A stretch of DNA of 64,000 bases, taken from contig NZ_JAHHZF010000001.1 in NCBI RefSeq assembly GCF_018729455.1, forward strand, positions 62,001 through 126,000, in the 5' to 3' direction. This document shows, one piece after another, positions 1 to 64,000 of this stretch; positions within the stretch are counted from its first letter, which is position 1; every line of letters starts with the position of its first letter. The notes beneath the pieces were generated by a model. It had not been told where the DNA came from. It ran no database searches and was given only the letters and a program-made list of their open reading frames with translations. A program made the position numbers and the translations under genes. The stretch comes from Prosthecodimorpha staleyi. GTDB taxonomy: Bacteria > Pseudomonadota > Alphaproteobacteria > Rhizobiales > Ancalomicrobiaceae.

Positions 1-124
1 TCTTGACATGCGCGCCGGCCTGCCAGCTCGGCAGCGGGCCGCCGTCGGGCCGGGCGAGACGGATGTCGCGCACCCGCGGGGCGGCATTGCGCGTCTCGAT
101 GACGGTGAGGGACAGGGTCTCCAT
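1..124 (-). CDS. PDR/VanB-family oxidoreductase, N-terminal fragment (runs off window)
   Basis: Only the first 41 codons are inside the window; the gene continues past position 1. The visible protein starts METLSLTV and contains PDGGPLPSWQAGAHV, the first beta strands of the FAD/FMN-binding barrel of ferredoxin-reductase-like proteins. In the PDR/VanB family this is followed by NAD-binding and C-terminal 2Fe-2S domains that pass electrons to an oxygenase. Its ATG shares one base with the stop of the upstream indolepyruvate-oxidoreductase beta-type gene (TGATG), so the two are probably translationally coupled in one operon. The family call rests on a short fragment. The electron-transfer role is inferred from the family. 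Confidence 0.6.
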   Translation of the reverse strand, partial: METLSLTVIETRNAAPRVRDIRLARPDGGPLPSWQAGAHVK

Positions 125-1707
125 CAGGTCGCGGCCTCCGCCAGCATGGCCTCGATCGTCTTCACGGCGCCGTCGAGCGCGGTCCCGGCTTCGTCGAGCA
201 GCGCCGCCTGGCGCAACCGCCGCACCCAGTCGGCCGCATCGGCCCGGCCGATGAGCCGCGGCACCATGGCGGCGACGCGGTCATATTTGGACAGGCCGCG
301 GGCATGGGTGTCCGAATAGCCCTTCACGAGGCGCCGGCACTTCAGCACCTCCAGCGCCAGGGCCGGATCGGTGGCGAGATGCTGCGCGGCCAGCGCCAGC
401 CAGGCCTCCATATGGGCCATCTCGCGGCCATGCCGCAGTGCACCAAGACGGAACCGCTTGAAAGATGCAACTGCATAGAGCTGCAGGAAGCCGAGGATCG
501 TGCCGGTGCGCACGCGGCGGCCGCGGTTGACGATCCGGTCGAGCGCCCGGAACAGGCCGGAGCGGCTTTCGATCCAGGCGCCGAGCCGCGCCGGCAGGGC
601 GGAACAGACCTCTTCCATGCGCGGATGCATGAACTCGGTCGTCAGCACGATCTGGTCGGCGCGGGCGGCGACCTCGCGGCGGACGCGCTCGGAGCGGGTC
701 GCGCGGATCTTCAGGTCCGCCACCCGGTACATGTCGTCATAGGCCATGGCGACGGCGATCTGGCGCGCCGCCTCGACCGCGATGGCGTCGCCGAAGCCGA
801 GCGTCGTCGCCGCCGGGATGTCGGCCAGGAAGGCCTTCAGCCGGGACAGATAGGCGTCCGCATAGGCCGCATCCTGCCAATCGGTCAGCCGGCGCACGCC
901 CGCATAGGCCATGGCGCGGGCCGCCGGCGGTACCTCCGACCGGATGCGCACGAGCAGCGCATCGAGCGCCGGCTGGCCGACCCGTTCGGGCGGTTCGGGC
1001 AGCGCCTTGTCGGGTCCCTTGGGCGGCAGGTCGGGTTTGCCGGCCTTGACGGCGCGATCGAAGCCGGCCGCGAAGGCGCGCAGGCTCGCCTCGACCCCGA
1101 CGCCGCCGGCGCGGATCGCGCCCTCGAAGGCCTCGCGCGAGAACGGCAGCGCCCCGGAACCGGCCAGTGCGCCGAACAGGCTCGCCGAGACGACCGAGCC
1201 GCTGGCCTCGGCGAGCGCGGCCATGTCGAAGGCAATGGTGCGTTTCGTGGCGATGCCGGCCGCTTCCGCAACCGCCGTCGCATCGCCGATGCCGTCGCCC
1301 GGCCGTTCCTTCTCGACCACCGCAAAGGACCGGTGTGTCGAGGCGATCAGGGTGGTCCGGTCGGGCGTGACCAGGCCGCGCAGGATGGCGCGTCCGCCTT
1401 CCATCCATTCCGCCGCCAGCACCACATCGACATCGCCGGCCGCCGGCATCAGCGACAGGACCGGGCTGGCATCGTCCCGGGCGCGGATCATCTCGACATA
1501 ATAGATCGTCGCGCCGGTGCGCTGGGCGACCCCCGGCACGGAGGTGGTCTGCGCGACCCAGCCGGACCCTTCCGCCAGAGCCACGATCCAGTCGGCCAGC
1601 ACCCCGCCGCCCTGCCCGCCCATGGCCAGGATCGCCACCGCCAACGGCCGATCCTCGCGCCGGATACCGCCCCGCCCGTCCGGACTCGTCGTCTCAAGCA
1701 CGCTCAT
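124..1707 (-). CDS. Indolepyruvate ferredoxin oxidoreductase beta-type subunit (IorB-like)
   Basis: About 527 aa. The N-terminal 200 residues look like the gamma-type domain of 2-oxoacid:ferredoxin oxidoreductases, with the glycine-rich motif AMGGQGGGVLADW near residues 28-40 and the following SVPGVAQRTGATIYY stretch. The remaining 300 residues are the extra helical domain found in long IorB-family proteins. With IorA, the complex oxidatively decarboxylates arylpyruvates to aryl-acetyl-CoA in the cytoplasm and reduces ferredoxin. I chose the ATG at 1707 because AGGAGGGACCG lies just upstream; a further in-frame ATG at 1731 lacks such a site. It is separated from iorA by about 660 bp of palindromic repeats but lies in the same direction, and it is coupled to the oxidoreductase that follows. 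Confidence 0.85.
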   Translation of the reverse strand: MSVLETTSPDGRGGIRREDRPLAVAILAMGGQGGGVLADWIVALAEGSGWVAQTTSVPGVAQRTGATIYYVEMIRARDDASPVLSLMPAAGDVDVVLAAEWMEGGRAILRGLVTPDRTTLIASTHRSFAVVEKERPGDGIGDATAVAEAAGIATKRTIAFDMAALAEASGSVVSASLFGALAGSGALPFSREAFEGAIRAGGVGVEASLRAFAAGFDRAVKAGKPDLPPKGPDKALPEPPERVGQPALDALLVRIRSEVPPAARAMAYAGVRRLTDWQDAAYADAYLSRLKAFLADIPAATTLGFGDAIAVEAARQIAVAMAYDDMYRVADLKIRATRSERVRREVAARADQIVLTTEFMHPRMEEVCSALPARLGAWIESRSGLFRALDRIVNRGRRVRTGTILGFLQLYAVASFKRFRLGALRHGREMAHMEAWLALAAQHLATDPALALEVLKCRRLVKGYSDTHARGLSKYDRVAAMVPRLIGRADAADWVRRLRQAALLDEAGTALDGAVKTIEAMLAEAAT

Positions 1708-1750
1708 CGGTCCCTCCTGCCGTCCCGCCATCCGCCCTCGAAACCCGCAA

Positions 1751-2303
1751 CCCTTCCCCTTCTCCCCCCAGGGGGGGAGAAGGTGCCCGAAGGGCGGATG
1801 AGGGGGGCGATACCGCGGTCTGCCGATGTCCCGCCGTCCTGAAACCCCGGCTGAACCGAAAAGCCGAACGATGCTGCGGCCTCACACCCCCTCATCCGGC
1901 CTTCGGCCACCTTCTCCCCCCTCAGGGGGAGAAGGGGATGGCGCGAGAGCGGAGCGTGCGGGGCGGACAGCCGGGGGCGCGCGGAGCGAGACCTGCGGCA
2001 GAAACTCAGGCGCCCCGATACCTCTTGCTCTGGGCCTTCAGGCCCCATCCCCCCCTCGAAACCCACGTCCCTTCCCCTTCTCCCCCCAGGGGGGGAGAAG
2101 GGGCCCGAAGGGCGGATGAGGGGGACGATACCGCGGTCTGCCGATGTCCCGCGGTCCTGACACCCCGGCTGAACCGAAAGGCCACGCGATGCTGCGGCCT
2201 CACCCCCCCTCATCCGGCCTTCGGCCACCTTCTCCCCCCTCAGGGGGAGAAGGGGATGGCGCGAGAGCGGAGTGTGCGGGGCGGACAGCCGGGGGCGCGC
2301 GGA
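1751..2303. repeat. Two tandem copies of a compound palindromic intergenic repeat
   Basis: A unit of about 235 bp occurs at 1751-1985 and again at 2069-2303 (318 bp apart), nearly identical. Each unit is two roughly 55-bp imperfect palindromes in inverted orientation around a central segment of about 75-100 bp. The left palindrome contains CCTTCTCCCC, GGGGAGAAGG and CCCGAAGGGCGGATGAGG. The right one contains CCTCATCCGGCCTTCGG and CCTTCTCCCC again. The same family recurs at 5012-5235. Such elements are common in Rhizobiales intergenic DNA. They fill the iorB-iorA gap, would form strong RNA hairpins on either strand, and could act as mRNA-stability or attenuation elements (inference). Confidence 0.85.
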
Positions 2304-2365
2304 TACGCTTGACCGGCTTGCGGGGCCGAAGTGCGGTGTCTGGGCGGAAGGAGCCGGCATCGTCG

Positions 2366-4522
2366 TCAGGCCGGGAAGGCGATGCGGCGCGCAGCGTGGC
2401 GGCGCTGCAGGAAGCCGATGGCGGCCGAGCGGATCCGGGCCAGGAAGCGGTCCCAGCCTGTCGGGTTCTGGACGATGTCGGCACGATAGAAGGACGGACA
2501 CAGCACTGCGGCTTCCGAGACCTCGCCGCAATTGCCGCAACCGACGCAGCTGTTGTCGATCGCCGCGACCGGATCCTCCTTCAGGGGATCGTCGGTATGC
2601 TTGACCGACAGCGACGGACAGCCGGACAGCCGGATGCAGGCATGGTCGCCGGTACAGACATCCTCGTCGACGCCGAACCGCTCGCGCACCACCCGCTCGC
2701 CGCGCTTCACGGCGGCGGAGACCAGCGGCTTGATCCGGCGCTGCTTGTTCAGCATGCATTCGGACGAGGCGACGATGATTTTCGGCCCCTTCTCGTCCGT
2801 GGTCAGCGCCTCGCGCAGCGTATCGCGCAGGCGGGCGACATCGTAGGTGCGATCGATCTGACGCACCCAGTGGGCGCCGATGCCCTTGACGGCCGCAACG
2901 ATCGAATTGTTGGTCGCGCGCAACCGGTTGAAGGCGCGCGACGACAGGATGTCCTGCCCGCCGGTCGCGGCCGAATAGTGGTTGTCGACGATCAGAATGA
3001 CGCCGTCCTGCTTGTTGAAGACGGCGTTGCCGACACCCGAGGACAGCCCGTTGTGCCAGAAGCCGCCGTCGCCCATCACGGCGATCGAGCGTTTTGACGC
3101 CGGCACGTTGAAGGCGGAGGCCGAGGCCGGGCCGAGGCCGTAGCCCATCGTGGTCGCGCCGATATTGAAGGGCGGCAGGATCGAGAACAGGTGGCAGCCG
3201 ATGTCGGCCGCGACATGGTGCGGCCCCAGTTCCTTCTCGACCAGCTTCATGGCGGCGAAGATCGGCCGTTCCGGGCAGCCGGTGCAGAAGCCGGCCGGGC
3301 GCGGCGGCACCACGTCGGCGAGCGCCTTGACCTTCGGGTCGGCCAGGATCGGCCGGGCATCCGGCACCGGCGGCCGGTTGCCGAGGAGGTCCGGCGCGTG
3401 GCGCTCGACGAAGGCCGTCATGGCGTCGAGCATCACGGTCGCGGTCAGTTCGCCGGCGATCGGAAAGATGCCCTTGCCCTCCAGACGGGTCGGGCAGTCG
3501 GCCTTGCGCAGGATGTGGGCGAGCGCCTGCTCGAGATATTCCGGGGCGCCCTCCTCCACCATCAGCACGGCCCGCTTGCCGCGGCAGAAGGCGACGAGTT
3601 CGTCGTCGACCAGCGGATAGGTGACGTTGAGCACATGCAGCGGCACGCGCGTATTGCCCCAGACATCGGCCAGGCCGAGCCGGGTCAGCGCGCGGATGAC
3701 GCCGTTATACATGCCGCCCTGCATGACGATGCCGATCTCGGCACGGCCGTCGTCGCCGAAGGTCTCGTTCAGCCTATGCGTTCGAATATATTCGATGGCC
3801 GCCGGCCAGCGCTTCTCGACCTTCTCCTTCTCGTGCTGGAAGGAGGCGGGCGGCAGCACGATGCGGCTGGTGTCGCGGACCGGGTTTTCGAGCGCCTGGG
3901 CCAGCGAATAGGCCGGGCGTCGGTTGTCCTTGGCGACGAAGCTGCCGGTGACGTGGCAGCAGCGGATGCGCACTTCGAGCATGACCGGCGTATTGGTCGC
4001 TTCCGACAGCGCGAAGCCGTCCTCGACCGCCTTGACGATGGACGGCAGGTTCGGGCGCGGATCGAGCAGCCACATCTGCGACTTCATCGCGAAGGCGTGG
4101 CTGCGCTCCTGCATGATCGAGGAGCCTTCGCCGTAATCCTCGCCGACGATGATCAGCGCGCCGCCTGTCACGCCGCCGGAGGCGAGATTGGCCAGCGCGT
4201 CGGAGGCGACGTTGGTGCCGACGGTCGACTTCCAGGTGACGGCGCCGCGGATCGGATACATCACCGAGGCCGACAGCGTCGCGGCGGCGGCGGCCTCGCT
4301 GGCGCTCGATTCAAAATGCACGCCGAGTTCGGACAGGATCGGCTCGGCATCGGCGAGCACGTCCATCAGGTGCGAGATCGGCGAGCCCTGATAGCCGGCC
4401 ACATAGCCGACGCCGCATTGCAGAAGCGCCTTGGTGATGGCGAGGATGCCCTCGCCCCGGAACACCTCGCCATCGGCGAGCTTCAGGTCCTCGACTTCCC
4501 GGGCAAAGGATCGTTCCGCCAT
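2366..4522 (-). CDS. Indolepyruvate ferredoxin oxidoreductase alpha-type subunit (IorA-like)
   Basis: About 718 aa, the usual size for fused alpha-type subunits. Residues 1-400 hold the pyrimidine-binding and transketolase-like domains, including EDYGEGSS and QERSHAFA. Residues 483-530 carry the thiamine-diphosphate site (MGDGGFWHNG, then DNHYSAATGG). The C-terminus has two cysteine clusters for iron-sulfur centres: CTGDHACIRLSGCP from residue 623 and CVGCGNC plus a later CP from residue 659. It would convert an aryl 2-oxoacid plus CoA to acyl-CoA and CO2. The ATG at 4522 is preferred (GGAG seven bases upstream) over an ATG ten codons earlier. Partner of the IorB-like protein downstream; the true substrate is not shown by the sequence. 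Confidence 0.88.
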   Translation of the reverse strand: MAERSFAREVEDLKLADGEVFRGEGILAITKALLQCGVGYVAGYQGSPISHLMDVLADAEPILSELGVHFESSASEAAAAATLSASVMYPIRGAVTWKSTVGTNVASDALANLASGGVTGGALIIVGEDYGEGSSIMQERSHAFAMKSQMWLLDPRPNLPSIVKAVEDGFALSEATNTPVMLEVRIRCCHVTGSFVAKDNRRPAYSLAQALENPVRDTSRIVLPPASFQHEKEKVEKRWPAAIEYIRTHRLNETFGDDGRAEIGIVMQGGMYNGVIRALTRLGLADVWGNTRVPLHVLNVTYPLVDDELVAFCRGKRAVLMVEEGAPEYLEQALAHILRKADCPTRLEGKGIFPIAGELTATVMLDAMTAFVERHAPDLLGNRPPVPDARPILADPKVKALADVVPPRPAGFCTGCPERPIFAAMKLVEKELGPHHVAADIGCHLFSILPPFNIGATTMGYGLGPASASAFNVPASKRSIAVMGDGGFWHNGLSSGVGNAVFNKQDGVILIVDNHYSAATGGQDILSSRAFNRLRATNNSIVAAVKGIGAHWVRQIDRTYDVARLRDTLREALTTDEKGPKIIVASSECMLNKQRRIKPLVSAAVKRGERVVRERFGVDEDVCTGDHACIRLSGCPSLSVKHTDDPLKEDPVAAIDNSCVGCGNCGEVSEAAVLCPSFYRADIVQNPTGWDRFLARIRSAAIGFLQRRHAARRIAFPA

Positions 4523-4798
4523 GATGGGACTCCACGTTCCTTGCAAAACCATATTTCAAGGCTGAAGTAATGTCAAAGGGCGACGGCCACCGGCAACCGC
4601 CTGCCTCCTGCGCCGGCTACAGGCCGGACGCGTCCCGGCGGGCCGGTATCGGGGCGATCGATCGTCCCAGCCGCACCGCGCAATCGGTCGCCATCTCCCG
4701 CCGGTTCCGGTCTGTTTCTTCTTCTCGGCCCCGGGAGGAAGGCGAAGAAGCCGGAGAGTCGCGGGCACTTATGCACAATCCATCAACCGGCTATTCCC

Positions 4799-5235
4799 AA
4801 CTTTTCCCATCAGGCGGGAAAAGGGAATGTCGCGAAGTCGGCGTGAGGGGCGGACTGCCGGGGGATCGCGAGGCGGGAACAGCGGCGCGCCAGACCCAGG
4901 CGGCCTTGCAGCACTGTCAACCATTCATCCGGGCGGCACGGTCGACAATCCATCTGCAGGTCCGGTAACCTGCTGTTGGATCACAGAAACAGCCCAGTCC
5001 GATCCCGCGGCCCCTTCCCCTTCTCCCCCTGAGGGGGGAGAAGGTCGCCGAAGGCGGGATGAGGGGGGCGATGCTGCAACAGGCGCGAGACCCGCAGTCC
5101 GGTCGTCGATCGATCTTATTGACCGCGAGACCGTCCCCCTCATCCGCCCTTCGGGCACCTTCTCCCCCCTTCAGGGGGCGAAGGGGAGGTCGCGAGGGCA
5201 GTGCGAAAGACAGACAGACGGGGGCGCGCGGCGGT
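4799..5235. repeat. Compound palindromic intergenic repeat plus a degenerate fragment
   Basis: The 790-bp gap between the SDR gene and iorA holds no convincing gene. At 5012-5235 it carries a third compound element with the same arrangement as those at 1751-2303: left palindrome CCTTCTCCCC...GGGGAGAAGG with GGATGAGG, central spacer, then CCTCATCCGCCCTTCGGG and a second CCTTCTCCCC palindrome. A decayed copy of the trailing part (AGGGAATGTCGCGAAG, GGGGCGGACTGCCGGGGG) lies at about 4799-4885. Nothing recognisable is seen at 4523-4798 apart from the presumed leader of iorA. The repeats have diverged more than the pair at 1751-2303, so they look like an older insertion. Confidence 0.75.
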
Positions 5236-5311
5236 AAAGCCGGTGAACTGAACCCAAGCGCGCCTTCAGATGTGTCGACCATTCGTCCCGACCGTCAGGC
5301 CCACCGGACCT

Positions 5312-6106
5312 TCAGGCGAGGCCCCTGCCCCCGTCGAGGTCGATGACCTGGCCGGTGGTGTAGCCGGCGGCGTCGGAGGCGAGGTGGACGATCAGGGCGG
5401 CGACTTCCGCGTCGCGCCCAAGGCGGCCGACCGGGATGCGGGCTCGGATCGCGGCGAGCCGCTCGGGCGGCAGCGCGGCGGCGGCGGGGCCGTCGATGGC
5501 CGAGGGGGCGACGCAGTTGACGGTGACGCCGGCGGGGGCGAGATCGAGGGCGAAGATGCGGGTCAATTGCTCGATGCCGGCCTTGGAGACGGCATAGTGC
5601 GGGCCGGTCGCGGGGCTGACGCGGTGGCCGGCATAGGAGCCGAGATTGACGATCCGGCCGAAGCCGCGCGCCCGCATATGGGCGCCGGCCAGCCGGCAGC
5701 CGTTGAGACAGCCGCGCAGGTTGACGGCCAGGACCCGGTCCCAGTCTGCCGCGGCCACGTCCCAGATCGTCCCGGTCGCCGTGACCGCGGCATTGTTGAC
5801 CATCACGTCGATGGCCCCGAAGCGGGCGACCGCCCGATCGAAGCAAACCCGGAAGGCGTCCTCGTCGGTCACGTCGAGAACGGCGCCGATCGTCTCGTGT
5901 CCGGCGGCCACCAGCCCCTCGGCGGCCGCGATGACGGCCGGTGAAATGTCGGCCAGCGCGACGGCGGCGCCGGCCTCGGCGAGACCGTGGGCGATGGCGA
6001 GGCCAAGGCCTTGCGCCGCACCGGTGACGAAGGCCGTGCGCCCGGACAACGGACCGCCGGAACGAGCCTCGTCGCTGCTCCCCTGCCCAGCCGCCGGGCC
6101 GCTCAT
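5312..6106 (-). CDS. Short-chain dehydrogenase/reductase (SDR)
   Basis: 264 aa, a classical SDR: NAD(P)-binding glycine motif GAAQGLGLA at about residues 30-38, the NNAA structural motif, catalytic Ser in the LGSYAG segment and YAVSK (Tyr and Lys present), ending with the usual GQVIDLDGG. It would oxidise or reduce a hydroxyl/keto group, plausibly on a CoA-linked or free acid intermediate of the surrounding pathway. Its ATG lies inside the last codons of the acyl-CoA ligase gene (ATGA overlap), so the two are co-translated. The product is likely cytoplasmic. Substrate specificity cannot be read from the sequence. Confidence 0.85.
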   Translation of the reverse strand: MSGPAAGQGSSDEARSGGPLSGRTAFVTGAAQGLGLAIAHGLAEAGAAVALADISPAVIAAAEGLVAAGHETIGAVLDVTDEDAFRVCFDRAVARFGAIDVMVNNAAVTATGTIWDVAAADWDRVLAVNLRGCLNGCRLAGAHMRARGFGRIVNLGSYAGHRVSPATGPHYAVSKAGIEQLTRIFALDLAPAGVTVNCVAPSAIDGPAAAALPPERLAAIRARIPVGRLGRDAEVAALIVHLASDAAGYTTGQVIDLDGGRGLA

Positions 6107-7737
6107 GCGCCGGATCCGGGCTGAGCGCCGGTGTTCGCGGAGGCGGACGCTCCGGAGGATTGTGCCGCGACGCGCTCGCGGTCCCAGGTGCCGGGCCCGA
6201 CGCCGCGTTCGCGCAGCTTGAACTTCTGCACCTTGCCGTTCTCGGTGCGCGGCAGGTCGGCGACGATGTCGATATAGCGCGGCACGGCAAAGCGCGGCAG
6301 GCGCGGGCCGCAGAAGGCGACCAGATCGGCCGGCGTCAGGCTTGCTCCCGCCTTGGGCACGATCGCGGCCATCACCTCGTCCTCGGCCAGATCGGAGCCG
6401 ACGGGGAAGACCGCCGCGGTCTCGATCGCCGGATGCGACAGCAGCACCTGCTCGACCTCGTGCGAGGAGATGTTCTCGCCGCGCCGGCGGATGGAATCCT
6501 TCAGCCGGTCGACGAAGCGGAAATGGCCGTCCTCGTCGCGGATGACGCGGTCGCCGGTGTGGAACCAGAGGTTCCGCCACGCCTCCACGGTCTTCTCCGG
6601 CATGCCGAAATAGCCCGTCGCGAAGGCGAAGGGTGCGTCGGCGCGCAGCACCAGTTCGCCGGGCGTGCCGTCCGGCAGGGCATTGTCCTCGCCGTCGACC
6701 ACGCGCGCCTCGAAGCCGGGGCGGACGCGGCCGATGCTGCCCGGCTTCTGGCCGGAAGCCGGGGCGCCGATAACGAAATTGGTCTCGGTCGAGCCATAAC
6801 CTTCGAGGAGGCGCACGCCGGTGCGTACGCGGAAGGCCTCGATCATGGCCGCCGGCACGCCCGGGCCGAGGCCGACCGTGACGCCGTGGGCGCGTTCCTC
6901 CGGCGTCTCCGGGCGCGACATCAGGATCGGCACCATGGCGCCGAGCAGGTAGACCCGCGTCGCGCCGGCCGCCACCATGGCCGGCCAGAAGCCGGAGGCG
7001 GAGAAGCGCGGCTCCAGATGCATGCGCGCGCCGGTGACCAGCGCCTGGGCGAAGGTGTTGAGCGCGTTGATGTGGAACAGCGGCAGCGTGGTGGCGAGCC
7101 CGTCGTCGGGGCCGATCTCGAGCAGGTCGGCGGTGTTGTGGCCCCACCAGTAATATTGCGCGTGCGGGCACATGACGCCCTTGGAGGGGCCGGTCGTGCC
7201 GGAAGTATAGAGGATGGCGAAGCTGTCGCCGGGGCCGAGATCGGCGGCGGCGACGGGGTCGGCGCGCTCCGGCCAGGGCTCGACCGGCACGCCGGCGATG
7301 GACCCGGCCGGCGGCTCGCCGAGGCACCAGATGGTAAGCATCGGCAGCGGTTCGGGGCCGGCATGATCGAGCCGGGCCAGGAATTCGGCCTCGGCGACCA
7401 GAAGCGCGGCACCGGCATTGCGCAGATAGTAGCCGATCTGCGGCCCCATCGCGGCGGTGTTGATCGGCACCGCGATCGCCCCGAGCCAGCCGCAGGCGAG
7501 CACCAGCTCCATCAGCTCTGCCCGGCTCGCCGACAGGACCGCGACCCGGTCGCCGCGCTGAATGCCGGCGGCGGCGAGCGCTCCGGCGCGGCCCGAGACC
7601 GCCGCAACGGCCTGCGCGACGCTCCAGCGGGTCTCGCCGACGGCGAAGAGCGGCCGGTCGGGTGCCCGGTCGGCGGCGGCGAGCAGCATCCGCGGCAGCG
7701 TGCGGGCCGCCGGCGGCAGGATCAGGCGGGCGCTCAT
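6103..7737 (-). CDS. Class I adenylate-forming acyl-CoA ligase
   Basis: 544 aa. The AMP-binding P-loop TSGTTGPSKG lies at residues 178-187. GYGSTETN follows later, the DRLKD hinge region (hinge Asp and the A8 region with RRRGEN) comes near the C-terminal third, and ENGKVQKFKLRE carries the conserved catalytic lysine near residue 520. The enzyme should activate a carboxylic acid as acyl-AMP and transfer it to CoA. It overlaps its upstream neighbour (cyclase family) and downstream neighbour (SDR) by ATGA junctions. Together with the Liv-type importer this suggests that an imported acid is thioesterified on entry. The exact acid is unknown; medium-chain or aryl acids are both possible. Confidence 0.88.
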   Translation of the reverse strand: MSARLILPPAARTLPRMLLAAADRAPDRPLFAVGETRWSVAQAVAAVSGRAGALAAAGIQRGDRVAVLSASRAELMELVLACGWLGAIAVPINTAAMGPQIGYYLRNAGAALLVAEAEFLARLDHAGPEPLPMLTIWCLGEPPAGSIAGVPVEPWPERADPVAAADLGPGDSFAILYTSGTTGPSKGVMCPHAQYYWWGHNTADLLEIGPDDGLATTLPLFHINALNTFAQALVTGARMHLEPRFSASGFWPAMVAAGATRVYLLGAMVPILMSRPETPEERAHGVTVGLGPGVPAAMIEAFRVRTGVRLLEGYGSTETNFVIGAPASGQKPGSIGRVRPGFEARVVDGEDNALPDGTPGELVLRADAPFAFATGYFGMPEKTVEAWRNLWFHTGDRVIRDEDGHFRFVDRLKDSIRRRGENISSHEVEQVLLSHPAIETAAVFPVGSDLAEDEVMAAIVPKAGASLTPADLVAFCGPRLPRFAVPRYIDIVADLPRTENGKVQKFKLRERGVGPGTWDRERVAAQSSGASASANTGAQPGSGA

Positions 7738-8528
7738 GCGCGCTGTCCGGCGGTGGGCACCAGGGCGAGCACGCGCAGCGGGCTACCGCTGCCCTGCAGG
7801 ATCTTCAGCGGCGCGGCGATCAGCACCGCCCCGGTCGGCGGCAGCAGGTCGAGGTTGGCGAGGCATTGCAGGCCGTATTTGCCGGCGCCGTGCATGTAGT
7901 AGTGGCACGGATAAGGCGGCAGGAAATGCGCCGCCTGGCCGGCATCGGTGCCGATCGTCTCGGTGCCGAAGCCGATCACGTCGCGCTCCTCGACCAGGAA
8001 GCGCACGCAGTCCGGGTCGGGGCCGGGCGTGTGCTGGCCGATCGCGTCGAAATTCTGGTAGGCGACTGGATCGGTCTTCTTCGACCAGTCGGTGCGCATC
8101 AGCACCCAGCTTCCCGCCGGGATGCGGCCATGCTCGGCTTCCCAGGCCTCCAGGAAGCCGCGGGTGAGCAGGAAGTCGGCGTCGCGGGCGGAGTCGGCGA
8201 CGCAGTCGATCACGCAGGCCGGGGCGATGAAGTCGCCGACCGGGATCGTGTCGCAGGAGCCGTTCGGCCGGTCGCGGCCGGAGACCCAATGTACCGGCGC
8301 ATCGAAATGCGTGCCGGTATGCTCGCCGAAGGAGAGATTGTTCCAGTACCAGGCGCCGCCGCGCTCGTCGTAGCGGGAAACCTCCTCCATCCGGAACGGC
8401 CGGCTTTGGCCGACTTCCGGCGGCAGCGTGATGTTGGGGAAATCCGGCGCCAGCGTATGGGTCAGGTCGACGATACGCAGGGCGCCGGTGCCGAGCGCGG
8501 CGAGGAGGTCAGTCAGGACGGCGGTCAT
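7734..8528 (-). CDS. Cyclase-family (KynB-like) metal-dependent hydrolase
   Basis: 264 aa. It carries the family signature HTGTHFDAPVHW, a metal-binding motif shared with bacterial kynurenine formamidase, isatin hydrolase and related cyclases, preceded by IVDLTHTL near the N-terminus. Such enzymes hydrolyse or cyclise amide, lactam or lactone bonds with Mn or Zn. I start it at the ATG of MTAVLTDLL, which overlaps the stop of the upstream DUF35-SDR gene (ATGA). Kynurenine formamidases are shorter (about 210 aa), so this longer member is probably a different hydrolase of the catabolic cluster. Its link with an indolepyruvate-type oxidoreductase makes an indole-derived or other ring-opened substrate possible, but that is inference. 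Confidence 0.8.
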   Translation of the reverse strand: MTAVLTDLLAALGTGALRIVDLTHTLAPDFPNITLPPEVGQSRPFRMEEVSRYDERGGAWYWNNLSFGEHTGTHFDAPVHWVSGRDRPNGSCDTIPVGDFIAPACVIDCVADSARDADFLLTRGFLEAWEAEHGRIPAGSWVLMRTDWSKKTDPVAYQNFDAIGQHTPGPDPDCVRFLVEERDVIGFGTETIGTDAGQAAHFLPPYPCHYYMHGAGKYGLQCLANLDLLPPTGAVLIAAPLKILQGSGSPLRVLALVPTAGQRA

Positions 8529-9763
8529 CGGCCGAGTTCCCGTTCGAGCGCCTTGGGGTTGTCGCGCAGGCGTGCGAGCCATTCCTGCGCCACGTCACCG
8601 GGATAGACATCCTCGACCGAGCCGCGCAGCGCCCCCAGGATGGCGTTGGCGACCGCGGCCGGGGCGAGCTTCGGCGGCAGGATCTGCTGGTTCCATTCGT
8701 CGTCGATCGGACCGGGGAACACGTTGACGACGCGCACGCCGCCGCGGCGCAGTTCTGCCCTGAGCGCCTGGGCATAGGAGAGCCCGGCCGCCATCGAGGC
8801 CGAATAGGTCGCCTCCTCGGGAAAATTGGCGATCGCGTAGATGGACAGGAGATTGACCCAGGCAACCGCGCTCGACTGTCCGTCGGCGCCGCGCGCGCGC
8901 ATCACCGGGCCGAAGGCCTTGGCGAGACGCAACAGCCCGAAGGCGTTGACCTCCATCTCCGCCTGCGCGGTCTCCACGCCGGCGCGGCCGAACAGCGAGT
9001 GGATGCGGTGGTAGCCGGCGGTGTTGACGACGATGTCGACCTTGAAGCCGATCTCGCCAGCCAGTTCATCGACCGAGCGGCTGTCGGTCACGTCGAGCGG
9101 CACCTCCGTGACGCCCGGCAGCGCGCGCGTCGCCGCCCAGCCGGGCGGATCCTTCCAGGGCTCGCACTGGCCGGCCCAGACGATGTCGGCCCCGGCCTCG
9201 ACCAGCGCCTTGACCACAGCCTGGCCGACCGGCGACTTGGCGTCGGTGACGAGGCATTTGCGGAAGCGCGGGTCGGCGGTCAGCTCGCGCAGCTTCGGAT
9301 CGTCGGCCGGCGTGCCGGTCCCGCCAGCGCGGGCGACCAGCACGGCCTGGCCGGCCCGGTCGAGCATGGCCGACAGCGTGACGCGGGCCGGTGCGCGCGG
9401 GGCGTCGTCCGGCAGGTGGACGACCACGGTCGCGCCCGCATCGAGCCGGACCAGCCCGGTGCGCCAGGGCGCGCGCTCCCGGAAATAGAGCTCCTGCGAA
9501 TGGTGCACGACCGTATCGGCGAGCAGGTCGCCGTTCGGGTCGGTCTCGCGCCATTCGAGCCGGTCGGACAGGCAGGCCGCGCAAGCGTCGCGCGGCGGAT
9601 ACTGCACCGCGCCGCATTCCAGGCAATGCTGCAGTTCGAACCGGCCGAGCGCGGCGGCACGGACCAGCCCGAGCGCCGTCCGGCTGCGCCGATCCGGCGG
9701 CAGGGTCGGCACGCGGCTGCGCAGGATCGGATTCTTGCGCTTGGGACGCGTGATCTTGGCCAT
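8525..9763 (-). CDS. Zinc-ribbon/OB-fold (DUF35) protein fused to a degenerate SDR domain
   Basis: 412 aa. Residues 40-70 have a rubredoxin-like zinc ribbon (CLECG then CAACL) followed by an OB-fold segment to about residue 150, the DUF35 layout. From about residue 175 to the end there is an SDR-like domain. The SDR part is unusual: the glycine motif reads TDAKSPVG instead of TGxxxGIG, and the active-site motif is YSASM, with Met where the catalytic Lys belongs. DUF35 proteins normally bind thiolase-like partners, and a thiolase-like gene lies just upstream in the same direction. Start ATG 9763 follows AGGG; an ATG two codons earlier is possible. The fused domain may be structural rather than catalytic (inference). 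Confidence 0.8.
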   Translation of the reverse strand: MAKITRPKRKNPILRSRVPTLPPDRRSRTALGLVRAAALGRFELQHCLECGAVQYPPRDACAACLSDRLEWRETDPNGDLLADTVVHHSQELYFRERAPWRTGLVRLDAGATVVVHLPDDAPRAPARVTLSAMLDRAGQAVLVARAGGTGTPADDPKLRELTADPRFRKCLVTDAKSPVGQAVVKALVEAGADIVWAGQCEPWKDPPGWAATRALPGVTEVPLDVTDSRSVDELAGEIGFKVDIVVNTAGYHRIHSLFGRAGVETAQAEMEVNAFGLLRLAKAFGPVMRARGADGQSSAVAWVNLLSIYAIANFPEEATYSASMAAGLSYAQALRAELRRGGVRVVNVFPGPIDDEWNQQILPPKLAPAAVANAILGALRGSVEDVYPGDVAQEWLARLRDNPKALERELGR

Positions 9764-9870
9764 GGTCATCCGCCCTGCCGTTGGAACATTGGGAGACAGC
9801 CCGCGTGGCTTGGGATGCCCCCGGACCGGCCGCTTCGCAGCGCTTCGCCGACACATCCACCATCCCCCGG

Positions 9871-10935
9871 CGCATTCCCGGACAGGGCGCGCAAGCGCCG
9901 CCGATCCGGGACCCACTCGCTCTGCGGCCGGCAGGGGATTTGCGGTTTCCTCCCGGTCCCGATCGCCCGCGTCGAGGCGAGTGGGTCCCGGCTCTCCGCT
10001 ACGCTGCGGCCGGGAATGCGGTGCGAGATCGGGGCTGAACCCACGAAACGCTCGGTGCCGGCCATCCATCCGCGATCCCGCGGCGCATTCCCGGACAAGG
10101 CGCGCGAGCGCCGCCGATCCGGGACCCACTCGCTCTGCGGCCGGCAGGGGATTTGCGGTTTCCACTCGGTCCCGATCGCCCGCTGCGATGAGAGTAGGTC
10201 CCGGCTCTCCGCTGCGCTTCGGCCGGGAATGCGTTGTGAGATGCGGGCAGAACCCGCGAAAAGCTCGATGCCCCCAACCCATCCACCATCCCGCGGCGCA
10301 TTCCCGGACAAGGCGCGCAAGCGCCGCCGATCCGGGACCCAATGGCGCAGCGGCCTGGTGGGGATCCGGGGTTCCAACTCGATCCCGATCGCCCGCTGCG
10401 AGGCGAGTGGGTCCCGGCTCTCCGCTACGCTGCGGCCGGGAATGCGTTGTGAGATGCGGGCAGAACCCGCGAAAAGCTCGATGCCCCCGACCCATCCACC
10501 ATCCAGCGGCGCATTCCCGGACAAGGCGCGTGAGCGCCGCCGATCCGGGACCCACTCGATCCGCGGCCCGGAGGGGATCAGCGGCTTGCTCTCTGTCCCG
10601 ATCGCCCGCTGCGAGGCGCGTGGGTCCCGGCTCTCCGCTGCGCTGCGCCCGGGAATGCGATGCGAGATGGGGGCAGAACCTCCGAAACGCTCGGTGCCGG
10701 CCATCCATCCGCGATCCCGCGGCGCATTCCCGGACAAGGCGCGCAAACGCCGCCGATCCGGGACCCACTCGCTGTGCGGCCGGCAGGGGACCTGCGGTTT
10801 CCACTCGGTCCCGATCGCCCGCTGCGAGGCGAGTGGGTCCCGGCTCTCCGCTGCGCCGCGGCCGGGAATGCGTTGTGAGATGCGGGCAGAACCCCCGAAA
10901 AGATCTGTGCCGCCTGAAGACCCACCGGGAATGCG
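9871..10935. repeat. 213-bp tandem repeat, five copies
   Basis: Five head-to-tail units begin at 9871, 10084, 10297, 10510 and 10723, each starting CGCATTCCCGGACA. The period is exactly 213 bp throughout. Every unit is itself a nested palindrome: CGCATTCCCGG pairs with CCGGGAATGCG, and inside it GGGACCCACTCGC pairs with GCGAGTGGGTCCC around a loop of about 60-75 bases. The linkers between units come in two versions (with CGGTGCCGGCCATCC or with CGATGCCCCC). A partial unit precedes the array at about 9840-9870. The array occupies the gap between the thiolase-like gene and the DUF35-SDR gene. Because 213 is a multiple of three, long but spurious reading frames cross it on both strands. Confidence 0.92.
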
Positions 10936-10962
10936 GTGCGGGATGACCATGATGCCCTCCCC

Positions 10963-12138
10963 TCAGGCCGCGGCCAGGATGGCGGCGCCAGTGCACAGGC
11001 CGCGGTCGAAATTGATCATGCCGAAGCCGGAGACGAGCGCGTGGCGGGCGTTGGGGACCTGTGCGCCGAGCGGGCGGCCGGTCAACTGCCGGACCGCCTC
11101 GACGAGCCCGAGCGAGCCGCCCGCCGCGCCGGCCTGGCCGACCGAGAGCTGGCCGCCGGAGGTGTTCAGCGGAAACGAGCCCTCGACCTCGAAGCCGTGG
11201 GCGCGGACGAAGGCCGGCCCCTCGCCCTTGGCGCAGAAACCGAGATCCTCGATCTGCATCAGGCTGATCACCGGATAGTCGTCATAGACCTCGACGAGGT
11301 CGATCTCTTCCGGGCCGAGGCCGGCGCGGCCGTAGAGCCGGTCGCGCTCCAAGACCCAGCCGCCGCGGATCTGGATCGGATCGGACGGGAAGGCGTTGTG
11401 GCGCTCGACCGCCGACAGGGCCCGGGCATAGGGCAGGCCGAGGCTCCGCGCCCGGTCCTCGCTCATGACCAGGAAGGCCTCGGCGCCGGCGCAGGGCATG
11501 ACGCAATCGAACAGGCGGATCGGGTCGGCGATCGGGCGAGAGGCGAGATAGTCGTCGAGCGTCAGCGGCTTCTTGAACAGGGCGAGCGGGTTCTTCAGCG
11601 CATTCGCGCGCTGCGCCACGCACAGGCGGCCGAAATCGGCCGGCTCGGCGCCGTATGTGCGCATGTAGTACTGGGTCAGGAAGGCGAAGCTCATGTTCGG
11701 CCCGCCGGCCGCATAAGGGTAGACCGCGTCGACCGCGAAGCGGCTGAAGCTCGACGTGTTCTGCCGGAAGCTGTCGACATGGTTGGTGTCGCCGGACAGG
11801 CAGGCGACGATCTCGGCGTCCCCCGCCTCGACAGCGCGCGCCGCCCGGCGCAGCGAGACGATGCCGGCCGCCCCGCCCATCGGGATATGGTCGAGCCAGC
11901 GCGGGCTGACGCCCAAATGCTGGGCGAGGCCGACGGCGGTGTCGGGGGCGAGCGAGAAGCTCGCCACACACAGCCCGTCGATGGCGTCCTTGGTGATGCC
12001 GGCGCCCTCGCACAGGAGCCGCAGCGCCCGGCCGAGGAACCAGTGCGCCGAGCGGATCGAATAGCGCACATAGGGCACCGTCACCGGCACGGCGACGGCC
12101 ACGCCCTGATAGCCCCGGCTCTCGCGGGTTCCGCTCAT
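10963..12138 (-). CDS. Thiolase-like protein (SCP2-thiolase / lipid-transfer type)
   Basis: 391 aa. The C-terminal half contains [15 protein letters not shown] followed by AAGG and LVSGFGM, typical of the thiolase superfamily, and the N-terminal half has [10 protein letters not shown]. The usual nucleophilic cysteine context of degradative thiolases is not evident: the region near residue 40 reads [10 protein letters not shown]. This is the pattern of lipid-transfer-like thiolases, some of which work as retro-aldolases together with DUF35 partners (for example Ltp2 with ChsH2 in steroid side-chain loss). A DUF35-SDR fusion is the next gene, which supports such a complex. The start overlaps the stop of the LivF gene (ATGA). 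A plain beta-ketothiolase role is less likely. Confidence 0.8.
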
Positions 12139-12857
12139 TCGGTGGCTCCGCCCAGATAGGTCGCCATGACACGAGGATCGTTGAGCAGGTCCGACGCCGC
12201 GCCGTGCAGCGCGATCTCGCCGGTCTCCAGGACGTAGCCGTAATCCGCCGTCTCCAGCGCCGCCCGGGCATTCTGTTCGACCAGCAGGATCGAGACGCCG
12301 GCATCGCGCAGGGTGGCGACGATGCGCAGGATGTCGCGCACGATCAGCGGCGCGAGGCCGAGGCTCGGTTCGTCGAGCAGGAGCAGCCGCGGCCCGGCCA
12401 TCAGCGCCCGGCCGATGGCGAGCATCTGCCGCTCGCCGCCCGAGAGCGTGTCGGCCCGCTGGCGCCGTCGCTCCGCGAGGCGCGGGAAGCGGTCGAAGAC
12501 GCCGTCGAGCGCGGACTTCACGAAGGCGCCGTCCTTGCGGCGCGAATAGGCGCCGAGGATCAGGTTGTCGCCGACCGTCATCTCGCCGAACAGTTCGCGC
12601 CGCTCCGGCACCAGGCAGAAACCGCGCTCGACGCGATCCTCGACGCCGAGTTCGTGCAGGTCGGCGCCCTCGAAGCGCAGCACGCCGCGCGACGGCAGCA
12701 GGCCCATGGCGGCGCCGAGCAGGGTCGTCTTGCCGGCCCCGTTCGGCCCGATCACGGTCACGATGCGGCCCTTGTCGAGCGTCAGCGACACGCCGCGCAC
12801 CGCCTCGACCTTGCCGTAGCCGACATGCAGGTCGGCGACCTCCAGCATGGCGCTCAT
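12135..12857 (-). CDS. livF: Branched-chain-type ABC transporter ATPase (LivF-like)
   Basis: 240 aa with Walker [10 protein letters not shown], signature LSGGERQM and Walker [12 protein letters not shown], plus the LVEQNAR switch region characteristic of LivF. It is one of two ATPase modules of a HAAT-family importer; it sits on the cytoplasmic face and powers uptake. GGAGGTG precedes the chosen ATG, which overlaps the stop of the fused LivM-LivG gene by ATGA. The thiolase gene starts within its stop. The HAAT family carries branched-chain amino acids but also aromatic acids and other small carboxylates. The catabolic neighbours make a non-amino-acid substrate more likely. Confidence 0.9.
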
Positions 12858-14620
12858 GCCACACCTCCGAGATAGGCGGCCTGGACATCCGGATTGCGAC
12901 GGATCGCGGCCGGCTCGCCCTCGGCGATGCGGGCGCCGAAGACCATCACGACCAGCCGGTCGACCAGGCCCATGACGAAGTCCATGTCGTGCTCCACGAC
13001 CAGGATGGCGAGGCCCTCGCGGCGCAGATCGGAGAGCAGCGCAGCCAGCGCCTCCTTCTCCTTGCGGCGCAGACCCGCGGCGGGTTCGTCGAGCACGATC
13101 ATGACCGGATCGGCGGCGAGCGCGCGGGCGACTTCGAGGATGCGCTGCTGGCCGAGCGGCAGGTTGCCGGCGAGATCCTCGGCCTTGTCGGCAAGCCCGA
13201 CGCGGGCGAGTTGCGCATAGGCATCGGCGCGGGCACGGGCCTCCTCGGCGCGGTCGAGCCGCAGACCGCCGGACAGCCAGCCGGCCCCGGTGCGCAGGTG
13301 GGCGCCGAGCATGACATTCTCGACCAGCGTCATGGCCGGGCGCAGCTTGACGTGCTGGAAGGTGCGGGCGACGCCGAGAGCGGCGATCCGGCGTTGCGGC
13401 ATGCGCGTGATGTCCTGGCCGAGAAATTCGATCCGGCCGGAAGAGGCACGCAGGGCGCCGGTCAGGAGGTTGAACATGGTGCTCTTGCCGGCGCCGTTCG
13501 GGCCGATCAGCCCCAGGATCTCGCCGGCCCTGAGCTCGAACGAGACCTTGTCGACGGCGACGAGGCCGCCGAAGCGCCGGACCGCCTGATCGACGCGGAG
13601 CACGGTCTGGCCGCGCTCGGGCAGCGTTCGGCGCGGCAGCGGATCGGCCCCGACCGGAGCGGACCGGCGGACGCGGGGCAGGAAGCGCGTCAGCATCGGC
13701 ACCAGGCCGCCGCGGGCATGGTGCATGATCACGATCAGGATCACCGCGAAGGCGATCTGCTCGTATTGCGCGGCGTTGCTGGTGACATGCGGCAGCACGT
13801 CCTGCAGCCAGTTCTTGAGCAGGGTCACCAGCCCCGCCCCGACCAGCGCGCCGACGATATGCGAGGCGCCGCCGACCAGCGCCATCAGGAGATATTCGAT
13901 CGACGGCTTAATCTCGAACGGCGCCGGGCTGACGAAGCGGCTCATATGGGCGTAGAGCCAGCCGGCGAGCCCGGCATAGAGGGCGGCGATCAGGAAGATC
14001 ACCAGCCGGGTCCGGAACGGATCGATGCCGACGCTGGCCATCAGGACGGGGCCGCCGCGCAAGGCGCGCACGGCCCGGCCTTGCCGGCTGTCGAGCAGGT
14101 TGGCGCCGAACAGCGCGCCGGCCCCGACCGCGGCCCAGATCAGCCAGTAGACGGCGCGGCTGTCGATCAGCGCGATCGCGCCGATGCTGACCGGCGGAAT
14201 CCCGGAGAGCCCGGTATGGCTGCCCAGCGCTTCGAAATTACCGAACAGATAGAAGATCGAGATGCCCCAGGCGATGGTCGAGAGCGGCAGGAAATGGCCG
14301 CCGAGCCGCAGCGTGACGGCGCCGATCAGGAGGGCAGCGAGGCCGGTCGTGAAGAGCGCGAAGGGCAGACCGAGCCAGGGCGAGACGCCGCCGGCCGTGG
14401 TCGCCCAGGCGGTCGAATAGGCGGCGACGCCGACGAAGGCGGCCTGGCCGAAGGAGGTCAGCCCGCCGATGCCGGTCAACAGCACCAGCCCGACCGCGAC
14501 CAGCGCGCCGATGCCGATATAGTTCATCAGCGTGACCGCGAAGGTCGACAGCACGGCTGGGGCGGCGGCGAGCAGACCGGCGGCGAGCAGGATGCCGAAC
14601 GGGCGCAGGGCGGCATTCAT
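12854..14620 (-). CDS. Fused permease-ATPase of a branched-chain-type ABC importer (LivM-LivG)
   Basis: 588 aa in one frame. Residues 1-310 form the LivM-type permease with about eight to ten hydrophobic segments and the [16 protein letters not shown] motif. After a short Arg/Pro-rich linker, residues 340-588 form a LivG-type ATPase: Walker [17 protein letters not shown] in place of LSGGQ, Walker [11 protein letters not shown] and VVEHDM. M-G fusions occur in several proteobacteria. The permease spans the inner membrane and the ATPase is cytoplasmic. The gene overlaps livH upstream and livF downstream by ATGA, so all three subunits are made from one message. Confidence 0.92.
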
Positions 14621-15675
14621 CCGTCGAGCTCCTCATGTTCCTCGTCGCCGCCATGGGCGAGCGCCAGCGAGCGCCACAGGAGCACGGGGATCAGCAGGCT
14701 GAACACCACCACCTCCTTCATGGCGCTGGAGAAGAAGGAGGCGAAGCTCTCCATGACGCCGACGAACAGCGCGCCGAGCGCGGTCACCGGATAGGAGACG
14801 AGGCCGCCGATGATCGCGCCGACGAAGGCCTTGAGGCCGATCAGAAAGCCCGAGTCGTAGTAGATCGTCGTGCTCGGCCCGATCAGGATGCCGGAGATGC
14901 CGGCCAGCGCCGAGGCGATCAGATAGGCGGTGACGCCGGTCCGCTCCGGTCGGATGCCGACGAGGCGCGCGCCGGTGCGGTTGACGGCAGTTGCCCGGAG
15001 CGCCTTGCCGATCAGCGAGCGCTCGAAGAACAGGAAAAACAAGACCGCCAGCAGCACCGCCGAAGCCATCATCAGGATCAGCTGGCCGGTGATCACCAGC
15101 CCGCCCGGCAGCTCGAAGATGCCGTCGACCAGCGCCGTCGTGCGGAAACCCTCCGGTCCGAAGAACAGGAGGCCGAGCCCGGCGATCGCGAAGTGCAGCG
15201 CGATGGCGACGATCAGCAGCACCAGGACGGAGGCGTCGGCGATCGGCCGGAAGGCGATCCGGTCGAGCAGCGGCCCCATCGGCAGCGCCAGCCCGAGCGC
15301 GACGGGGATGCGCACGATCTCCGGAACGTCCCGTGCGGCGATCAGCCAGGCCAGGGCGCAGGGGATCAAGGGCAGGAGGCCGTAGCCGGCGATGCGTTGA
15401 GCCAGCCCGTCAGCCGAGCGCCGCCTGATCGCGGCGCCGAGCTCCATCAGCGAGGCGACGGCGGCCAGAACCGCGACCAGCCCGATCGTGCCGGGCACGC
15501 GCTGCATCTGGAACGCGGCGAGCGTCAGTGCCGTGAAGGCGGCGATGTCGCCGAACGGCACGAAGACCACCCGGGTGACGGAGAAGATCAGCACCAGGCC
15601 GAGCCCGGCCAGGAGATAGATCGCGCCGTTGGCGAGGCCGTCGACGGTCAGGATCAGGGCGATGTCTGGCGTCAT
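14617..15675 (-). CDS. livH: Branched-chain-type ABC transporter permease (LivH-like)
   Basis: 352 aa, an inner-membrane permease with about eight to nine hydrophobic helices. It has the family motifs NGAIYLLAGLGL near the N-terminus and the GGLVSYPVTALGALFVG-like region near the C-terminus that contacts the ATPase. The ATG at 15675 has GGGAGG eight bases upstream, better than earlier in-frame starts. It is the first gene of the minus-strand cluster, so the promoter for the whole catabolic operon should lie between 15676 and the divergent binding-protein gene. It is somewhat longer than typical LivH (about 300 aa) because of an extended central loop. Confidence 0.9.
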   Translation of the reverse strand: MTPDIALILTVDGLANGAIYLLAGLGLVLIFSVTRVVFVPFGDIAAFTALTLAAFQMQRVPGTIGLVAVLAAVASLMELGAAIRRRSADGLAQRIAGYGLLPLIPCALAWLIAARDVPEIVRIPVALGLALPMGPLLDRIAFRPIADASVLVLLIVAIALHFAIAGLGLLFFGPEGFRTTALVDGIFELPGGLVITGQLILMMASAVLLAVLFFLFFERSLIGKALRATAVNRTGARLVGIRPERTGVTAYLIASALAGISGILIGPSTTIYYDSGFLIGLKAFVGAIIGGLVSYPVTALGALFVGVMESFASFFSSAMKEVVVFSLLIPVLLWRSLALAHGGDEEHEELDG

Positions 15676-15914
15676 GGCGCCGACCTCCCGTAGGATGCGG
15701 GCCGGGGGATCGCGAACGACCGCCCGCCGGATGTGCGCCGGCATCGATCTTTGCGAATGCATGGAACGAGACGGTTCACGACACGGTCCCTCCGGACGCC
15801 GACGGGGCGCGGGATCGACGGCGAAGATCGCAGAGAAATCGCGATATGTCCGACATTTCCCGGGTCGGCCGCGCTCGGGGACAGCCCGCAGCGCGGGCGC
15901 CTCGGGCGATCGAC

Positions 15915-15948
15915 TATTGCAGCCTTAAATATTTTATGTATGAAATTG
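15915..15948. promoter_or_regulatory. AT-rich island in the divergent intergenic region; candidate promoter/operator
   Basis: The 386-bp gap 15676-16061 separates livH (minus) from the binding-protein gene (plus). It is GC-rich except for about 34 bp around TTAAATATTTTATGTATG. This contains the short inverted repeat ATTT...AAAT and TATGTA-like -10 sequences. It is a reasonable site for divergent promoters and for the MarR-type regulator encoded at 17355. No exact operator consensus can be assigned by eye. Confidence 0.35.
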
Positions 15949-16061
15949 TCGGGCAGGCAAGAGGCAAGTTCGAGCGATCCCCGAGGCCGGTCCGAACCGG
16001 CCTTGTCCCCGCCGCGAACCGTTCCGCCCGATGACAAGCGGCCTGCAAGTTGGAGGTCCCG

Positions 16062-17228
16062 ATGCGGAAATTCCTCTTTGCCCTGACCGGCTGCGTGATG
16101 ACCGGCGCGGCCGCGCTGGCCGCCTCGGTTTCGGCGGCCGAAGCCGCCGACATCAAGATCGGCTTCGTCACCTCGCTGTCCGGCCCGGTCTCCTCGATCG
16201 GCATCCCGTACGATCACGGCATCAAGGCCGGCTACGCCCATGTCTCCGAGATCGACGGCAACAAGATCACCCTGATCGCGCTCGACGACGCCTCCGATCC
16301 TTCGACCGCCGCGAAGAATGCGCGCAAGCTGATCGAAGAGGACAAGGTCGACGTGCTGATCGGCACGGCCGGCGCGCCCGGTTCGCTCGCCATGGCGGCG
16401 GTCTCGCGCGAGACCAAGACGCCGATCATCGTCATCGCCAATGCCAACCTGCCTGGCTCGGACGGCGCCTGGATGGTCACCGTGCCGCAGCCCGCGCCGC
16501 TGATGGTCTCGGCCGTCGTGGCGGAGATGAAGAAGTCGGGCATCAAGTCGGTCGGCTTCATCGGCTTTTCCGACGCCTGGGGCGACCTCGTCTACAACGC
16601 GCTGACCGCGACGGCCGAACCCGCCGGCATCAAGGTGACCACCAACGAGCGCTATGCGCGCGCCGATACATCGGTGACCGCGCAGGCCCTCAAGGTCGTC
16701 GCCTCGCGGCCGGACGCCGTCATCACCGGCGGCTCGGGCACGCCGGGCGCCCTGCCCTATCTCGCGCTCGCCGAGCGCGGCTATAAGGGCCCGATCTACG
16801 GCACCCACGCCCTGATCAACCCCGATTTCGTCCGCGTCGGCGCGGCCTCGGTCGAAGGCCTGATCGCCCCGACCGGCCCGGTCGTGGTCTCCGAGCAGCT
16901 GCCGGACGACAATCCGATCAAGAAGGTCGGCGCCGAATACAAGGCCGCGCTCGCCAAGGCCGTGCCGACCGCGACCCCGAATGCCTTCTCGGCCTATTCG
17001 TTCGACGGCTGGCTGATCTTCGTCGATGCCGCCAAGCGCGCGCTGAAGACCGCCCAGCCCGGCACGCCCGAATATCGCGTCGCGTTGCGCGATGCGATCG
17101 TCAGCACCAAGGAACTGGTCGGCACCCACGCCGTCTACAACTTCAAGCCCGATGAGCGCTACGGCACGGACGAGCGTTCGCGCGTCCTGGTCAAGCTCGA
17201 GAAGGGCGCCTGGAAGCTGATCAAGTAG
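16062..17228 (+). CDS. Periplasmic substrate-binding protein of the branched-chain-type ABC importer (LivJ-like)
   Basis: 388 aa. It has a Sec signal peptide (Arg/Lys start, hydrophobic core, cleavage near AEAAD), then the type I periplasmic-binding fold beginning IKIGFVTSLSGPVSSIG, which is typical of the LivJ/receptor-family group. It should deliver ligand to the LivH-LivMG-LivF complex encoded divergently. The ATG at 16062 follows GGAGG by five bases; an upstream TTG four codons earlier is less likely. The ligand cannot be named. In this family Ser/Thr residues at the end of the first strand bind the carboxylate of the ligand. Confidence 0.9.
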   Translation: MRKFLFALTGCVMTGAAALAASVSAAEAADIKIGFVTSLSGPVSSIGIPYDHGIKAGYAHVSEIDGNKITLIALDDASDPSTAAKNARKLIEEDKVDVLIGTAGAPGSLAMAAVSRETKTPIIVIANANLPGSDGAWMVTVPQPAPLMVSAVVAEMKKSGIKSVGFIGFSDAWGDLVYNALTATAEPAGIKVTTNERYARADTSVTAQALKVVASRPDAVITGGSGTPGALPYLALAERGYKGPIYGTHALINPDFVRVGAASVEGLIAPTGPVVVSEQLPDDNPIKKVGAEYKAALAKAVPTATPNAFSAYSFDGWLIFVDAAKRALKTAQPGTPEYRVALRDAIVSTKELVGTHAVYNFKPDERYGTDERSRVLVKLEKGAWKLIK

Positions 17229-17291
17229 GCATGTCCGACGCCGGGGCTTGCAGCCGCGGCGTCTCCGGGATACGCGCTGATCCATCGCCAT

Positions 17292-17330
17292 CGGCCCGCC
17301 CGTCCGGTTTTCCGCCGGATCGGCGGGCCG
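17292..17330 (+). terminator. Stem-loop after the binding-protein gene
   Basis: CGGCCCGCC (17292-17300) pairs perfectly with GGCGGGCCG (17322-17330), with a smaller CCGG hairpin in the loop. It lies between the binding-protein gene and the marR gene. No T-run follows, so it may be a weak or factor-assisted terminator, or an mRNA-stabilising hairpin. Confidence 0.4.
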
Positions 17331-17354
17331 CCGTCCCTTCCGAGGTTCGCGACC

Positions 17355-17903
17355 GTGACCGACGAGTCCTCCGCAGCCCGCAGCATCACCCGCGGCCGGT
17401 TCGGCAGCGCCATCCGCAGCCGCGCCGGGACCGAGACGATCCCGACCATGGGCGAGATCGGCCTCAACCAGTTCGCGCCCTATCTCTTGAACCGGGTGAT
17501 GGCACGCTGGAACGTCGATCTCCAGGAAGCCCTCAAGGACTACGACCTGACCACCGCGAAGATGCGCACGCTTGCGGTGCTGTCGATCGCGCCCGGGCTG
17601 ACCATCAACGAATTGTCGCTGTTCACCGTGATCGAGCAGTCGACCATGAGCCGCACGCTCGATTCGCTCGAGGATCAGGGCCTCATTCGCCGCCGCACCC
17701 GCGAGGACGATCTGCGCGTGCGCGAGGTCATGCTGACCGACGAGGGCAGCGCGACCTTTCAGCGCTTCTGGCCGACCATGTACGGGCACTTCTCGGACCT
17801 TTTCGAGGGCATCGACGAAGACGAGTATCAGGCCTTCGTGGTGACGCTGCACAAGCTCGTACGCAATCAGCAAAAGCTCGACCAGCGGCCGGAAAGTCCG
17901 TGA
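17355..17903 (+). CDS. MarR-family transcriptional regulator
   Basis: 182 aa with a GTG start preceded by GAGG. The winged helix-turn-helix covers residues 65-135: LTINELSLFTVIEQSTMSRT is the recognition helix region, followed by LEDQGLIRRR and the wing with REDDLRVREV and LTDEG. The N-terminal 35 residues are Arg/Ser-rich and probably disordered. MarR proteins bind DNA as dimers and are released by phenolic or CoA-linked ligands. Its position just after the binding-protein gene, and divergent from the catabolic cluster, makes it the likely regulator of both (inference). Confidence 0.88.
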   Translation: MTDESSAARSITRGRFGSAIRSRAGTETIPTMGEIGLNQFAPYLLNRVMARWNVDLQEALKDYDLTTAKMRTLAVLSIAPGLTINELSLFTVIEQSTMSRTLDSLEDQGLIRRRTREDDLRVREVMLTDEGSATFQRFWPTMYGHFSDLFEGIDEDEYQAFVVTLHKLVRNQQKLDQRPESP

Positions 17904-17973
17904 TTCGGCTTCGCCCGCCGGGCTAATGTCGTAAAGTCGCCCGTCGGCGGGCGCAGACCGCGTCTCGCCGGGA

Positions 17974-18007
17974 GGCCCGGACGGTGGCTTCGGGCCGTGG
18001 CTTTTTT
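17974..18007 (+). terminator. Rho-independent-type terminator after marR
   Basis: GGCCCG (17974-17979) pairs with CGGGCC (17991-17996) around an 11-base loop, followed shortly by a six-T run at 18002-18007. It sits between marR and the next plus-strand gene, so it probably ends the transport/regulator transcript. Confidence 0.5.
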
Positions 18008-18025
18008 CGAAGGCGGGCTTGATCC

Positions 18026-18727
18026 GTGACGACACCGAAAGCCGTGGCGACAGCGAAAAGACTGATCCACGCCCGCTTCGTTCGCCATTTCCGACTTCGT
18101 CCGCGGCTTCTGGCGTCCGCGCTGGTCGGGCTCGTCCTGGTCGCCGCGCTCGTCCTTCTCAGCACGTTGCGGCTGACCACCTGCCTGATCATCGCCTGGG
18201 ACGTGGCGACGACGCTCTACCTCGGGCTCGCCTGGTCGATGATGCTCAAGGCGACACCGGACCGCATGCGCATCCGCGCCCGGCTGCAGGACGACGGCGC
18301 CGTCGCGGCCCTGTTCCTGTCGATCCTGGCCGCGGTCGCCAGTCTTGCCGCGATCGTCGTGGAACTCGCCACCGTGAAGGATATCGGGCCGGCCTATCGC
18401 GGCCTGCACATTCTCGCCGCGGGCTACACGATCATCACCGCCTGGCTGTTCATCCACACGACGTTCGCACTGCACTACGCCAACGAGTATTTCCTGCAGT
18501 ATCTCGATTGTCGCAATCCTGGCCTCGACATTCCCGGCGGCGGCGATCCGGACTACTGGGACTTCATGTATTTCTCCTTCGTCATCGGAACCTCCGGCCA
18601 GACCGCCGACATCGCCATGACGTCCAACCGGATGCGCCGGATCGGACTGCTGCACTGCGTCCTCGCCTTCCTGTTCAACACCACGATCCTGGCACTGACG
18701 ATCAATATCGGCGCCGGCCTGTTCTGA
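18026..18727 (+). CDS. DUF1345 integral membrane protein
   Basis: 233 aa with a GTG start. Five to six hydrophobic segments are visible, at about residues 30-48, 50-70, 95-115, 130-150 and 205-230. Between them is the family hallmark DYWDFMYFSFVIGTSGQTAD, followed by RRIGLLHCVLAF. DUF1345 proteins are inner-membrane proteins of unknown function, widespread in alphaproteobacteria. There is a terminator before it and a 250-bp gap after it, so it is probably transcribed alone. Confidence 0.85.
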   Translation: MTTPKAVATAKRLIHARFVRHFRLRPRLLASALVGLVLVAALVLLSTLRLTTCLIIAWDVATTLYLGLAWSMMLKATPDRMRIRARLQDDGAVAALFLSILAAVASLAAIVVELATVKDIGPAYRGLHILAAGYTIITAWLFIHTTFALHYANEYFLQYLDCRNPGLDIPGGGDPDYWDFMYFSFVIGTSGQTADIAMTSNRMRRIGLLHCVLAFLFNTTILALTINIGAGLF

Positions 18728-18977
18728 CCGCGCCTCTCCGACGGCTGCCGGGGCCGTGCCCGGCACCGGCGCGTCCGCAACGCATGCGGCGGGCCGCGTT
18801 TTCGGGGCTTCTGGCCGGGTCGAACATCGCATAAACATGGAGCCGGCGGCGGGAGGGTCGCCGCATCGGCGGCACTGCGAGAACCCGGCGCCGAGCCCGA
18901 GGGCACCGACCGGTGCGAGGGAACGGACGCGGGATCGGGCGATGCGACCGGGCAGCCGGTTCGAGGGGGAGGACAGC

Positions 18978-19811
18978 ATGGCGACCGTGATCCCGCTGAA
19001 GCCGGCGCAAGGCTCGACGGCAAGCGCGGTCCGTCTGACCGATATCGCCATCGAATTCCGCATCAAGGGTCGCCCGCCCTACAAGGCCGTGGCGCCGACC
19101 TCGCTCGCGGTAGCCGACGGCGAATTCGTCGCCATCGTCGGGCCGACGGGTTGCGGCAAGTCGACCCTGCTCAATGCCGTGGCGGGTCTCCTGAAGCCGG
19201 CTGCCGGCAAGGTGGAGGTGTTCGGCCAGCCGTTGGCGGGGCTGAATGCGGAGGCCGGCTATCTCTTCCAGCAGGACGCCGTCATGCCCTGGAAGACGGC
19301 CCTCGACAACGTCGCCATCGCGCTGGAGATCAAGGGCGTCGGTCGGGAGGATGCGCTCGGCGCGGCGCGCGACTGGCTCGGGCGCGTCGGGCTCGCCCGC
19401 TTCCTCGATCGCCATCCGCACCAGCTTTCCGGCGGACAGCGGAAGCGTGTCGGCCTCGCCCAGGTGCTGATCCGCCAGCCGAAGATCCTGCTGATGGACG
19501 AGCCCTTCGGCCCTCTCGACGCCCAGACGCGGCAGATCATGGGCAGCCTGCTGCTCGACCTCTGGGCCGGCGACCGCAAGGCGGTCCTGTTCGTGACGCA
19601 CGATCTCGAAGAGGCGATCGCGCTGTCCGACCGGGTGCTGATCATGTCGGCCGGCCCGGAGGCGCGCATCATCGGCGACCATCGCATCGACCTCGCCCGC
19701 CCGCGCGATGCGGCCGACATCCGCACTCATCCGCGTTTCCACGACATCCACAAGGCCATCTGGGGGCAGCTCCGGGCCGAGGTGATCAAGACCTACGGGG
19801 AGGAAGCATGA
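18978..19811 (+). CDS. NitT/TauT-family ABC transporter ATPase
   Basis: 277 aa. Walker A GPTGCGKST, Q-loop FQQDAVMPW, signature LSGGQRKRVGLAQ, Walker B ILLMDEPFGPLD and switch VTHDLEEA: the SsuB/TauB/NrtD layout. GGAGG lies five bases before the chosen ATG; in-frame Met codons further upstream fall in non-conserved sequence. Its stop overlaps the permease start (ATGA). The module energises uptake of a small organic anion such as a sulfonate, nitrate, or a pyrimidine or riboflavin precursor; the sequence does not decide which. Confidence 0.9.
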   Translation: MATVIPLKPAQGSTASAVRLTDIAIEFRIKGRPPYKAVAPTSLAVADGEFVAIVGPTGCGKSTLLNAVAGLLKPAAGKVEVFGQPLAGLNAEAGYLFQQDAVMPWKTALDNVAIALEIKGVGREDALGAARDWLGRVGLARFLDRHPHQLSGGQRKRVGLAQVLIRQPKILLMDEPFGPLDAQTRQIMGSLLLDLWAGDRKAVLFVTHDLEEAIALSDRVLIMSAGPEARIIGDHRIDLARPRDAADIRTHPRFHDIHKAIWGQLRAEVIKTYGEEA

Positions 19812-20596
19812 GCCGGGCGGGTCTCCTGTCGCTGCAGATCCTGGTCGGCGTCGTTCTGCTCCTGATCTGGCATGTCGGCGCCACCATTCCGATCTTCGGC
19901 TACACGCTGCTGCCGAAATTCTTCTTCTCGACCCCGCTCGATGTGGCCAGCCGGGTCGTACAGATGTTCGCGAGTGGCAAGATCTGGGGCCATCTCTATG
20001 TAACGCTGCTCGAAACCGTCCTGGCCTTCGCGATCGGGGCGGCGGGCGGCATCGCCATAGGCTTCTGGTTCGCCCGCAAGCCGCTCGCCGCGGCGGTGTT
20101 CGACCCCTATCTGAAGATGGTCAACGCGCTGCCCCGCGTCGTGCTGGCGCCGATCTTCATGCTCTGGCTCGGCCTCGGCATCTGGTCCAAGGTGGCGCTC
20201 GGCGTGACGCTGGTCTTCTTCATCGTGTTCTTCAACGTCTATCAGGGCGTCAAGGAGGTCAGCCCGGTCGTGCTGGCCAATGCGCGCATGATGGGCATGA
20301 ACGAGCGCCAGCTGTTCCGCCACGTCTACTGGCCGTCGGCGCTGTCCTGGATGTTCTCGTCGCTGCACACCTCCGTCGGCTTCGCGCTGGTTGGCGCCGT
20401 GGTCGGCGAATATCTCGGTGCCTCGGCCGGGCTCGGCTACCTGATCCATCAGGCCGAGGGCGTCTTCGACACGACGGGGGTCTTTGCCGGCATGGTCGTG
20501 CTGGCCGGCTTCGTGCTGGTGGTCGACTGGGTCGTCACGCTGGTCGAGAACCGGCTGCTCCACTGGCGCCCGCAAAGCGCCGCCGCCCAGGCCTGA
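19808..20596 (+). CDS. NitT/TauT-family ABC transporter permease
   Basis: 262 aa with about six hydrophobic helices. The cytoplasmic coupling motif (EAA loop) lies around ARMMGMNERQLFRHVYWPSA, as in SsuC/TauC. LLPKFFFSTP near the N-terminus matches the LPSP motif that precedes the first long loop in this family. It overlaps the ATPase gene by ATGA and is followed 46 bp later by the binding protein, so the three genes form one importer operon. Confidence 0.9.
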   Translation: MSRAGLLSLQILVGVVLLLIWHVGATIPIFGYTLLPKFFFSTPLDVASRVVQMFASGKIWGHLYVTLLETVLAFAIGAAGGIAIGFWFARKPLAAAVFDPYLKMVNALPRVVLAPIFMLWLGLGIWSKVALGVTLVFFIVFFNVYQGVKEVSPVVLANARMMGMNERQLFRHVYWPSALSWMFSSLHTSVGFALVGAVVGEYLGASAGLGYLIHQAEGVFDTTGVFAGMVVLAGFVLVVDWVVTLVENRLLHWRPQSAAAQA

Positions 20597-20642
20597 GACC
20601 GGGCCGCATCAACAAACATCCGTTCCGGGAGGACCATAAGAC

Positions 20643-21665
20643 ATGAACAAATTTCTCAAGGCCGGTCTGGCCGCCCTCGGGCTTCTCGCCGGCCTCGCCG
20701 CGCCGGCCGCCGCCCAGGCGCCAGAAAAGGCGAAGCTCGAACTCGGCGTCGGCGGCAAGCCGCTGCTCTACTATCTGCCGCTGACCATTGCCGAGCGGAA
20801 GGGCTTCTTCAAGGAGCAGGGTCTCGACGTGACCATCAACGATTTCGGCGGCGGCGCGAAATCGCTGCAGGCGCTGATCGGCGGTTCGGTCGATGCCGTG
20901 ACGGGCGCCTACGAGCATACGATTCGCATGCAGGAGAAGAGCCAGGACGTGGTCGCCGTCCTCGAACTCGGCCGCTTCCCCGGCATCGTGCTGGCCGCCG
21001 CCAAGGACAAGCCGATCAAGTCGGTGGCCGATCTGAAGGGCATGAAGCTCGGCGTCACGGCGCCCGGCTCCTCGACCCACCTGACGGCGCTCTACCTGCT
21101 CGCCAAGGCCGGCGTGCCGGCCGATTCGGTCGCCATCGTCGGCGTCGGCGGCGGCGCCTCGGCGGTGGCCGCGGTGCAGCGCGGCAATGTCGACGCCATC
21201 TCCCATCTCGATCCGGTCATTTCCAAGCTCGAGGCCGACGGCATCGTCAACATCCTGGTCGATACCCGGACCGAGGCCGGTACGATCGCGGTCTACGGTT
21301 CGACCAACCCGGCCGCCACCCTCTACCTCAAGGCCGATTTCGTGAAGGCCAATCCGGCGACCACCCAGGCGCTCACCAATGCGCTCTACAAGGCGCTGAA
21401 ATGGCTGGAGAAGGCGACGCCCGAGGATGTCGCCGCAGCGGTGCCGGAGGAATACTGGCTCGGCGACAAGGCGCTCTACATCAAGGCCGTCGCGGCCAGC
21501 CTGCCGACCTATTCGCGCACCGGCACCGTCACCGACAAGGCGGCCGCCGGCATGCTCGACTTCCTGAAGCAGGTCGAGCCGGCCGCCTTCAAGGATGCCA
21601 AGATCGACCTGAAGAAGACCTTCGACCCGCGCTTCGTCGAGAAGGCGGCGGCGACGGTCAAGTGA
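20643..21665 (+). CDS. NitT/TauT-family substrate-binding protein
   Basis: 340 aa. A Sec signal peptide ends near AAAQA (about residue 26). The mature part has the SsuA/NMT1-type pattern: YYLPLTIAERKGFFKEQGLDV, then the GGGAKSLQALIGGSVDAVTG segment. It binds substrate in the periplasm for the ATPase-permease pair upstream. GGGAGG precedes the ATG by about ten bases. A strong inverted repeat (21671-21733) follows the stop immediately and may end the transcript. Ligand unknown. Confidence 0.88.
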   Translation: MNKFLKAGLAALGLLAGLAAPAAAQAPEKAKLELGVGGKPLLYYLPLTIAERKGFFKEQGLDVTINDFGGGAKSLQALIGGSVDAVTGAYEHTIRMQEKSQDVVAVLELGRFPGIVLAAAKDKPIKSVADLKGMKLGVTAPGSSTHLTALYLLAKAGVPADSVAIVGVGGGASAVAAVQRGNVDAISHLDPVISKLEADGIVNILVDTRTEAGTIAVYGSTNPAATLYLKADFVKANPATTQALTNALYKALKWLEKATPEDVAAAVPEEYWLGDKALYIKAVAASLPTYSRTGTVTDKAAAGMLDFLKQVEPAAFKDAKIDLKKTFDPRFVEKAAATVK

Positions 21666-21670
21666 CGGTC

Positions 21671-21733
21671 CTGTCGCGACCGGGGCGGCCGTTTCGGGCA
21701 TCGATGCCCATCGGTCGGCTCCGGTCGCGACAG
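21671..21733. repeat. Long inverted repeat with nested hairpin after the importer operon
   Basis: CTGTCGCGACCGG (21671-21683) is perfectly complementary to CCGGTCGCGACAG (21721-21733). The 37-base loop contains a second perfect palindrome, GGGCATCGATGCCC (21697-21710). It starts six bases after the stop of the binding-protein gene. It probably ends or protects that transcript. There is no T-run, so it is not a classical terminator. Confidence 0.6.
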
Positions 21734-21923
21734 CGTTCCGCCGCGATGCGATCCCGCTTCCGCCATCGTTCGGTCGGATCAGCATGCTTTTGAAAAACGT
21801 GAACTCTTCGGCTATGGTCGAGGGGATTTCTCCGCTCCGGGCTCTCCAGTCCAGCGCCACCGGATTTCGCATCCGGCGCCGCCGCAAACTTGAGACATCG
21901 GTGGCCCTACCAGACGCAGGCCG

Positions 21924-23510
21924 ATGCATCCTTCCGACCTCGCCTCCCCCGACCGCCCGGTCGAGGCCCTTTCGCTGCCGGACCCGGCCCGCCGTCGCTT
22001 TCTCAGCCAATCGCTCGCCGTGGGCAGCGCGATCGGCTTCGCGGGGATGCTCGCCGGTCTGATCGGCGAGGCCAAAGCCGCGCCCGGCGACCCGATGCCG
22101 TTCTCGCGCGCGATGCTGCTCGACGAGGCACGCAAGCGCGCCGGCGAGGCCTATCAGGAACCGAAGTTCGATCTGCCCGAGCGCTTCGCCAACCTGACCT
22201 ACGAGCAGTATCGCGACATCCGCTTCAAGCTGAACCGCTTCCTGTGGCGCGGCGAGAATCGCGGCTTCCAGGTCAGCCTCCTGCATACCGGCTTCATCTA
22301 TAAGCAGCCGGTCGACATCTTCGTCGTCGACGAGGGCCAGGCGCGCGAAATCCTGTTCGACCGCGAGATGTTCGACTACGGGCAGAGCGTCAAGCCGCCC
22401 GACGACAAGGTCGATCTGTCCTTCTCGGGCCTCAAGGTTCGGCGTCCGCTGAATTCCGATCGCTGGGAAGAGTTCGCCATGTTCCAGGGCGCGACCTTCT
22501 TCCGCGCGCTCGCCCGCGGCCAGATCTACGGCGTCTCGGCGCGCGGCCTGGCCATCAATACCGGCGACGAGCGCGGCGAGGAGTTCGCCTTCTTCGAGCG
22601 CTTCTGGATCGAGCGGCCCGAGCCCAACGCCAACTCGGTCGTCATCCACGCCTTCCTCGATTCGAAATCCTGCACCGGCGTCTACCGCTTCACCCTGCGG
22701 CCCGGCGACGAGACGGTACTGGACGTGGAACTGACGCTGTTCCCGCGCGTCGATCTCGACCATGTCGGCATCGGCGCGCTGACTTCGATGTTCCTCTATG
22801 ACGGCACCAGCCGGACCCGGTTCGACGACCTGCGCCCCGCGGTCCACGGCTCCGACGGCTTGGCCATCGTGACCGGCCTCGGCGAGCACCTGTTCCGTCC
22901 GCTCGCCAACCCGCGCAACCTGCAGATCTCCGCCTTCGTCGACCAGAGCCCGCGCGCCTTCGGGCTGGTCCAGCGCCGGCAGGAGTTCGGCGAGTTCGAG
23001 GATCTGGAGGCGCGCTACGATCTGAAGCCGTCCTGCTGGGTCGAATCGATCGGCGACTGGGGTGCCGGCGCGGTGCAGCTGCTCGAGGTGCCATCCGAGA
23101 GCGAGATCCACGAGAACATCATCTGCTACTGGCGGCCGAAGCAGAAGCTGCCCGCCAAGCAGGAGTTCTCGGCCGCCTACCGGCTCCACTACGGCCGCAA
23201 CTCGCCGCCGGCCGGGGAGCTCGGCAGCGTGGCCGCGACCCGGTCGGGCCAGGGCTCGAATCCGGCTTTCCGCCGCTTCCTGATCGACTTCGAGGGCAAG
23301 ATGCCGCCGGCCGGAGCCGTCAAGGCCGAAGCGACCTCCTCGGCCGGGCGGATCGTCAATCTCGTCTTGAAACCGAATCCCGTCCGGGGCGGTTATCGAG
23401 TCCTGTTCGAACTCGATCCGCGCAATGCCCCGCTGGTGGAATTGCGCGTGCTTCTCAACGACGGTTCCAAACCCGTCAGCGAAACCTGGCTCTACCGCTG
23501 GACCGCCTGA
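21924..23510 (+). CDS. Periplasmic glucan biosynthesis protein, OpgG/OpgD (MdoG) family
   Basis: 528 aa. The N-terminus carries a twin-arginine-like signal (RRRFLSQSLAVG at about residues 28-39, then a hydrophobic stretch to GEAKA), a feature of OpgD rather than of Sec-exported OpgG. The body has the MdoG fold markers: FDLPERFANLTYEQYRDIRFK, SARGLAINTG and WVESIGDWGAGAVQLLEVPS. It acts in the periplasm on the beta-1,2-glucan backbone of osmoregulated periplasmic glucans. opgH follows 23 bp later, so they form one operon. OpgG and OpgD are homologous; the Tat signal leaves the exact name open. Confidence 0.88.
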   Translation: MHPSDLASPDRPVEALSLPDPARRRFLSQSLAVGSAIGFAGMLAGLIGEAKAAPGDPMPFSRAMLLDEARKRAGEAYQEPKFDLPERFANLTYEQYRDIRFKLNRFLWRGENRGFQVSLLHTGFIYKQPVDIFVVDEGQAREILFDREMFDYGQSVKPPDDKVDLSFSGLKVRRPLNSDRWEEFAMFQGATFFRALARGQIYGVSARGLAINTGDERGEEFAFFERFWIERPEPNANSVVIHAFLDSKSCTGVYRFTLRPGDETVLDVELTLFPRVDLDHVGIGALTSMFLYDGTSRTRFDDLRPAVHGSDGLAIVTGLGEHLFRPLANPRNLQISAFVDQSPRAFGLVQRRQEFGEFEDLEARYDLKPSCWVESIGDWGAGAVQLLEVPSESEIHENIICYWRPKQKLPAKQEFSAAYRLHYGRNSPPAGELGSVAATRSGQGSNPAFRRFLIDFEGKMPPAGAVKAEATSSAGRIVNLVLKPNPVRGGYRVLFELDPRNAPLVELRVLLNDGSKPVSETWLYRWTA

Positions 23511-23533
23511 CCCCGACCACGGATACGATCGAC

Positions 23534-25774
23534 GTGACCGACAGCCTTGCCGCCGAGACCGGATTTGATCTTGCGGAGCCGCCGCTTCCTGCCGGCCCTT
23601 CCGCCACCGGCGAGATCGGCAGCCTCGGCGGCTTCATTCCCTCGGTCCCGCCGGAAAGCCGCATCCCGATGCCGGTGCAATCCTTCTGGCGCTGGGACGG
23701 GCCGCGGCCGACCGTGGTTGACCGGCGTACGGACGCCCGCACGCTGCTCGCCCGCGTCGCGGTTTTCGGCGGCGCCATCGCGCTGTCGGCCTTCGGCATC
23801 GGCGAGATGGTCGGCGTCGTCAAGGCCGGCGGCATCGTCGGCCTGGAATGGCCGCTGGTCGTGCTGTTCGGCGTCACCTTCTCGTGGATCGCCCTGTCGG
23901 CGGCGAGCGGCGTGGTCGGCTTCATCGCCGGCATCGTGGAGCGGCGCACGCCGCGCCCCGTGCCGCGGCCGCTCAAGTCGCGCACCGCGCTGGTCATGCC
24001 GGTCTATAACGAGAGCCCGGCCCGCACCGTCTCGGCGCTGGAGGCGATGGCGCATTCGGTCGCCGCGACCGGCCAGGGCGCCCATTTCGAAATCTTCATC
24101 CTGTCCGACACCACCGATTCGACCGCCTGGATCGAGGAGGAGGTCGCCTTCATGCGCCTGCGCCACCGGCTGGCCGGCGTGATGCAGGTCTGGTACCGGC
24201 GGCGGCACAAGAACACCGCGCGCAAGGCCGGCAATGTCGGCGATTTCGTCACCCGCTGGGGCGGTCGCTACGACCACATGCTGGTGCTCGACGCCGACAG
24301 CCTGATGGAAGGCGAGACCATCGCCACGCTGGCGCAGATGATGGAGGACGACCCGCGCGCGGGCATCATCCAGACCCTGCCGCTGATCGTGAACCGCAAC
24401 ACGCTGTTCGCCCGCCTGCAGCAGTTCGCCGGCCGCATCTATGGTCCCCTGATCGCCCGCGGCCTCGCCACCTGGACCGGGCGCGACGGCAACTACTGGG
24501 GCCACAACGCCATCATCCGCACCCGCGCCTTCGCGGAGGCCTGCGGCCTGCCGGATCTCAAGGGCCGCAAGCCGTTCGGCGGCCATGTCATGAGCCATGA
24601 TTTCGTCGAGGCGGCGCTGATCCGGCGGTCCGGCTGGGCGGTCTACATGGTCACCTGGCTCGGCGGCTCCTACGAGGAAAGTCCGCCGTCGCTGCTCGAC
24701 GTGGCCTCGCGCGACCGGCGCTGGGCGCAGGGCAACATCCAGCACACGCCGCTGGTCGTCGCCCGCGGCATCGCCTGGCCGTCGCGCATCCATTTCGCGA
24801 CCGGCATCATGAGCTATCTGGCCTCACCGATCTGGCTGATGCTGCTTCTGACCGGCCTCGCCCTCGCCCTGCAGGCACGCTTCATCCGGCCAGAATATTT
24901 CTCCAAGGACTTCTCGCTGTTCCCGGCCTGGCCGCGCTTCGATTCCGAGCGCGCGCTGCAGCTCTTCATCATCACCATGGGCGTTCTGATGCTGCCCAAG
25001 GTGCTCGGCACGATCGAGACGCTGATGCGCCCGGAAATCCGGCGCAAGGCCGGCGGCGGCCTCGCCATCGTCGGCAGTCTGTTCGTCGAGACGCTGCTCT
25101 CGGCCATGGTCGCGCCGGTGATGATGCTGATCCAGAGCCGGCACGTGATCGAGATCCTGTCGGGGCGCGATTCCGGCTGGAAGACCCAGCGTCGCGACGA
25201 CGGCGGCATCGCGGTCTCCGAAGTGTTCCGCCACCACTGGCAGCATATCGCCATCGGGCTGGTGATGGGCCTTGCCGCCTATGCGATCTCGCCGGCCATT
25301 CTGGCCTGGATGGCGCCCACCCTGGTCGGCCTCGTGCTGGCGGTTCCGATCTCCTGGGCCAGCGGTTCGATGGAACTCGGCCTGACCTTGCGCCGTGCCC
25401 GCCTGCTGTTGATCCCCGAGGAGACAGAGACCCCGGCGGTGATCTCGGCAGCGGCCGCCCGGGAGGCCGAGGCGGTCGCCGAACTGCCGGAGGTCGAGGA
25501 CGGCCTGACGCTGGTCGTGTCCGACCGGCGCATGCGCGAACTGCACGAGCATCTGCTGCTGCCGCCGCCGCTGCGCGAGCGCGGCAAGCCGGAACTGGAT
25601 CCGGTCATGGCGGAGGCCAAGATCCGCGAAGCGGTCTCGGTCGAGGAGGCCCTGCGCTGGCTGACCCCGAAGGAGCGGATGGCGGTCCTGACCGACCCGG
25701 TCCTGCTGACCCATCTCGAACGCCTGCGCGACGCCGCCGACATCCGCCCGACCGTGGTCCCGGCGGGCGAGTAG
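23534..25774 (+). CDS. opgH: Glucans biosynthesis glucosyltransferase OpgH (MdoH)
   Basis: 746 aa with a GTG start. There are two hydrophobic helices at residues 75-135, then a GT2 catalytic domain with VLDADSLMEG (the DxD-type motif, about residues 250-260), SHDFVEAALIRR and DRRWAQGN, the processive-glycosyltransferase signature. Further membrane helices run from about residue 425 to 615, and a cytoplasmic tail follows. It makes the linear beta-1,2-glucan from UDP-glucose at the inner membrane and passes it to the OpgG/D partner encoded just upstream. Alphaproteobacterial OpgH proteins are usually shorter than the roughly 850-aa E. coli protein, as here. Confidence 0.92.
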   Translation: MTDSLAAETGFDLAEPPLPAGPSATGEIGSLGGFIPSVPPESRIPMPVQSFWRWDGPRPTVVDRRTDARTLLARVAVFGGAIALSAFGIGEMVGVVKAGGIVGLEWPLVVLFGVTFSWIALSAASGVVGFIAGIVERRTPRPVPRPLKSRTALVMPVYNESPARTVSALEAMAHSVAATGQGAHFEIFILSDTTDSTAWIEEEVAFMRLRHRLAGVMQVWYRRRHKNTARKAGNVGDFVTRWGGRYDHMLVLDADSLMEGETIATLAQMMEDDPRAGIIQTLPLIVNRNTLFARLQQFAGRIYGPLIARGLATWTGRDGNYWGHNAIIRTRAFAEACGLPDLKGRKPFGGHVMSHDFVEAALIRRSGWAVYMVTWLGGSYEESPPSLLDVASRDRRWAQGNIQHTPLVVARGIAWPSRIHFATGIMSYLASPIWLMLLLTGLALALQARFIRPEYFSKDFSLFPAWPRFDSERALQLFIITMGVLMLPKVLGTIETLMRPEIRRKAGGGLAIVGSLFVETLLSAMVAPVMMLIQSRHVIEILSGRDSGWKTQRRDDGGIAVSEVFRHHWQHIAIGLVMGLAAYAISPAILAWMAPTLVGLVLAVPISWASGSMELGLTLRRARLLLIPEETETPAVISAAAAREAEAVAELPEVEDGLTLVVSDRRMRELHEHLLLPPPLRERGKPELDPVMAEAKIREAVSVEEALRWLTPKERMAVLTDPVLLTHLERLRDAADIRPTVVPAGE

Positions 25775-25833
25775 TCGCAGCAAGCCCAAAAGACGGTGGA
25801 TCTCCTCGCGGGCTGCGACCAGTCGGGAGATCC
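25774..25833 (+). terminator. Overlapping alternative hairpins after opgH
   Basis: Two stems compete directly after the stop codon: GTCGCAGC (25774-25781) with GCTGCGAC (25812-25819), and GGATCTCC (25798-25805) with GGAGATCC (25826-25833). Their arms interleave, so they can form only a pseudoknot or one stem at a time. Probably a 3'-end structure of the opgGH message; no long T-run follows. Confidence 0.4.
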
Positions 25834-25962
25834 TTCACCCCGACAGCGCGACTGAAGCCCCGCAAGGCCATCAGCCCAAGGGCACCTTTCGCACGCCTCG
25901 CCGACGGGTCTTCGTCGCGACGAACCCGGCGCGCGGCCCCTCCCACAATGACACCGGAATGC

Positions 25963-25993
25963 AAAACGGGGCGACCGCATCGCGATCGCCCCG
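25963..25993 (-). terminator. Rho-independent terminator of glpX (minus strand)
   Basis: Read on the minus strand, CGGGGCGA (25993-25986) pairs with TCGCCCCG (25974-25967) around an 11-base loop and is followed by TTTTGC. It lies 36 bp past the glpX stop codon. Confidence 0.7.
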
Positions 25994-26028
25994 CCGTCAT
26001 TGCGGTCAGGTCCTGCCGAGCCCCCAGC

Positions 26029-27042
26029 TCACTCCGGATCGAACTTCTCCGGGTCGGTGTGGGCGGCGCGGATCCAGCGGACGGTCTTGGACGAGGAGCG
26101 CATGACGATCGTGTGAGTCACGATGCGGTTGCGGCCGAATTTGACGCCCTGGAGCATGTTGCCGTCGGTGACGCCGGTCGCGGCGAACAGCACGTCGCCG
26201 CGGGCCATGTCCTCGTGGGAATATTTCCGGCGCGGGTCGGTGATGCCCATCTTGGCGGCGCGCTCGACCTTCTCGCGGCTGTCGAGGATCAGCCGGCCCT
26301 GCATCTGGCCGCCCGTGCAGCGCAGCGCCGCCGCGGCGAGCACGCCTTCCGGGGCGCCGCCGGAGCCGAGATAGATGTCGATGCCGGTATCGGCCGGCTC
26401 GGTGGTGTGGATCACGCCGGCCACGTCGCCGTCGCCGATCAGCCGGATGGCGCAGCCGGTGGCGCGCACCTCCTCGATCAGCCGGGCATGGCGCGGGCGG
26501 TCGAGTATGCAGGCGGTGACCTCGGAGATCGGCACCATCTTGGCGTTGGCGAGCGCCTGGATATTCTCGGCGGGCGGCGCGTCGAGATCGATCAGGCCCT
26601 TGGGGTAGCCCGGGCCGATGGCGATCTTGTCCATGTAGACATCGGGCGCGTAGAGCAGCGCGCCTTCATGGGCGAGCGCGATCACGGCGATCGAGTTGGG
26701 CAGGTTCTTGGCGCAGATGGTGGTGCCTTCGAGCGGATCGAGGGCGATGTCGACCTTCGGTCCCTTCCCGTTGCCGACCTTCTCGCCGATATAGAGCATC
26801 GGCGCCTCGTCGCGCTCGCCCTCGCCGATCACCACGGTGCCGTCGATCGAGAGGTTGTTGAGCTCCGCCCGCATGGCATTGACCGCGGCCTGGTCGGCGG
26901 CCTTCTCGTCGCCGCGACCGCGCAGGCGCGCCGCCGCCACCGCAGCGCGCTCGGTCACGCGCGCGAGTTCGAGCGACAGGACGCGGTCGAGCCGGTCATC
27001 GTCGATGGTGTGGCCGTGATGGCGGTGGCTTTGCGTGCTCAT
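26029..27042 (-). CDS. glpX: Class II fructose-1,6-bisphosphatase (GlpX)
   Basis: 337 aa, the usual length. The metal and substrate motifs are present: GEGERDEAPMLYIGE (about residues 73-87), DPLEGTT (about 102-108), and the later VTDGN and LGSGGAPEG segments. It hydrolyses fructose 1,6-bisphosphate in gluconeogenesis or the Calvin cycle. It lies 52 bp downstream of hom in the same direction; hom-glpX is a conserved pair in alphaproteobacteria, usually followed by recJ. Here a terminator follows and recJ is not next. The His-rich start (HRHHGH) is a minor oddity. Confidence 0.95.
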   Translation of the reverse strand: MSTQSHRHHGHTIDDDRLDRVLSLELARVTERAAVAAARLRGRGDEKAADQAAVNAMRAELNNLSIDGTVVIGEGERDEAPMLYIGEKVGNGKGPKVDIALDPLEGTTICAKNLPNSIAVIALAHEGALLYAPDVYMDKIAIGPGYPKGLIDLDAPPAENIQALANAKMVPISEVTACILDRPRHARLIEEVRATGCAIRLIGDGDVAGVIHTTEPADTGIDIYLGSGGAPEGVLAAAALRCTGGQMQGRLILDSREKVERAAKMGITDPRRKYSHEDMARGDVLFAATGVTDGNMLQGVKFGRNRIVTHTIVMRSSSKTVRWIRAAHTDPEKFDPE

Positions 27043-27094
27043 GGCTTCGGAAGTTCCCCCGAGTGCAGATCCGGCGGCCTGCCGGCGGACGCTT

Positions 27095-28417
27095 TCAGAG
27101 CGCCTCGATGCGGATGAATTGCGGCGCGTCCGCGACGTGGCCGTCGTTGCGGATCAGATCGAGCGCTTCTCTTACCGCGGCCTCGGTCGTTTCGTAAGTG
27201 ATCATGATGATCGATTGCGGCTCCGCCGGTGCCTGGGTGCCGACGACGGCGGCATGCGGGGCGCGCCGCCGCTGGACGATCGATTCCAGCGAAATCCCCT
27301 TTTCGGCCATGCGGCTGGCGATCGCCGCCAGGGCGCCGGGCCGGTCGAAGACCGACAGCCGGACATAGTAGCCGCCCTTGTGGGCGCGCACGCCGGCGGG
27401 CCGGTAGGGTTCGAGATGTTCGGACGGCCGCCCCATCATGGCGAGCGCGGTGCCGCGTGCGATGTCGGCGATGTCGCCGACCACCGAGGAGGCGGTCGCG
27501 TCGCCGCCGGCGCCCGGGCCGACCAGCATCAGGCGGCCGACGAAGTCGCCGTCGATCGCGACCGCGTTCAGAACGCCGTCGATGCGGGCGATGGCGGAGG
27601 CCTTCGGCACCATGGTCGGGTGGACGCGCTGCTCGATGCCGCTCTCGGTGCGCTCGGCGATGCCGAGCAGCTTCAGCCGGTAGCCGAGCTCGTCGGCGGC
27701 CTCGATATCGGCCAGCGTGATCCGCTCGATGCCCTCGATATAGATCGAATCGACGTCGATCTCGGAGCCGAAGGCGAGGCTGGTCAGCAGGGCCAGCTTG
27801 TGGGCGGCGTCGAAACCGCCGACATCGAAGGTCGGATCGGCCTCCGCGTAGCCGAGCCGCTGGGCCTCCTTCAGGCAGTCGGCGAAGGACATGTCCTCCG
27901 CTTCCATCCGGGTCAGGATATAGTTGCAGGTGCCGTTGAGGATGCCGGCGACGCGGCTGACCGAATTGCCCGCGAGCGCCTCGCGCAGCGTCTTGATGAC
28001 CGGGATGCCGCCGGCGACCGCCGCCTCGAAATTGAGGCTGACGCCCTTGCGTTCGGCCAGCCGGGCGAGATCGTTGCCGTGCCGGGCGAGCAGCGCCTTG
28101 TTGGCGGTGACGACATGCTTGCCGGTTTCGAGAGCGGCGCGCACCGCATCTTCGGCTGGCCCGGAGGCCCCGCCCATCAGTTCAACGAACACGTCGATGC
28201 CCGGATCCATGGCGAGCTTCACCGGATCCTGGAACCAGTTGACGTTGCCGATGTCGATGCCGCGGTCGCGGGTCCGATCGCGCGCCGAGACGCCGCGCAG
28301 CACGATCGGCCGGCCGCACCGGACCGCGAGGTCCTTGGAATGTTTGTTCAGGAGGCGCACGACGGACGCCCCGACGGTGCCGAGGCCGGCGAGGCCGAGA
28401 CGGAGGCTGGGCTGCAT
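27095..28417 (-). CDS. hom: Homoserine dehydrogenase
   Basis: 440 aa. NAD(P)-binding motif GLGTVGASVVRLL is near residue 9. The catalytic-domain signature GILNGTCNYILTRME (about residues 165-180) and FDVGGFDAAHKLALL follow. A C-terminal ACT domain (SVFDRPGALAAIASRMAEKG) is the likely threonine-feedback site. It reduces aspartate semialdehyde to homoserine in threonine and methionine synthesis. The ATG at 28417 gives the family N-terminus; upstream extensions are not conserved. It lies in a minus-strand run with the aminotransferase gene upstream and glpX downstream. Confidence 0.95.
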   Translation of the reverse strand: MQPSLRLGLAGLGTVGASVVRLLNKHSKDLAVRCGRPIVLRGVSARDRTRDRGIDIGNVNWFQDPVKLAMDPGIDVFVELMGGASGPAEDAVRAALETGKHVVTANKALLARHGNDLARLAERKGVSLNFEAAVAGGIPVIKTLREALAGNSVSRVAGILNGTCNYILTRMEAEDMSFADCLKEAQRLGYAEADPTFDVGGFDAAHKLALLTSLAFGSEIDVDSIYIEGIERITLADIEAADELGYRLKLLGIAERTESGIEQRVHPTMVPKASAIARIDGVLNAVAIDGDFVGRLMLVGPGAGGDATASSVVGDIADIARGTALAMMGRPSEHLEPYRPAGVRAHKGGYYVRLSVFDRPGALAAIASRMAEKGISLESIVQRRRAPHAAVVGTQAPAEPQSIIMITYETTEAAVREALDLIRNDGHVADAPQFIRIEAL

Positions 28418-28560
28418 GGGGATATCCCGTTCCGCGGGTGGCGAACACCGGAAGCTCATACGGCCTGGACGGCCGCATTTCCAGATGCCCGGTTGATCAT
28501 TGTGGGTGACGCGCGCGCCGATCCGGCCCGCGCGCCTTGCAGGTCGGGTTCGTTTCCGCC

Positions 28561-28989
28561 CTAGCTGATGCCGAATACGGCATTCGCACCTTCATTGGCG
28601 AAGATATCCCCGGTCTCCAGGGTCCCGTCCGCCAGCCGATAGGGCAGATAGCAGACCAGCGACGAGCCCGACGCATGATCGAGCTCGACCGCGATGGCGT
28701 CGGAGATCGCATCGGAGTCCGGCACGCTGACGCGGCAGTCGTAGAACAGGGCGGTGGCGACGATGCGGCCGGCCCCGGCTTCGGTGGCGAGGAAGCCGCG
28801 CAGGCTTTCGAGCGCTTCGATCCGGGGCGGCTGCGCGTCGCCGTCCTGGTGGCCGATGCTGACCACCTCGCCGGAGGGCTTCATGGCCCCGGCATAGGGA
28901 TAGAACTCGCCGTGCTGCTCGAGCATCTGTTCGGCGAAGCCGATGAAGGATCCGAGCAGGGTGTTCAGAGCTTCGCGCGCTGCATCCAT
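28561..28989 (-). CDS. Conserved small protein of unknown function (EFYPYAG motif)
   Basis: 142 aa, cytoplasmic, acidic, with no signal or membrane segment. It begins MDAAREALNTLLGSF; AGAGG lies eight bases before this ATG. Visible marks are EHGEFYPYAGAMKPSGE-like spacing near residue 24 (read as QHGEFYPYAG) and VCYLPYRL near the C-terminus. The pattern of a helical N-terminus, [GE]FYP and a beta-rich end resembles a broad family of uncharacterised proteins that includes immunity-protein-like members. No function is proposed. It sits between the aminotransferase and hom genes, same strand. Confidence 0.65.
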   Translation of the reverse strand: MDAAREALNTLLGSFIGFAEQMLEQHGEFYPYAGAMKPSGEVVSIGHQDGDAQPPRIEALESLRGFLATEAGAGRIVATALFYDCRVSVPDSDAISDAIAVELDHASGSSLVCYLPYRLADGTLETGDIFANEGANAVFGIS

Positions 28990-29116
28990 CGGTTCGACCT
29001 CTCTGTTCCCGTCGGCGCCGCGGCACGGACGATGGGACCCAGCCATTGGAATCCCGGCTGACGACGAGCCGCCGTCCGCGCCCTCTCCGACGCGCGGACG
29101 GCGTCGTCCGGCCGTC

Positions 29117-30334
29117 TCAGCGATGGGCCGCCATCGGGATGACGTTGTGCAGGATCTTGTCGGCGCCGTCGAAGAAGCGGCGCACGTTGCGGGCGGCCTG
29201 GCGGATGCGCTGCTCGTTCTCGACCAGCGCGATGCGGACATATTCGTCGCCATGCTCGCCGAAGCCGATGCCCGGCGCGACCGCGATGTCGGCCTTCTCG
29301 ACCAGGAGCTTGGAGAATTCCAGGCTGCCCAGCTTGCGGAACTTCTCCGGGATCGGCACCCAGGCGAACATCGAGGCGCGCGGCGCGGGAATGTCCCAGC
29401 CGGCCTTGCCGAAGCTCTCGACCATCACGTCGCGGCGCTTCTTGTAGGTCTCGCGGATCTCCTCGATGGCCGCGTCGCCCGAATTCAGCGCCGCGGCGGC
29501 GGCGACCTGGATCGGCGTATAGGCGCCGTAGTCGAGATAGCTCTTCACCCGCGCGAGCGCCGCGATCAGCCGCTCGTTGCCGACCGCGAAGCCGATGCGC
29601 CAGCCCGGCATCGAGAAGGATTTCGACATCGAGGTGAATTCCACCGCCACCTCGGTCGCGCCCGGCACCTGCAGGATCGAGGGCGGCGGATCGTTGTCGA
29701 AATAGATCTCCGAATAGGCGAGATCGGACAGCAGGAAGATGCCGTGCCGCTTGGCGAAGGCGACGCAGTCCCGATAGAAATCGAGATCGGCGGTCATCGC
29801 GGTCGGGTTCGACGGATAGCACAGCACGACCGCGAGCGGCTTCGGGATCGAATGCACGACCGCCCGCTCCAGCGCCTCGAAGAAGGCCGGGCCGGGCTCA
29901 CAGGGCACCGAGCGGATCACGCCGCCGACCATCAGGAAGCCGAAGGCGTGGATCGGGTAGCTCGGATTGGGCGCCAGAATCACGTCGCCCGGCGCGGTGA
30001 TCGCCTGCGCCATGTTGACGAAGCCTTCCTTCGAGCCGAGCGTCGCGACGATCTGGGTGTCCGGGTTGAGCTTCACGCCGAAGCGGCGGTCGTAATAGGC
30101 CGCCTGGGCGCGGCGCAGGCCGGCGATGCCCTTGGACGCGGAATAGCGGTTGGTGCGCGGCTTGCCGATCGTCTCGATCAGCTTCTCTTCGATGAAGCGC
30201 GGGGTCGGCAGGTCGGGATTGCCCATGCCGAGATCGATGATGTCTGCGCCGTTCGCTCGCGCCTGTGCCTTGAGACGGTTGACCTGCTCGAACACGTACG
30301 GCGGCAGCCGTCGGATCTTGTGGAACTCGTCCAT
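29117..30334 (-). CDS. PLP-dependent class I/II aminotransferase (LL-diaminopimelate aminotransferase-like)
   Basis: 405 aa, fold type I. It has MDEFHKIRRLPPYVF at the N-terminus, NPDLPTP (substrate/cofactor loop), NPTAM in the middle and SMSKSFSMPGWRIGF with the PLP-binding lysine at about residue 237. This is the subgroup annotated as LL-diaminopimelate or AlaC-type alanine aminotransferase that often precedes hom in alphaproteobacteria. AGGA eight bases upstream supports the ATG at 30334; longer frames exist but are not conserved. It probably makes alanine or glutamate-family amino acids rather than diaminopimelate, since alphaproteobacteria normally use the succinylase route (inference). 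Confidence 0.85.
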   Translation of the reverse strand: MDEFHKIRRLPPYVFEQVNRLKAQARANGADIIDLGMGNPDLPTPRFIEEKLIETIGKPRTNRYSASKGIAGLRRAQAAYYDRRFGVKLNPDTQIVATLGSKEGFVNMAQAITAPGDVILAPNPSYPIHAFGFLMVGGVIRSVPCEPGPAFFEALERAVVHSIPKPLAVVLCYPSNPTAMTADLDFYRDCVAFAKRHGIFLLSDLAYSEIYFDNDPPPSILQVPGATEVAVEFTSMSKSFSMPGWRIGFAVGNERLIAALARVKSYLDYGAYTPIQVAAAAALNSGDAAIEEIRETYKKRRDVMVESFGKAGWDIPAPRASMFAWVPIPEKFRKLGSLEFSKLLVEKADIAVAPGIGFGEHGDEYVRIALVENEQRIRQAARNVRRFFDGADKILHNVIPMAAHR

Positions 30335-30713
30335 GGCGAACGTCCTTTTCGATGTGACCGCGGCCATCCGGCGACAATCGCCGGCGCCCTTCTCCCGTTG
30401 TTCCGAAATCGACCCGCTCCGCGGCGGAATCGTGACAGCCATACAGGCCGGTCGGCGCTTTTACCAGATCTCCGCCCGCGCGACACCCGGGACCTTGCGC
30501 CGCAAGGCCCCCGGGACGGCGGCCGATTCGGGCGTGAAGTTTGTGCGCGACACAACGGAAGTCGCTGTTGTCGGCGGCGGCCCGACCTGCCACATAGAAA
30601 GTCAAGTCATGGGTCCTCGCCTCCCCCCGGATCGCGGCCGAAGAGAAGCCGCAAGCGGGGTCCGATCGGAGGCGAAGGCTTCGCAACGGTGACGAGATCT
30701 TGAGGGAACGTCC
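30335..30713. other. Divergent intergenic region between the aminotransferase gene and phaC
   Basis: No gene is seen in these 379 bp. It must hold the promoters of both flanking operons. GAGATCTTGAGGGAACGTCC directly before phaC contains the ribosome-binding site (GAGG). No clear operator, riboswitch or terminator was recognised. Confidence 0.5.
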
Positions 30714-32525
30714 ATGGCCGCGGAAGGCGAATCCGAGAGCCCGCTGCTCAGATACATCGTCAAGAATCCGGAGGCCTTCGCGCAGAACCTGGCCCGGGTC
30801 GTCGAACAGGCCGGCCGCGCTGCGGCCGCCTATCTGAAGCCGCGCGAGGAAGGTCAGGCCAAGGACGAGCTGGCCGACGAACTCGCCCATGTCTTCAAGA
30901 CGCTCGCCCATGTCGGCGAATACTGGCTGTCCGACCCGCAGCGCGCCATGGAGGCGCAGCGCCGGCTGGTGACCGGCTACATGGACATCTGGGACCGCTC
31001 GCTGAAGCGGATGGCCGGCGAGGATATCGCGCCGGCCGTGGAGCCCGATCCGCGCGACAAGCGCTTCCAGGACCCCGACTGGCGCGAGAACCAGTTCTTC
31101 GACTTCCTCAAGCAGATGTACCTGACCACCTCGCGCTGGGCCGAGGACATGGTCGAGGAGGCCGAGGGGCTGGAGCCGCATATCCGCCACAAGGCGGAAT
31201 TCTTCATGCGCCAGATCACCTCGGCGCTGGCGCCGACCAATTTCCTGCTGACCAACCCGGAACTGCTGCGCGAGACGATGCAGTCGTCGGGCGAGAATCT
31301 GGTCCGCGGCATCCGCATGATGGCCGAGGACATCGTCGCCGGTGGCGGCGATCTCAAGATCCGGCAGGCGAGCGAAGGACGCTTCAAGGTCGGCGAGAAT
31401 CTCGCCACCACGCCCGGCAAGGTGATCTTCCAGAACGACGTCTGTCAGATCCTGCAATACGAGCCGACGACCGAGAAGGTCCTGAAGCGGCCGCTCTTGA
31501 TCGTGCCGCCCTGGATCAACAAGTTCTACATTCTCGATCTCAACCCGGAGAAGAGCTTCATCCGCTGGGCGGTCGGCGAAGGCCACACGGTCTTTGTCAT
31601 CTCCTGGGTCAATCCGGATGCCCGCCAGGCCGACAAGTCCTTCGAGCACTATATGAAGGAGGGCATCCTGACGGCGCTCGACGTGATCGAGAAGGCGACC
31701 GGCGAGCGGCAGGCCAACACCATCGGCTATTGCGTCGGCGGCACCCTGCTGGCGGTCACCCTCGCCTATTGCGCGGCGATCGGCGACGACCGGATCAAGA
31801 GCGCGACCTTCTTCACCACCCAGGTCGACTTTACCTATGCGGGCGATCTCAAGGTTTTCGTCGACGAGGATCAGATTCGCATCCTCGAAGAACGCATGAA
31901 GGAAAAGGGCTATCTCGAAGGCAAGAAGATGGCCTCGGCCTTCAACATGCTGCGCTCGAACGACCTGATCTGGCCCTATTTCATCAACAACTACATGAAG
32001 GGCAAGGAGCCCTTCCCGTTCGATCTCCTGTTCTGGAACTCCGATTCGACCCGCATGCCGGCGGCGAACCACAGCTACTACCTGCGCAACTGCTATCTGG
32101 AGAACCGGCTGACCAAGGGCGAGATGGTCATGGCCGGCGAGACGCTGGATCTGAAGAAGGTCCGCATCCCGGTCTACAATCTCGCCGCCCGCGAGGACCA
32201 TATCGCCCCGGCGCGCTCGGTATTCGAGGGATCGAAATATTTCGGCGGCCCGGTCGAATATGTCCTGGCCGGCTCCGGCCACATCGCCGGCGTGGTCAAT
32301 CCGGCCGCGAAGCCGAAATACCAGTTCTGGACCGGTGGCAAGGTCAAGGGCACGCTGGAGGACTGGATCGCCAAGGCGACCGAGACGCCCGGCACCTGGT
32401 GGGGCCATTGGCAGACATGGGTTTCGGGCCTCGCCCCCGAGACCGTCAAGGCGCGCAAGCCGGGCGGCCGCAAGCTGAAGCCGATCGAGGATGCGCCGGG
32501 CAGCTACGTCCGCGTCAGGGCGTGA
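30714..32525 (+). CDS. phaC: Class I poly(3-hydroxyalkanoate) synthase PhaC
   Basis: 603 aa, typical of class I. The lipase-like box GYCVGG places the nucleophile at Cys340. The partner residues fall at Asp495 (REDHIAP) and His523 (GSGHIAG), giving a complete triad. [11 protein letters not shown] and WNSDSTRMP are further class I marks. It polymerises (R)-3-hydroxyacyl-CoA into storage polyester at granule surfaces. phaA, phaB and phasin genes are not in the window. The divergent neighbour is an aminotransferase, a position often seen for phaC in this order. Confidence 0.95.
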
Positions 32526-32643
32526 GAGCGGCGGGATTGTCCAGCGGCCCGTCGAAGCGGCCCGTGGCGCCCGAACCTCCGGGGCCGGGACTGATCCGCC
32601 CCCGCCGGCCCTCCCCCGCAGTTCCCTGCCCCGGCCGGCGCCG

Positions 32644-32979
32644 CTACCGCCCCGGACAGCCCGTCGCGGCAGACCCCGCCGAGGCGAGCGGCTTGCCGTT
32701 GACCAGCACGTTGGCGCTGCCGCCGACGACCACGCCACCGCAATCGGTCCCGCTGCCCGCGAGTGCAGCCGGCTTGCCGTTGATGAAGACATTGGGCGAG
32801 CCGCCGACGATCACGCCGCCCCCGGTCGCCGTGGTGCCGGTCTGCGCTGCCGGCCGTCCGTTGACGGTCACATCCGGACTGCCGCCCGCGACCACGCCGG
32901 GCGTGGCGCCGTCGGCCTGGGCCGAGCCGGCATGGCCGATAGCAAACAGCAGGACTGCAATGGCCCGATGCCGTGTCAT
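32644..32979 (-). CDS. Secreted PAAR-like repeat protein
   Basis: 111 aa. A signal peptide (MTRHRAIAVLLF..., cleavage near AQADG) is followed by three repeats of about 28 residues, each built as VVGGSPNVFVNGKPAA-like units: VVAGGSPDVTVNGRPAA, VIVGGSPNVFINGKPAA and VVVGGSANVLVNGKPLA. This matches PAAR-motif proteins, which form beta cones at the tips of type VI spikes. Unlike those, it has an export signal, and no T6SS gene is nearby. GGAG lies six bases before the ATG. It may be a periplasmic or cell-surface protein; its function is unknown. Confidence 0.75.
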   Translation of the reverse strand: MTRHRAIAVLLFAIGHAGSAQADGATPGVVAGGSPDVTVNGRPAAQTGTTATGGGVIVGGSPNVFINGKPAALAGSGTDCGGVVVGGSANVLVNGKPLASAGSAATGCPGR

Positions 32980-33067
32980 GCCGAACTCCTTCCGATCGCC
33001 CTCTTCATCGCGCGCGAGCTTGACTTCGGCGCGATGAAGCAAGTCTGAACGGCCGGAGCCGACCGCC

Positions 33068-34318
<1,251 letters not shown>

Positions 34319-34427
34319 CTAATCGCACCGCCCTTCGGGAACAAGCCCCTTCCCGAGCAGGACGCGCCTGCGCAGGGCGGCCCCGGGCAGGAACAGCCCG
34401 CCAACAGCCCGCCGGGGCCGGCCCGAC

Positions 34428-34694
34428 TTACCGGCCGGGCGGCTCGACCGCCATGGCCACGATGCGACGGACCAGCGGCATGACCACCAGGAGCGTCGGG
34501 AAGGCGACCAGCCAGGAGACGCCCCAGGCCGACATCCAGGCGGACAGGAAACCCGGCACGAAGCCGAGTGCCTTGACGGTCGAAATCCCCGACACGACGA
34601 AGGTCATCATGATGGACAGGACCAGCGGCAGGGCCAGGGCATTGTAGCGGGCCGGAAGGCGCCGGGAACGGCGGGGCAACTCGAACGAAGTCAT
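34428..34694 (-). CDS. DUF2798 small membrane protein
   Basis: 88 aa with two hydrophobic segments (about residues 20-40 and 52-76). The pattern PLVLSIMMTFVVSGIST and the following FLSAWMSAWGVSWLVAFPTL is characteristic of DUF2798, a family of small inner-membrane proteins of unknown function. A basic N-terminus (RRSRRLPARY) precedes the first helix. It has its own short upstream region and no obvious operon partner. Confidence 0.8.
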   Translation of the reverse strand: MTSFELPRRSRRLPARYNALALPLVLSIMMTFVVSGISTVKALGFVPGFLSAWMSAWGVSWLVAFPTLLVVMPLVRRIVAMAVEPPGR

Positions 34695-34900
34695 GAAAGC
34701 CTCGAAAGGACTGACCCGGACGAGGACCGTGCCGCGGGCGTGAGACGCACCGTCACGACCCCGGAAACCCGGGTCTGGCGATGCGTTGCTTGACGGTAAC
34801 GCTTACGGCGGCACGCTGTGCAGCGACGAGACACCTACCGCAGATCCGAAGCGCTGGCAAAGCGCGAGCTGCGCGGCCGGCGCAAGGCCGTCATTCCGCG

Positions 34901-35122
34901 TCAGACCGAGGAATCCGGATCGTCGTAGCCGCGCCGGCTCGACACGAAGACCAGCGCCATCAGCCCGATGCCGATCGCCATGGAGAAGACGATGCCGAGC
35001 CCCAAGGCCAGCCAACCGTGGCCGGACAGCTCGCCGCTGCCGACCCAGCGCCAGAGACCGACGGCCGCGATGGCCGACGCCGCCAGGATGACGAGAACGA
35101 CAAGGACGATCTTCGCAGTCAT
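34901..35122 (-). CDS. Small two-helix membrane protein
   Basis: 73 aa: MTAKIVLVVLVILAAS begins a first helix, and LALGLGIVFSMAIGIGLMALVF forms a second one, ending with a short charged tail (SSRRGYDD). GAGGGG lies eight bases before the ATG. It is not assigned to a family; DUF2798 and the SAF oxidoreductase flank it, without evidence of a link. Its codon pattern and ribosome-binding site make it likely to be real. Confidence 0.6.
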   Translation of the reverse strand: MTAKIVLVVLVILAASAIAAVGLWRWVGSGELSGHGWLALGLGIVFSMAIGIGLMALVFVSSRRGYDDPDSSV

Positions 35123-35403
35123 GACCCGCACCCCTCGCCACCTGTCCTGCCGTCGACCGCCCTGCCCGTCGGAGCCGCGCGATCCGGACGATCGCGGCGC
35201 CCCGTTCGGCCGCCCCGATCGCTTCATGGCTGCAGATAGGCGTATCGGCCGGCGATGACCAGCCGTGGACTTCGGCGCGGACCGCATGGCGGACCATCCC
35301 GGCTCGCGGTGCAACCGAGCTGCCGCGTCAGCACATGGGACAAGGCGCCGTGCCGCCGGTACCATCGCGCCTGCAAACAACAACACCCGGAAACGCCCGT
35401 CCC

Positions 35404-36708
35404 ATGAACCTGATGTCTCTTCTCGCCGCCCGCCGCGATGCCGGCCGGCCGGTCCGCGCCGGCCTGATCGGCGCCGGCAAGTTCGGCTCGATGTTCCTGG
35501 CCCAGGTGCCGACCACGCCCGGCCTGGAGATCGCCGCCATTGCCGATCTCGCCCCCGACCGCGCCCGCCAGGCCTGCCGGACCGTCGGCTGGGACGACCA
35601 GCGCATCGGCGCCACCGCCTTCCTGGATGACGGCGCGGCACTGGCGGCGCGCGACGACGTGGAGGTGGTGATCGAGGCGACCGGGCATCCGGCGGCCGGC
35701 ATCCGTCATGCGCTGGCGGCGATCCGCGCCGGCAAGCATGTCGTGATGGTCAATGTCGAGGCCGACGTCCTGGCCGGGGCCGAACTCGCCGCCGCGGCGC
35801 GCTCCGCCGGCGTGGTCTATTCGATGGCCTATGGCGACCAGCCGGCGCTGACCTCCGAGATGGTCGACTGGGCGCGCGCGGCCGGCTTCCGCGTCGCCTG
35901 CGCGGGTAAGGGCACCAAATATCTGCCGGCCTACCACCAGGTGACGCCGGACGACGTCTGGACCCATTACGGACTGACGCCGGCCGAGGCGGCGGCGGCG
36001 GGCATGAACCCGCAAATGTTCAATTCCTTCATGGACGGCACCAAGTCGGCCATCGAGATGGCCGCGATCGCCAATGCCTGCGAGCTGACGCCGCCCTCCG
36101 ACGGCCTGCTGTTCCCGCCCTGCGGCGTCGACGACCTGCCGCATATCCTGCGCCCGAAGGTAGCCGGTGGTGTCCTGGAGACGACCGGCATGGTCGAGGT
36201 GGTCTCGTCGCTGGAGCGCGACGGTCGCCCGGTGTTCCGCGATCTGCGCTGGGGCGTCTACGTCATACTGGAGGCGCTGTCGGACTATGCCGCCGCCTGC
36301 TTCCGGCAATATGGCCTGAAGACCGATGCCAGCGGCCGCTACGCCGCGATGTACAAGCCCTATCACCTGATCGGACTGGAACTCGGCATCTCCGTGCTCA
36401 ACGCGGCCCTGCGCGGCGAGGCGACCGGCTCGACGCGGACCTTCGCCGGCGACGCGGTGGCGGTCGCCAAGCGCGACCTGAAGGCCGGCGAGACGCTCGA
36501 CGGCGAAGGCGGCTGGACCGTCTGGGGCAAATGCATTCCCGCCGCCCGATCGCTCGCGGAAGGCGCCCTTCCGATCGGTCTCGCTCACCGCGTACCGCTG
36601 GTCCGCGACGTGCCGGCAGGCGCCATCGTCACCTGGGCCGACGTGACGGTCGACGCCGGCAGCGAGGCCGTGCGCGTCCGCCGCGCCATGGAAGCGCGCT
36701 TCGGCTGA
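35404..36708 (+). CDS. NAD(P)-dependent oxidoreductase with C-terminal SAF domain
   Basis: 434 aa. A Rossmann motif LIGAGKFGSMF is near residue 20. VIEATGHP and the AGKHVVMVNVEADV stretch match homoserine-dehydrogenase-like/Gfo-Idh-like oxidoreductases. The C-terminal ~100 residues (from about FAGDAVAVAKRDLKAGETLDG) are a SAF domain, as in sialic-acid synthases and altronate dehydratase-type sugar-acid enzymes. Proteins with this layout are found in sugar-acid (tetronate or apionate-like) catabolism, but the reaction is not known. The ATG at 35404 fits the conserved start. It is transcribed alone, and a CCGGGTG/CACCCGG hairpin follows at 36736-36753. Confidence 0.8.
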   Translation: MNLMSLLAARRDAGRPVRAGLIGAGKFGSMFLAQVPTTPGLEIAAIADLAPDRARQACRTVGWDDQRIGATAFLDDGAALAARDDVEVVIEATGHPAAGIRHALAAIRAGKHVVMVNVEADVLAGAELAAAARSAGVVYSMAYGDQPALTSEMVDWARAAGFRVACAGKGTKYLPAYHQVTPDDVWTHYGLTPAEAAAAGMNPQMFNSFMDGTKSAIEMAAIANACELTPPSDGLLFPPCGVDDLPHILRPKVAGGVLETTGMVEVVSSLERDGRPVFRDLRWGVYVILEALSDYAAACFRQYGLKTDASGRYAAMYKPYHLIGLELGISVLNAALRGEATGSTRTFAGDAVAVAKRDLKAGETLDGEGGWTVWGKCIPAARSLAEGALPIGLAHRVPLVRDVPAGAIVTWADVTVDAGSEAVRVRRAMEARFG

Positions 36709-36995
36709 TCGCGGACCGAGACCGGATAGCCGGTGCCGGGTGGCATCACCCGGCAGACCGGTCGTCGGCGGGGCGTCGATGCGGCCCGCCGCAGGAGCGA
36801 CGCCGCCGGATCGGGACGGGCCGTAATACGGAGTGGAGCACCGATCGTAGGATATTTCTTCGATATCACAAATGCTTCACGGAGTTTTCTCATAACGCCA
36901 TTGAAGGCGTGTTGCCGGACGCAGAATGAATTGCGTTGACCGTTTCCCCGGATCGAAACCGCCCTGAGGCATTCCAGCTACGGACTGTTGCAGCG

Positions 36996-37024
36996 TTGAC
37001 AGCGCTTGCAGCGTCGCCTTAACG
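36996..37024 (+). promoter_or_regulatory. Candidate sigma70-type promoter of the DUF992 gene
   Basis: TTGACA (36996-37001), a perfect -35 match, is followed after 17 bases by TTAACG (37019-37024), a poor -10. It lies 80 bp before the DUF992 start. The rest of the 396-bp gap 36709-37104 holds one hairpin near 36740 and an AT-richer stretch at about 36845-36945, with no gene seen. Confidence 0.35.
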
Positions 37025-37104
37025 ATCTGATCCAACCATGGAGCGGCCGGCCGAATCACGCCGGCCACGACCTGCCAGACCGTTCCACCGCACGGGATCA
37101 CGCC

Positions 37105-37581
37105 ATGACCATTCGTACCGCCCTCCTCGCCGTCGCCCTTGCGGCCGCCCCCCTCGCCGTCGCCCCGGCGGTCGCCGACGGCCCGATCCGGCTCGGCGTG
37201 CTGAACTGCCAGGTGGTCGGCGGCACCGGCTTCATCGTCGGCTCGCACCGCACGCTCGCCTGCACCTATGTCTCGGCGGCGAGCAACAAGCGCGAGACCT
37301 ATGCGGGCGAGATCACCCGCCTCGGCATCGATATCGGCGCCGTCAACTTTACCGGCATCGCCTGGGCGGTGCTGGCTCCGGCCGCGGTGCCGCACGGCGC
37401 GCTGGCCGGCGGCTATGTCGGTGCCTCCGCGGAGGCGACCGTCGGCGTCGGCGTCGGCGCCAACGCGCTGATCGGCGGCTTCGGCAACTCGATCATCCTC
37501 AATCCGATCAGCGTCCAGGCGCAGACCGGTGCCAACATCGCGGCCGGCATCGCCGGGCTGACCCTGACCGCGACCCGCTGA
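37105..37581 (+). CDS. Secreted DUF992 protein
   Basis: 158 aa. A signal peptide (MTIRTALLAVALAAAPLAV...) ends near AVADG. The mature part starts RLGVLNCQVVGGTGFIVGS with two cysteines (LNC and LACTY) that could form a disulfide. It continues with YAGEITRLGIDIG and a glycine/alanine-rich C-terminus (GVGVGANALIGG). This is the DUF992 pattern, a family of periplasmic or surface proteins of unknown function common in Rhizobiales. A GC-rich terminator follows. Confidence 0.85.
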   Translation: MTIRTALLAVALAAAPLAVAPAVADGPIRLGVLNCQVVGGTGFIVGSHRTLACTYVSAASNKRETYAGEITRLGIDIGAVNFTGIAWAVLAPAAVPHGALAGGYVGASAEATVGVGVGANALIGGFGNSIILNPISVQAQTGANIAAGIAGLTLTATR

Positions 37582-37610
37582 GCGGTTCGCCCGAAGCCTG
37601 AAAGTCATCG

Positions 37611-37655
37611 GAACCGCCGCGCTGGCTTGGCCGCCGCGGCGGTTCTGCCGTTTTC
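37611..37655 (+). terminator. Rho-independent-type terminator after the DUF992 gene
   Basis: GAACCGCCGCG (37611-37621) pairs perfectly with CGCGGCGGTTC (37635-37645); TGCCGTTTTC follows. It starts 29 bp after the DUF992 stop. Confidence 0.65.
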
Positions 37656-37796
37656 GGCATATGAGTCTCCCGAAAGCCACGCCATCCGGGATTCCGGCGG
37701 CGAGCCTTGCCGCCCCTGGGGAATCCGATTGCCGATCCGGGACAAAAATTCCAGGTTAGCGATCTGTCGGGGTCAGGCCCGTCTGTGGGGGTGCTT

Positions 37797-38702
37797 ATGG
37801 TTGGCTTCGTTGTCCGAAACGCCGTCATGGCGAGTTGCGCTGCCGCTGCAATGGCAGCTGTGGCCGGTCCCGCTGCCGCCGCCGATCTGACCGCGCCGGC
37901 GCCCTATGTGGTCCCGGCGGCGCCGGTCATCCTGCCGGCCAACTACAGTGCCGTCTCCACCGTCAACGCCAAGTTCGACATCGCGGGCGGCTATGAGTGG
38001 GGCGACAAGTTCTCCAACCACGCGCTCGGCAAGATCGCGGGTGCCATCGCCTTCCCGATCGGCCCGGAATTCGGCGTCCAGATCGATGCCTCGGCGGCGG
38101 CGACGCGCGGCGATTGGGTCGGCACGCTCGGCGGCCATGCCTTCTGGCGCAACCCGTCGATCGGCCTGCTCGGCATCTATGCCGACGGCTTCACGACGCA
38201 GGTGCCGCGCGGCAGCCTGAACGTGGCCCGGCTCGGCGTCGAAGGCGAATACTACTTCGACCGCTTCCGCCTGTCCGGCATCGCCGGCGTCGAGAGCGGC
38301 GACCGGATCAAGTCGCGCGCCTTCGTCGACGCGCTGGCCTCCTGGTACGTCCAGGACGACCTGCGGCTCTATGCCGGCTACTCGAACAGCTTTGCGGGCA
38401 ACCAGGGCCGCGCCGGCGTCGAATACCAGCTGCCGCCGAGCTCCGGCTGGGGCAATTTCGCGCTGTTCGGCGAAGGCCGTATCGGCGAACACGGCTACGC
38501 CTCGGTGCTCGGCGGCGTGCGGGTCTATTTCGGCGAGTCGAAGTCGCTGTGGCGCCGCCATCGCGAGGACGACCCGGAGATCTGGTCGAACGAGAACCAT
38601 GCCGCAGCGAGCCAGGCGGTTTCCGGCGGGACCTTCAACAAGAAGAAGAAGAACAACCAGCCGACCTGTGAGCGCGCGGAAAGGCCTTGCAAACCCGAGT
38701 GA
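37797..38702 (+). CDS. Secreted beta-barrel-like outer-membrane protein, paralogue 1
   Basis: 301 aa. The signal peptide has an ASCAAAAMAAVAGPAAAADL core. The body has alternating strands typical of small outer-membrane barrels: GGYEWGDK, GPEFGVQIDASA, GGHAFWRNPSIGLLGIYAD, LRLYAGYSNSFAGNQGRAGVEYQLP and GVRVYFGESKSLWRRHREDDP. It ends with a lysine run (NKKKKNN) and a two-cysteine tail. It shares this plan with the two paralogues that follow but is the most divergent. No function is known; I infer an outer-membrane location. The ATG at 37797 has GGGGG upstream. Confidence 0.75.
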   Translation: MVGFVVRNAVMASCAAAAMAAVAGPAAAADLTAPAPYVVPAAPVILPANYSAVSTVNAKFDIAGGYEWGDKFSNHALGKIAGAIAFPIGPEFGVQIDASAAATRGDWVGTLGGHAFWRNPSIGLLGIYADGFTTQVPRGSLNVARLGVEGEYYFDRFRLSGIAGVESGDRIKSRAFVDALASWYVQDDLRLYAGYSNSFAGNQGRAGVEYQLPPSSGWGNFALFGEGRIGEHGYASVLGGVRVYFGESKSLWRRHREDDPEIWSNENHAAASQAVSGGTFNKKKKNNQPTCERAERPCKPE

Positions 38703-38746
38703 TTTGATCCTGTTGGATACGCGACCCCTCGTCGCTGCATTGTCGG

Positions 38747-38779
38747 AAGCCGGTCATGGGGGAGCCCGGGCCGGCTTTT
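38747..38779 (+). terminator. Terminator after paralogue 1
   Basis: AAGCCGG (38747-38753) pairs with CCGGCTT (38771-38777), followed by TTC. It lies 45 bp after the stop codon, before the next paralogue's own leader. Confidence 0.5.
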
Positions 38780-38969
38780 CGGTGTCTTGCCGCGCAGCGA
38801 GCGCACCTGGGCTGAGCGCAGCCGGCACCGGATTGCCGTCGGCGCGGAACGTGCCCGATGGGCAACAGCGGGCGCGAATTGCATGCGACGGCGCCTGACC
38901 GCACTTCCGGCGCAGCGCCCGGCATGTAAACGATTGGGTTAAGAAACAATGCGAGTCCGGGGTGGCGCA

Positions 38970-39878
38970 ATGATGGTTCGAAGGCTTCTGATCGGTACGC
39001 TTTTCATGGGATTGGCCTCTGCCGCCTCGGCGGCCGACCTTTCCCGTCCGCTGGTGGCGGTCACTCCGGCGGTTCCGGTGGTGACCCAGCAGGCGCTGGA
39101 TGCGGTCTCGGGTCTGAACGGCAAGATCGAGGGCGTCGGCGGCTACGAGTGGGGCGACAAGACCTTCCGCGATCATGCCTTCGGCCGGCTGGCCGGCTCG
39201 GTCGCGATGCCGATCGGCCACAGCTTCGGCGCCCAGCTCGATGTGGCCGGCGAGACGGCGCGCGGCGAATTCGGCGGCGCGGTCGGCGGGCACCTGTTCT
39301 GGCGCAACCCGTCCTTCGCCCTGCTCGGCGTCTATGCCGACGGCTACACCACCAAGGCGCCGAAGGGTGACTTCAACCTCGGCCGCGTCGCCGCCGAAGG
39401 TGAGCTCTATCTCGACCGGGTCAGCCTGTCGGCGATCGCCGGTGTCGAATACGGCAACATGATCAAGACGCGCGGCTTCATCGATGCGGTCGCCTCGCTC
39501 TACGCGACCGACGACCTGCGCGTCTATGCCGGCTGGCGCAACGACTTCGCCGGCAATCAGGGCCGCGGCGGCGTCGAGTACCAGCTGCCGGCCTCGACCG
39601 GCTGGGGCAATGTCGCGCTGTTCGCGGAAGGCCGCGTCGGCGAGCACGGCTATGCGGCCGGCCTCGGCGGCGTGAAGGTCTATTTCGGCCAGCAGAAGTC
39701 GCTGATGCGGCGCCATCGCGAGGATGATCCGGACACCTGGTCGACCCAGTCCGGCGGCGCCGTCGCGCAGGCGATCTCCGGCGGCCAGCTGGTCAAGAAG
39801 AAGAAGGACAAGCCGGAACCGCCGCCGCCGTGCGACACCCGCACCCCCTGCTGCGATGCCAGGAGCACGCGCTGCTGA
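38970..39878 (+). CDS. Secreted beta-barrel-like outer-membrane protein, paralogue 2
   Basis: About 302 aa from the ATG at 38970 (GGGGTG just upstream); an in-frame ATG at 38949 would add seven residues. Signal peptide MMVRRLLIGTLFMGLAS ends near ASAAD. The body (GGYEWGDKTFRDHAFG, GGHLFWRNPSFALLGVYADG, LRVYAGWRNDFAGNQGRGGV, KVYFGQQKSLMRRHREDDPD) is almost identical to paralogue 3. The C-terminus is a lysine run followed by a proline/cysteine tail with four cysteines (PPPPCDTRTPCCDARSTRC). The tail composition is unusual for a barrel C-terminus, which normally ends in an aromatic residue. A strong terminator follows. Function unknown. Confidence 0.8.
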   Translation: MMVRRLLIGTLFMGLASAASAADLSRPLVAVTPAVPVVTQQALDAVSGLNGKIEGVGGYEWGDKTFRDHAFGRLAGSVAMPIGHSFGAQLDVAGETARGEFGGAVGGHLFWRNPSFALLGVYADGYTTKAPKGDFNLGRVAAEGELYLDRVSLSAIAGVEYGNMIKTRGFIDAVASLYATDDLRVYAGWRNDFAGNQGRGGVEYQLPASTGWGNVALFAEGRVGEHGYAAGLGGVKVYFGQQKSLMRRHREDDPDTWSTQSGGAVAQAISGGQLVKKKKDKPEPPPPCDTRTPCCDARSTRC

Positions 39879-39945
39879 TCGAGAGGGCGCCAGACCGGTT
39901 GGGCACCGGCATGCGTGGCCCTTGGGCAACAGAGATTGGAATGCG

Positions 39946-39971
39946 AGCGCGGCCCCGGTGGCCGCGCTTTT
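39946..39971 (+). terminator. Rho-independent terminator after paralogue 2
   Basis: AGCGCGGCC (39946-39954) pairs perfectly with GGCCGCGCT (39960-39968) around a five-base loop, followed by TTT. Each barrel gene therefore seems to be its own transcript. Confidence 0.75.
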
Positions 39972-40035
39972 GCTTTGTCCGGCCCCATGCAAGGTTCAAT
40001 ACCTTCAAAAAACAGAATCCGAGGATGGCAACCTG

Positions 40036-40959
40036 ATGCGCGCGACGATGTTGGCTGGTGCGGTGGTCCTGACGGCGGCCTCTGCCGCCAATGCGGCCGA
40101 CCTGTCCCGTCCTCTGGTTCCGGTCACTCCGGCGGTGCCCGTGGTGACCCAGCAGGCGCTGGATGCGGTCTCGGGCCTGAACGGCAAGATCGAGGGCGCC
40201 GGCGGCTACGAGTGGGGCGACAAGACCTTCCGCGATCATGCCTTCGGCCGGCTGGCCGGCTCGGTCGCGATGCCGATCGGCCACAGCTTCGGCGCCCAGC
40301 TCGACGTGGCCGGCGAGACGGCGCGCGGCGAATTCGGCGGCGCGGTCGGCGGGCACCTGTTCTGGCGCAATCCCTCCTTCGCCCTGCTCGGCGTCTATGC
40401 CGACGGCTACACCACCAAGGCGCCGAAGGGCGACTTCAACCTCGGCCGCGTCGCCGCCGAAGGCGAGCTCTATCTCGACCGGGTCAGCCTGTCGGCGATC
40501 GCCGGTGTCGAATACGGCAACATGGTCAAGACGCGCGGCTTCATCGATGCGGTCGCCTCGCTCTATGCGACCGACGACCTGCGCGTCTATGCCGGCTGGC
40601 GCAACGATTTCGCCGGCAACCAGGGCCGCGGCGGCGTCGAATACCAGCTGCCGGCTTCGACCGGCTGGGGCAATGTCGCGCTGTTCGCGGAAGGCCGCGT
40701 CGGCGAGCACGGCTATGCGGCCGGCCTCGGCGGCGTGAAGGTCTATTTCGGCCAGCAGAAGTCGCTGATGCGCCGCCATCGCGAGGACGATCCGGACACC
40801 TGGTCGACCCAGACCGGCGGTGCCGTCGCGCAGGCCATCTCCGGCGGCCAGCTGGTCAAGAAGAAGAAGAAGCCCGACGAGCCGACCTGCACGCCCGGCG
40901 ATGCCGGTCGCGACGCGCCGCCGCCCTGCTGCACCGACAAGAATGCCAGGGCGTGCTGA
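40036..40959 (+). CDS. Secreted beta-barrel-like outer-membrane protein, paralogue 3
   Basis: 307 aa. Signal peptide MRATMLAGAVVLTAASAANAAD. From the start of the mature protein it matches paralogue 2 nearly residue for residue, with the nucleotide copy displaced by 1063 bp, so this is a recent tandem duplication. Only the signal peptide and the tail differ: here a five-lysine run leads to PDEPTC...PPPCCTDKNARAC, with four cysteines in a different arrangement. An outer-membrane location is inferred. A three-codon reading frame (ATG at 40025) ends exactly at its start codon and is probably fortuitous. Confidence 0.8.
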   Translation: MRATMLAGAVVLTAASAANAADLSRPLVPVTPAVPVVTQQALDAVSGLNGKIEGAGGYEWGDKTFRDHAFGRLAGSVAMPIGHSFGAQLDVAGETARGEFGGAVGGHLFWRNPSFALLGVYADGYTTKAPKGDFNLGRVAAEGELYLDRVSLSAIAGVEYGNMVKTRGFIDAVASLYATDDLRVYAGWRNDFAGNQGRGGVEYQLPASTGWGNVALFAEGRVGEHGYAAGLGGVKVYFGQQKSLMRRHREDDPDTWSTQTGGAVAQAISGGQLVKKKKKPDEPTCTPGDAGRDAPPPCCTDKNARAC

Positions 40960-41082
40960 TCGCAGACGGCATTGCCGACCATCGCCGGGAAGGCAATTCT
41001 GTTTGATCGATGCCGGATGAAGACGGCGTCGCGATGGGGGAAAGCTACCATCGCGGGAAACGAAGATCCTGCCGAGACCGCG

Positions 41083-41127
41083 ATCGGCCCGAACGTGATC
41101 GGCCCGAATGCGGTCGGCCCGAATGCC
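41083..41127. repeat. 15-bp tandem repeat, three copies
   Basis: Three copies of [AG]TCGGCCCGAA[CT]G.. (41083-41097, 41098-41112, 41113-41127) plus a five-base start of a fourth. They lie in the intergenic region between paralogue 3 and corC, about 100 bp before the corC stop. No gene or site is recognised around them. Confidence 0.7.
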
Positions 41128-41226
41128 GTCGGCTGACCCGCGAGGGACGGTCCCGGCAATAGCTGGCCGCCCGCCAACGGCCGTGAGGCCGGCCGGAACC
41201 GCGCTCCGCCCGTCAGGGCGACATCC

Positions 41227-42543
41227 TCAGGCGACATCCTCTTCCGGAACGGCGCGGCCGGTCGGGCGCGGCGAGATCAGCACCTTGTCGATGCGCCGGC
41301 CGTCCATGTCCATGACCTCGAACACGAAATCGCCGATCGCGGCCTTCTCGCCCGCGGTCGGGATGCGGTTCAGCACCGACAGCATCAGGCCGCCGAGCGT
41401 GTGGTAGCTGCCATGCTCCAGTTCGGGCAGATCGACCAGCCGTTCCAGGTCCGAGATGGCGGTGTCGCCGTCGAGCAGCCAGGAGCCGTCGTCGCGGCGC
41501 ACCGGACCGCCCCCGGGGGCGTCGACATCGGCGAGGTCGCCGGCGATGCCTTCGATGATGTCGGTCAGGGTGATCAGCCCCTGCAGGCTGCCATATTCGT
41601 CGACCACGAAGGCGCAATGGGTCGGCGTGCCGCGGAAGGTCTCCAGGAGCTTCAGAACCTGGGCGTTTTCCGGCACCACGATCGGCTCGCGCAAGGCGCC
41701 GGCGATGTCGACCGGGCGACCGGCAAGGGCATCCGCGAGCAGGTCCTTCTTGTAGACGACGCCGGTCGGCTCATCGATCGAACCGGTGGCAACGACCACC
41801 AGGGAATAGGGGCATTCGGCGATCTCGCGCCGCATCTGCTCGGGCGGGTCGTTCGGGTCGATCCAATAGAGATCGGGGCGCGGCGTCATGATCGCCCGAA
41901 CCGGACGGTCGGCGACGCGCATCACACCCTCGAGGATCTCGCGCTCCTCGGGGTCGAGCACGCCGGCCTGCACACCCTCCGCCAGCACATGCATCACCTC
42001 GTCCTCGGTCACCTCGCCGCCGGTCGATTCGCGCACGCCGAACAGGGTCAGCACGGCATTCGAGGCGATCGAAAGCAGTCCGACGAAGGGCGAGGCGATG
42101 CGGCTGACGACCGAAATCGGACCCGCCACCCAAAGGGCGATCGGCTCGGGTGCGGCGATCGCGATCCGCTTCGGGACCAACTCGCCGAAGATCAGCGTGA
42201 CGAAGGTCATGAACACGATCACGACCGCAAAGGCGATCTCGTCGGCCCAGGCCTGAATGCCCGGTGCGGCAAAGATCAGGAACTCGGCGAAGCGGTTGGC
42301 CAGCGCCGCACCGGACGCCGCGCCGGCGAGAAGGCCGGTGACCGTGATGCCGATCTGAACCGAAGACAGGAACCGGGTCGGGTTCTCGCCGAGTTCCATG
42401 GCGCGCTGGGCGCGCAGATCGCCTGATTCGGCGAGTGGCCCGAGGCGCGCCCTGCGCGCCGACACGAGGGCCATTTCCGACATCGCGAAGAACCCGTTCA
42501 CGAGCGTCAGGGCGAAAAAGAACAGAAGTTCCAAACCGATCAT
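41227..42543 (-). CDS. HlyC/CorC-family membrane protein with DUF21 and CBS domains
   Basis: 438 aa. The N-terminal DUF21/CNNM domain (about residues 1-195) has four hydrophobic segments and the motif NGFFAMSEMALVSARRARL. Two CBS motifs follow (RPVRAIMTPRPDLYWID and the later FVVDEYGSLQGLITLTDI), then a C-terminal CorC/HlyC transporter-associated domain (GDFVFEVMDMDGRRIDKV). Members are linked to magnesium or cobalt efflux at the inner membrane. The ATG at 42543 begins the first helix; an ATG 12 codons earlier (42579) is also possible, and neither has a strong ribosome-binding site. Confidence 0.88.
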   Translation of the reverse strand: MIGLELLFFFALTLVNGFFAMSEMALVSARRARLGPLAESGDLRAQRAMELGENPTRFLSSVQIGITVTGLLAGAASGAALANRFAEFLIFAAPGIQAWADEIAFAVVIVFMTFVTLIFGELVPKRIAIAAPEPIALWVAGPISVVSRIASPFVGLLSIASNAVLTLFGVRESTGGEVTEDEVMHVLAEGVQAGVLDPEEREILEGVMRVADRPVRAIMTPRPDLYWIDPNDPPEQMRREIAECPYSLVVVATGSIDEPTGVVYKKDLLADALAGRPVDIAGALREPIVVPENAQVLKLLETFRGTPTHCAFVVDEYGSLQGLITLTDIIEGIAGDLADVDAPGGGPVRRDDGSWLLDGDTAISDLERLVDLPELEHGSYHTLGGLMLSVLNRIPTAGEKAAIGDFVFEVMDMDGRRIDKVLISPRPTGRAVPEEDVA

Positions 42544-42837
42544 GCCGTGAACGCGGGCGCCGAGCCCCTCCTGGTCCATTGCGAACGCGACGATCCTAGC
42601 ACAATCCGGACCGCGCGGGGGGACATCCCGCATGGGCTCGGGCGCACGGCTCGGTGAACCGGCTCCGGATTGCTACCGAGGCTCCGGCCGCGCGGCGACC
42701 CTTGCCAGCGGGCAGACATCGCGCGACCATGGCGGCCAGAGGCGGTCGCCTCCGCCTCGACCCGGTGCCATCCCCGCGGCTCTTCCCTGATCCGCGGGGA
42801 CGGGCTGGTGTGAACATACCAAGAACGGGAGGCAATC

Positions 42838-44922
42838 ATGGCAGACGGTTCGACAGGTATCGGAGGCAATGCGGGACGTGGCAGACAAGCCGGCCCCCGC
42901 TGCGTGGCACTGGTCGGTCCCTTCGCGAGCGGCAAGACATCCCTGCTCGAAGCGATCCTTGAGCGCACGGGGGCAATCCAGAAGGCCGGTCGCGTGGCGG
43001 ATGGCACCAGCCTCGGCGACGCCGCGCCGGAGGCGCGCGCGCACCGCATGGGCGTCGAGTTGAACGTCGCGGACTGCGAATTCCTGGGCGAGCGCTTCAC
43101 GATCCTCGACTGCCCGGGCTCCGTCGAGTTCCTGTTCGAGGGTGAAGCGGTGCTGCCCGGCGTCGACATGGCGGTGGTGGTCTGCGAGGCCGACGCGAAG
43201 AAAATTCCCGCGCTGCAACTGACGTTGAAACTCCTGGAGACGCGCGGCGTTCCCCACGTCCTGTTCCTCAACAAGATCGACAAGGCCGACCAGAGCCTGC
43301 GCGAAACGCTGGAACTGATGCAGACCGCTTCGACGGTCCCGATGGTGCTGCGCCAGATTCCGATCTGGAAGGAGGGCATCGCGATCGGCACGATCGATCT
43401 CGCGCTCGAACGCGCCCATGTCTTCCGTGAGCATGCCGAGAGCGAGATTGTCCCGATCCCGGATGCCGACCGGGCCCTGGAGGTCGAGGCGCGCTACCAG
43501 ATGCTGGAGAAGCTGGCCGACTACGACGACCACCTGATGGAGGAGCTGCTCTCCGACATCGAGCCGCCGCGCGACGAGATCTTCGAGGACCTGCGCCGGG
43601 AGACCCGCGAGGGTCTGATCTGCCCGGTCTTCATCGGCTCGGCCGAACGCGGCAACGGCGTCACGCGGCTGCTCAAGGCGATCCGGCACGACGCCCCATC
43701 GGTCGCCGCCACCGCCGACCGGCTCGGCCTCAATGCCGGCCCGGGCGAGGCCGTGGTGCAGGTCATGAAGACGCTGCACACCCAGCACGGCGGCAAGATG
43801 TCGATCGCGCGCGTGCTCGCCGGCAAGCTCGCCGAGGGAGCGACGCTCTACGATCCGACCGGCGCCGGCGACCGGATTTCCGGCATCTACCGCATCCAGG
43901 GCCGGGAGACGACCAAGCGCGGCGAAGCCTTTGCCGGCGAGACGGTCGGCCTCGCCAAGGTCGAGGTCGCCCATACCGGCGACACGCTGACGACCGTCAA
44001 GACCGGCACGCCCCGGCTCGCCACCCTGACACCGCCGGAGCCGGTCATGGGCACCGCCGTGGTCCCGACCGACCGCAAGGATGAGGTCAAGCTGAACGCG
44101 GCCCTGACCCGGATCGCCGAGGAGGACCCGTCGATCCGCATCAGCCACGATGCCGAAACCGGCGAGACGCTGGTCGAGGGTCAGGGCGAAATGCACCTGC
44201 GCGTCGCCTTCGAGCGCCTGACAGCCAAGTTCGGCGTCACGGTCGAGTTCAGACCGATCTCGGTGCCGTATCGCGAAACGATCCGCGGCAAGACCAGCGT
44301 GCGCGGCCGGCACAAGAAGCAGTCCGGCGGTCACGGCCAGTTCGGCGACGTGGCGCTGGAGATCGCGCCGCTGCCGCGCGGGTCCGGCTTCGTCTTCACC
44401 GAGGCGATCACCGGCGGCGGGGTGCCGCGCAACTATATCCCGGCCGTCGAGGAGGGCGTCGCCGACTGCCTCAAGGCCGGCGCGCTCGGCTTCCCGGTCG
44501 TGGATATCGCGGTACGGCTGGTCGACGGCTCCTACCACACGGTCGACAGCTCCGACATGGCCTTCAAGACCGCCGCCCAGATCGGCATGCGCGAGGGCCT
44601 GCCGAACTGCCAGCCGGTCCTGCTGGAACCGATTCTGAGGGTCGAGATCGCCTGCCCGTCCGACGCGACGGCCCGGATCAACCAGATCGTCACCGGACGG
44701 CGCGGTCAGCTGCTCGGCTTCGATGCCCGCACCGACTGGGCCGGATGGGACACGGTCCAGGCGCTGATCCCGCAGGCCGAGATGCAGCACCTGATCGTGG
44801 AACTGCGCTCGGCCACTGCCGGCGTCGGCACCTTCCGCGCCCGGTTCGAACATCTCGCCGAACTGTCCGGCCATCTTGCCGCCAAGGTGCTGGAACGGCA
44901 AAAGGCCGCCCGGGCGGCATAG
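42838..44922 (+). CDS. EF-G-like translational GTPase paralogue
   Basis: 694 aa. It has the domain order of elongation factor G (G domain, OB-like domain II, domains III-V, with GHGQFGDVALEI in domain IV and a domain V ending VGTFRARFEHLAELSGH). The P-loop is present (GPFASGKTS at residues 27-35) and so is NKID. The switch regions are degenerate: the EF-G RGITI region reads RMGVEL and the DxPGH motif reads DCPGS, lacking the catalytic histidine. It belongs to the EF-G-like (FusA2) class, not the essential fusA next to tufA. GGAGG lies before the ATG. Its role could be accessory translocation, recycling or regulation. Confidence 0.85.
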   Translation: MADGSTGIGGNAGRGRQAGPRCVALVGPFASGKTSLLEAILERTGAIQKAGRVADGTSLGDAAPEARAHRMGVELNVADCEFLGERFTILDCPGSVEFLFEGEAVLPGVDMAVVVCEADAKKIPALQLTLKLLETRGVPHVLFLNKIDKADQSLRETLELMQTASTVPMVLRQIPIWKEGIAIGTIDLALERAHVFREHAESEIVPIPDADRALEVEARYQMLEKLADYDDHLMEELLSDIEPPRDEIFEDLRRETREGLICPVFIGSAERGNGVTRLLKAIRHDAPSVAATADRLGLNAGPGEAVVQVMKTLHTQHGGKMSIARVLAGKLAEGATLYDPTGAGDRISGIYRIQGRETTKRGEAFAGETVGLAKVEVAHTGDTLTTVKTGTPRLATLTPPEPVMGTAVVPTDRKDEVKLNAALTRIAEEDPSIRISHDAETGETLVEGQGEMHLRVAFERLTAKFGVTVEFRPISVPYRETIRGKTSVRGRHKKQSGGHGQFGDVALEIAPLPRGSGFVFTEAITGGGVPRNYIPAVEEGVADCLKAGALGFPVVDIAVRLVDGSYHTVDSSDMAFKTAAQIGMREGLPNCQPVLLEPILRVEIACPSDATARINQIVTGRRGQLLGFDARTDWAGWDTVQALIPQAEMQHLIVELRSATAGVGTFRARFEHLAELSGHLAAKVLERQKAARAA

Positions 44923-44949
44923 TCTCCGGCTGAGCCATCGCCAGACGAG

Positions 44950-44976
44950 AGGGCCGGCCGCCACGCCGGCCCTTTT
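44950..44976 (+). terminator. Rho-independent terminator after the EF-G-like gene
   Basis: GGGCCGGC (44951-44958) pairs with GCCGGCCC (44965-44972) around a six-base loop; the flanking A44950/T44973 pair extends the stem, and TTTT follows (44973-44976). Confidence 0.85.
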
Positions 44977-45093
44977 CGCGTCTGCACGGCCCGGCGCGCC
45001 CCGCTCACGATGGCTTGACCCCTGCCCGGCTTGCCCAGCCGTAACGATCCGCCAGATTGGAGCGTATCGGACGGGGTAAGGGGAGTGACGGAC

Positions 45094-46050
45094 ATGAACA
45101 TCGTGAAGCGCAGGCGCTGGCAGGTGGCGGAGAGTGCGGCGACGCCGGAGGCCCTGTTCTGGGACCGGCGCGCGGTGCTGGCGGGTTTCGGCGGTCTCGC
45201 CGCCGGCGCCGCCCTGATGGCGCGCCCGGCGCGGGCGGACGACGATCCGCTGGTGAAGCTCCTGCCGGCCAAGCGCAACGAGGCCTTCAAACTCGATCGG
45301 CCGCTGACGCCGGAGGCCGACAATGCGAGCTACAACAATTTCTACGAATTCGGCACCTCGAAATCGGTCGCCGGTGCGGCCAGGCGGCTGAAGACGCGCC
45401 CCTGGCAGGTGACCATCGACGGCCTTGTCGAGGCGCCGATCACGCTCGACTTCACCGAACTGGTCCAGAAGATGCCGCTCGAGGAGCGGCTCTATCGGTT
45501 GCGTTGCGTCGAGGCCTGGTCGATGACCATTCCGTGGACCGGCTTCGCGCTGGCCGAACTGGTCAAGCTCGCCAAGCCGACCTCGGGCGCCAAATATCTG
45601 AAGATGCAGACCTTCATGGATCCGAGCCAGTCGCCCTACCAGCGCTCGCCCGGCTATCCCTGGCCCTATACCGAGGGTCTGACGCTGGCCGAGGCGACCA
45701 ACGATCTCGCCTTCATCGCGGTCGGCGCCTATGGCAAGCCGCTGCCCAACCAGCATGGCGCGCCGCTGCGTCTCGCCGTGCCGTGGAAATACGGCTTCAA
45801 GTCGGTCAAATCGATCGTGCGCTTCTCGTTCACGGCCGAGCGGCCGAAGACCTTCTGGGAACAGCTGCAGGACACCGAATACGGCTTCTGGGCCAATGTG
45901 AACCCGGAGGTTTCTCATCCGCGCTGGAGCCAGGCGCACGAGCGCGTGCTGTCGACCGGCGAAAGCGTCCCGACCCAGCTCTACAACGGCTATGCGGCCG
46001 AGGTCGCCCATCTCTACAAGGACATCAAGGGCGAGCGGCTGTTCATGTGA
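45094..46050 (+). CDS. msrP: Protein-methionine-sulfoxide reductase catalytic subunit MsrP (YedY)
   Basis: 318 aa. A twin-arginine signal (DRRAVLAGFGGLAAGAAL, cleavage near ARADD) exports it folded. The molybdopterin domain has the Mo-ligand cysteine in RLRCVEAWSM at residue 138 and the family segments GYPWPYTEGL and PWKYGFKSVKSI. It repairs oxidised methionine in periplasmic proteins. The haem membrane partner msrQ is not adjacent here, which is unusual for proteobacteria but not unique. GGAG precedes the ATG. A strong bidirectional hairpin separates it from gatB. Confidence 0.93.
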   Translation: MNIVKRRRWQVAESAATPEALFWDRRAVLAGFGGLAAGAALMARPARADDDPLVKLLPAKRNEAFKLDRPLTPEADNASYNNFYEFGTSKSVAGAARRLKTRPWQVTIDGLVEAPITLDFTELVQKMPLEERLYRLRCVEAWSMTIPWTGFALAELVKLAKPTSGAKYLKMQTFMDPSQSPYQRSPGYPWPYTEGLTLAEATNDLAFIAVGAYGKPLPNQHGAPLRLAVPWKYGFKSVKSIVRFSFTAERPKTFWEQLQDTEYGFWANVNPEVSHPRWSQAHERVLSTGESVPTQLYNGYAAEVAHLYKDIKGERLFM

Positions 46051-46127
46051 CCATCGACCCGGACCCCGGCCCGGCATAGATCTCCATGCCGGTTCGCGGA
46101 TCCGGTCCGGCTTTTCGTCGCAGAATC

Positions 46128-46160
46128 AATCGGCCGTCGCTTCAGGGCGACGGCCGATTT
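46128..46160. terminator. Bidirectional terminator between msrP and gatB
   Basis: AATCGGCCGTCGC (46128-46140) is perfectly complementary to GCGACGGCCGATT (46147-46159) around a six-base loop. A/T-rich ends on both sides serve convergent msrP (plus) and gatB (minus). Confidence 0.8.
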
Positions 46161-46199
46161 CGTTCATGCAGGAGGAAGGCTCGATGAAGCGGTTGTCGG

Positions 46200-47681
46200 T
46201 CACTCGATGCCGAGCTTGCCCTTCAGCATGTCGTTGACCGCCTGCGGGTTGGCCTTGCCGCCGGTCTGCTTCATGACCTGGCCGACGAACCAGCCGATCA
46301 TGGTCGGCTTGGCCTTGGCCTGCTGGACCTTGTCCGGATTGGCCGCGATGACCGCGTCGCAGGCCGCCTCGATGGCGCCGGTATCGGTCACCTGCTTCAG
46401 GCCGCGGGTCTCGACGATGGTGCGCGGGTCGCCACCCTCGGCCCAGACGATCTCGAACAGGTCCTTGGCGATCTTGCCCGAGATGGTGCCGTCGCCGATC
46501 AGGTCGACGATCGCGCCGAGCTGGTCGGCGGAGACCGGGCTCGCCTCGATGCCCTTGCCTTCCTTGTTCAGGCGGCCGAACAGTTCGTTGATCACCCAGT
46601 TGGCCGCCGCCTTGGCGTCGCGGCCCTTGGCGACCGCCTCGAAATAGTCGGCCGAGGCGCGTTCCAGCGTCAGCACCATCGCGTCGTAGGGCGTGACGCC
46701 GTAGTCGCGCACGAAGCGGGCCTTCTTCTCGTCGGGCAGTTCGGGCAGATGGGCGGCGAGCGCGTCGACGAAGTCCTGGGTGAATTCGAGCGGCAGCAGG
46801 TCCGGATCGGGGAAATAGCGGTAGTCGTGCGCCTCTTCCTTCGAGCGCATCGATCGCGTCTCGCCCTTGCCGGGGTCGAACAGCCGCGTCTCCTGGACGA
46901 TCGTGCCGCCGTCCTCGACGATGCCGATCTGGCGGCGGGCCTCATATTCGATCGCCTGGCCGATGAAGCGGATCGAGTTGACGTTCTTGATCTCGCAGCG
47001 CGTGCCGAAGGGGGTACCGGGCTTGTGCACCGAGACGTTCACGTCGGCGCGCAGGTTGCCCTTCTCCATGTCGCCGTCACAGGTGCCGAGATAGCGCAGG
47101 ATGGTGCGCAGCTTCGACACATAGGCCTTGGCTTCCTCCGAGGAGCGCAGGTCGGGCTTCGACACGATCTCCATCAGCGCCACGCCGGAGCGGTTCAGGT
47201 CGACGAAGGAATAGACCGGCGACTGGTCGTGGATCGACTTGCCGGCATCCTGTTCCAGATGCAGCCGCTCGACGCCGACCTCGATGGTCTCGCCGTCCGG
47301 CATGTCGATCAGGATGCGGCCTTCGCCGACGATCGGGTTCTTGTACTGCGAGATCTGGTAGCCCTGCGGCAGGTCCGGGTAGAAATAGTTCTTCCGGTCG
47401 AAGATCGAGCGCCGGTTGATGGCGGCCTTGAGGCCGAGCCCGGTGCGCACCGCCTGACGGACGCATTCGACATTGATCACCGGCAGCATGCCCGGCATGG
47501 CCGCGTCGACCAGGCTGACATTGGCGTTCGGATCGTTGCCGAAGGTGGTCGAGGCCCCGGAAAAGAGCTTGGCCTCGGAATTGACCTGGGCGTGGACTTC
47601 GAGGCCGATCACGACTTCCCAGTCCCCGGTCGCTCCACGGATGAGCTGGGACGGCTTGGCGGTACGGACGACAGCGTTCAT
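46200..47681 (-). CDS. gatB: Asp/Glu-tRNA amidotransferase subunit B
   Basis: 493 aa, the normal size. The amidotransferase domain begins [12 protein letters not shown] and contains [36 protein letters not shown] and [13 protein letters not shown]. The C-terminal YqeY-like tail binds tRNA. With GatA and GatC it converts mischarged Glu-tRNA(Gln) and Asp-tRNA(Asn) to the amidated forms. In this genome gatB is separated from gatCA by about 3 kb holding two glycosyltransferases and a hydrolase, instead of forming gatCAB. Confidence 0.95.
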
Positions 47682-47801
47682 GAAAGGCCCCGGACAATTC
47701 GCTCGCGCCGCGTCACCGGGCGCTGTGCTCCGTGGGTACTGCCTCGCGCCCCCCGGATCAAGGGGAGGACGATGGCCGGCGGATTTGCGGGCGCGCCCGG
47801 C

Positions 47802-48707
47802 TCACGGCGTGCGGTCGGACGCGCCCTTCGGTTCCTGGCCGTCGAGCGCGAACGGGACGGCCCCCATGGACTGGCCGCGAAGCCGCCAGAGAGCCCGAAA
47901 GGCTTGCGTGCGCATGGACCGCTCGATCGACTGGAGCCGCCTGGACAGTCCGAAGCGACGGGTCAGCAGGAGCTTGCGGTCATCGGGGACCGTGAAGGGC
48001 GGTCGCGGCCTGTACAGGGTCCTGTCGGTTTCCGCCATGACCGGCTTGATATCGCTGGCATAGATCGGATCCGACGGCCAGTCCCGCTTCTGGATCAGGA
48101 CCGACCCCTGCGCGACCGGTGCCGGTACCATCTGGTACACGGTCAGCTCATTCAGGAGGCCCTCGATCTCGTCGAACAGAATCCAGTCGATGACCCGTGC
48201 CGGAAGAGGTCGGGCCAGAAGCGCGACCGCAGCCTTCCGGGTGATCAGATAGGCCGCGGCACCCATGCTGTGCGCGCGCAGCCGGTGCACCCCGTAGCGC
48301 CCGACGACCGTCGTTGCCGACCGGTCGTAGCGCGTGCGCGCCTTCAGATAGGTCTCCAGCTTGACGATGTCGGCATCGGCCGGGACGAGCGCCGGATCAG
48401 CGAGCGTGGCCGCCAGATCGTCGGCGACGACGATGTCGTCCTCGAAAACGACCGCATGCTGCGCATGGCTGTCGGCAATCCGTTGCCAGATCACCTCGTG
48501 GGACATGGTGCAGGCAATGGCGCCCCGATTCTGGATTCCGCCCGGAATCGCGCGGCGCCGTTCCACCTCCGCCATCACCTCCGGGTCGGTATAGTCCAAT
48601 GCCGGCACGAGCTCGAACGGTATCCCCTGACGCTCCAGAATTTGACTCATCCTGTCGGCGCGATCCGGGCGGCGCTTCAGGTTCAAGACATAGGCATGGA
48701 TCGGCAT
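47802..48707 (-). CDS. Glycosyltransferase family 25 protein (LPS/LOS type), copy A
   Basis: 301 aa. The GT25 signature YVLNLKRRPDRADRM is at the N-terminus, then AIACTMSHEVIW and AVVFEDDIVVADD (the DxD-like acidic motif, about residues 89-101). A C-terminal half of about 100 residues follows with basic stretches. Enzymes of this family add galactose or glucose to lipooligosaccharide cores at the inner membrane. GGAG lies five bases before the ATG. A second GT25 gene precedes it on the same strand (155 bp gap); the two share the fold but differ widely in sequence. Confidence 0.85.
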   Translation of the reverse strand: MPIHAYVLNLKRRPDRADRMSQILERQGIPFELVPALDYTDPEVMAEVERRRAIPGGIQNRGAIACTMSHEVIWQRIADSHAQHAVVFEDDIVVADDLAATLADPALVPADADIVKLETYLKARTRYDRSATTVVGRYGVHRLRAHSMGAAAYLITRKAAVALLARPLPARVIDWILFDEIEGLLNELTVYQMVPAPVAQGSVLIQKRDWPSDPIYASDIKPVMAETDRTLYRPRPPFTVPDDRKLLLTRRFGLSRRLQSIERSMRTQAFRALWRLRGQSMGAVPFALDGQEPKGASDRTP

Positions 48708-48862
48708 GGAGACTCCAGACCACGGTTCCGCAGAATTCCGTTTGGTCAGCAAGTAACTGTTCGAAGCGGCGTGCGCCATCGACGCATGCAGTTTTGCAGG
48801 CAACGAAACAACGAAGCCCGTCAGATCGGCCCGATCCCTCGCCGGCGATCGCCGGAGACGGA

Positions 48863-49690
48863 TCAGTCCCGGAACGGGATGGCGCCGCCTTTCTGGCCTC
48901 GGAGCAGAAGGCCGAATTGATGGCCGAGCCGCGCCAACACCATCTGCGCTTTGAGCAGTCCGCGGCCGCGGCGGCGCAGATGCCGCGGGCGCGCGGGCTT
49001 CGGCCCGACCCGTTCGTCGCGGCTCAAAGCGGCGATGTCGCTCACGAATTCGCGCTCCGGCGGGCGCCCCTCGATCCGCGCCAGAACAGACCCCTGGATA
49101 CACAGGCCAGGCACGACCTGATGGATGTTCCAGTGCGACAGCAAGCCCTCGGTCTCGTGGAACAGGACGCGATCGACCGGATATTTCGGCAGGTCGCGCT
49201 GCAGCAGACGGAGAGCCATCTCGCGCGACAGGACATAGCCGGCCGCGCCGAGATGCTTCCCGCGCAGGCGGTGCACCTTGTGTCGGCCGAGCGCGCCCGA
49301 GGCGCGACGGTCGATCCGTGCCTCGGGTGTTTCCTTGGTTTCAAGCTTCACGACATCGGCGCCCGCCGGAATCCAGTCCTCGACGCCGAGGAAGGCAGCG
49401 ATGTCCGGCGCCAGTATGACGTCGTCCTCGAAGACCGCTCCATAGCGATCCGACCCGTCCGCGATCGCCTGCCAGGCCCGCATGTGACTGAGGAAACAGG
49501 CGACATGGGCCACCGCCAACGGCCGATCCCGTCCGGGCGGTACCCAGGTCCGGGACAACTCGTCACTGACCTCTGTGACCGGAATTGCATCGATGCGCCG
49601 GAACGCGATGCCGAGACCCCCGAATACACGACCGATGCGCTCGGCCCGATCGACCCTCGACCTCAAATTGATGACATAGCACGGTATCAT
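48863..49690 (-). CDS. Glycosyltransferase family 25 protein, copy B
   Basis: 275 aa. It starts MIPCYVINLRSRVDRAERI and contains ACFLSHMRAWQAI and GAVFEDDVILAPD, the GT25 core, followed by GYVLSREMALRLL. It resembles copy A in order of motifs and in the C-terminal hydrophilic end (GGAIPF in both). They are probably successive steps of one surface-polysaccharide branch. There is no strong ribosome-binding site before its ATG. The upstream 185 bp is markedly AT-richer than the surroundings, a possible sign of transfer of the pair. Confidence 0.85.
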   Translation of the reverse strand: MIPCYVINLRSRVDRAERIGRVFGGLGIAFRRIDAIPVTEVSDELSRTWVPPGRDRPLAVAHVACFLSHMRAWQAIADGSDRYGAVFEDDVILAPDIAAFLGVEDWIPAGADVVKLETKETPEARIDRRASGALGRHKVHRLRGKHLGAAGYVLSREMALRLLQRDLPKYPVDRVLFHETEGLLSHWNIHQVVPGLCIQGSVLARIEGRPPEREFVSDIAALSRDERVGPKPARPRHLRRRGRGLLKAQMVLARLGHQFGLLLRGQKGGAIPFRD

Positions 49691-49875
49691 ACGAGGTGTC
49701 GGTTCACCTGATAAGGGGCACGATCAGGCAGGTCATGCCGATCGCGGCCTTTATTTCATCTTCCTCGATCCAGGGAAATAGACATCCGGAAACAATCGAT
49801 CTCTATATTTCCTAAATATATCCCACAATCCGGCGGCCGCCGCCTGTCCGCGCCTCCGCCTGTCCGGGCCGCCGC
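49691..49875 (-). promoter_or_regulatory. AT-rich upstream region of the GT25 pair
   Basis: About 185 bp with no gene, between GT25 copy B and the secreted hydrolase gene. The stretch near 49795-49830 (CTATATTTCCTAAATATATC) is the most AT-rich in this part of the window. On the minus strand it offers TATATT-like -10 elements. It is probably the promoter of the GT25 genes; no operator was recognised. Confidence 0.35.
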
Positions 49876-50877
49876 TCAGGGCGGCGGCAGATCGTCGGGA
49901 CCGGTGTTGCCGTAGCGGACCGCGATCTCCCCATCCGGGGCGCCTGCGATGCACATCGCCAGGCTGAACAGCGACTTCTCCGTCAGGGCGTGCCGGTCCG
50001 GTCCGCGCCCGTCGGTCATCAGGTGGAGATATCGCCCACCGGCCGCCTTGACCGCGTCCACGAAGGGCTGCTGCGTTGCCGGCGGCACCGCGCGATCCTT
50101 CGGTGAGGTCAGGAACAGGATGCGGGCGCCCTTGCGGCCGGCGACCGTGGCGGCTTCGGGCATCAGGTCGTAATGGGCACGCGGGCCGTCGATGCGCAGC
50201 GGGATCGCGAAAGTCTTGGCGAAGGCGCGGAAATCGAGCGGTGCCGAAGCGATCGCGGCGCAGCCGACATCGTCGCGGCTGGCGAGCGCCGCCGCCGCCA
50301 GGATGCCGCCGCCCGACATGCCGGCGACGTGATAGCCGGCTAGCCCCTCGCGGGTCTTGATGGCGTCGAGCGCGAGCCGCGTCAGCGCCACCTCGCGCCG
50401 CGTGCGGCGGTCGCCGTGCCAGCCTGAGGAGCCGTGCAGGCCCGGCCGGCCGAAGAAGACGAACGGCACGCCGAGGCGCTGCGACCAGACCCCGACGGCG
50501 GCCTGGACATATTCTGGCGCCTGGGTCAGGTAGCCCGGATCCGGCGCGATCTTGCCCTTGGCATCGGCGCCGATGCTGTCGCCCGGAAAGAACACCGCGG
50601 CCCGCTTCCCGCGCGCGTCGCCGGCGATGTAGTAGCGGATGCAGACGGCGTCGCCTTCCGCTTCGACGAAGACCGATGTCTCAAGCTTCGCACAGGCTTC
50701 GCGCGAAACCTTCGTGCCCTTCATGAGGTCGGCAGCCGAGAAGGTCCGAACCGCCTGCGCGGCACTTGGACCGGCACCGACCGCCACCACGAAGCCAAGC
50801 CCGGCGATCGCAGCCGCGATGCCACGCGCCTGCGCGCGGCGCAGCAGTGCGGTCAGGTGGCGCCGGGGCCGGGTCAT
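49876..50877 (-). CDS. Secreted alpha/beta-hydrolase-fold protein
   Basis: 333 aa. A long basic N-terminus ([16 protein letters not shown]) and a hydrophobic segment ending near SAAQA suggest export. The body has the nucleophile elbow GMSGGG (about residue 186), an Asp in [11 protein letters not shown] and a His in GPDRHAL: a possible serine-hydrolase triad. AVFFPGDS near residue 90 may be the oxyanion region. The start codon overlaps the gatA stop (ATGA), so it is co-translated with a translation gene, which is odd for an exported enzyme. Substrate unknown; an esterase or peptidase-like activity is possible. Confidence 0.7.
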
Positions 50878-52352
50878 CCCCACCACGCCGTCGGCGAGAA
50901 GTGCCCGGCCGCGTCCTCGATCACCTGGGCGACCTGGAACAGGGTTTCCTCGTCGAAGGGCCGGCCGATCAGCTGCAGGCCGAGCGGCAGACCCTGGGCA
51001 TCGAGCCCGGCCGGGACGGCGATGCCGGGCAGGCCGGCCATGTTGACCGTCACGGTGAAGATGTCGTTCAGATACATCTCGACCGGGTCGCCGCCCGACT
51101 TCTCGCCGATGCCGAAGGCCGCCGACGGGGTCGCGGGCGTCAGCACCGCGTCGACGCCGGCCTCGAAGGCCAGTTCGAAGTCGCGCTTGATCAGCGTGCG
51201 GACCTTCTGGGCGCGGACGTAATAGGCGTCGTAGTAGCCGGCCGAGAGCACATAGGTGCCGATCATGATGCGCCGGCGCACCTCGGCGCCAAAGCCGGCC
51301 GCGCGCGACTTCTCGTAGGTGTCCACGATGTCGTTGCCGGGCACGCGCAGGCCGTAGCGGATGCCGTCGTAGCGGGCGAGGTTCGAGGAGGCCTCGGCGG
51401 GCGCGACGATGTAGTAGGCCGGCAGGGCGTACTTGGTGTGCGGCAGCGAGATCTCGCGGATCTCGGCGCCGGCGGCCTTCAGCCACGCGATGCCCTGGCT
51501 CCACAGGGCCTCGATCTCTGCCGGCATGCCGTCGACGCGGTACTCCTTCGGGATGCCGATGACCATACCCTTGACCGAGCGGCCGACCGCCGCCTCGTAG
51601 TCCGGCACAGGCCGGTCGGCCGAGGTCGTATCCTTCGGGTCGACCGAGGCGAAGCTCTTCAGGAGGATCGCGGTATCGCGCACCGTGCGGGCGAAGGGGC
51701 CGGCCTGGTCGAGCGAGGAGGCGAAGGCGACGATGCCCCAGCGCGAGCAGCGGCCATAGGTCGGCTTGATGCCGACGATGCCGGTGAAGGCCGCCGGCTG
51801 GCGGATCGAGCCGCCCGTATCCGTGCCGGTCGCCCCGGCGCAGAGCCAGGCCGAGACAGCGGTCGCCGAGCCGCCGGAGGAGCCGCCCGGCACGAGCGCG
51901 CGATTGTCGCCCTGGCGCCGCCACGGGTTGGTGACCGGGCCGAAGGCGGAGGTCTCGTTGGACGAGCCCATGGCGAATTCGTCGTTGTTCAGCTTGCCGA
52001 GCATGACGGCGCCGTCGGCCCACAGATTGGCGGTGACGGTCGATTCGTAGGAGGGCACGAAATTGCCCAGGATGCGCGAGCAGGCGGTGGTGCGGACGCC
52101 CTCGGTGCAGAACAGATCCTTGACGCCGAGCGGGATGCCCTCGAGCGCCCTGCCCTCGCCCTGGGCCAGCCGCGCATCGGACGCCTTGGCCATGGCGCGC
52201 GCCTTCTCGGGCGTCTCCAGCACATAGGCGCCGAGGCTGCGGCCCTTCTCCATGGCGGCAAGATAGGCCTCGGTCAGCTCGGTCGCCGTGAAGGCCTTGG
52301 CCTTCAGCTGGTCGCGCGCTTCGGCGATGGACAGGCGGGTCAGATCGGTCAC
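50874..52352 (-). CDS. gatA: Asp/Glu-tRNA amidotransferase subunit A
   Basis: 492 aa from the GTG at 52352, which gives the family N-terminus [15 protein letters not shown]; an ATG at 52424 would overlap gatC by 23 bp and add a Pro-rich, unconserved start. The amidase signature is intact: [13 protein letters not shown] holds the catalytic lysine, and [11 protein letters not shown] and [14 protein letters not shown] hold the two serines. It hydrolyses glutamine to supply ammonia to GatB. It follows gatC by 49 bp, and its stop overlaps the start of the secreted hydrolase gene. Confidence 0.93.
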
Positions 52353-52401
52353 GGTCGGGGCATCCGGGAGGGCGGTAACGGGCGGGCGGCGCGGCGGCGG
52401 A

Positions 52402-52689
52402 TTATTCGACCACCTTCGGGACAACGAAATAGTGGTCCTCCGTCATCGGCGCATTGGCGACGATCCGCTCCGGATAGCCGCCGTCGGTCACGGCATCCTC
52501 GCGCATCTTCATCACCATCGGGGTGACCGAGGTCATCGGCTCGACGGCCGAGACGTCGACCTCGCCGAGTTGTTCGACGAAGCCCAGGATGGAATTGATC
52601 TCGCCCTGCAGCTTGGCGACTTCGGCCTCGTCCACGGCGATGCGGGCGAGATGGGCGACACGGCGGACGGTGTCGAGATCGACGGACAT
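52402..52689 (-). CDS. gatC: Asp/Glu-tRNA amidotransferase subunit C
   Basis: 95 aa. [31 protein letters not shown] and the end [12 protein letters not shown] match the whole length of GatC. It links GatA and GatB in the heterotrimer. It is first in the gatC-gatA pair on the minus strand. Confidence 0.95.
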
Positions 52690-52784
52690 GGGCGCGGCTT
52701 CCGACGGATGGAGGATGGCGAGCCTTCTAGCACCGGCCGGCGCGCCGGCGCAACGCCGCCGCCCTGCGCCGGTCCTGCGCCGCT

Positions 52785-53507
52785 TCAGCCGATCTCGACG
52801 CTGCCGCCGGGCGCGGGGGTATGGATGCGGACGCCGGAGCCGTGCATGGCCGCCACGAAGGCATCGGGCGTCTGGTCGAGCAGCCCGAAGGTCATGTAGT
52901 GGCAGGGAATCACGTCCGTGAAGGCAAAGAACCGCCGCGCGGCCAATGCCGCCGAGCGCGCCCCCATGGTGAAACGGTCGCCGATCGGCAGGATGCCGAT
53001 GGTCGGTTCGTACAGTTCGGCGATCAGAGCCATGTCGGAAAAGATGTCCGTATCGCCGGCATAATAGAGCGTCGGGCCGATCTTCGGCGCAATCACCACG
53101 CCGTGCGGGTTGCCGAGATAGGCGAAGGTGCCGTCGCCGTTCGACTTGGCGGAGGAATGATGCGCCGGCGTCAGGCTGACCGCGAAGGCGCCGAGATCGA
53201 CCGTGCCGCCGGAATTCATCGGGTTGATCGTCTCCACGCCGTGGGCATTGGCCCACATGGCGATCTCCCAATTGGCGGTCACGGCCGCTCCGGAGGCCTT
53301 CGCGATCGGGATGAGGTCGCCGATATGGTCGTCATGGCCATGGCTGATGACGATATGGTCGAGCCCGACCGCAGCCTCTTCCGGCGTGATGGTCGCCTTC
53401 GGATTGCCGGTGAGGAACGGGTCGATCAGGATTTCGACCTTGCCCTTGTCGGTGTCGGCCGGGATTTCGAGGCGGAAGCAGGAATGTCCGTACCACGTGA
53501 TCTTCAT
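52785..53507 (-). CDS. UPF0173 metal-dependent hydrolase (metallo-beta-lactamase fold)
   Basis: 240 aa. It starts [14 protein letters not shown]. The metal-binding signature [11 protein letters not shown] is at about residues 54-64, PAHHSS at about 115, and YYAGDTDIF supplies a further ligand Asp at about 150. This is the UPF0173 (YtkL-like) group: metal-dependent hydrolases without an assigned substrate, cytoplasmic. It lies 95 bp before gatC on the same strand and diverges from the small protein gene at 53750. Confidence 0.92.
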
Positions 53508-53749
53508 GCGGGTCCCCCGGCGGCGATGGCGGTCCGCCCGTTGCTGCCGCTCAACAGTCTGGCGTCACTATAGCGCCGCAGGGGCGGCCGTCCATGCGGT
53601 CGCGATGCTGTCGGTCCGTACGGGTCCGGCTCGACTTGCCGTTGCGGGGCGAGTAGCCGATGCTGGCATCGGTGGCAGGCCGGACGCTGCCCGCGGTTCC
53701 GCGCCACCTCTCGATCGAATCCGGCCCCAACCCGCCCGCGAGGCCAGCG

Positions 53750-54190
53750 ATGACCAGCTTCGGTTCCTTTGCCGCACCGTCCTTCTGGCTGCCCGGAAAC
53801 TTCCAGACGATCGCCCCGGCAACCAACTGGGGCACCCAGATCACCGTCAACTACCAGGGCAATGCCACCATCGAGCGCGACGTGCAGAGCGAGGTGGCGA
53901 GCTTCGGCAAGCAGCTCGGCATCGTCACCGAGGCGGTTCTGGCGCTGGCGGGACCGATGGCGGACGCCCTCGACGCGGATGCCGACGCCAAGGAGAAGAT
54001 CGTTCGGCTGCGGACGCTGGCGGCACGGGTCGATGCCGTGAAGGCGCGCCACGGCGAGGCGGTCGAAACCCAGATCCGCGAGCAGGTCCAGTCGCTGGCG
54101 GCGACCGACCGCGACGCGGCCGACCGGCTGCTGCAGACCCTGCGCCGGGAACTGGCCGAGAGCGGCGATCCCGACGCCAAACCGGTCTGA
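53750..54190 (+). CDS. Hypothetical protein
   Basis: 146 aa from the ATG with GAGG six bases upstream. It has no signal peptide. The N-terminal 40 residues are aromatic and glycine-rich (SFGSFAAPSFWLPGNFQ). The rest looks helical and acidic with heptad-like spacing (ADADAKEKIVRLRTLAARVDAVK), so a coiled coil is possible. I do not recognise a family. It is transcribed towards ruvX (127 bp gap). Confidence 0.5.
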   Translation: MTSFGSFAAPSFWLPGNFQTIAPATNWGTQITVNYQGNATIERDVQSEVASFGKQLGIVTEAVLALAGPMADALDADADAKEKIVRLRTLAARVDAVKARHGEAVETQIREQVQSLAATDRDAADRLLQTLRRELAESGDPDAKPV

Positions 54191-54317
54191 CCGGACGCCG
54201 GTCTTCCTGGTGCGGGAAGACCTGGCACCGGCTCGCTTGGATGCAGGAATTGGTCTAGTGCTTCGGTCGACGGGATGGACCCGCGTCCCCTCTTGATCGA
54301 ACCGCGAGTGCCCGCCC

Positions 54318-54818
54318 TTGGCCCAGGATCATGCCGTCGCCCTCGAAGACCTGACCGGCGGGCTGAAACCCGGCGCACGGCTGATCGGGATCGATCTCGG
54401 CACCAAGACCATCGGGCTCGCCCTGTCCGATCCGGGCCGGCGCATCGCCACCCCGCTGGAGACCATCCGGCGCACCAAGTTCACCGCCGATGCCCAGGCG
54501 CTGATCGCGATCTGCGCCAAACATGCCGTCGGCGGCCTGGTCATCGGCCTGCCGCTCAACATGGACGGCAGCGAGGGTCCGCGCGTGCAGTCGACGCGCG
54601 CCTTCGTGCGCAACCTCGCCCCGCTGACCACCCTGCCGATCAGCTATTGGGACGAGCGCCTGTCGACGGCGGCCGTCACCCGCACCCTGATCGAGGCCGA
54701 CGCCAGCCGGGCGCGCCGGGCCGACGTGGTCGACAAGCTCGCCGCCGCCTTCATCCTGCAAGGCGCGCTCGACCGCCTCAACCGGCCCGCGCGCGGCTGG
54801 GCTACCGAGGACGAGTGA
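54318..54818 (+). CDS. ruvX: Putative Holliday-junction resolvase RuvX (YqgF)
   Basis: 166 aa. The RNase H-like core is clear: [17 protein letters not shown] (first acidic residue), [23 protein letters not shown] and [15 protein letters not shown]. It is involved in resolution of recombination intermediates and 16S rRNA 5' processing. The only plausible in-frame start is TTG at 54318; no ATG fits the conserved N-terminus. It lies in the usual alphaproteobacterial neighbourhood of gatC/gatA. Confidence 0.9.
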
Positions 54819-54940
54819 GCCGCGCCCACCGACTGGACAGGCAAGAATGTTCTCGTTATGTTCTAATGCCGCAATCGTCGGCACTCCCCTTTGTCGTCGC
54901 GCGATAGGTCAATGGCACTTGTGAACCGGGAGTTCGGGAA

Positions 54941-55561
54941 ATGGTCACGCTGTATTGGGCGCCGCAGACGCGCTCGCTTTCGATCCTGTGGCTGCTCGAG
55001 GAACTGGGCATCCCCTATCGGCGCGAGCTGGTCGACATCCGTTCGGGCCGCCAGTCCGACCCGGCCTTCCGGGCGATCAATCCGATGATGAAGGTGCCGG
55101 CGCTGACCGATGGGCCGGTCAAGGTGGCCGAAACCGGAGCGATCATCGCCTATCTGGCCGACCGCTATGCCGCGCCCGGACTCGCCCCGGCGGCCGACCA
55201 TGCGACCCGCGGCGACTATCTGCGCTGGCTGTTCTTCGCCGGCTCGTCGATCGAGGCGGCCTATGTGCAGATCTTCACCAAGCTGGAGATGAACCCGACC
55301 TCGGCCGGCTGGGGCAGCGCCGAGCGCGTCTTCGACGTGATCGAGGCCGGCATCACCGGCAGCGGCGGCCCCTGGCTTCTGGGCGAGACCTTCTCGGCGG
55401 CCGATGTGTCGATCGGGTCCGGCCTGCGCTTCGGCCTCCTGTTCAAGATCGTCGAACCGCGCCCAGCCTTCACCGACTATGTCGAACGCTGCACCGCCCG
55501 CCCCGCCTTCGCCCGCGCCCTGGCGATCGAGGCCGAGGCCCTGGCGGCGCGCGGCGGCTGA
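54941..55561 (+). CDS. Glutathione S-transferase family protein
   Basis: 206 aa. The thioredoxin-like N-terminal domain has MVTLYWAPQTRSLSILWLLEEL (Ser in the active-site region), the cis-Pro segment MKVPAL and ETGAIIAYLADRY (glutathione-binding Glu-Thr). The helical C-terminal domain ends with DYVERCTARPAFARAL. Likely a cytoplasmic beta- or zeta-like GST for conjugation or detoxification. It is convergent with dprA, 40 bp apart. Confidence 0.9.
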   Translation: MVTLYWAPQTRSLSILWLLEELGIPYRRELVDIRSGRQSDPAFRAINPMMKVPALTDGPVKVAETGAIIAYLADRYAAPGLAPAADHATRGDYLRWLFFAGSSIEAAYVQIFTKLEMNPTSAGWGSAERVFDVIEAGITGSGGPWLLGETFSAADVSIGSGLRFGLLFKIVEPRPAFTDYVERCTARPAFARALAIEAEALAARGG

Positions 55562-55601
55562 TCCCGCGCGACGGCACCATCCGGATGCAGCGGCTCGGCC
55601 G

Positions 55602-56825
55602 TCACATCAGGAGGCTGACCTTGCCGCCGGCATGGCGTTCCAACCGGCCGGCGAGCGACAATTCGAGCAGCACGAGCTGGACCAGGCCCGGACGGGCACC
55701 GGTCGCGCGGATGATCTCGTCGACGGCGACCGGCGTCGGGCCAAGCGCCTCCAGGATCGCGGCGCGCAGATCGGCCGGGGCGTCGCCGGCCGTCCCGTCC
55801 CCGTCTCCCGGCCCGGCCGGCGGCTCCCAGGCGGACGGCGGCGGCGGATCGCGACCGAGCTGGGGGCCGAGGGCCTCGACGACATGCTCGGCCGAGGCGA
55901 CCAGGGTTGCGCCGTTGCGGATCAGGTCGTTGGTGCCCTCCGCGCGCGGATCGAGCGGCGAGCCGGGCACGGCGAAGAGATCGCGGCCCTGCTCGCCGGC
56001 GAAGCGGGCGGTGTGCAGGGAGCCGGACCGGCGTGCGGCCTCGACCACGACCAAGCCCATGGAAATGCCGGAAATCAGCCGGTTGCGGCGCGGAAAGTCG
56101 CGCGCGCGCGGTTCCCAGCCGAACGGCAGCTCGCTGACGATGGCACCGCCGGTCGCGACGATGCGGGCGACCAGATCGGCATGTTCCGGCGGATAGATCC
56201 GATCGAGCCCGCCGGCGAAGACGCCGATCGTGCCGGTCTCCAGGCTGGCCATGTGGGCGGCGGCATCGATGCCGCGCGCCAGCCCCGAGACGATCGCAAA
56301 GCCCCGGGCGCCGAGGTCGCGCGCGAACTGCGCGGCGATCTTGCGGCCGGCCAGCGAGGCATTGCGCGAGCCGACGATGCCGACGGCCGGCTGGGCGAAG
56401 ACGCCGGCGTCGCCGGCGACGGCCAGGATCGGCGGCGGTCCGTCCACGGCGCGCAGATAGGCCGGATAGTCCGCCTCGCCGAGCGCGACGAAGCGCGCGC
56501 CGGCGCGCTGCGCCGCCTCCCATTCGGCGTCGATCTCGGCATCGGTCGGGATCCGGATGCGGCTCGCGCCGCCGCGGCGCGCCAGATCCGGCAGCGCGTC
56601 GAGCGCATCGGCGGCCGAGCCGAACCGGTTGAGCAGCTGGATGAAGGTGTTCGGGCCGACATTGTCGGTGCGGATCAGCTTCAGCCAGCTGCGGCGCTGC
56701 CGCTCGGTCAGCCGGATGTGGAACTGTCCGTCGGGCGGCCGGGTCTCTTCGGCCAGCCCGCGCGGGGCCGGATCGACCAAGGGGCGCCGCTGCGGACGCT
56801 CGGACGGAAACAGGGACAACGTCAC
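55602..56825 (-). CDS. dprA: DNA-processing protein DprA
   Basis: 407 aa with a GTG start (AGGAG eight bases upstream). A helical N-terminal domain (QRRSWLKLIRTDNVGPNTF) is followed by the Rossmann-like domain: GIVGSRNASLAGRK, SGLARGIDAAAH, ELPFGWEPRARDFPRRNRLISG and VPGSPLDPRAEGTN. A winged-helix C-terminus ends the protein. DprA binds incoming single-stranded DNA and loads RecA during transformation. It precedes no competence gene here, as usual in this order. Confidence 0.93.
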   Translation of the reverse strand: MTLSLFPSERPQRRPLVDPAPRGLAEETRPPDGQFHIRLTERQRRSWLKLIRTDNVGPNTFIQLLNRFGSAADALDALPDLARRGGASRIRIPTDAEIDAEWEAAQRAGARFVALGEADYPAYLRAVDGPPPILAVAGDAGVFAQPAVGIVGSRNASLAGRKIAAQFARDLGARGFAIVSGLARGIDAAAHMASLETGTIGVFAGGLDRIYPPEHADLVARIVATGGAIVSELPFGWEPRARDFPRRNRLISGISMGLVVVEAARRSGSLHTARFAGEQGRDLFAVPGSPLDPRAEGTNDLIRNGATLVASAEHVVEALGPQLGRDPPPPSAWEPPAGPGDGDGTAGDAPADLRAAILEALGPTPVAVDEIIRATGARPGLVQLVLLELSLAGRLERHAGGKVSLLM

Positions 56826-56998
56826 GCGGCACTCTCCTAAGCCCGCATCTTCGCCCGGCCTCGGTGAGAACACAACTCCTGGATACATATTCACATCACG
56901 GATCGCGCCCGCCGGAACCGGAGGCGGCCCGGCCGTCCTCGCGTAGATTCCGGGGGTACGGTGCGCGCGGCCCCGGGTCCGGGACACACCGGCGCGGT

Positions 56999-59900
56999 CT
57001 ATCGTCCGCGCTTGCCCTTGCCGATCGAGCTCAGCGACGGGAACCGGCCGCGCGGGACGACCGGTGGCGGGGCCGGCGGCGGCGTCGGCTTCAGGTTGAG
57101 CCGTTTCGGGTCGGAAGGCGCGGCAGCGGCCGGGGCCGGCTTGCCCTTCTGGGCGGCCGGAACGGGCACGTCCTTGCCCTCGGCGATGCGCACGAGCTGG
57201 GTCAGCACCACGGCGGCGCCCTTCAGGCGCTGCTCGGCCTCCGGCCAGTCGCGCGACAGCACGATCTTCTGATCCGGCCGGATCTTGGCGAGCGAGCCCT
57301 GCTCGGTGATCCAGCGCACCAGGCCGGCGCCGTTGGCGAACTTGTTCTCGCGGAACGAGATCACCACGCCCTTCGGCCCGACATCGATCTTGTCGACATG
57401 GGCGCGCCGGCACAGGCCCTTGATGAAGACGATCTTCAGGAGATGCTCGACCTCCTCCGGCAGCGGGCCGAAGCGGTCGATCATCTCCGCCCCGAAGGCG
57501 TCGATCTGCTCGGTCGTCTCCAGATCGGCGAGGCGCCGGTAGAGGCCAAGGCGCAATTGCAGGTCGGCCACATAGGTCTCGGGGATCAGCACCGGCGTGC
57601 CGACCGTGATCGAGGGCGACCATTGCTCCTCGGCGACCGCATCCGGCTCGCCGGACTTCAGCGAGGCGACCGCCTCCTCGAGCATCTGCTGGTAGAGCTC
57701 GTAGCCGACCTCCTTGATGTGGCCGGACTGCTCGTCGCCGAGCAGGTTGCCGGCGCCGCGGATGTCGAGGTCGTGGCTCGCCAGCTGGAAGCCGGCGCCG
57801 AGGCTGTCGAGCGATTGCAGCACCTTCAGCCGCCGCTCGGCCTGCTGGGTCAGCGGCCGGTCGGCCGGCACGGTGAACAGCGCATAGGCGCGCAGCTTCG
57901 AGCGGCCGACGCGGCCGCGCAGCTGGTAGAGCTGGGCGAGGCCGAACATGTCGGCGCGGTGGATGATCAGCGTGTTGGCGGTGGGAATGTCGAGGCCGGA
58001 TTCGACGATGGTCGTCGACAGCAGCACGTCGTACTTGCCCTCGTAGAAGGCATTCATCACGTCTTCCAGCTCGCCGGCGGCCATCTGGCCGTGGGCGGTG
58101 CAGACGCGCACCTCCGGCACGTGCTCGGCGAGGAACGTGGCGCGGGCGGCGAGGTCGGAGACGCGCGGCACGACATAGAAGCTTTGGCCGCCCCGATAAT
58201 GCTCGCGCAGCAGCGCCTCGCGGATGACCAGCGGGTCGTAGGGCGACACGAAGCTGCGCACGGCGAGCCGATCGATCGGCGGCGTGGCGATGACCGAGAG
58301 TTCGCGCACGCCGGTCAGCGCCAGCTGCAGGGTGCGCGGGATCGGCGTCGCGGTCAGCGTCAGCACATGCACGTCGGCCTTGAGTTCCTTCAGCCTTTCC
58401 TTGTGCTTGACGCCGAAATGCTGCTCCTCGTCGACGATCAGCAGGCCGAGATCGCGGAACTTGACGCTTTTGGCGAGGATCGCGTGGGTGCCGACGACGA
58501 TGTCGCAGTGGCCGCTTTCGAGCTCCTGGCGGGTCAGGTCGGCATCCTTGGCCGAAACCAGCCGCGAGAGCTGGCCGACGCGGAACGGCAGGCCCTTGAA
58601 GCGCTCCGAGAAGGTGCGGAAATGCTGGCGGGCGAGCAGCGTCGTCGGGACCACGACGGCGACCTGCTTGCCGGAGCCGGCAACCGTGAAGGCGGCGCGC
58701 AGCGCCACTTCGGTTTTGCCGAAGCCCACGTCGCCGCAGACCAGACGGTCCATCGGCCGGCCGGCGGCCAGATCCTCGTGCACGGCCTCGATCGAGGCCA
58801 GCTGGTCGTCGGTCTCCTCGTAGGGGAAGCGGGCGGCGAACTCGTCGGAGAGGCCTTCCACGGGGGTCAGGACCGGAGCCGGCTTCATCAGGCGCGCGGC
58901 AGCGGTCTTGATCAGGCTGTCGGCGATCTCGCGGATGCGGCTCTTCATGCGCGCCTTGCGCGCCTGCCAGGCGACGCCGCCGAGCTTGTCGAGCTGCACC
59001 TCGGTATCGTCCGAGCCGTAGCGGGTCAGGAGTTCGATATTCTCGACCGGCAGATAGAGCTTGTCGCCGCCCTGATAGACCAGTTCCAGGCAGTCATGCG
59101 GCGCGCCGACCGCCGTGATGGTCTTCAGCCCGGTGAAGCGGCCGATGCCGTGATCGACATGAACGACGATGTCGCCTTCCGAGAGCCCGGAGACCTCGGT
59201 CAGGAAGTCCGAACCCTTGGCGCGGCGCTTCTTCGGGCGGACCAGACGGTCGCCGAGAATGTCCTGCTCGCCGATCACCGCCACGTCGTCGAGTTCGACG
59301 CCGGCCTCGATGCCGAGCACGCCGACCCCGACCGCGCCCTTCGGCAGCGCGAGCAGTTCCGGGAAGGTCTTGACCGGCCGCAGGTCCTTCAGGCCGTGGT
59401 CGCCGAGCACCTGCGACAGGCGGTCGAGCGCGCCGTCGCTCCAGGCGGCGATCATCACCCGCCGGCCGGCCTTCTGCAGCTCGCCGACATGGGCGACGAC
59501 CGCATCGAACACGTTCACGTCGCCGGCCTGGCGCTCGGTCAGGAAGGTCCGGCCCGGGCGGCCGCCGAGATCGACGGTGCGGGTCGGGCCGTCCGGCACC
59601 GCGAAGGGGGTCAGCGCGGCGGACCGGCGCGTCGCCAGCCGGCTGCGCCATTCCTCGGCGGTCAGATAGAGCGCGTCCGGCTCGACCGGCTTGTACGGCA
59701 CGGCGCCGGCCTGCGGCGTCGCCTGCGCCTCGCGCCGGGCCTGGTAGTGGTCCTCGATCTGGCCGAGCCGCTCGGTCAGCGTCTCCTCGACGTGGGCCTC
59801 GAAGGCGATCGTCGCGTCGCCGATGTAGTCGAACAGCGTCTCCAGCCGCTCGTGGAACAGCGGCAGCCAGTGTTCCATGCCGGCATAACGGCGCCCCTCG

Positions 59901-60667
59901 GAGATCGCCGCATAGAGCGCGTCATCCTTGGTGGTGGCGCCGAAGCGGGCCACATAGGCGCGGCGGAAGCGGCTGATCGTCTCCGGGACGATGGTCACCT
60001 CCGACATCGGCAGCCATTCCAGCCGCTTCAGCTGGCCCGTGGTGCGCTGGCTCTCGGCGTCGAACTTGCGCACCGATTCCAGCGTATCGCCGAAGAAGTC
60101 GAGCCGCACCGGGCTGTCGGTGCCGGGGGCGAAGAGGTCGAGAATACCGCCGCGCACGGCATATTCGCCGGTCTCGCGCACCGTCGGGGTGCGGTTGAAA
60201 CCGTTATTCTCCAGCCAGCGAACCAGGTCCGCCATGTCGACCCGGTTGCCGGGCGCGGCCGCGAAGGTCTCGGCGGCCACCATGCTGCGTTCCGGCACGC
60301 GCTGGACGACGGCGTTGACGGTGGTCAGCAGCACGACCGGCTTGGTCGTGGCCTGCGGGCGGACGAGGCGCGACAGCGTCGCCATCCGGCGCGCGACGAT
60401 CTCCGGCGTCGGCGAAACGCGGTCATAGGGCAGACAGTCCCAGGCCGGGAAGGTCATCACCTGGATGTCGGGCGCGAAGAAGCCGAGCGCGGCCTCCAGG
60501 CTCGCCATCCTGTTGCCGTCGCGGGACACGGCGACGAGGCCGGGGCGCCCGTCCTTGGCGCCGGCGGCGCGTGCCAGATCGCCGATGGCCAGCGCTTCCA
60601 GCCCGTCCGGCAGGCTCGCCAGCGTGACGTGGTCGGTGCGGTCGAACAGACCCTTGAGCGGCTTCAT
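56999..60667 (-). CDS. mfd: Transcription-repair coupling factor Mfd
   Basis: 1222 aa, full length. The N-terminal UvrB-like domains are followed by the RNA-polymerase-interaction domain and then the translocase: Walker A GDVGFGKTEVA, DEEQHFGVKHKE, LTATPIPRTLQ and the second RecA-like lobe (STTIVESGLDIP, QLRGRVGRS). A C-terminal TRCF domain precedes a Pro/Lys-rich tail of about 60 residues (APAAAAPSD, PPPAPPP) that is longer than in many homologues. It pushes stalled RNA polymerase off lesions and recruits UvrA. It follows sdhE on the same strand. Confidence 0.95.
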   Translation of the reverse strand: MKPLKGLFDRTDHVTLASLPDGLEALAIGDLARAAGAKDGRPGLVAVSRDGNRMASLEAALGFFAPDIQVMTFPAWDCLPYDRVSPTPEIVARRMATLSRLVRPQATTKPVVLLTTVNAVVQRVPERSMVAAETFAAAPGNRVDMADLVRWLENNGFNRTPTVRETGEYAVRGGILDLFAPGTDSPVRLDFFGDTLESVRKFDAESQRTTGQLKRLEWLPMSEVTIVPETISRFRRAYVARFGATTKDDALYAAISEGRRYAGMEHWLPLFHERLETLFDYIGDATIAFEAHVEETLTERLGQIEDHYQARREAQATPQAGAVPYKPVEPDALYLTAEEWRSRLATRRSAALTPFAVPDGPTRTVDLGGRPGRTFLTERQAGDVNVFDAVVAHVGELQKAGRRVMIAAWSDGALDRLSQVLGDHGLKDLRPVKTFPELLALPKGAVGVGVLGIEAGVELDDVAVIGEQDILGDRLVRPKKRRAKGSDFLTEVSGLSEGDIVVHVDHGIGRFTGLKTITAVGAPHDCLELVYQGGDKLYLPVENIELLTRYGSDDTEVQLDKLGGVAWQARKARMKSRIREIADSLIKTAAARLMKPAPVLTPVEGLSDEFAARFPYEETDDQLASIEAVHEDLAAGRPMDRLVCGDVGFGKTEVALRAAFTVAGSGKQVAVVVPTTLLARQHFRTFSERFKGLPFRVGQLSRLVSAKDADLTRQELESGHCDIVVGTHAILAKSVKFRDLGLLIVDEEQHFGVKHKERLKELKADVHVLTLTATPIPRTLQLALTGVRELSVIATPPIDRLAVRSFVSPYDPLVIREALLREHYRGGQSFYVVPRVSDLAARATFLAEHVPEVRVCTAHGQMAAGELEDVMNAFYEGKYDVLLSTTIVESGLDIPTANTLIIHRADMFGLAQLYQLRGRVGRSKLRAYALFTVPADRPLTQQAERRLKVLQSLDSLGAGFQLASHDLDIRGAGNLLGDEQSGHIKEVGYELYQQMLEEAVASLKSGEPDAVAEEQWSPSITVGTPVLIPETYVADLQLRLGLYRRLADLETTEQIDAFGAEMIDRFGPLPEEVEHLLKIVFIKGLCRRAHVDKIDVGPKGVVISFRENKFANGAGLVRWITEQGSLAKIRPDQKIVLSRDWPEAEQRLKGAAVVLTQLVRIAEGKDVPVPAAQKGKPAPAAAAPSDPKRLNLKPTPPPAPPPVVPRGRFPSLSSIGKGKRGR

Positions 60668-60790
60668 CGGAGCGTCCGGACTGGAAGGGAATTGGCAGCG
60701 GTCGGTTGCGGACCTGGGGCCTCGAACCGGACCGCTCTAACGGGAGCGGCACATGGTCGGCGCGCGGCCGACGGATCAACGGACAGCAGA

Positions 60791-61090
60791 TCAGCGGAAC
60801 ACGATCCCGCCGGGCGCGGTCTGGAAGGCCTTCAACTGGCGGAAGACCGGCGTGTCGTAGTTGCCGGGCGTGTCCTGGCGGTCGATGATCCAGGCGAAGA
60901 GGTCGGTGTCGGGCACCTCCATCAGCTGGACGAAATCGTCGAAATCCGCCTCCGACAGGCTGCCCAGATGCGCGTCCGCGAAGGTGCCGAGCAGGAGATC
61001 CATCTCCTTGGTGCCGCGATGCCAGGCGCGGAACAACGCCCGCTTGCGCGCGGGCGCGAGCCCGTCGGAAGAAATCTGCGTGCCGGACAT
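60791..61090 (-). CDS. sdhE: FAD assembly factor SdhE (succinate dehydrogenase assembly factor 2)
   Basis: 99 aa. The conserved RGTKEMDLLLG (the RGxxE motif that contacts SdhA) is at about residue 25. DFVQLMEVPDTDLFAWI and a short C-terminal helix follow. It promotes covalent flavinylation of succinate dehydrogenase. sdhE before mfd is a common alphaproteobacterial order. Confidence 0.93.
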   Translation of the reverse strand: MSGTQISSDGLAPARKRALFRAWHRGTKEMDLLLGTFADAHLGSLSEADFDDFVQLMEVPDTDLFAWIIDRQDTPGNYDTPVFRQLKAFQTAPGGIVFR

Positions 61091-61199
61091 GGAAAGGGCC
61101 TCGCGAAAACAGCAGAAAGCCGCCGGCGCCGGATCGGGCACCGTCGGTGATGGACGGCAGCCGCCGCGGGCAGAGATATAGCGCGGGGCGGCGGGGATG

Positions 61200-64000
61200 T
61201 CAGGTGGGGGGATTGGCGCGGGATTGGCGGAATTCGTCGGCTTCGCTTGCCCAACCGCTGAACCAGGGCGAAACAGCACCAACACTTTGTGATCGATGCA
61301 CCGTGCCATCCGGATCGATCCGCCGGGGGACATCGGGCAAGGGTCGGCCGGGCGGCCATTTCGCCTCTCGCAGATCCAGTTCTTTCACGGAGGCGGGAAG
61401 CGACGCCGCTGACTGGCGCAGGTCGAGCCTCGCCAAGCGCAAGGTCGCAAGGACCGGCAAGCGCGCCAGCGGCGACACGTCCGTTACCTTGGTGCCGGCG
61501 AGGTCCAGTCTCTCCAGCGCCGTGAGGCCGGACAGCGGCGACACATCCGTCACGCTGGTGTTGCCGAGATAAAGCGCCCTCAACGCCGTGAGGCCGGACA
61601 GCGGCGAAATGTCCATCACACCGGAGTTGCTGAGATCGAGCGTTTCCAGCGTTGTGAGGCCGGACAGCGGCGACATGTCCGTCACGTTGGTGTTGCCGAG
61701 AATGAGCGCCTCCAGCGCCGTCAAGCCGGATAGCGACGACACATCCGTCATGCCGGTGTTGGCGAGATAGAGCGTCTTCAGCGCCGTGAGGCCGGACAGC
61801 GGCGATACATCCGTCACGCCAGTGTTGTCGAGATCGAGCGTCTCCAGTGCCGTGAGTCCGGACAACGGCGACACATCCGTCACGCCGGTGTTTTCGAGAT
61901 CGAGCCTCTGCAGAGCCGTAAGGCCGGACAGCGGCGACACGTTCGTCACGCCGCTATTGCCGAGAGAGAGCGTCTCCAGCGCGGTGAGGCGAGATAGCGG
62001 CGACACGTCCGTCACGCCGGTGTAGGCGAGGCGGAACTCCCTCAGCGCCGTGAGGCCAGAAAGCGGTGATACATCCGTCACGCCGGTGTTGCCGAGAGCG
62101 AACGTTTCCAACGTAGTGAGGCCGGTTAGCGGCGACACGTCCAGCACGCCGGTATTGTTGAGATAGAGTTCGCTTAACGCCGTCAGGTCGGACAGTGGCG
62201 ACACATCCGTCACGCTGGTGTACGCGAGGCGGAGAGTCCTCAGCGCCGTGAGGCCGGACAGCGGCGACACGTCTGTCACACCGGTGTTGTCAAGATCGAG
62301 CGTCTGCAGAGCCGTCAAGCCGGACAGCGGCGAAACGTCCGCCACGCGGGCGCCGAAGAGAGCGAGCGTCGCCAGCGCCGAGAGTCCGGATAGTGGCGAA
62401 ATATCCGTTACGCCGGTGTTGCTGATTTCGAGCGTCTCCAGTGACGTTAGACCGGATAGCGGCGTCACATCCGTTACGCCGGTGTTGTCTAGAGCGAGCG
62501 TCTCCAGCGCTGTCAGGCCGGACAATGGCGAAACGTCCGTTAGGCCGTTTGTGCCGAGATTGAGCGATTTCAGCGCAGTAAGCCCGGACAGCGGCGACAA
62601 GTCCTTTGCGCCGTTAAACTCTAGATCGAGTTCCTCCAGCGCCTTGAGGTCGGACAGCGGCGACAGGTCCGTCACGCCGGTCCCGGATAGGTCGAGGTGC
62701 CGGATATGCGGAATCCATGCCGGCGGCGGAGCCTCACCGGCCAGGATCAACTTCCTCGCCTCGGCTTCGTAGTCGAACTCGCCGCCTTCCTCCGTGTCCT
62801 CCGAACCGTCCACGGCCGAAGCGTCCGGAAACACCGTGCGCGCCCTCGGCACCGGCTTGCGGGTGAGCAGGTCGATTGTGCCGCCGATCAGGCGGCGGAT
62901 ATCCTGGTGGCGGGCGGCGAAGTCGGCGATGGGGGCGCAGTGGTCCTGCAGGAAGACAGCAGCCTGCCTTACCCATTCGAGATTGGGATCGCCGGCTATA
63001 GTCGACAGGACCCAAACGCCGCTGCCGACCGTGCCAACCTCGCGCAAGGCCGACACCACCGCGCGCGCCAGCGCGCCGATGGCGTTCGCACCGACACCGG
63101 CCGCGGCGGCCACCACTTCGGGGGCCGGCGTGGTCGCCGCTGGGTTCGGATCGTCCGGGCTCGGCAGTGGCCTCGACGCGGCGGCGAGGATCGGGCGGGC
63201 GGAGGGCGCGAAAGGCGCATTCTTCTGGGCGAGCCGGTCCAGCGCCGCCCGCGTTGCGACCGCCTCGGCGACCGGATCGACGATCTCGCGCTCTCGGTTG
63301 CGGGCGTTCAGTGCCCGCCACTCCTGGAAGCCGAGACCGTATATCTCGACCACCCCGAGCAGCTTGTCGATGCCGGCGAGCAGGTCCGGCTCGATCGGTT
63401 CGGTCATGGTGCCGACAGCACGAGTCGCGCTGAACCGCGCATGCAGGGATTCGAGGCCGAACTTCGCCACCCAGAGACCCGCGACATCCGTACCGGCGAC
63501 CGAGTCGCCGAGGAAGGTCTTCAGGTCCTGGTATTCGTCGAAGACGCTCGGATGCGTGTTCTGCAGCCCGGTGATGCGGCGGTCGAGCCGATCGGCCGCG
63601 CGCTTCACCTGGCCGTGCAGGTTCACCTGCTGTGAATCGATCCGCTCCGCCGCCGCCGGGGGATCGTCGACCGGCGCGAAGCCGTCCGGTGTCAGCCCGA
63701 AGGTCGGGCCGGGCGCAGGGTTGAAGCGCGGATCCGGCGGCTTACTCAGCCAAGCCGCAATCGCCGCCTCGCTTTCGAGGATGACTGCGTGCCAGCCGTC
63801 GCGTTGCGGGCGCCAGTCGCGGACCGGGCGAAGATCGCGCTTGGCATCCGACGGCATCGCCTGCCGCGCGCCGAAGCGGCGTTGCCAGCTGCATTTTTCC
63901 AGGATGACGGTCAGCACCAGCGCGCCGCGGCCACGCTCGGCCTGCTCGATCGCCGGCGCCTCGGTCTCGGTGATGTAGGGCGAGGCGAGAGAGGCGCTGG
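61200..64000 (-). CDS. TIR-domain / leucine-rich-repeat protein, N-terminus beyond the window
   Basis: An open frame of 932 visible residues runs off the 3' edge of the window, so the true start is outside; the first GTG (63917) lies inside the TIR region. Visible residues 1-85 resemble the second half of a TIR domain: SPYITETEAPAIEQ (helix with the candidate catalytic Glu), strand LVLTVILEKCSWQ, then QAMP, LRPVRDW and the final helix. Residues 90-420 are mostly helical with a small-residue-rich stretch (AAAAGVGANAIGALARAVV); no P-loop or STAND ATPase is seen. Residues 431-848 are 19 perfect 22-residue repeats (ALETLDLDNTGVTDVSPLSGLT type) with end caps. The layout resembles an immune receptor; NADase function is inferred only. 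Confidence 0.8.
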   Translation of the reverse strand, partial: SASLASPYITETEAPAIEQAERGRGALVLTVILEKCSWQRRFGARQAMPSDAKRDLRPVRDWRPQRDGWHAVILESEAAIAAWLSKPPDPRFNPAPGPTFGLTPDGFAPVDDPPAAAERIDSQQVNLHGQVKRAADRLDRRITGLQNTHPSVFDEYQDLKTFLGDSVAGTDVAGLWVAKFGLESLHARFSATRAVGTMTEPIEPDLLAGIDKLLGVVEIYGLGFQEWRALNARNREREIVDPVAEAVATRAALDRLAQKNAPFAPSARPILAAASRPLPSPDDPNPAATTPAPEVVAAAAGVGANAIGALARAVVSALREVGTVGSGVWVLSTIAGDPNLEWVRQAAVFLQDHCAPIADFAARHQDIRRLIGGTIDLLTRKPVPRARTVFPDASAVDGSEDTEEGGEFDYEAEARKLILAGEAPPPAWIPHIRHLDLSGTGVTDLSPLSDLKALEELDLEFNGAKDLSPLSGLTALKSLNLGTNGLTDVSPLSGLTALETLALDNTGVTDVTPLSGLTSLETLEISNTGVTDISPLSGLSALATLALFGARVADVSPLSGLTALQTLDLDNTGVTDVSPLSGLTALRTLRLAYTSVTDVSPLSDLTALSELYLNNTGVLDVSPLTGLTTLETFALGNTGVTDVSPLSGLTALREFRLAYTGVTDVSPLSRLTALETLSLGNSGVTNVSPLSGLTALQRLDLENTGVTDVSPLSGLTALETLDLDNTGVTDVSPLSGLTALKTLYLANTGMTDVSSLSGLTALEALILGNTNVTDMSPLSGLTTLETLDLSNSGVMDISPLSGLTALRALYLGNTSVTDVSPLSGLTALERLDLAGTKVTDVSPLARLPVLATLRLARLDLRQSAASLPASVKELDLREAKWPPGRPLPDVPRRIDPDGTVHRSQSVGAVSPWFSGWASEADEFRQSRANPPT
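61455..62708 (-). repeat. 66-bp coding repeats (19 leucine-rich repeats)
   Basis: Nineteen consecutive 66-bp units with no insertions or deletions, each encoding a 22-residue LRR of the SDS22/internalin type (LxxLxLxNTxVTDVSPLSGLT). Unit 1 begins at 62708 (HIRHLDL) and unit 19 ends at 61455. Variation is concentrated at the residues between LxL and NT and at the first exposed positions. The backbone DNA is highly uniform, which suggests recent expansion or homogenisation. Confidence 0.9.

Follow-up and report, generated by a model that had tools for sequence, protein, structure and literature searches.

A head-to-tail array of BIME-like REP dimers between a thiolase-like gene and its DUF35 partner in Prosthecodimorpha staleyi

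Between a thiolase-like gene of Prosthecodimorpha staleyi (Thiolase_C_1, minus strand, 10963..12138) and the gene downstream of it, which encodes a zinc-ribbon/OB-fold (ChsH2/DUF35-type) and short-chain dehydrogenase fusion (DUF35-SDR, minus strand, 8525..9763), lies an array of five palindromic repeats, and the question raised by this locus is whether the array serves the two genes or is repetitive DNA that has settled between them. The locus was analysed within a window of 64,000 nucleotides (contig NZ_JAHHZF010000001.1, positions 62,001 to 126,000), in which the gene order is as claimed by a preliminary description made from the sequence. The array is intergenic, and its two neighbours belong to a series of genes on the minus strand, among them branched-chain-type ABC transporter, AMP-ligase and cyclase genes. 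We interpret it as a BIME-like array in which REP dimers follow one another head to tail and split a tight gene pair, and which is probably a passenger changed by slippage or recombination of the host.

The units start at 9871, 10084, 10297, 10510 and 10723, as originally reported, and all four spacings between them (213, 213, 213 and 213 bp) are equal. The array had been called exact, which holds for its period and not for its copies, since the units are 85-91% identical pairwise, spacer included. Tandem Repeats Finder places the repeat at 9854-10902, with a period of 213, 4.9 copies, 87% matches, 0% indels and a score of 1587. Each unit consists of a 160-bp element followed by a spacer of about 53 bp, and the five elements, all REP dimers annotated on the plus strand, occupy 9871..10030, 10084..10243, 10297..10456, 10510..10669 and 10723..10882. 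Unit 1 is composed of a left hairpin, a variable centre and a right hairpin. Its left hairpin (9876..9911, plus strand) has an outer stem at 9876-9882/9905-9911 and an inner stem at 9886-9890/9895-9899, with a GTRG motif beside it at 9913-9916 on the minus strand, and its right hairpin (9986..10015, plus strand) has a GTRG motif at 9981-9984. The arms of the proposed two-level inverted repeat are present to different degrees: every one of the five units has both outer arms, CGCATTCCCGG and CCGGGAATGCG, unchanged, while only two, the first and the fifth, keep both sides of the inner pair GGGACCCACTCGC/GCGAGTGGGTCCC unaltered. A lone CCGGGAATGCG outer arm at 10925..10935 (plus strand) is probably the remnant of a further, partial unit. 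The spacers are mosaic, spacer 1 resembling spacer 4 (94%) and spacer 2 resembling spacer 3 (97%), with 60-81% identity for the remaining pairs. The 11-base core GTRGGYCCCGG occurs nine times in the window, all within the array, against an expectation of 0.15 per 64 kb from 20 first-order Markov simulations. A known Rfam family was rejected as the identity of the array, as no Rfam model matched 8000-13000 at gathering thresholds. We also noted an 11-bp perfect inverted repeat, CATGGTCATCC/GGATGACCATG, at 9761-9771 and 10941-10951, the edges of the inserted region; read by eye, the left copy is kept in Prosthecomicrobium hirschii and the right copy is only partial.

Two explanations that bear on the array itself can be weighed at this point. 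Because 213 is 3 x 71, reading frames stay open across the array, and open frames of 394, 403, 759 and 823 amino acids cross it on the two strands, as would be expected if it encoded a repeat protein. However, both strands carry open frames simultaneously, which can happen in GC-rich DNA. A gene caller based on codon scores places the start of the downstream gene at 9769 and predicts nothing within the array, and many periods of the same repeat elsewhere are not multiples of three, e.g. 202, 203, 205, 206 and 227. On these grounds a coding array was rejected, and we give it hardly any chance. The second explanation is an assembly artefact, in which one or two true copies were falsely expanded; the window genome is indeed a draft of 47 contigs, as P. 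hirschii is a draft, and several other copies of the repeat lie at contig ends. Nevertheless, P. hirschii was assembled independently and has many such arrays. Any two of the window units, moreover, are unlike at 9-15% of positions, which makes it very unlikely that a single copy was falsely expanded, and we regard an artefact as extremely improbable.

The spacing of the two genes was compared with that in other bacteria, with start codons chosen, and genes called, by purpose-written scripts. Nine of the 11 loci fetched from outside Prosthecomicrobium hold both the thiolase and the DUF35 gene, and in all nine the gap is between -4 and +37 bp, and at the chosen start five of them show a 4-base overlap; L003, which is among the nine, belongs to the same family as the window organism. 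The other two stretches start near the partner gene and hold no thiolase match. The gap is 443 bp in P. hirschii and 1199 bp in the window, or 1193 bp from an in-frame ATG at 9769 that is an alternative start of the DUF35-SDR gene. Since the genes overlap or lie within 37 bp in every other locus with both, the array has separated an otherwise tight pair, and comparison of these loci suggests that the pair was probably ancestrally tight and translationally coupled. A consensus scan of 9700-11000 gave no sigma-70-like promoter, so the DUF35-SDR gene may still need read-through from upstream, and no intrinsic-terminator-like site was found in the same interval.

The unit was then used to search other genomes. 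By BLASTN, one unit gave 106 matches in the window's own genome (G000), 109 in Prosthecomicrobium hirschii strain 16 (G001; NZ_LJYW01000001.1 and NZ_LJYW01000002.1) and 35 in a third congeneric genome (G002). The remaining 12 genomes of the family gave no match, and of 26 from other families two gave matches, 27 and 2 in number. A deeper search gave 51 matches in G002, 36 in G018 and 2 in G027, those in G018 and G027 covering the right hairpin alone. The pattern GTRGGYCCCGG-N14-28-CCGGGRAT matched at 116 places in G000 and at 187 in G001, a high copy number of the kind that defines REPs, and the reversed control was found in neither; in a draw of 150 genomes of the order, to which G002 did not belong, the pattern occurred once each in two of the 148 others and the reversed control once each in two of the 150. 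One unit had no match in a plasmid collection of 72,556 records. Among the papers found under the name of the genus, none dealt with such repeats, as judged by title or abstract opening, and the genome note on P. hirschii (PMC4653794) does not mention repeats.

A unit profile was run on 41 stretches that were picked from the strongest BLASTN matches and do not comprise all arrays of any genome; arrays were seen outside them, e.g. at C2:446704-447381 in G000 and C1:1205675-1207742 in G001. It detected 171 units, 158 of them full length, with units in 40 stretches and a full-length one in 39. Arrays of at least two full units number at least 18 in G000 and at least 18 in G001, the largest clusters having 6 and 12 full units, respectively, and array periods are mostly about 200 to 350 bp, depending on the locus. 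A regular tandem array had been thought unusual, but 40 of the 42 multi-unit clusters in the genus, partial units counted, keep one unit orientation throughout, head to tail. The window array is ordinary for its genus.

In order to characterize the fold of the unit we used an alignment (A1) of 64 of the 158 full-length units, one or two per locus, which includes all five window units and omits those of G002. Two local hairpins account for this alignment with 98.9% of cells paired, 5 of 18 pairs changed on both sides and a covariation of 0.120, against 0.049 ± 0.004 in shuffles and reached by 0/500 of them, whereas the nested structure is 86.2% paired and its covariation of 0.049 is below the 0.068 of its shuffles and was reached by 500/500; these counts are of sequences, not of independent events. 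By one of the five measures, the number of further standard pair types, the local hairpins have no advantage (8 versus 8.8 in shuffles, reached by 495/500). At pair 6-41, numbered along the unit, 44 of the 64 units have C-G and 17 have T-A; at pair 116-145, T-A is present in 51 and C-G in 13. Just 30% of units have a standard pair between 6 and 145, as the nested structure would require. The fold that RNAalifold gives unaided likewise contains both local hairpins and lacks the nested arms as first drawn. Since the local hairpins covary and the nested pairs do not, the unit consists of two inverted REP hairpins around a variable centre. The nested palindrome was rejected as a working or conserved structure, in view of its covariation below shuffles and of one outer pair seldom being standard; the window units are among the minority whose long arms also match, which is why it drew attention at the outset.

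Further features of the hairpins were read from A1. At positions 6 and 145, 53 of the 64 dimers combine one C-G-type with one T-A-type hairpin, so that the left and right arms are mismatched there, perhaps reflecting avoidance of long perfect palindromes. The inner ends carry GTRG in 58/64 left and 60/64 right hairpins of G000 and G001, and it is absent in the four G002 units that were read. The left outer ends are mostly CGCAT, and in none of the 64 units do they read CGTC.

REPs and BIMEs are usually discussed alongside RAYT transposases. The RAYT profiles PF01797 and NF047646 each matched none of the three genus genomes, while among 14 control genomes PF01797 matched 5 and NF047646 matched 6; PF01797 also matched 9 of 41 relatives, none of them among the five genomes with BLASTN matches to the unit. 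A RAYT detectable by these profiles was therefore rejected for the genus genomes, which lack in this respect the cognate transposase of a REPIN/RAYT system. The units are built as REPs, with short palindromic hairpins of conserved pairing, and arranged as BIMEs, with alternating REPs in head-to-tail modules.

A close likeness is that to BIME-2 of enterobacteria and Stenotrophomonas. The available text of PMC2817692 describes BIMEs as alternating REPs in head-to-tail modules, with locus-specific inter-REP segments, length polymorphism between strains and palindromes preserved by complementary changes, all of which are shared by the arrays described here. Unlike BIME-2, they come with no RAYT gene detected in the genus, their modules are long (about 160 bp plus a spacer of roughly 40-190 bp), and 14 of the 15 units that the profile found in an 864-kb sample, made up of the window and 40 stretches of 20 kb, belong to arrays, three in number, the fifteenth being a partial copy. 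REPIN clusters of Pseudomonas fluorescens SBW25 are likewise tandem, near-identical REP doublets that include flanking sequence, but in the consulted part of that report (PMC3116915) most REPINs stand alone, no such cluster exceeds four and RAYT genes adjoin three of the clusters, whereas the clusters here reach 12 full units and no RAYT was found.

The alphaproteobacterial relatives were also compared. The CGTC and GTAG superfamilies of Di Nocera and co-workers (2013) are, in the accessible portion of PMC3733652, short palindromes occurring as dimers and tandem dimers, mostly in unidirectional or convergent gaps, as is the case here, with CGTC REPs predominating in alphaproteobacteria and having no dedicated transposase. 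The outer end of the present element is, however, mostly CGCAT and not CGTCAT, so that the motif of the CGTC superfamily is not seen beside the palindrome. A CGTC-tagged right hairpin of the same kind was found in 3 of 71 genomes, from three other families of the order (16 places in G018, 3 in G027 and 14 in G047), and in none of G000, G001 and G002. As for the GTAG superfamily, which is marked by an unpaired GTAG (GTGG) motif next to the palindrome, GTRG lies beside most hairpins in G000 and G001 but not in the four G002 units. Br-REP1 and Br-REP2 of Bradyrhizobium are likewise palindromes; their ends read CCGGAAT, they occur between genes and in 3' UTRs, and the abundance of Br-REP1 differs strongly between species; their loop sequences differ from ours, and the sections of PMC5082802 on these elements do not describe tandem arrays.

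The genomic position of the arrays was analysed for 42 of 45 clusters, three being unclassifiable and dropped, with genes called by a purpose-written caller. The clusters lie in 26 unidirectional, 14 convergent and 2 divergent gaps, compared with 241, 43 and 95, respectively, among background gaps of at least 100 bp, that is, in fewer divergent (Fisher p 0.0017) and more convergent gaps (p 0.0004); the p-values are somewhat too small because shared loci are counted in both species, and the background includes the window, L084 and L087, the arrays of the last two having also been analysed as L055 and L059. They are thus placed mostly in convergent and unidirectional gaps, as extragenic REPs are, and only one of the 45 overlaps a gene call, a low-scoring one. 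In unidirectional gaps the cluster is closer to the upstream stop than to the downstream start in 20/26 (p 0.009). The orientation of the units relative to transcription looks random, with 14 in the same and 12 in the opposite direction.

These positions bear on the possibility that the array is a selected expression device, whose hairpins lower or time DUF35-SDR relative to the thiolase by attenuation, Rho-dependent termination or 3'-end protection, with copy number as the dial. Such a role would fit an array that sits between genes overlapping or adjoining in nine of nine other loci, the compensatory changes that conserve both hairpins of the unit and the location of the arrays, as a group, 3' of genes, and E. 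coli REPs are reported in the available text of PMC5082802 and PMC2817692 to affect termination and mRNA decay. Against it, units face either way relative to transcription, the same kind of array occurs at no fewer than 17 other loci of the window genome, copy number is five here and apparently one in P. hirschii, and the terminator and promoter scans of the region gave nothing. We consider a selected device unlikely. The array region, when folded as RNA, was very stable, but this was calculated without a shuffle control and is not counted as evidence.

The array loci were compared with those of P. hirschii. In this species the flanks of the window locus are 94-95% identical and enclose one full unit with fragments on both sides, compared with five units in the window. 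At seven other loci with both flanks matched, the window genome and P. hirschii have 3 and 8, 3 and 5, 6 and 4, 1 and 4, 2 and 5, 1 and 8, and 2 and 6 units, so that copy number is unequal at 8/8 loci in these draft assemblies, in a comparison that takes only loci with an array in both species; eight G000 loci had no partner among the fetched G001 stretches. The preliminary description had named randomly scattered copy number, together with uniform coverage across the region, as evidence against its reading, and such scatter is found in part, as a difference between species at each of these loci. A change in copy number does not show absence of function.

The P. hirschii genome was assembled from 454 and MiSeq reads with MaSuRCA (PMC4653794). 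Its 71-kb contig C2 starts inside the unit at the window locus and repeats 1,513 bases identical to C1 (L061 1-1513, L013 6694-8206), after which C1 loses collinearity; the repeat is either a real duplication or an assembly break at a repeat. Because C2 begins within a unit, the count of one there is uncertain, a doubt shared by the other copy numbers from draft assemblies.

In a tree, the P. hirschii unit and the five window units form a clade of six (support 0.908), in which the P. hirschii unit is placed closest to unit 3, with a weak support of 0.65. Mean identity among units is 0.892 within the window locus, 0.875 to the P. hirschii unit and 0.70-0.71 to the nearest other locus. Since divergence within the array is about that between the species, and the P. 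hirschii unit is nested in the tree, the array may predate the species split, in which case the sequences would point to a loss of units in P. hirschii instead of growth in the window lineage. Ten other locus pairs behave differently. Their identity between species is 0.77-0.86; in 7/10 this falls short of all available within-array values, and in 10/10 a closer match is found at another locus of the same genome. The latter comparison is biased towards the same genome, since the best of many loci was taken, and for three of the ten pairs a single flank was matched or the flank was rearranged. These values suggest homogenisation or turnover of arrays within a genome.

The idea that the arrays are hotspots of recombination received some support. 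Between the two species, a 7.7-kb segment (L120 5962-13625 versus L119 9498-17248) runs in opposite directions with respect to its flanks, and REP arrays border it on either side. In these draft assemblies, which are joined across repeats, it appears as an inversion whose breakpoints fall at arrays. A simple reading is complicated by the mixed orientation of one of the two arrays in G000 and by about 4.3 kb of unmatched sequence that separates one array from the segment in G001. Separately, the P. hirschii array L121 has on one side a sequence that in G000 flanks a contig end (C12) and on the other side one that flanks an array on C11 (L121, L122, L123), which may be either a rearrangement or a contig break at the array.

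Such an inversion, together with a layout that fits BIME-2 as presented in the available text of PMC2817692, could also be read as a role at the DNA level, in which the units would be putative sites for gyrase, IHF or other nucleoid proteins, as reported for E. coli BIMEs, or sites of recombination and inversion. However, the inversion depends on those same joins, with one array of mixed orientation in G000 and unmatched sequence beside the segment in G001, the eight loci compared above are collinear on both sides between the species, and recombination at repeats is an effect of repeats and no proof of a role. We think such a role distinctly improbable.

Taken together, the arrays resemble ordinary repetitive DNA, which expands, contracts and recombines, more than a purpose-built switch, and among the options originally offered a slipped cluster of mobile palindromes is the best supported. 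We propose that a REP dimer would have arrived, in the Prosthecomicrobium lineage, between two genes that overlap or adjoin elsewhere, and that the number of copies at the locus would then have risen or fallen, through slippage during replication or unequal recombination of units, as in the other arrays. It is from the homology, the copy-number difference between two draft genomes, the uniform orientation and the mosaic spacers that we infer slippage or recombination as the process. Since no REP transposase was detected, present change is most likely due to host recombination and replication and not to transposition, and the position of the arrays as a group suggests that this one persists because it lies 3' of a coding region, away from promoters, at low cost. 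As RNA, the array would fold into strong hairpins, one after another, downstream of the stop codon of the thiolase gene, and these are predicted to stabilise or end the upstream transcript. The array has probably uncoupled translation of DUF35-SDR from that of the thiolase gene, as judged from the gene spacing.

We also considered a more far-reaching reading, namely a transposase-free, array-based REP lineage in which it is whole tandem arrays and not single REPs that persist. Arrays at shared loci would be homogenised within a genome and would flip segments of the chromosome, and an array that landed in a coupled pair with overlapping stop and start would have made a spacer whose variable copy number sets the ratio of the two proteins; as a whole this is rather doubtful. 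On the preferred reading, a passenger array of BIME-like REP dimers, the two sister genomes, with more than 100 REPs each, mostly in tandem where sampled, and no RAYT detected, offer a clean setting for the study of array growth, homogenisation and rearrangement by the host alone. The window locus is in addition a natural experiment, in which the same gene pair is tight elsewhere, 443 bp apart in one species and 1199 bp apart in the other.

Other repeats were observed in the window. A second palindromic-looking family (CCTTCTCCCC...GGGGAGAAGG) is present at 1758-2255, with 3.2 copies of 152 bp, and at about 5004-5196, and the P. hirschii stretch L061 matches both places at about 7355-7559. A 66-bp tandem repeat of 18.4 copies lies at 61467-62681, and since its unit corresponds to 22 codons we would guess that it is possibly a leucine-rich-repeat-like coding region.
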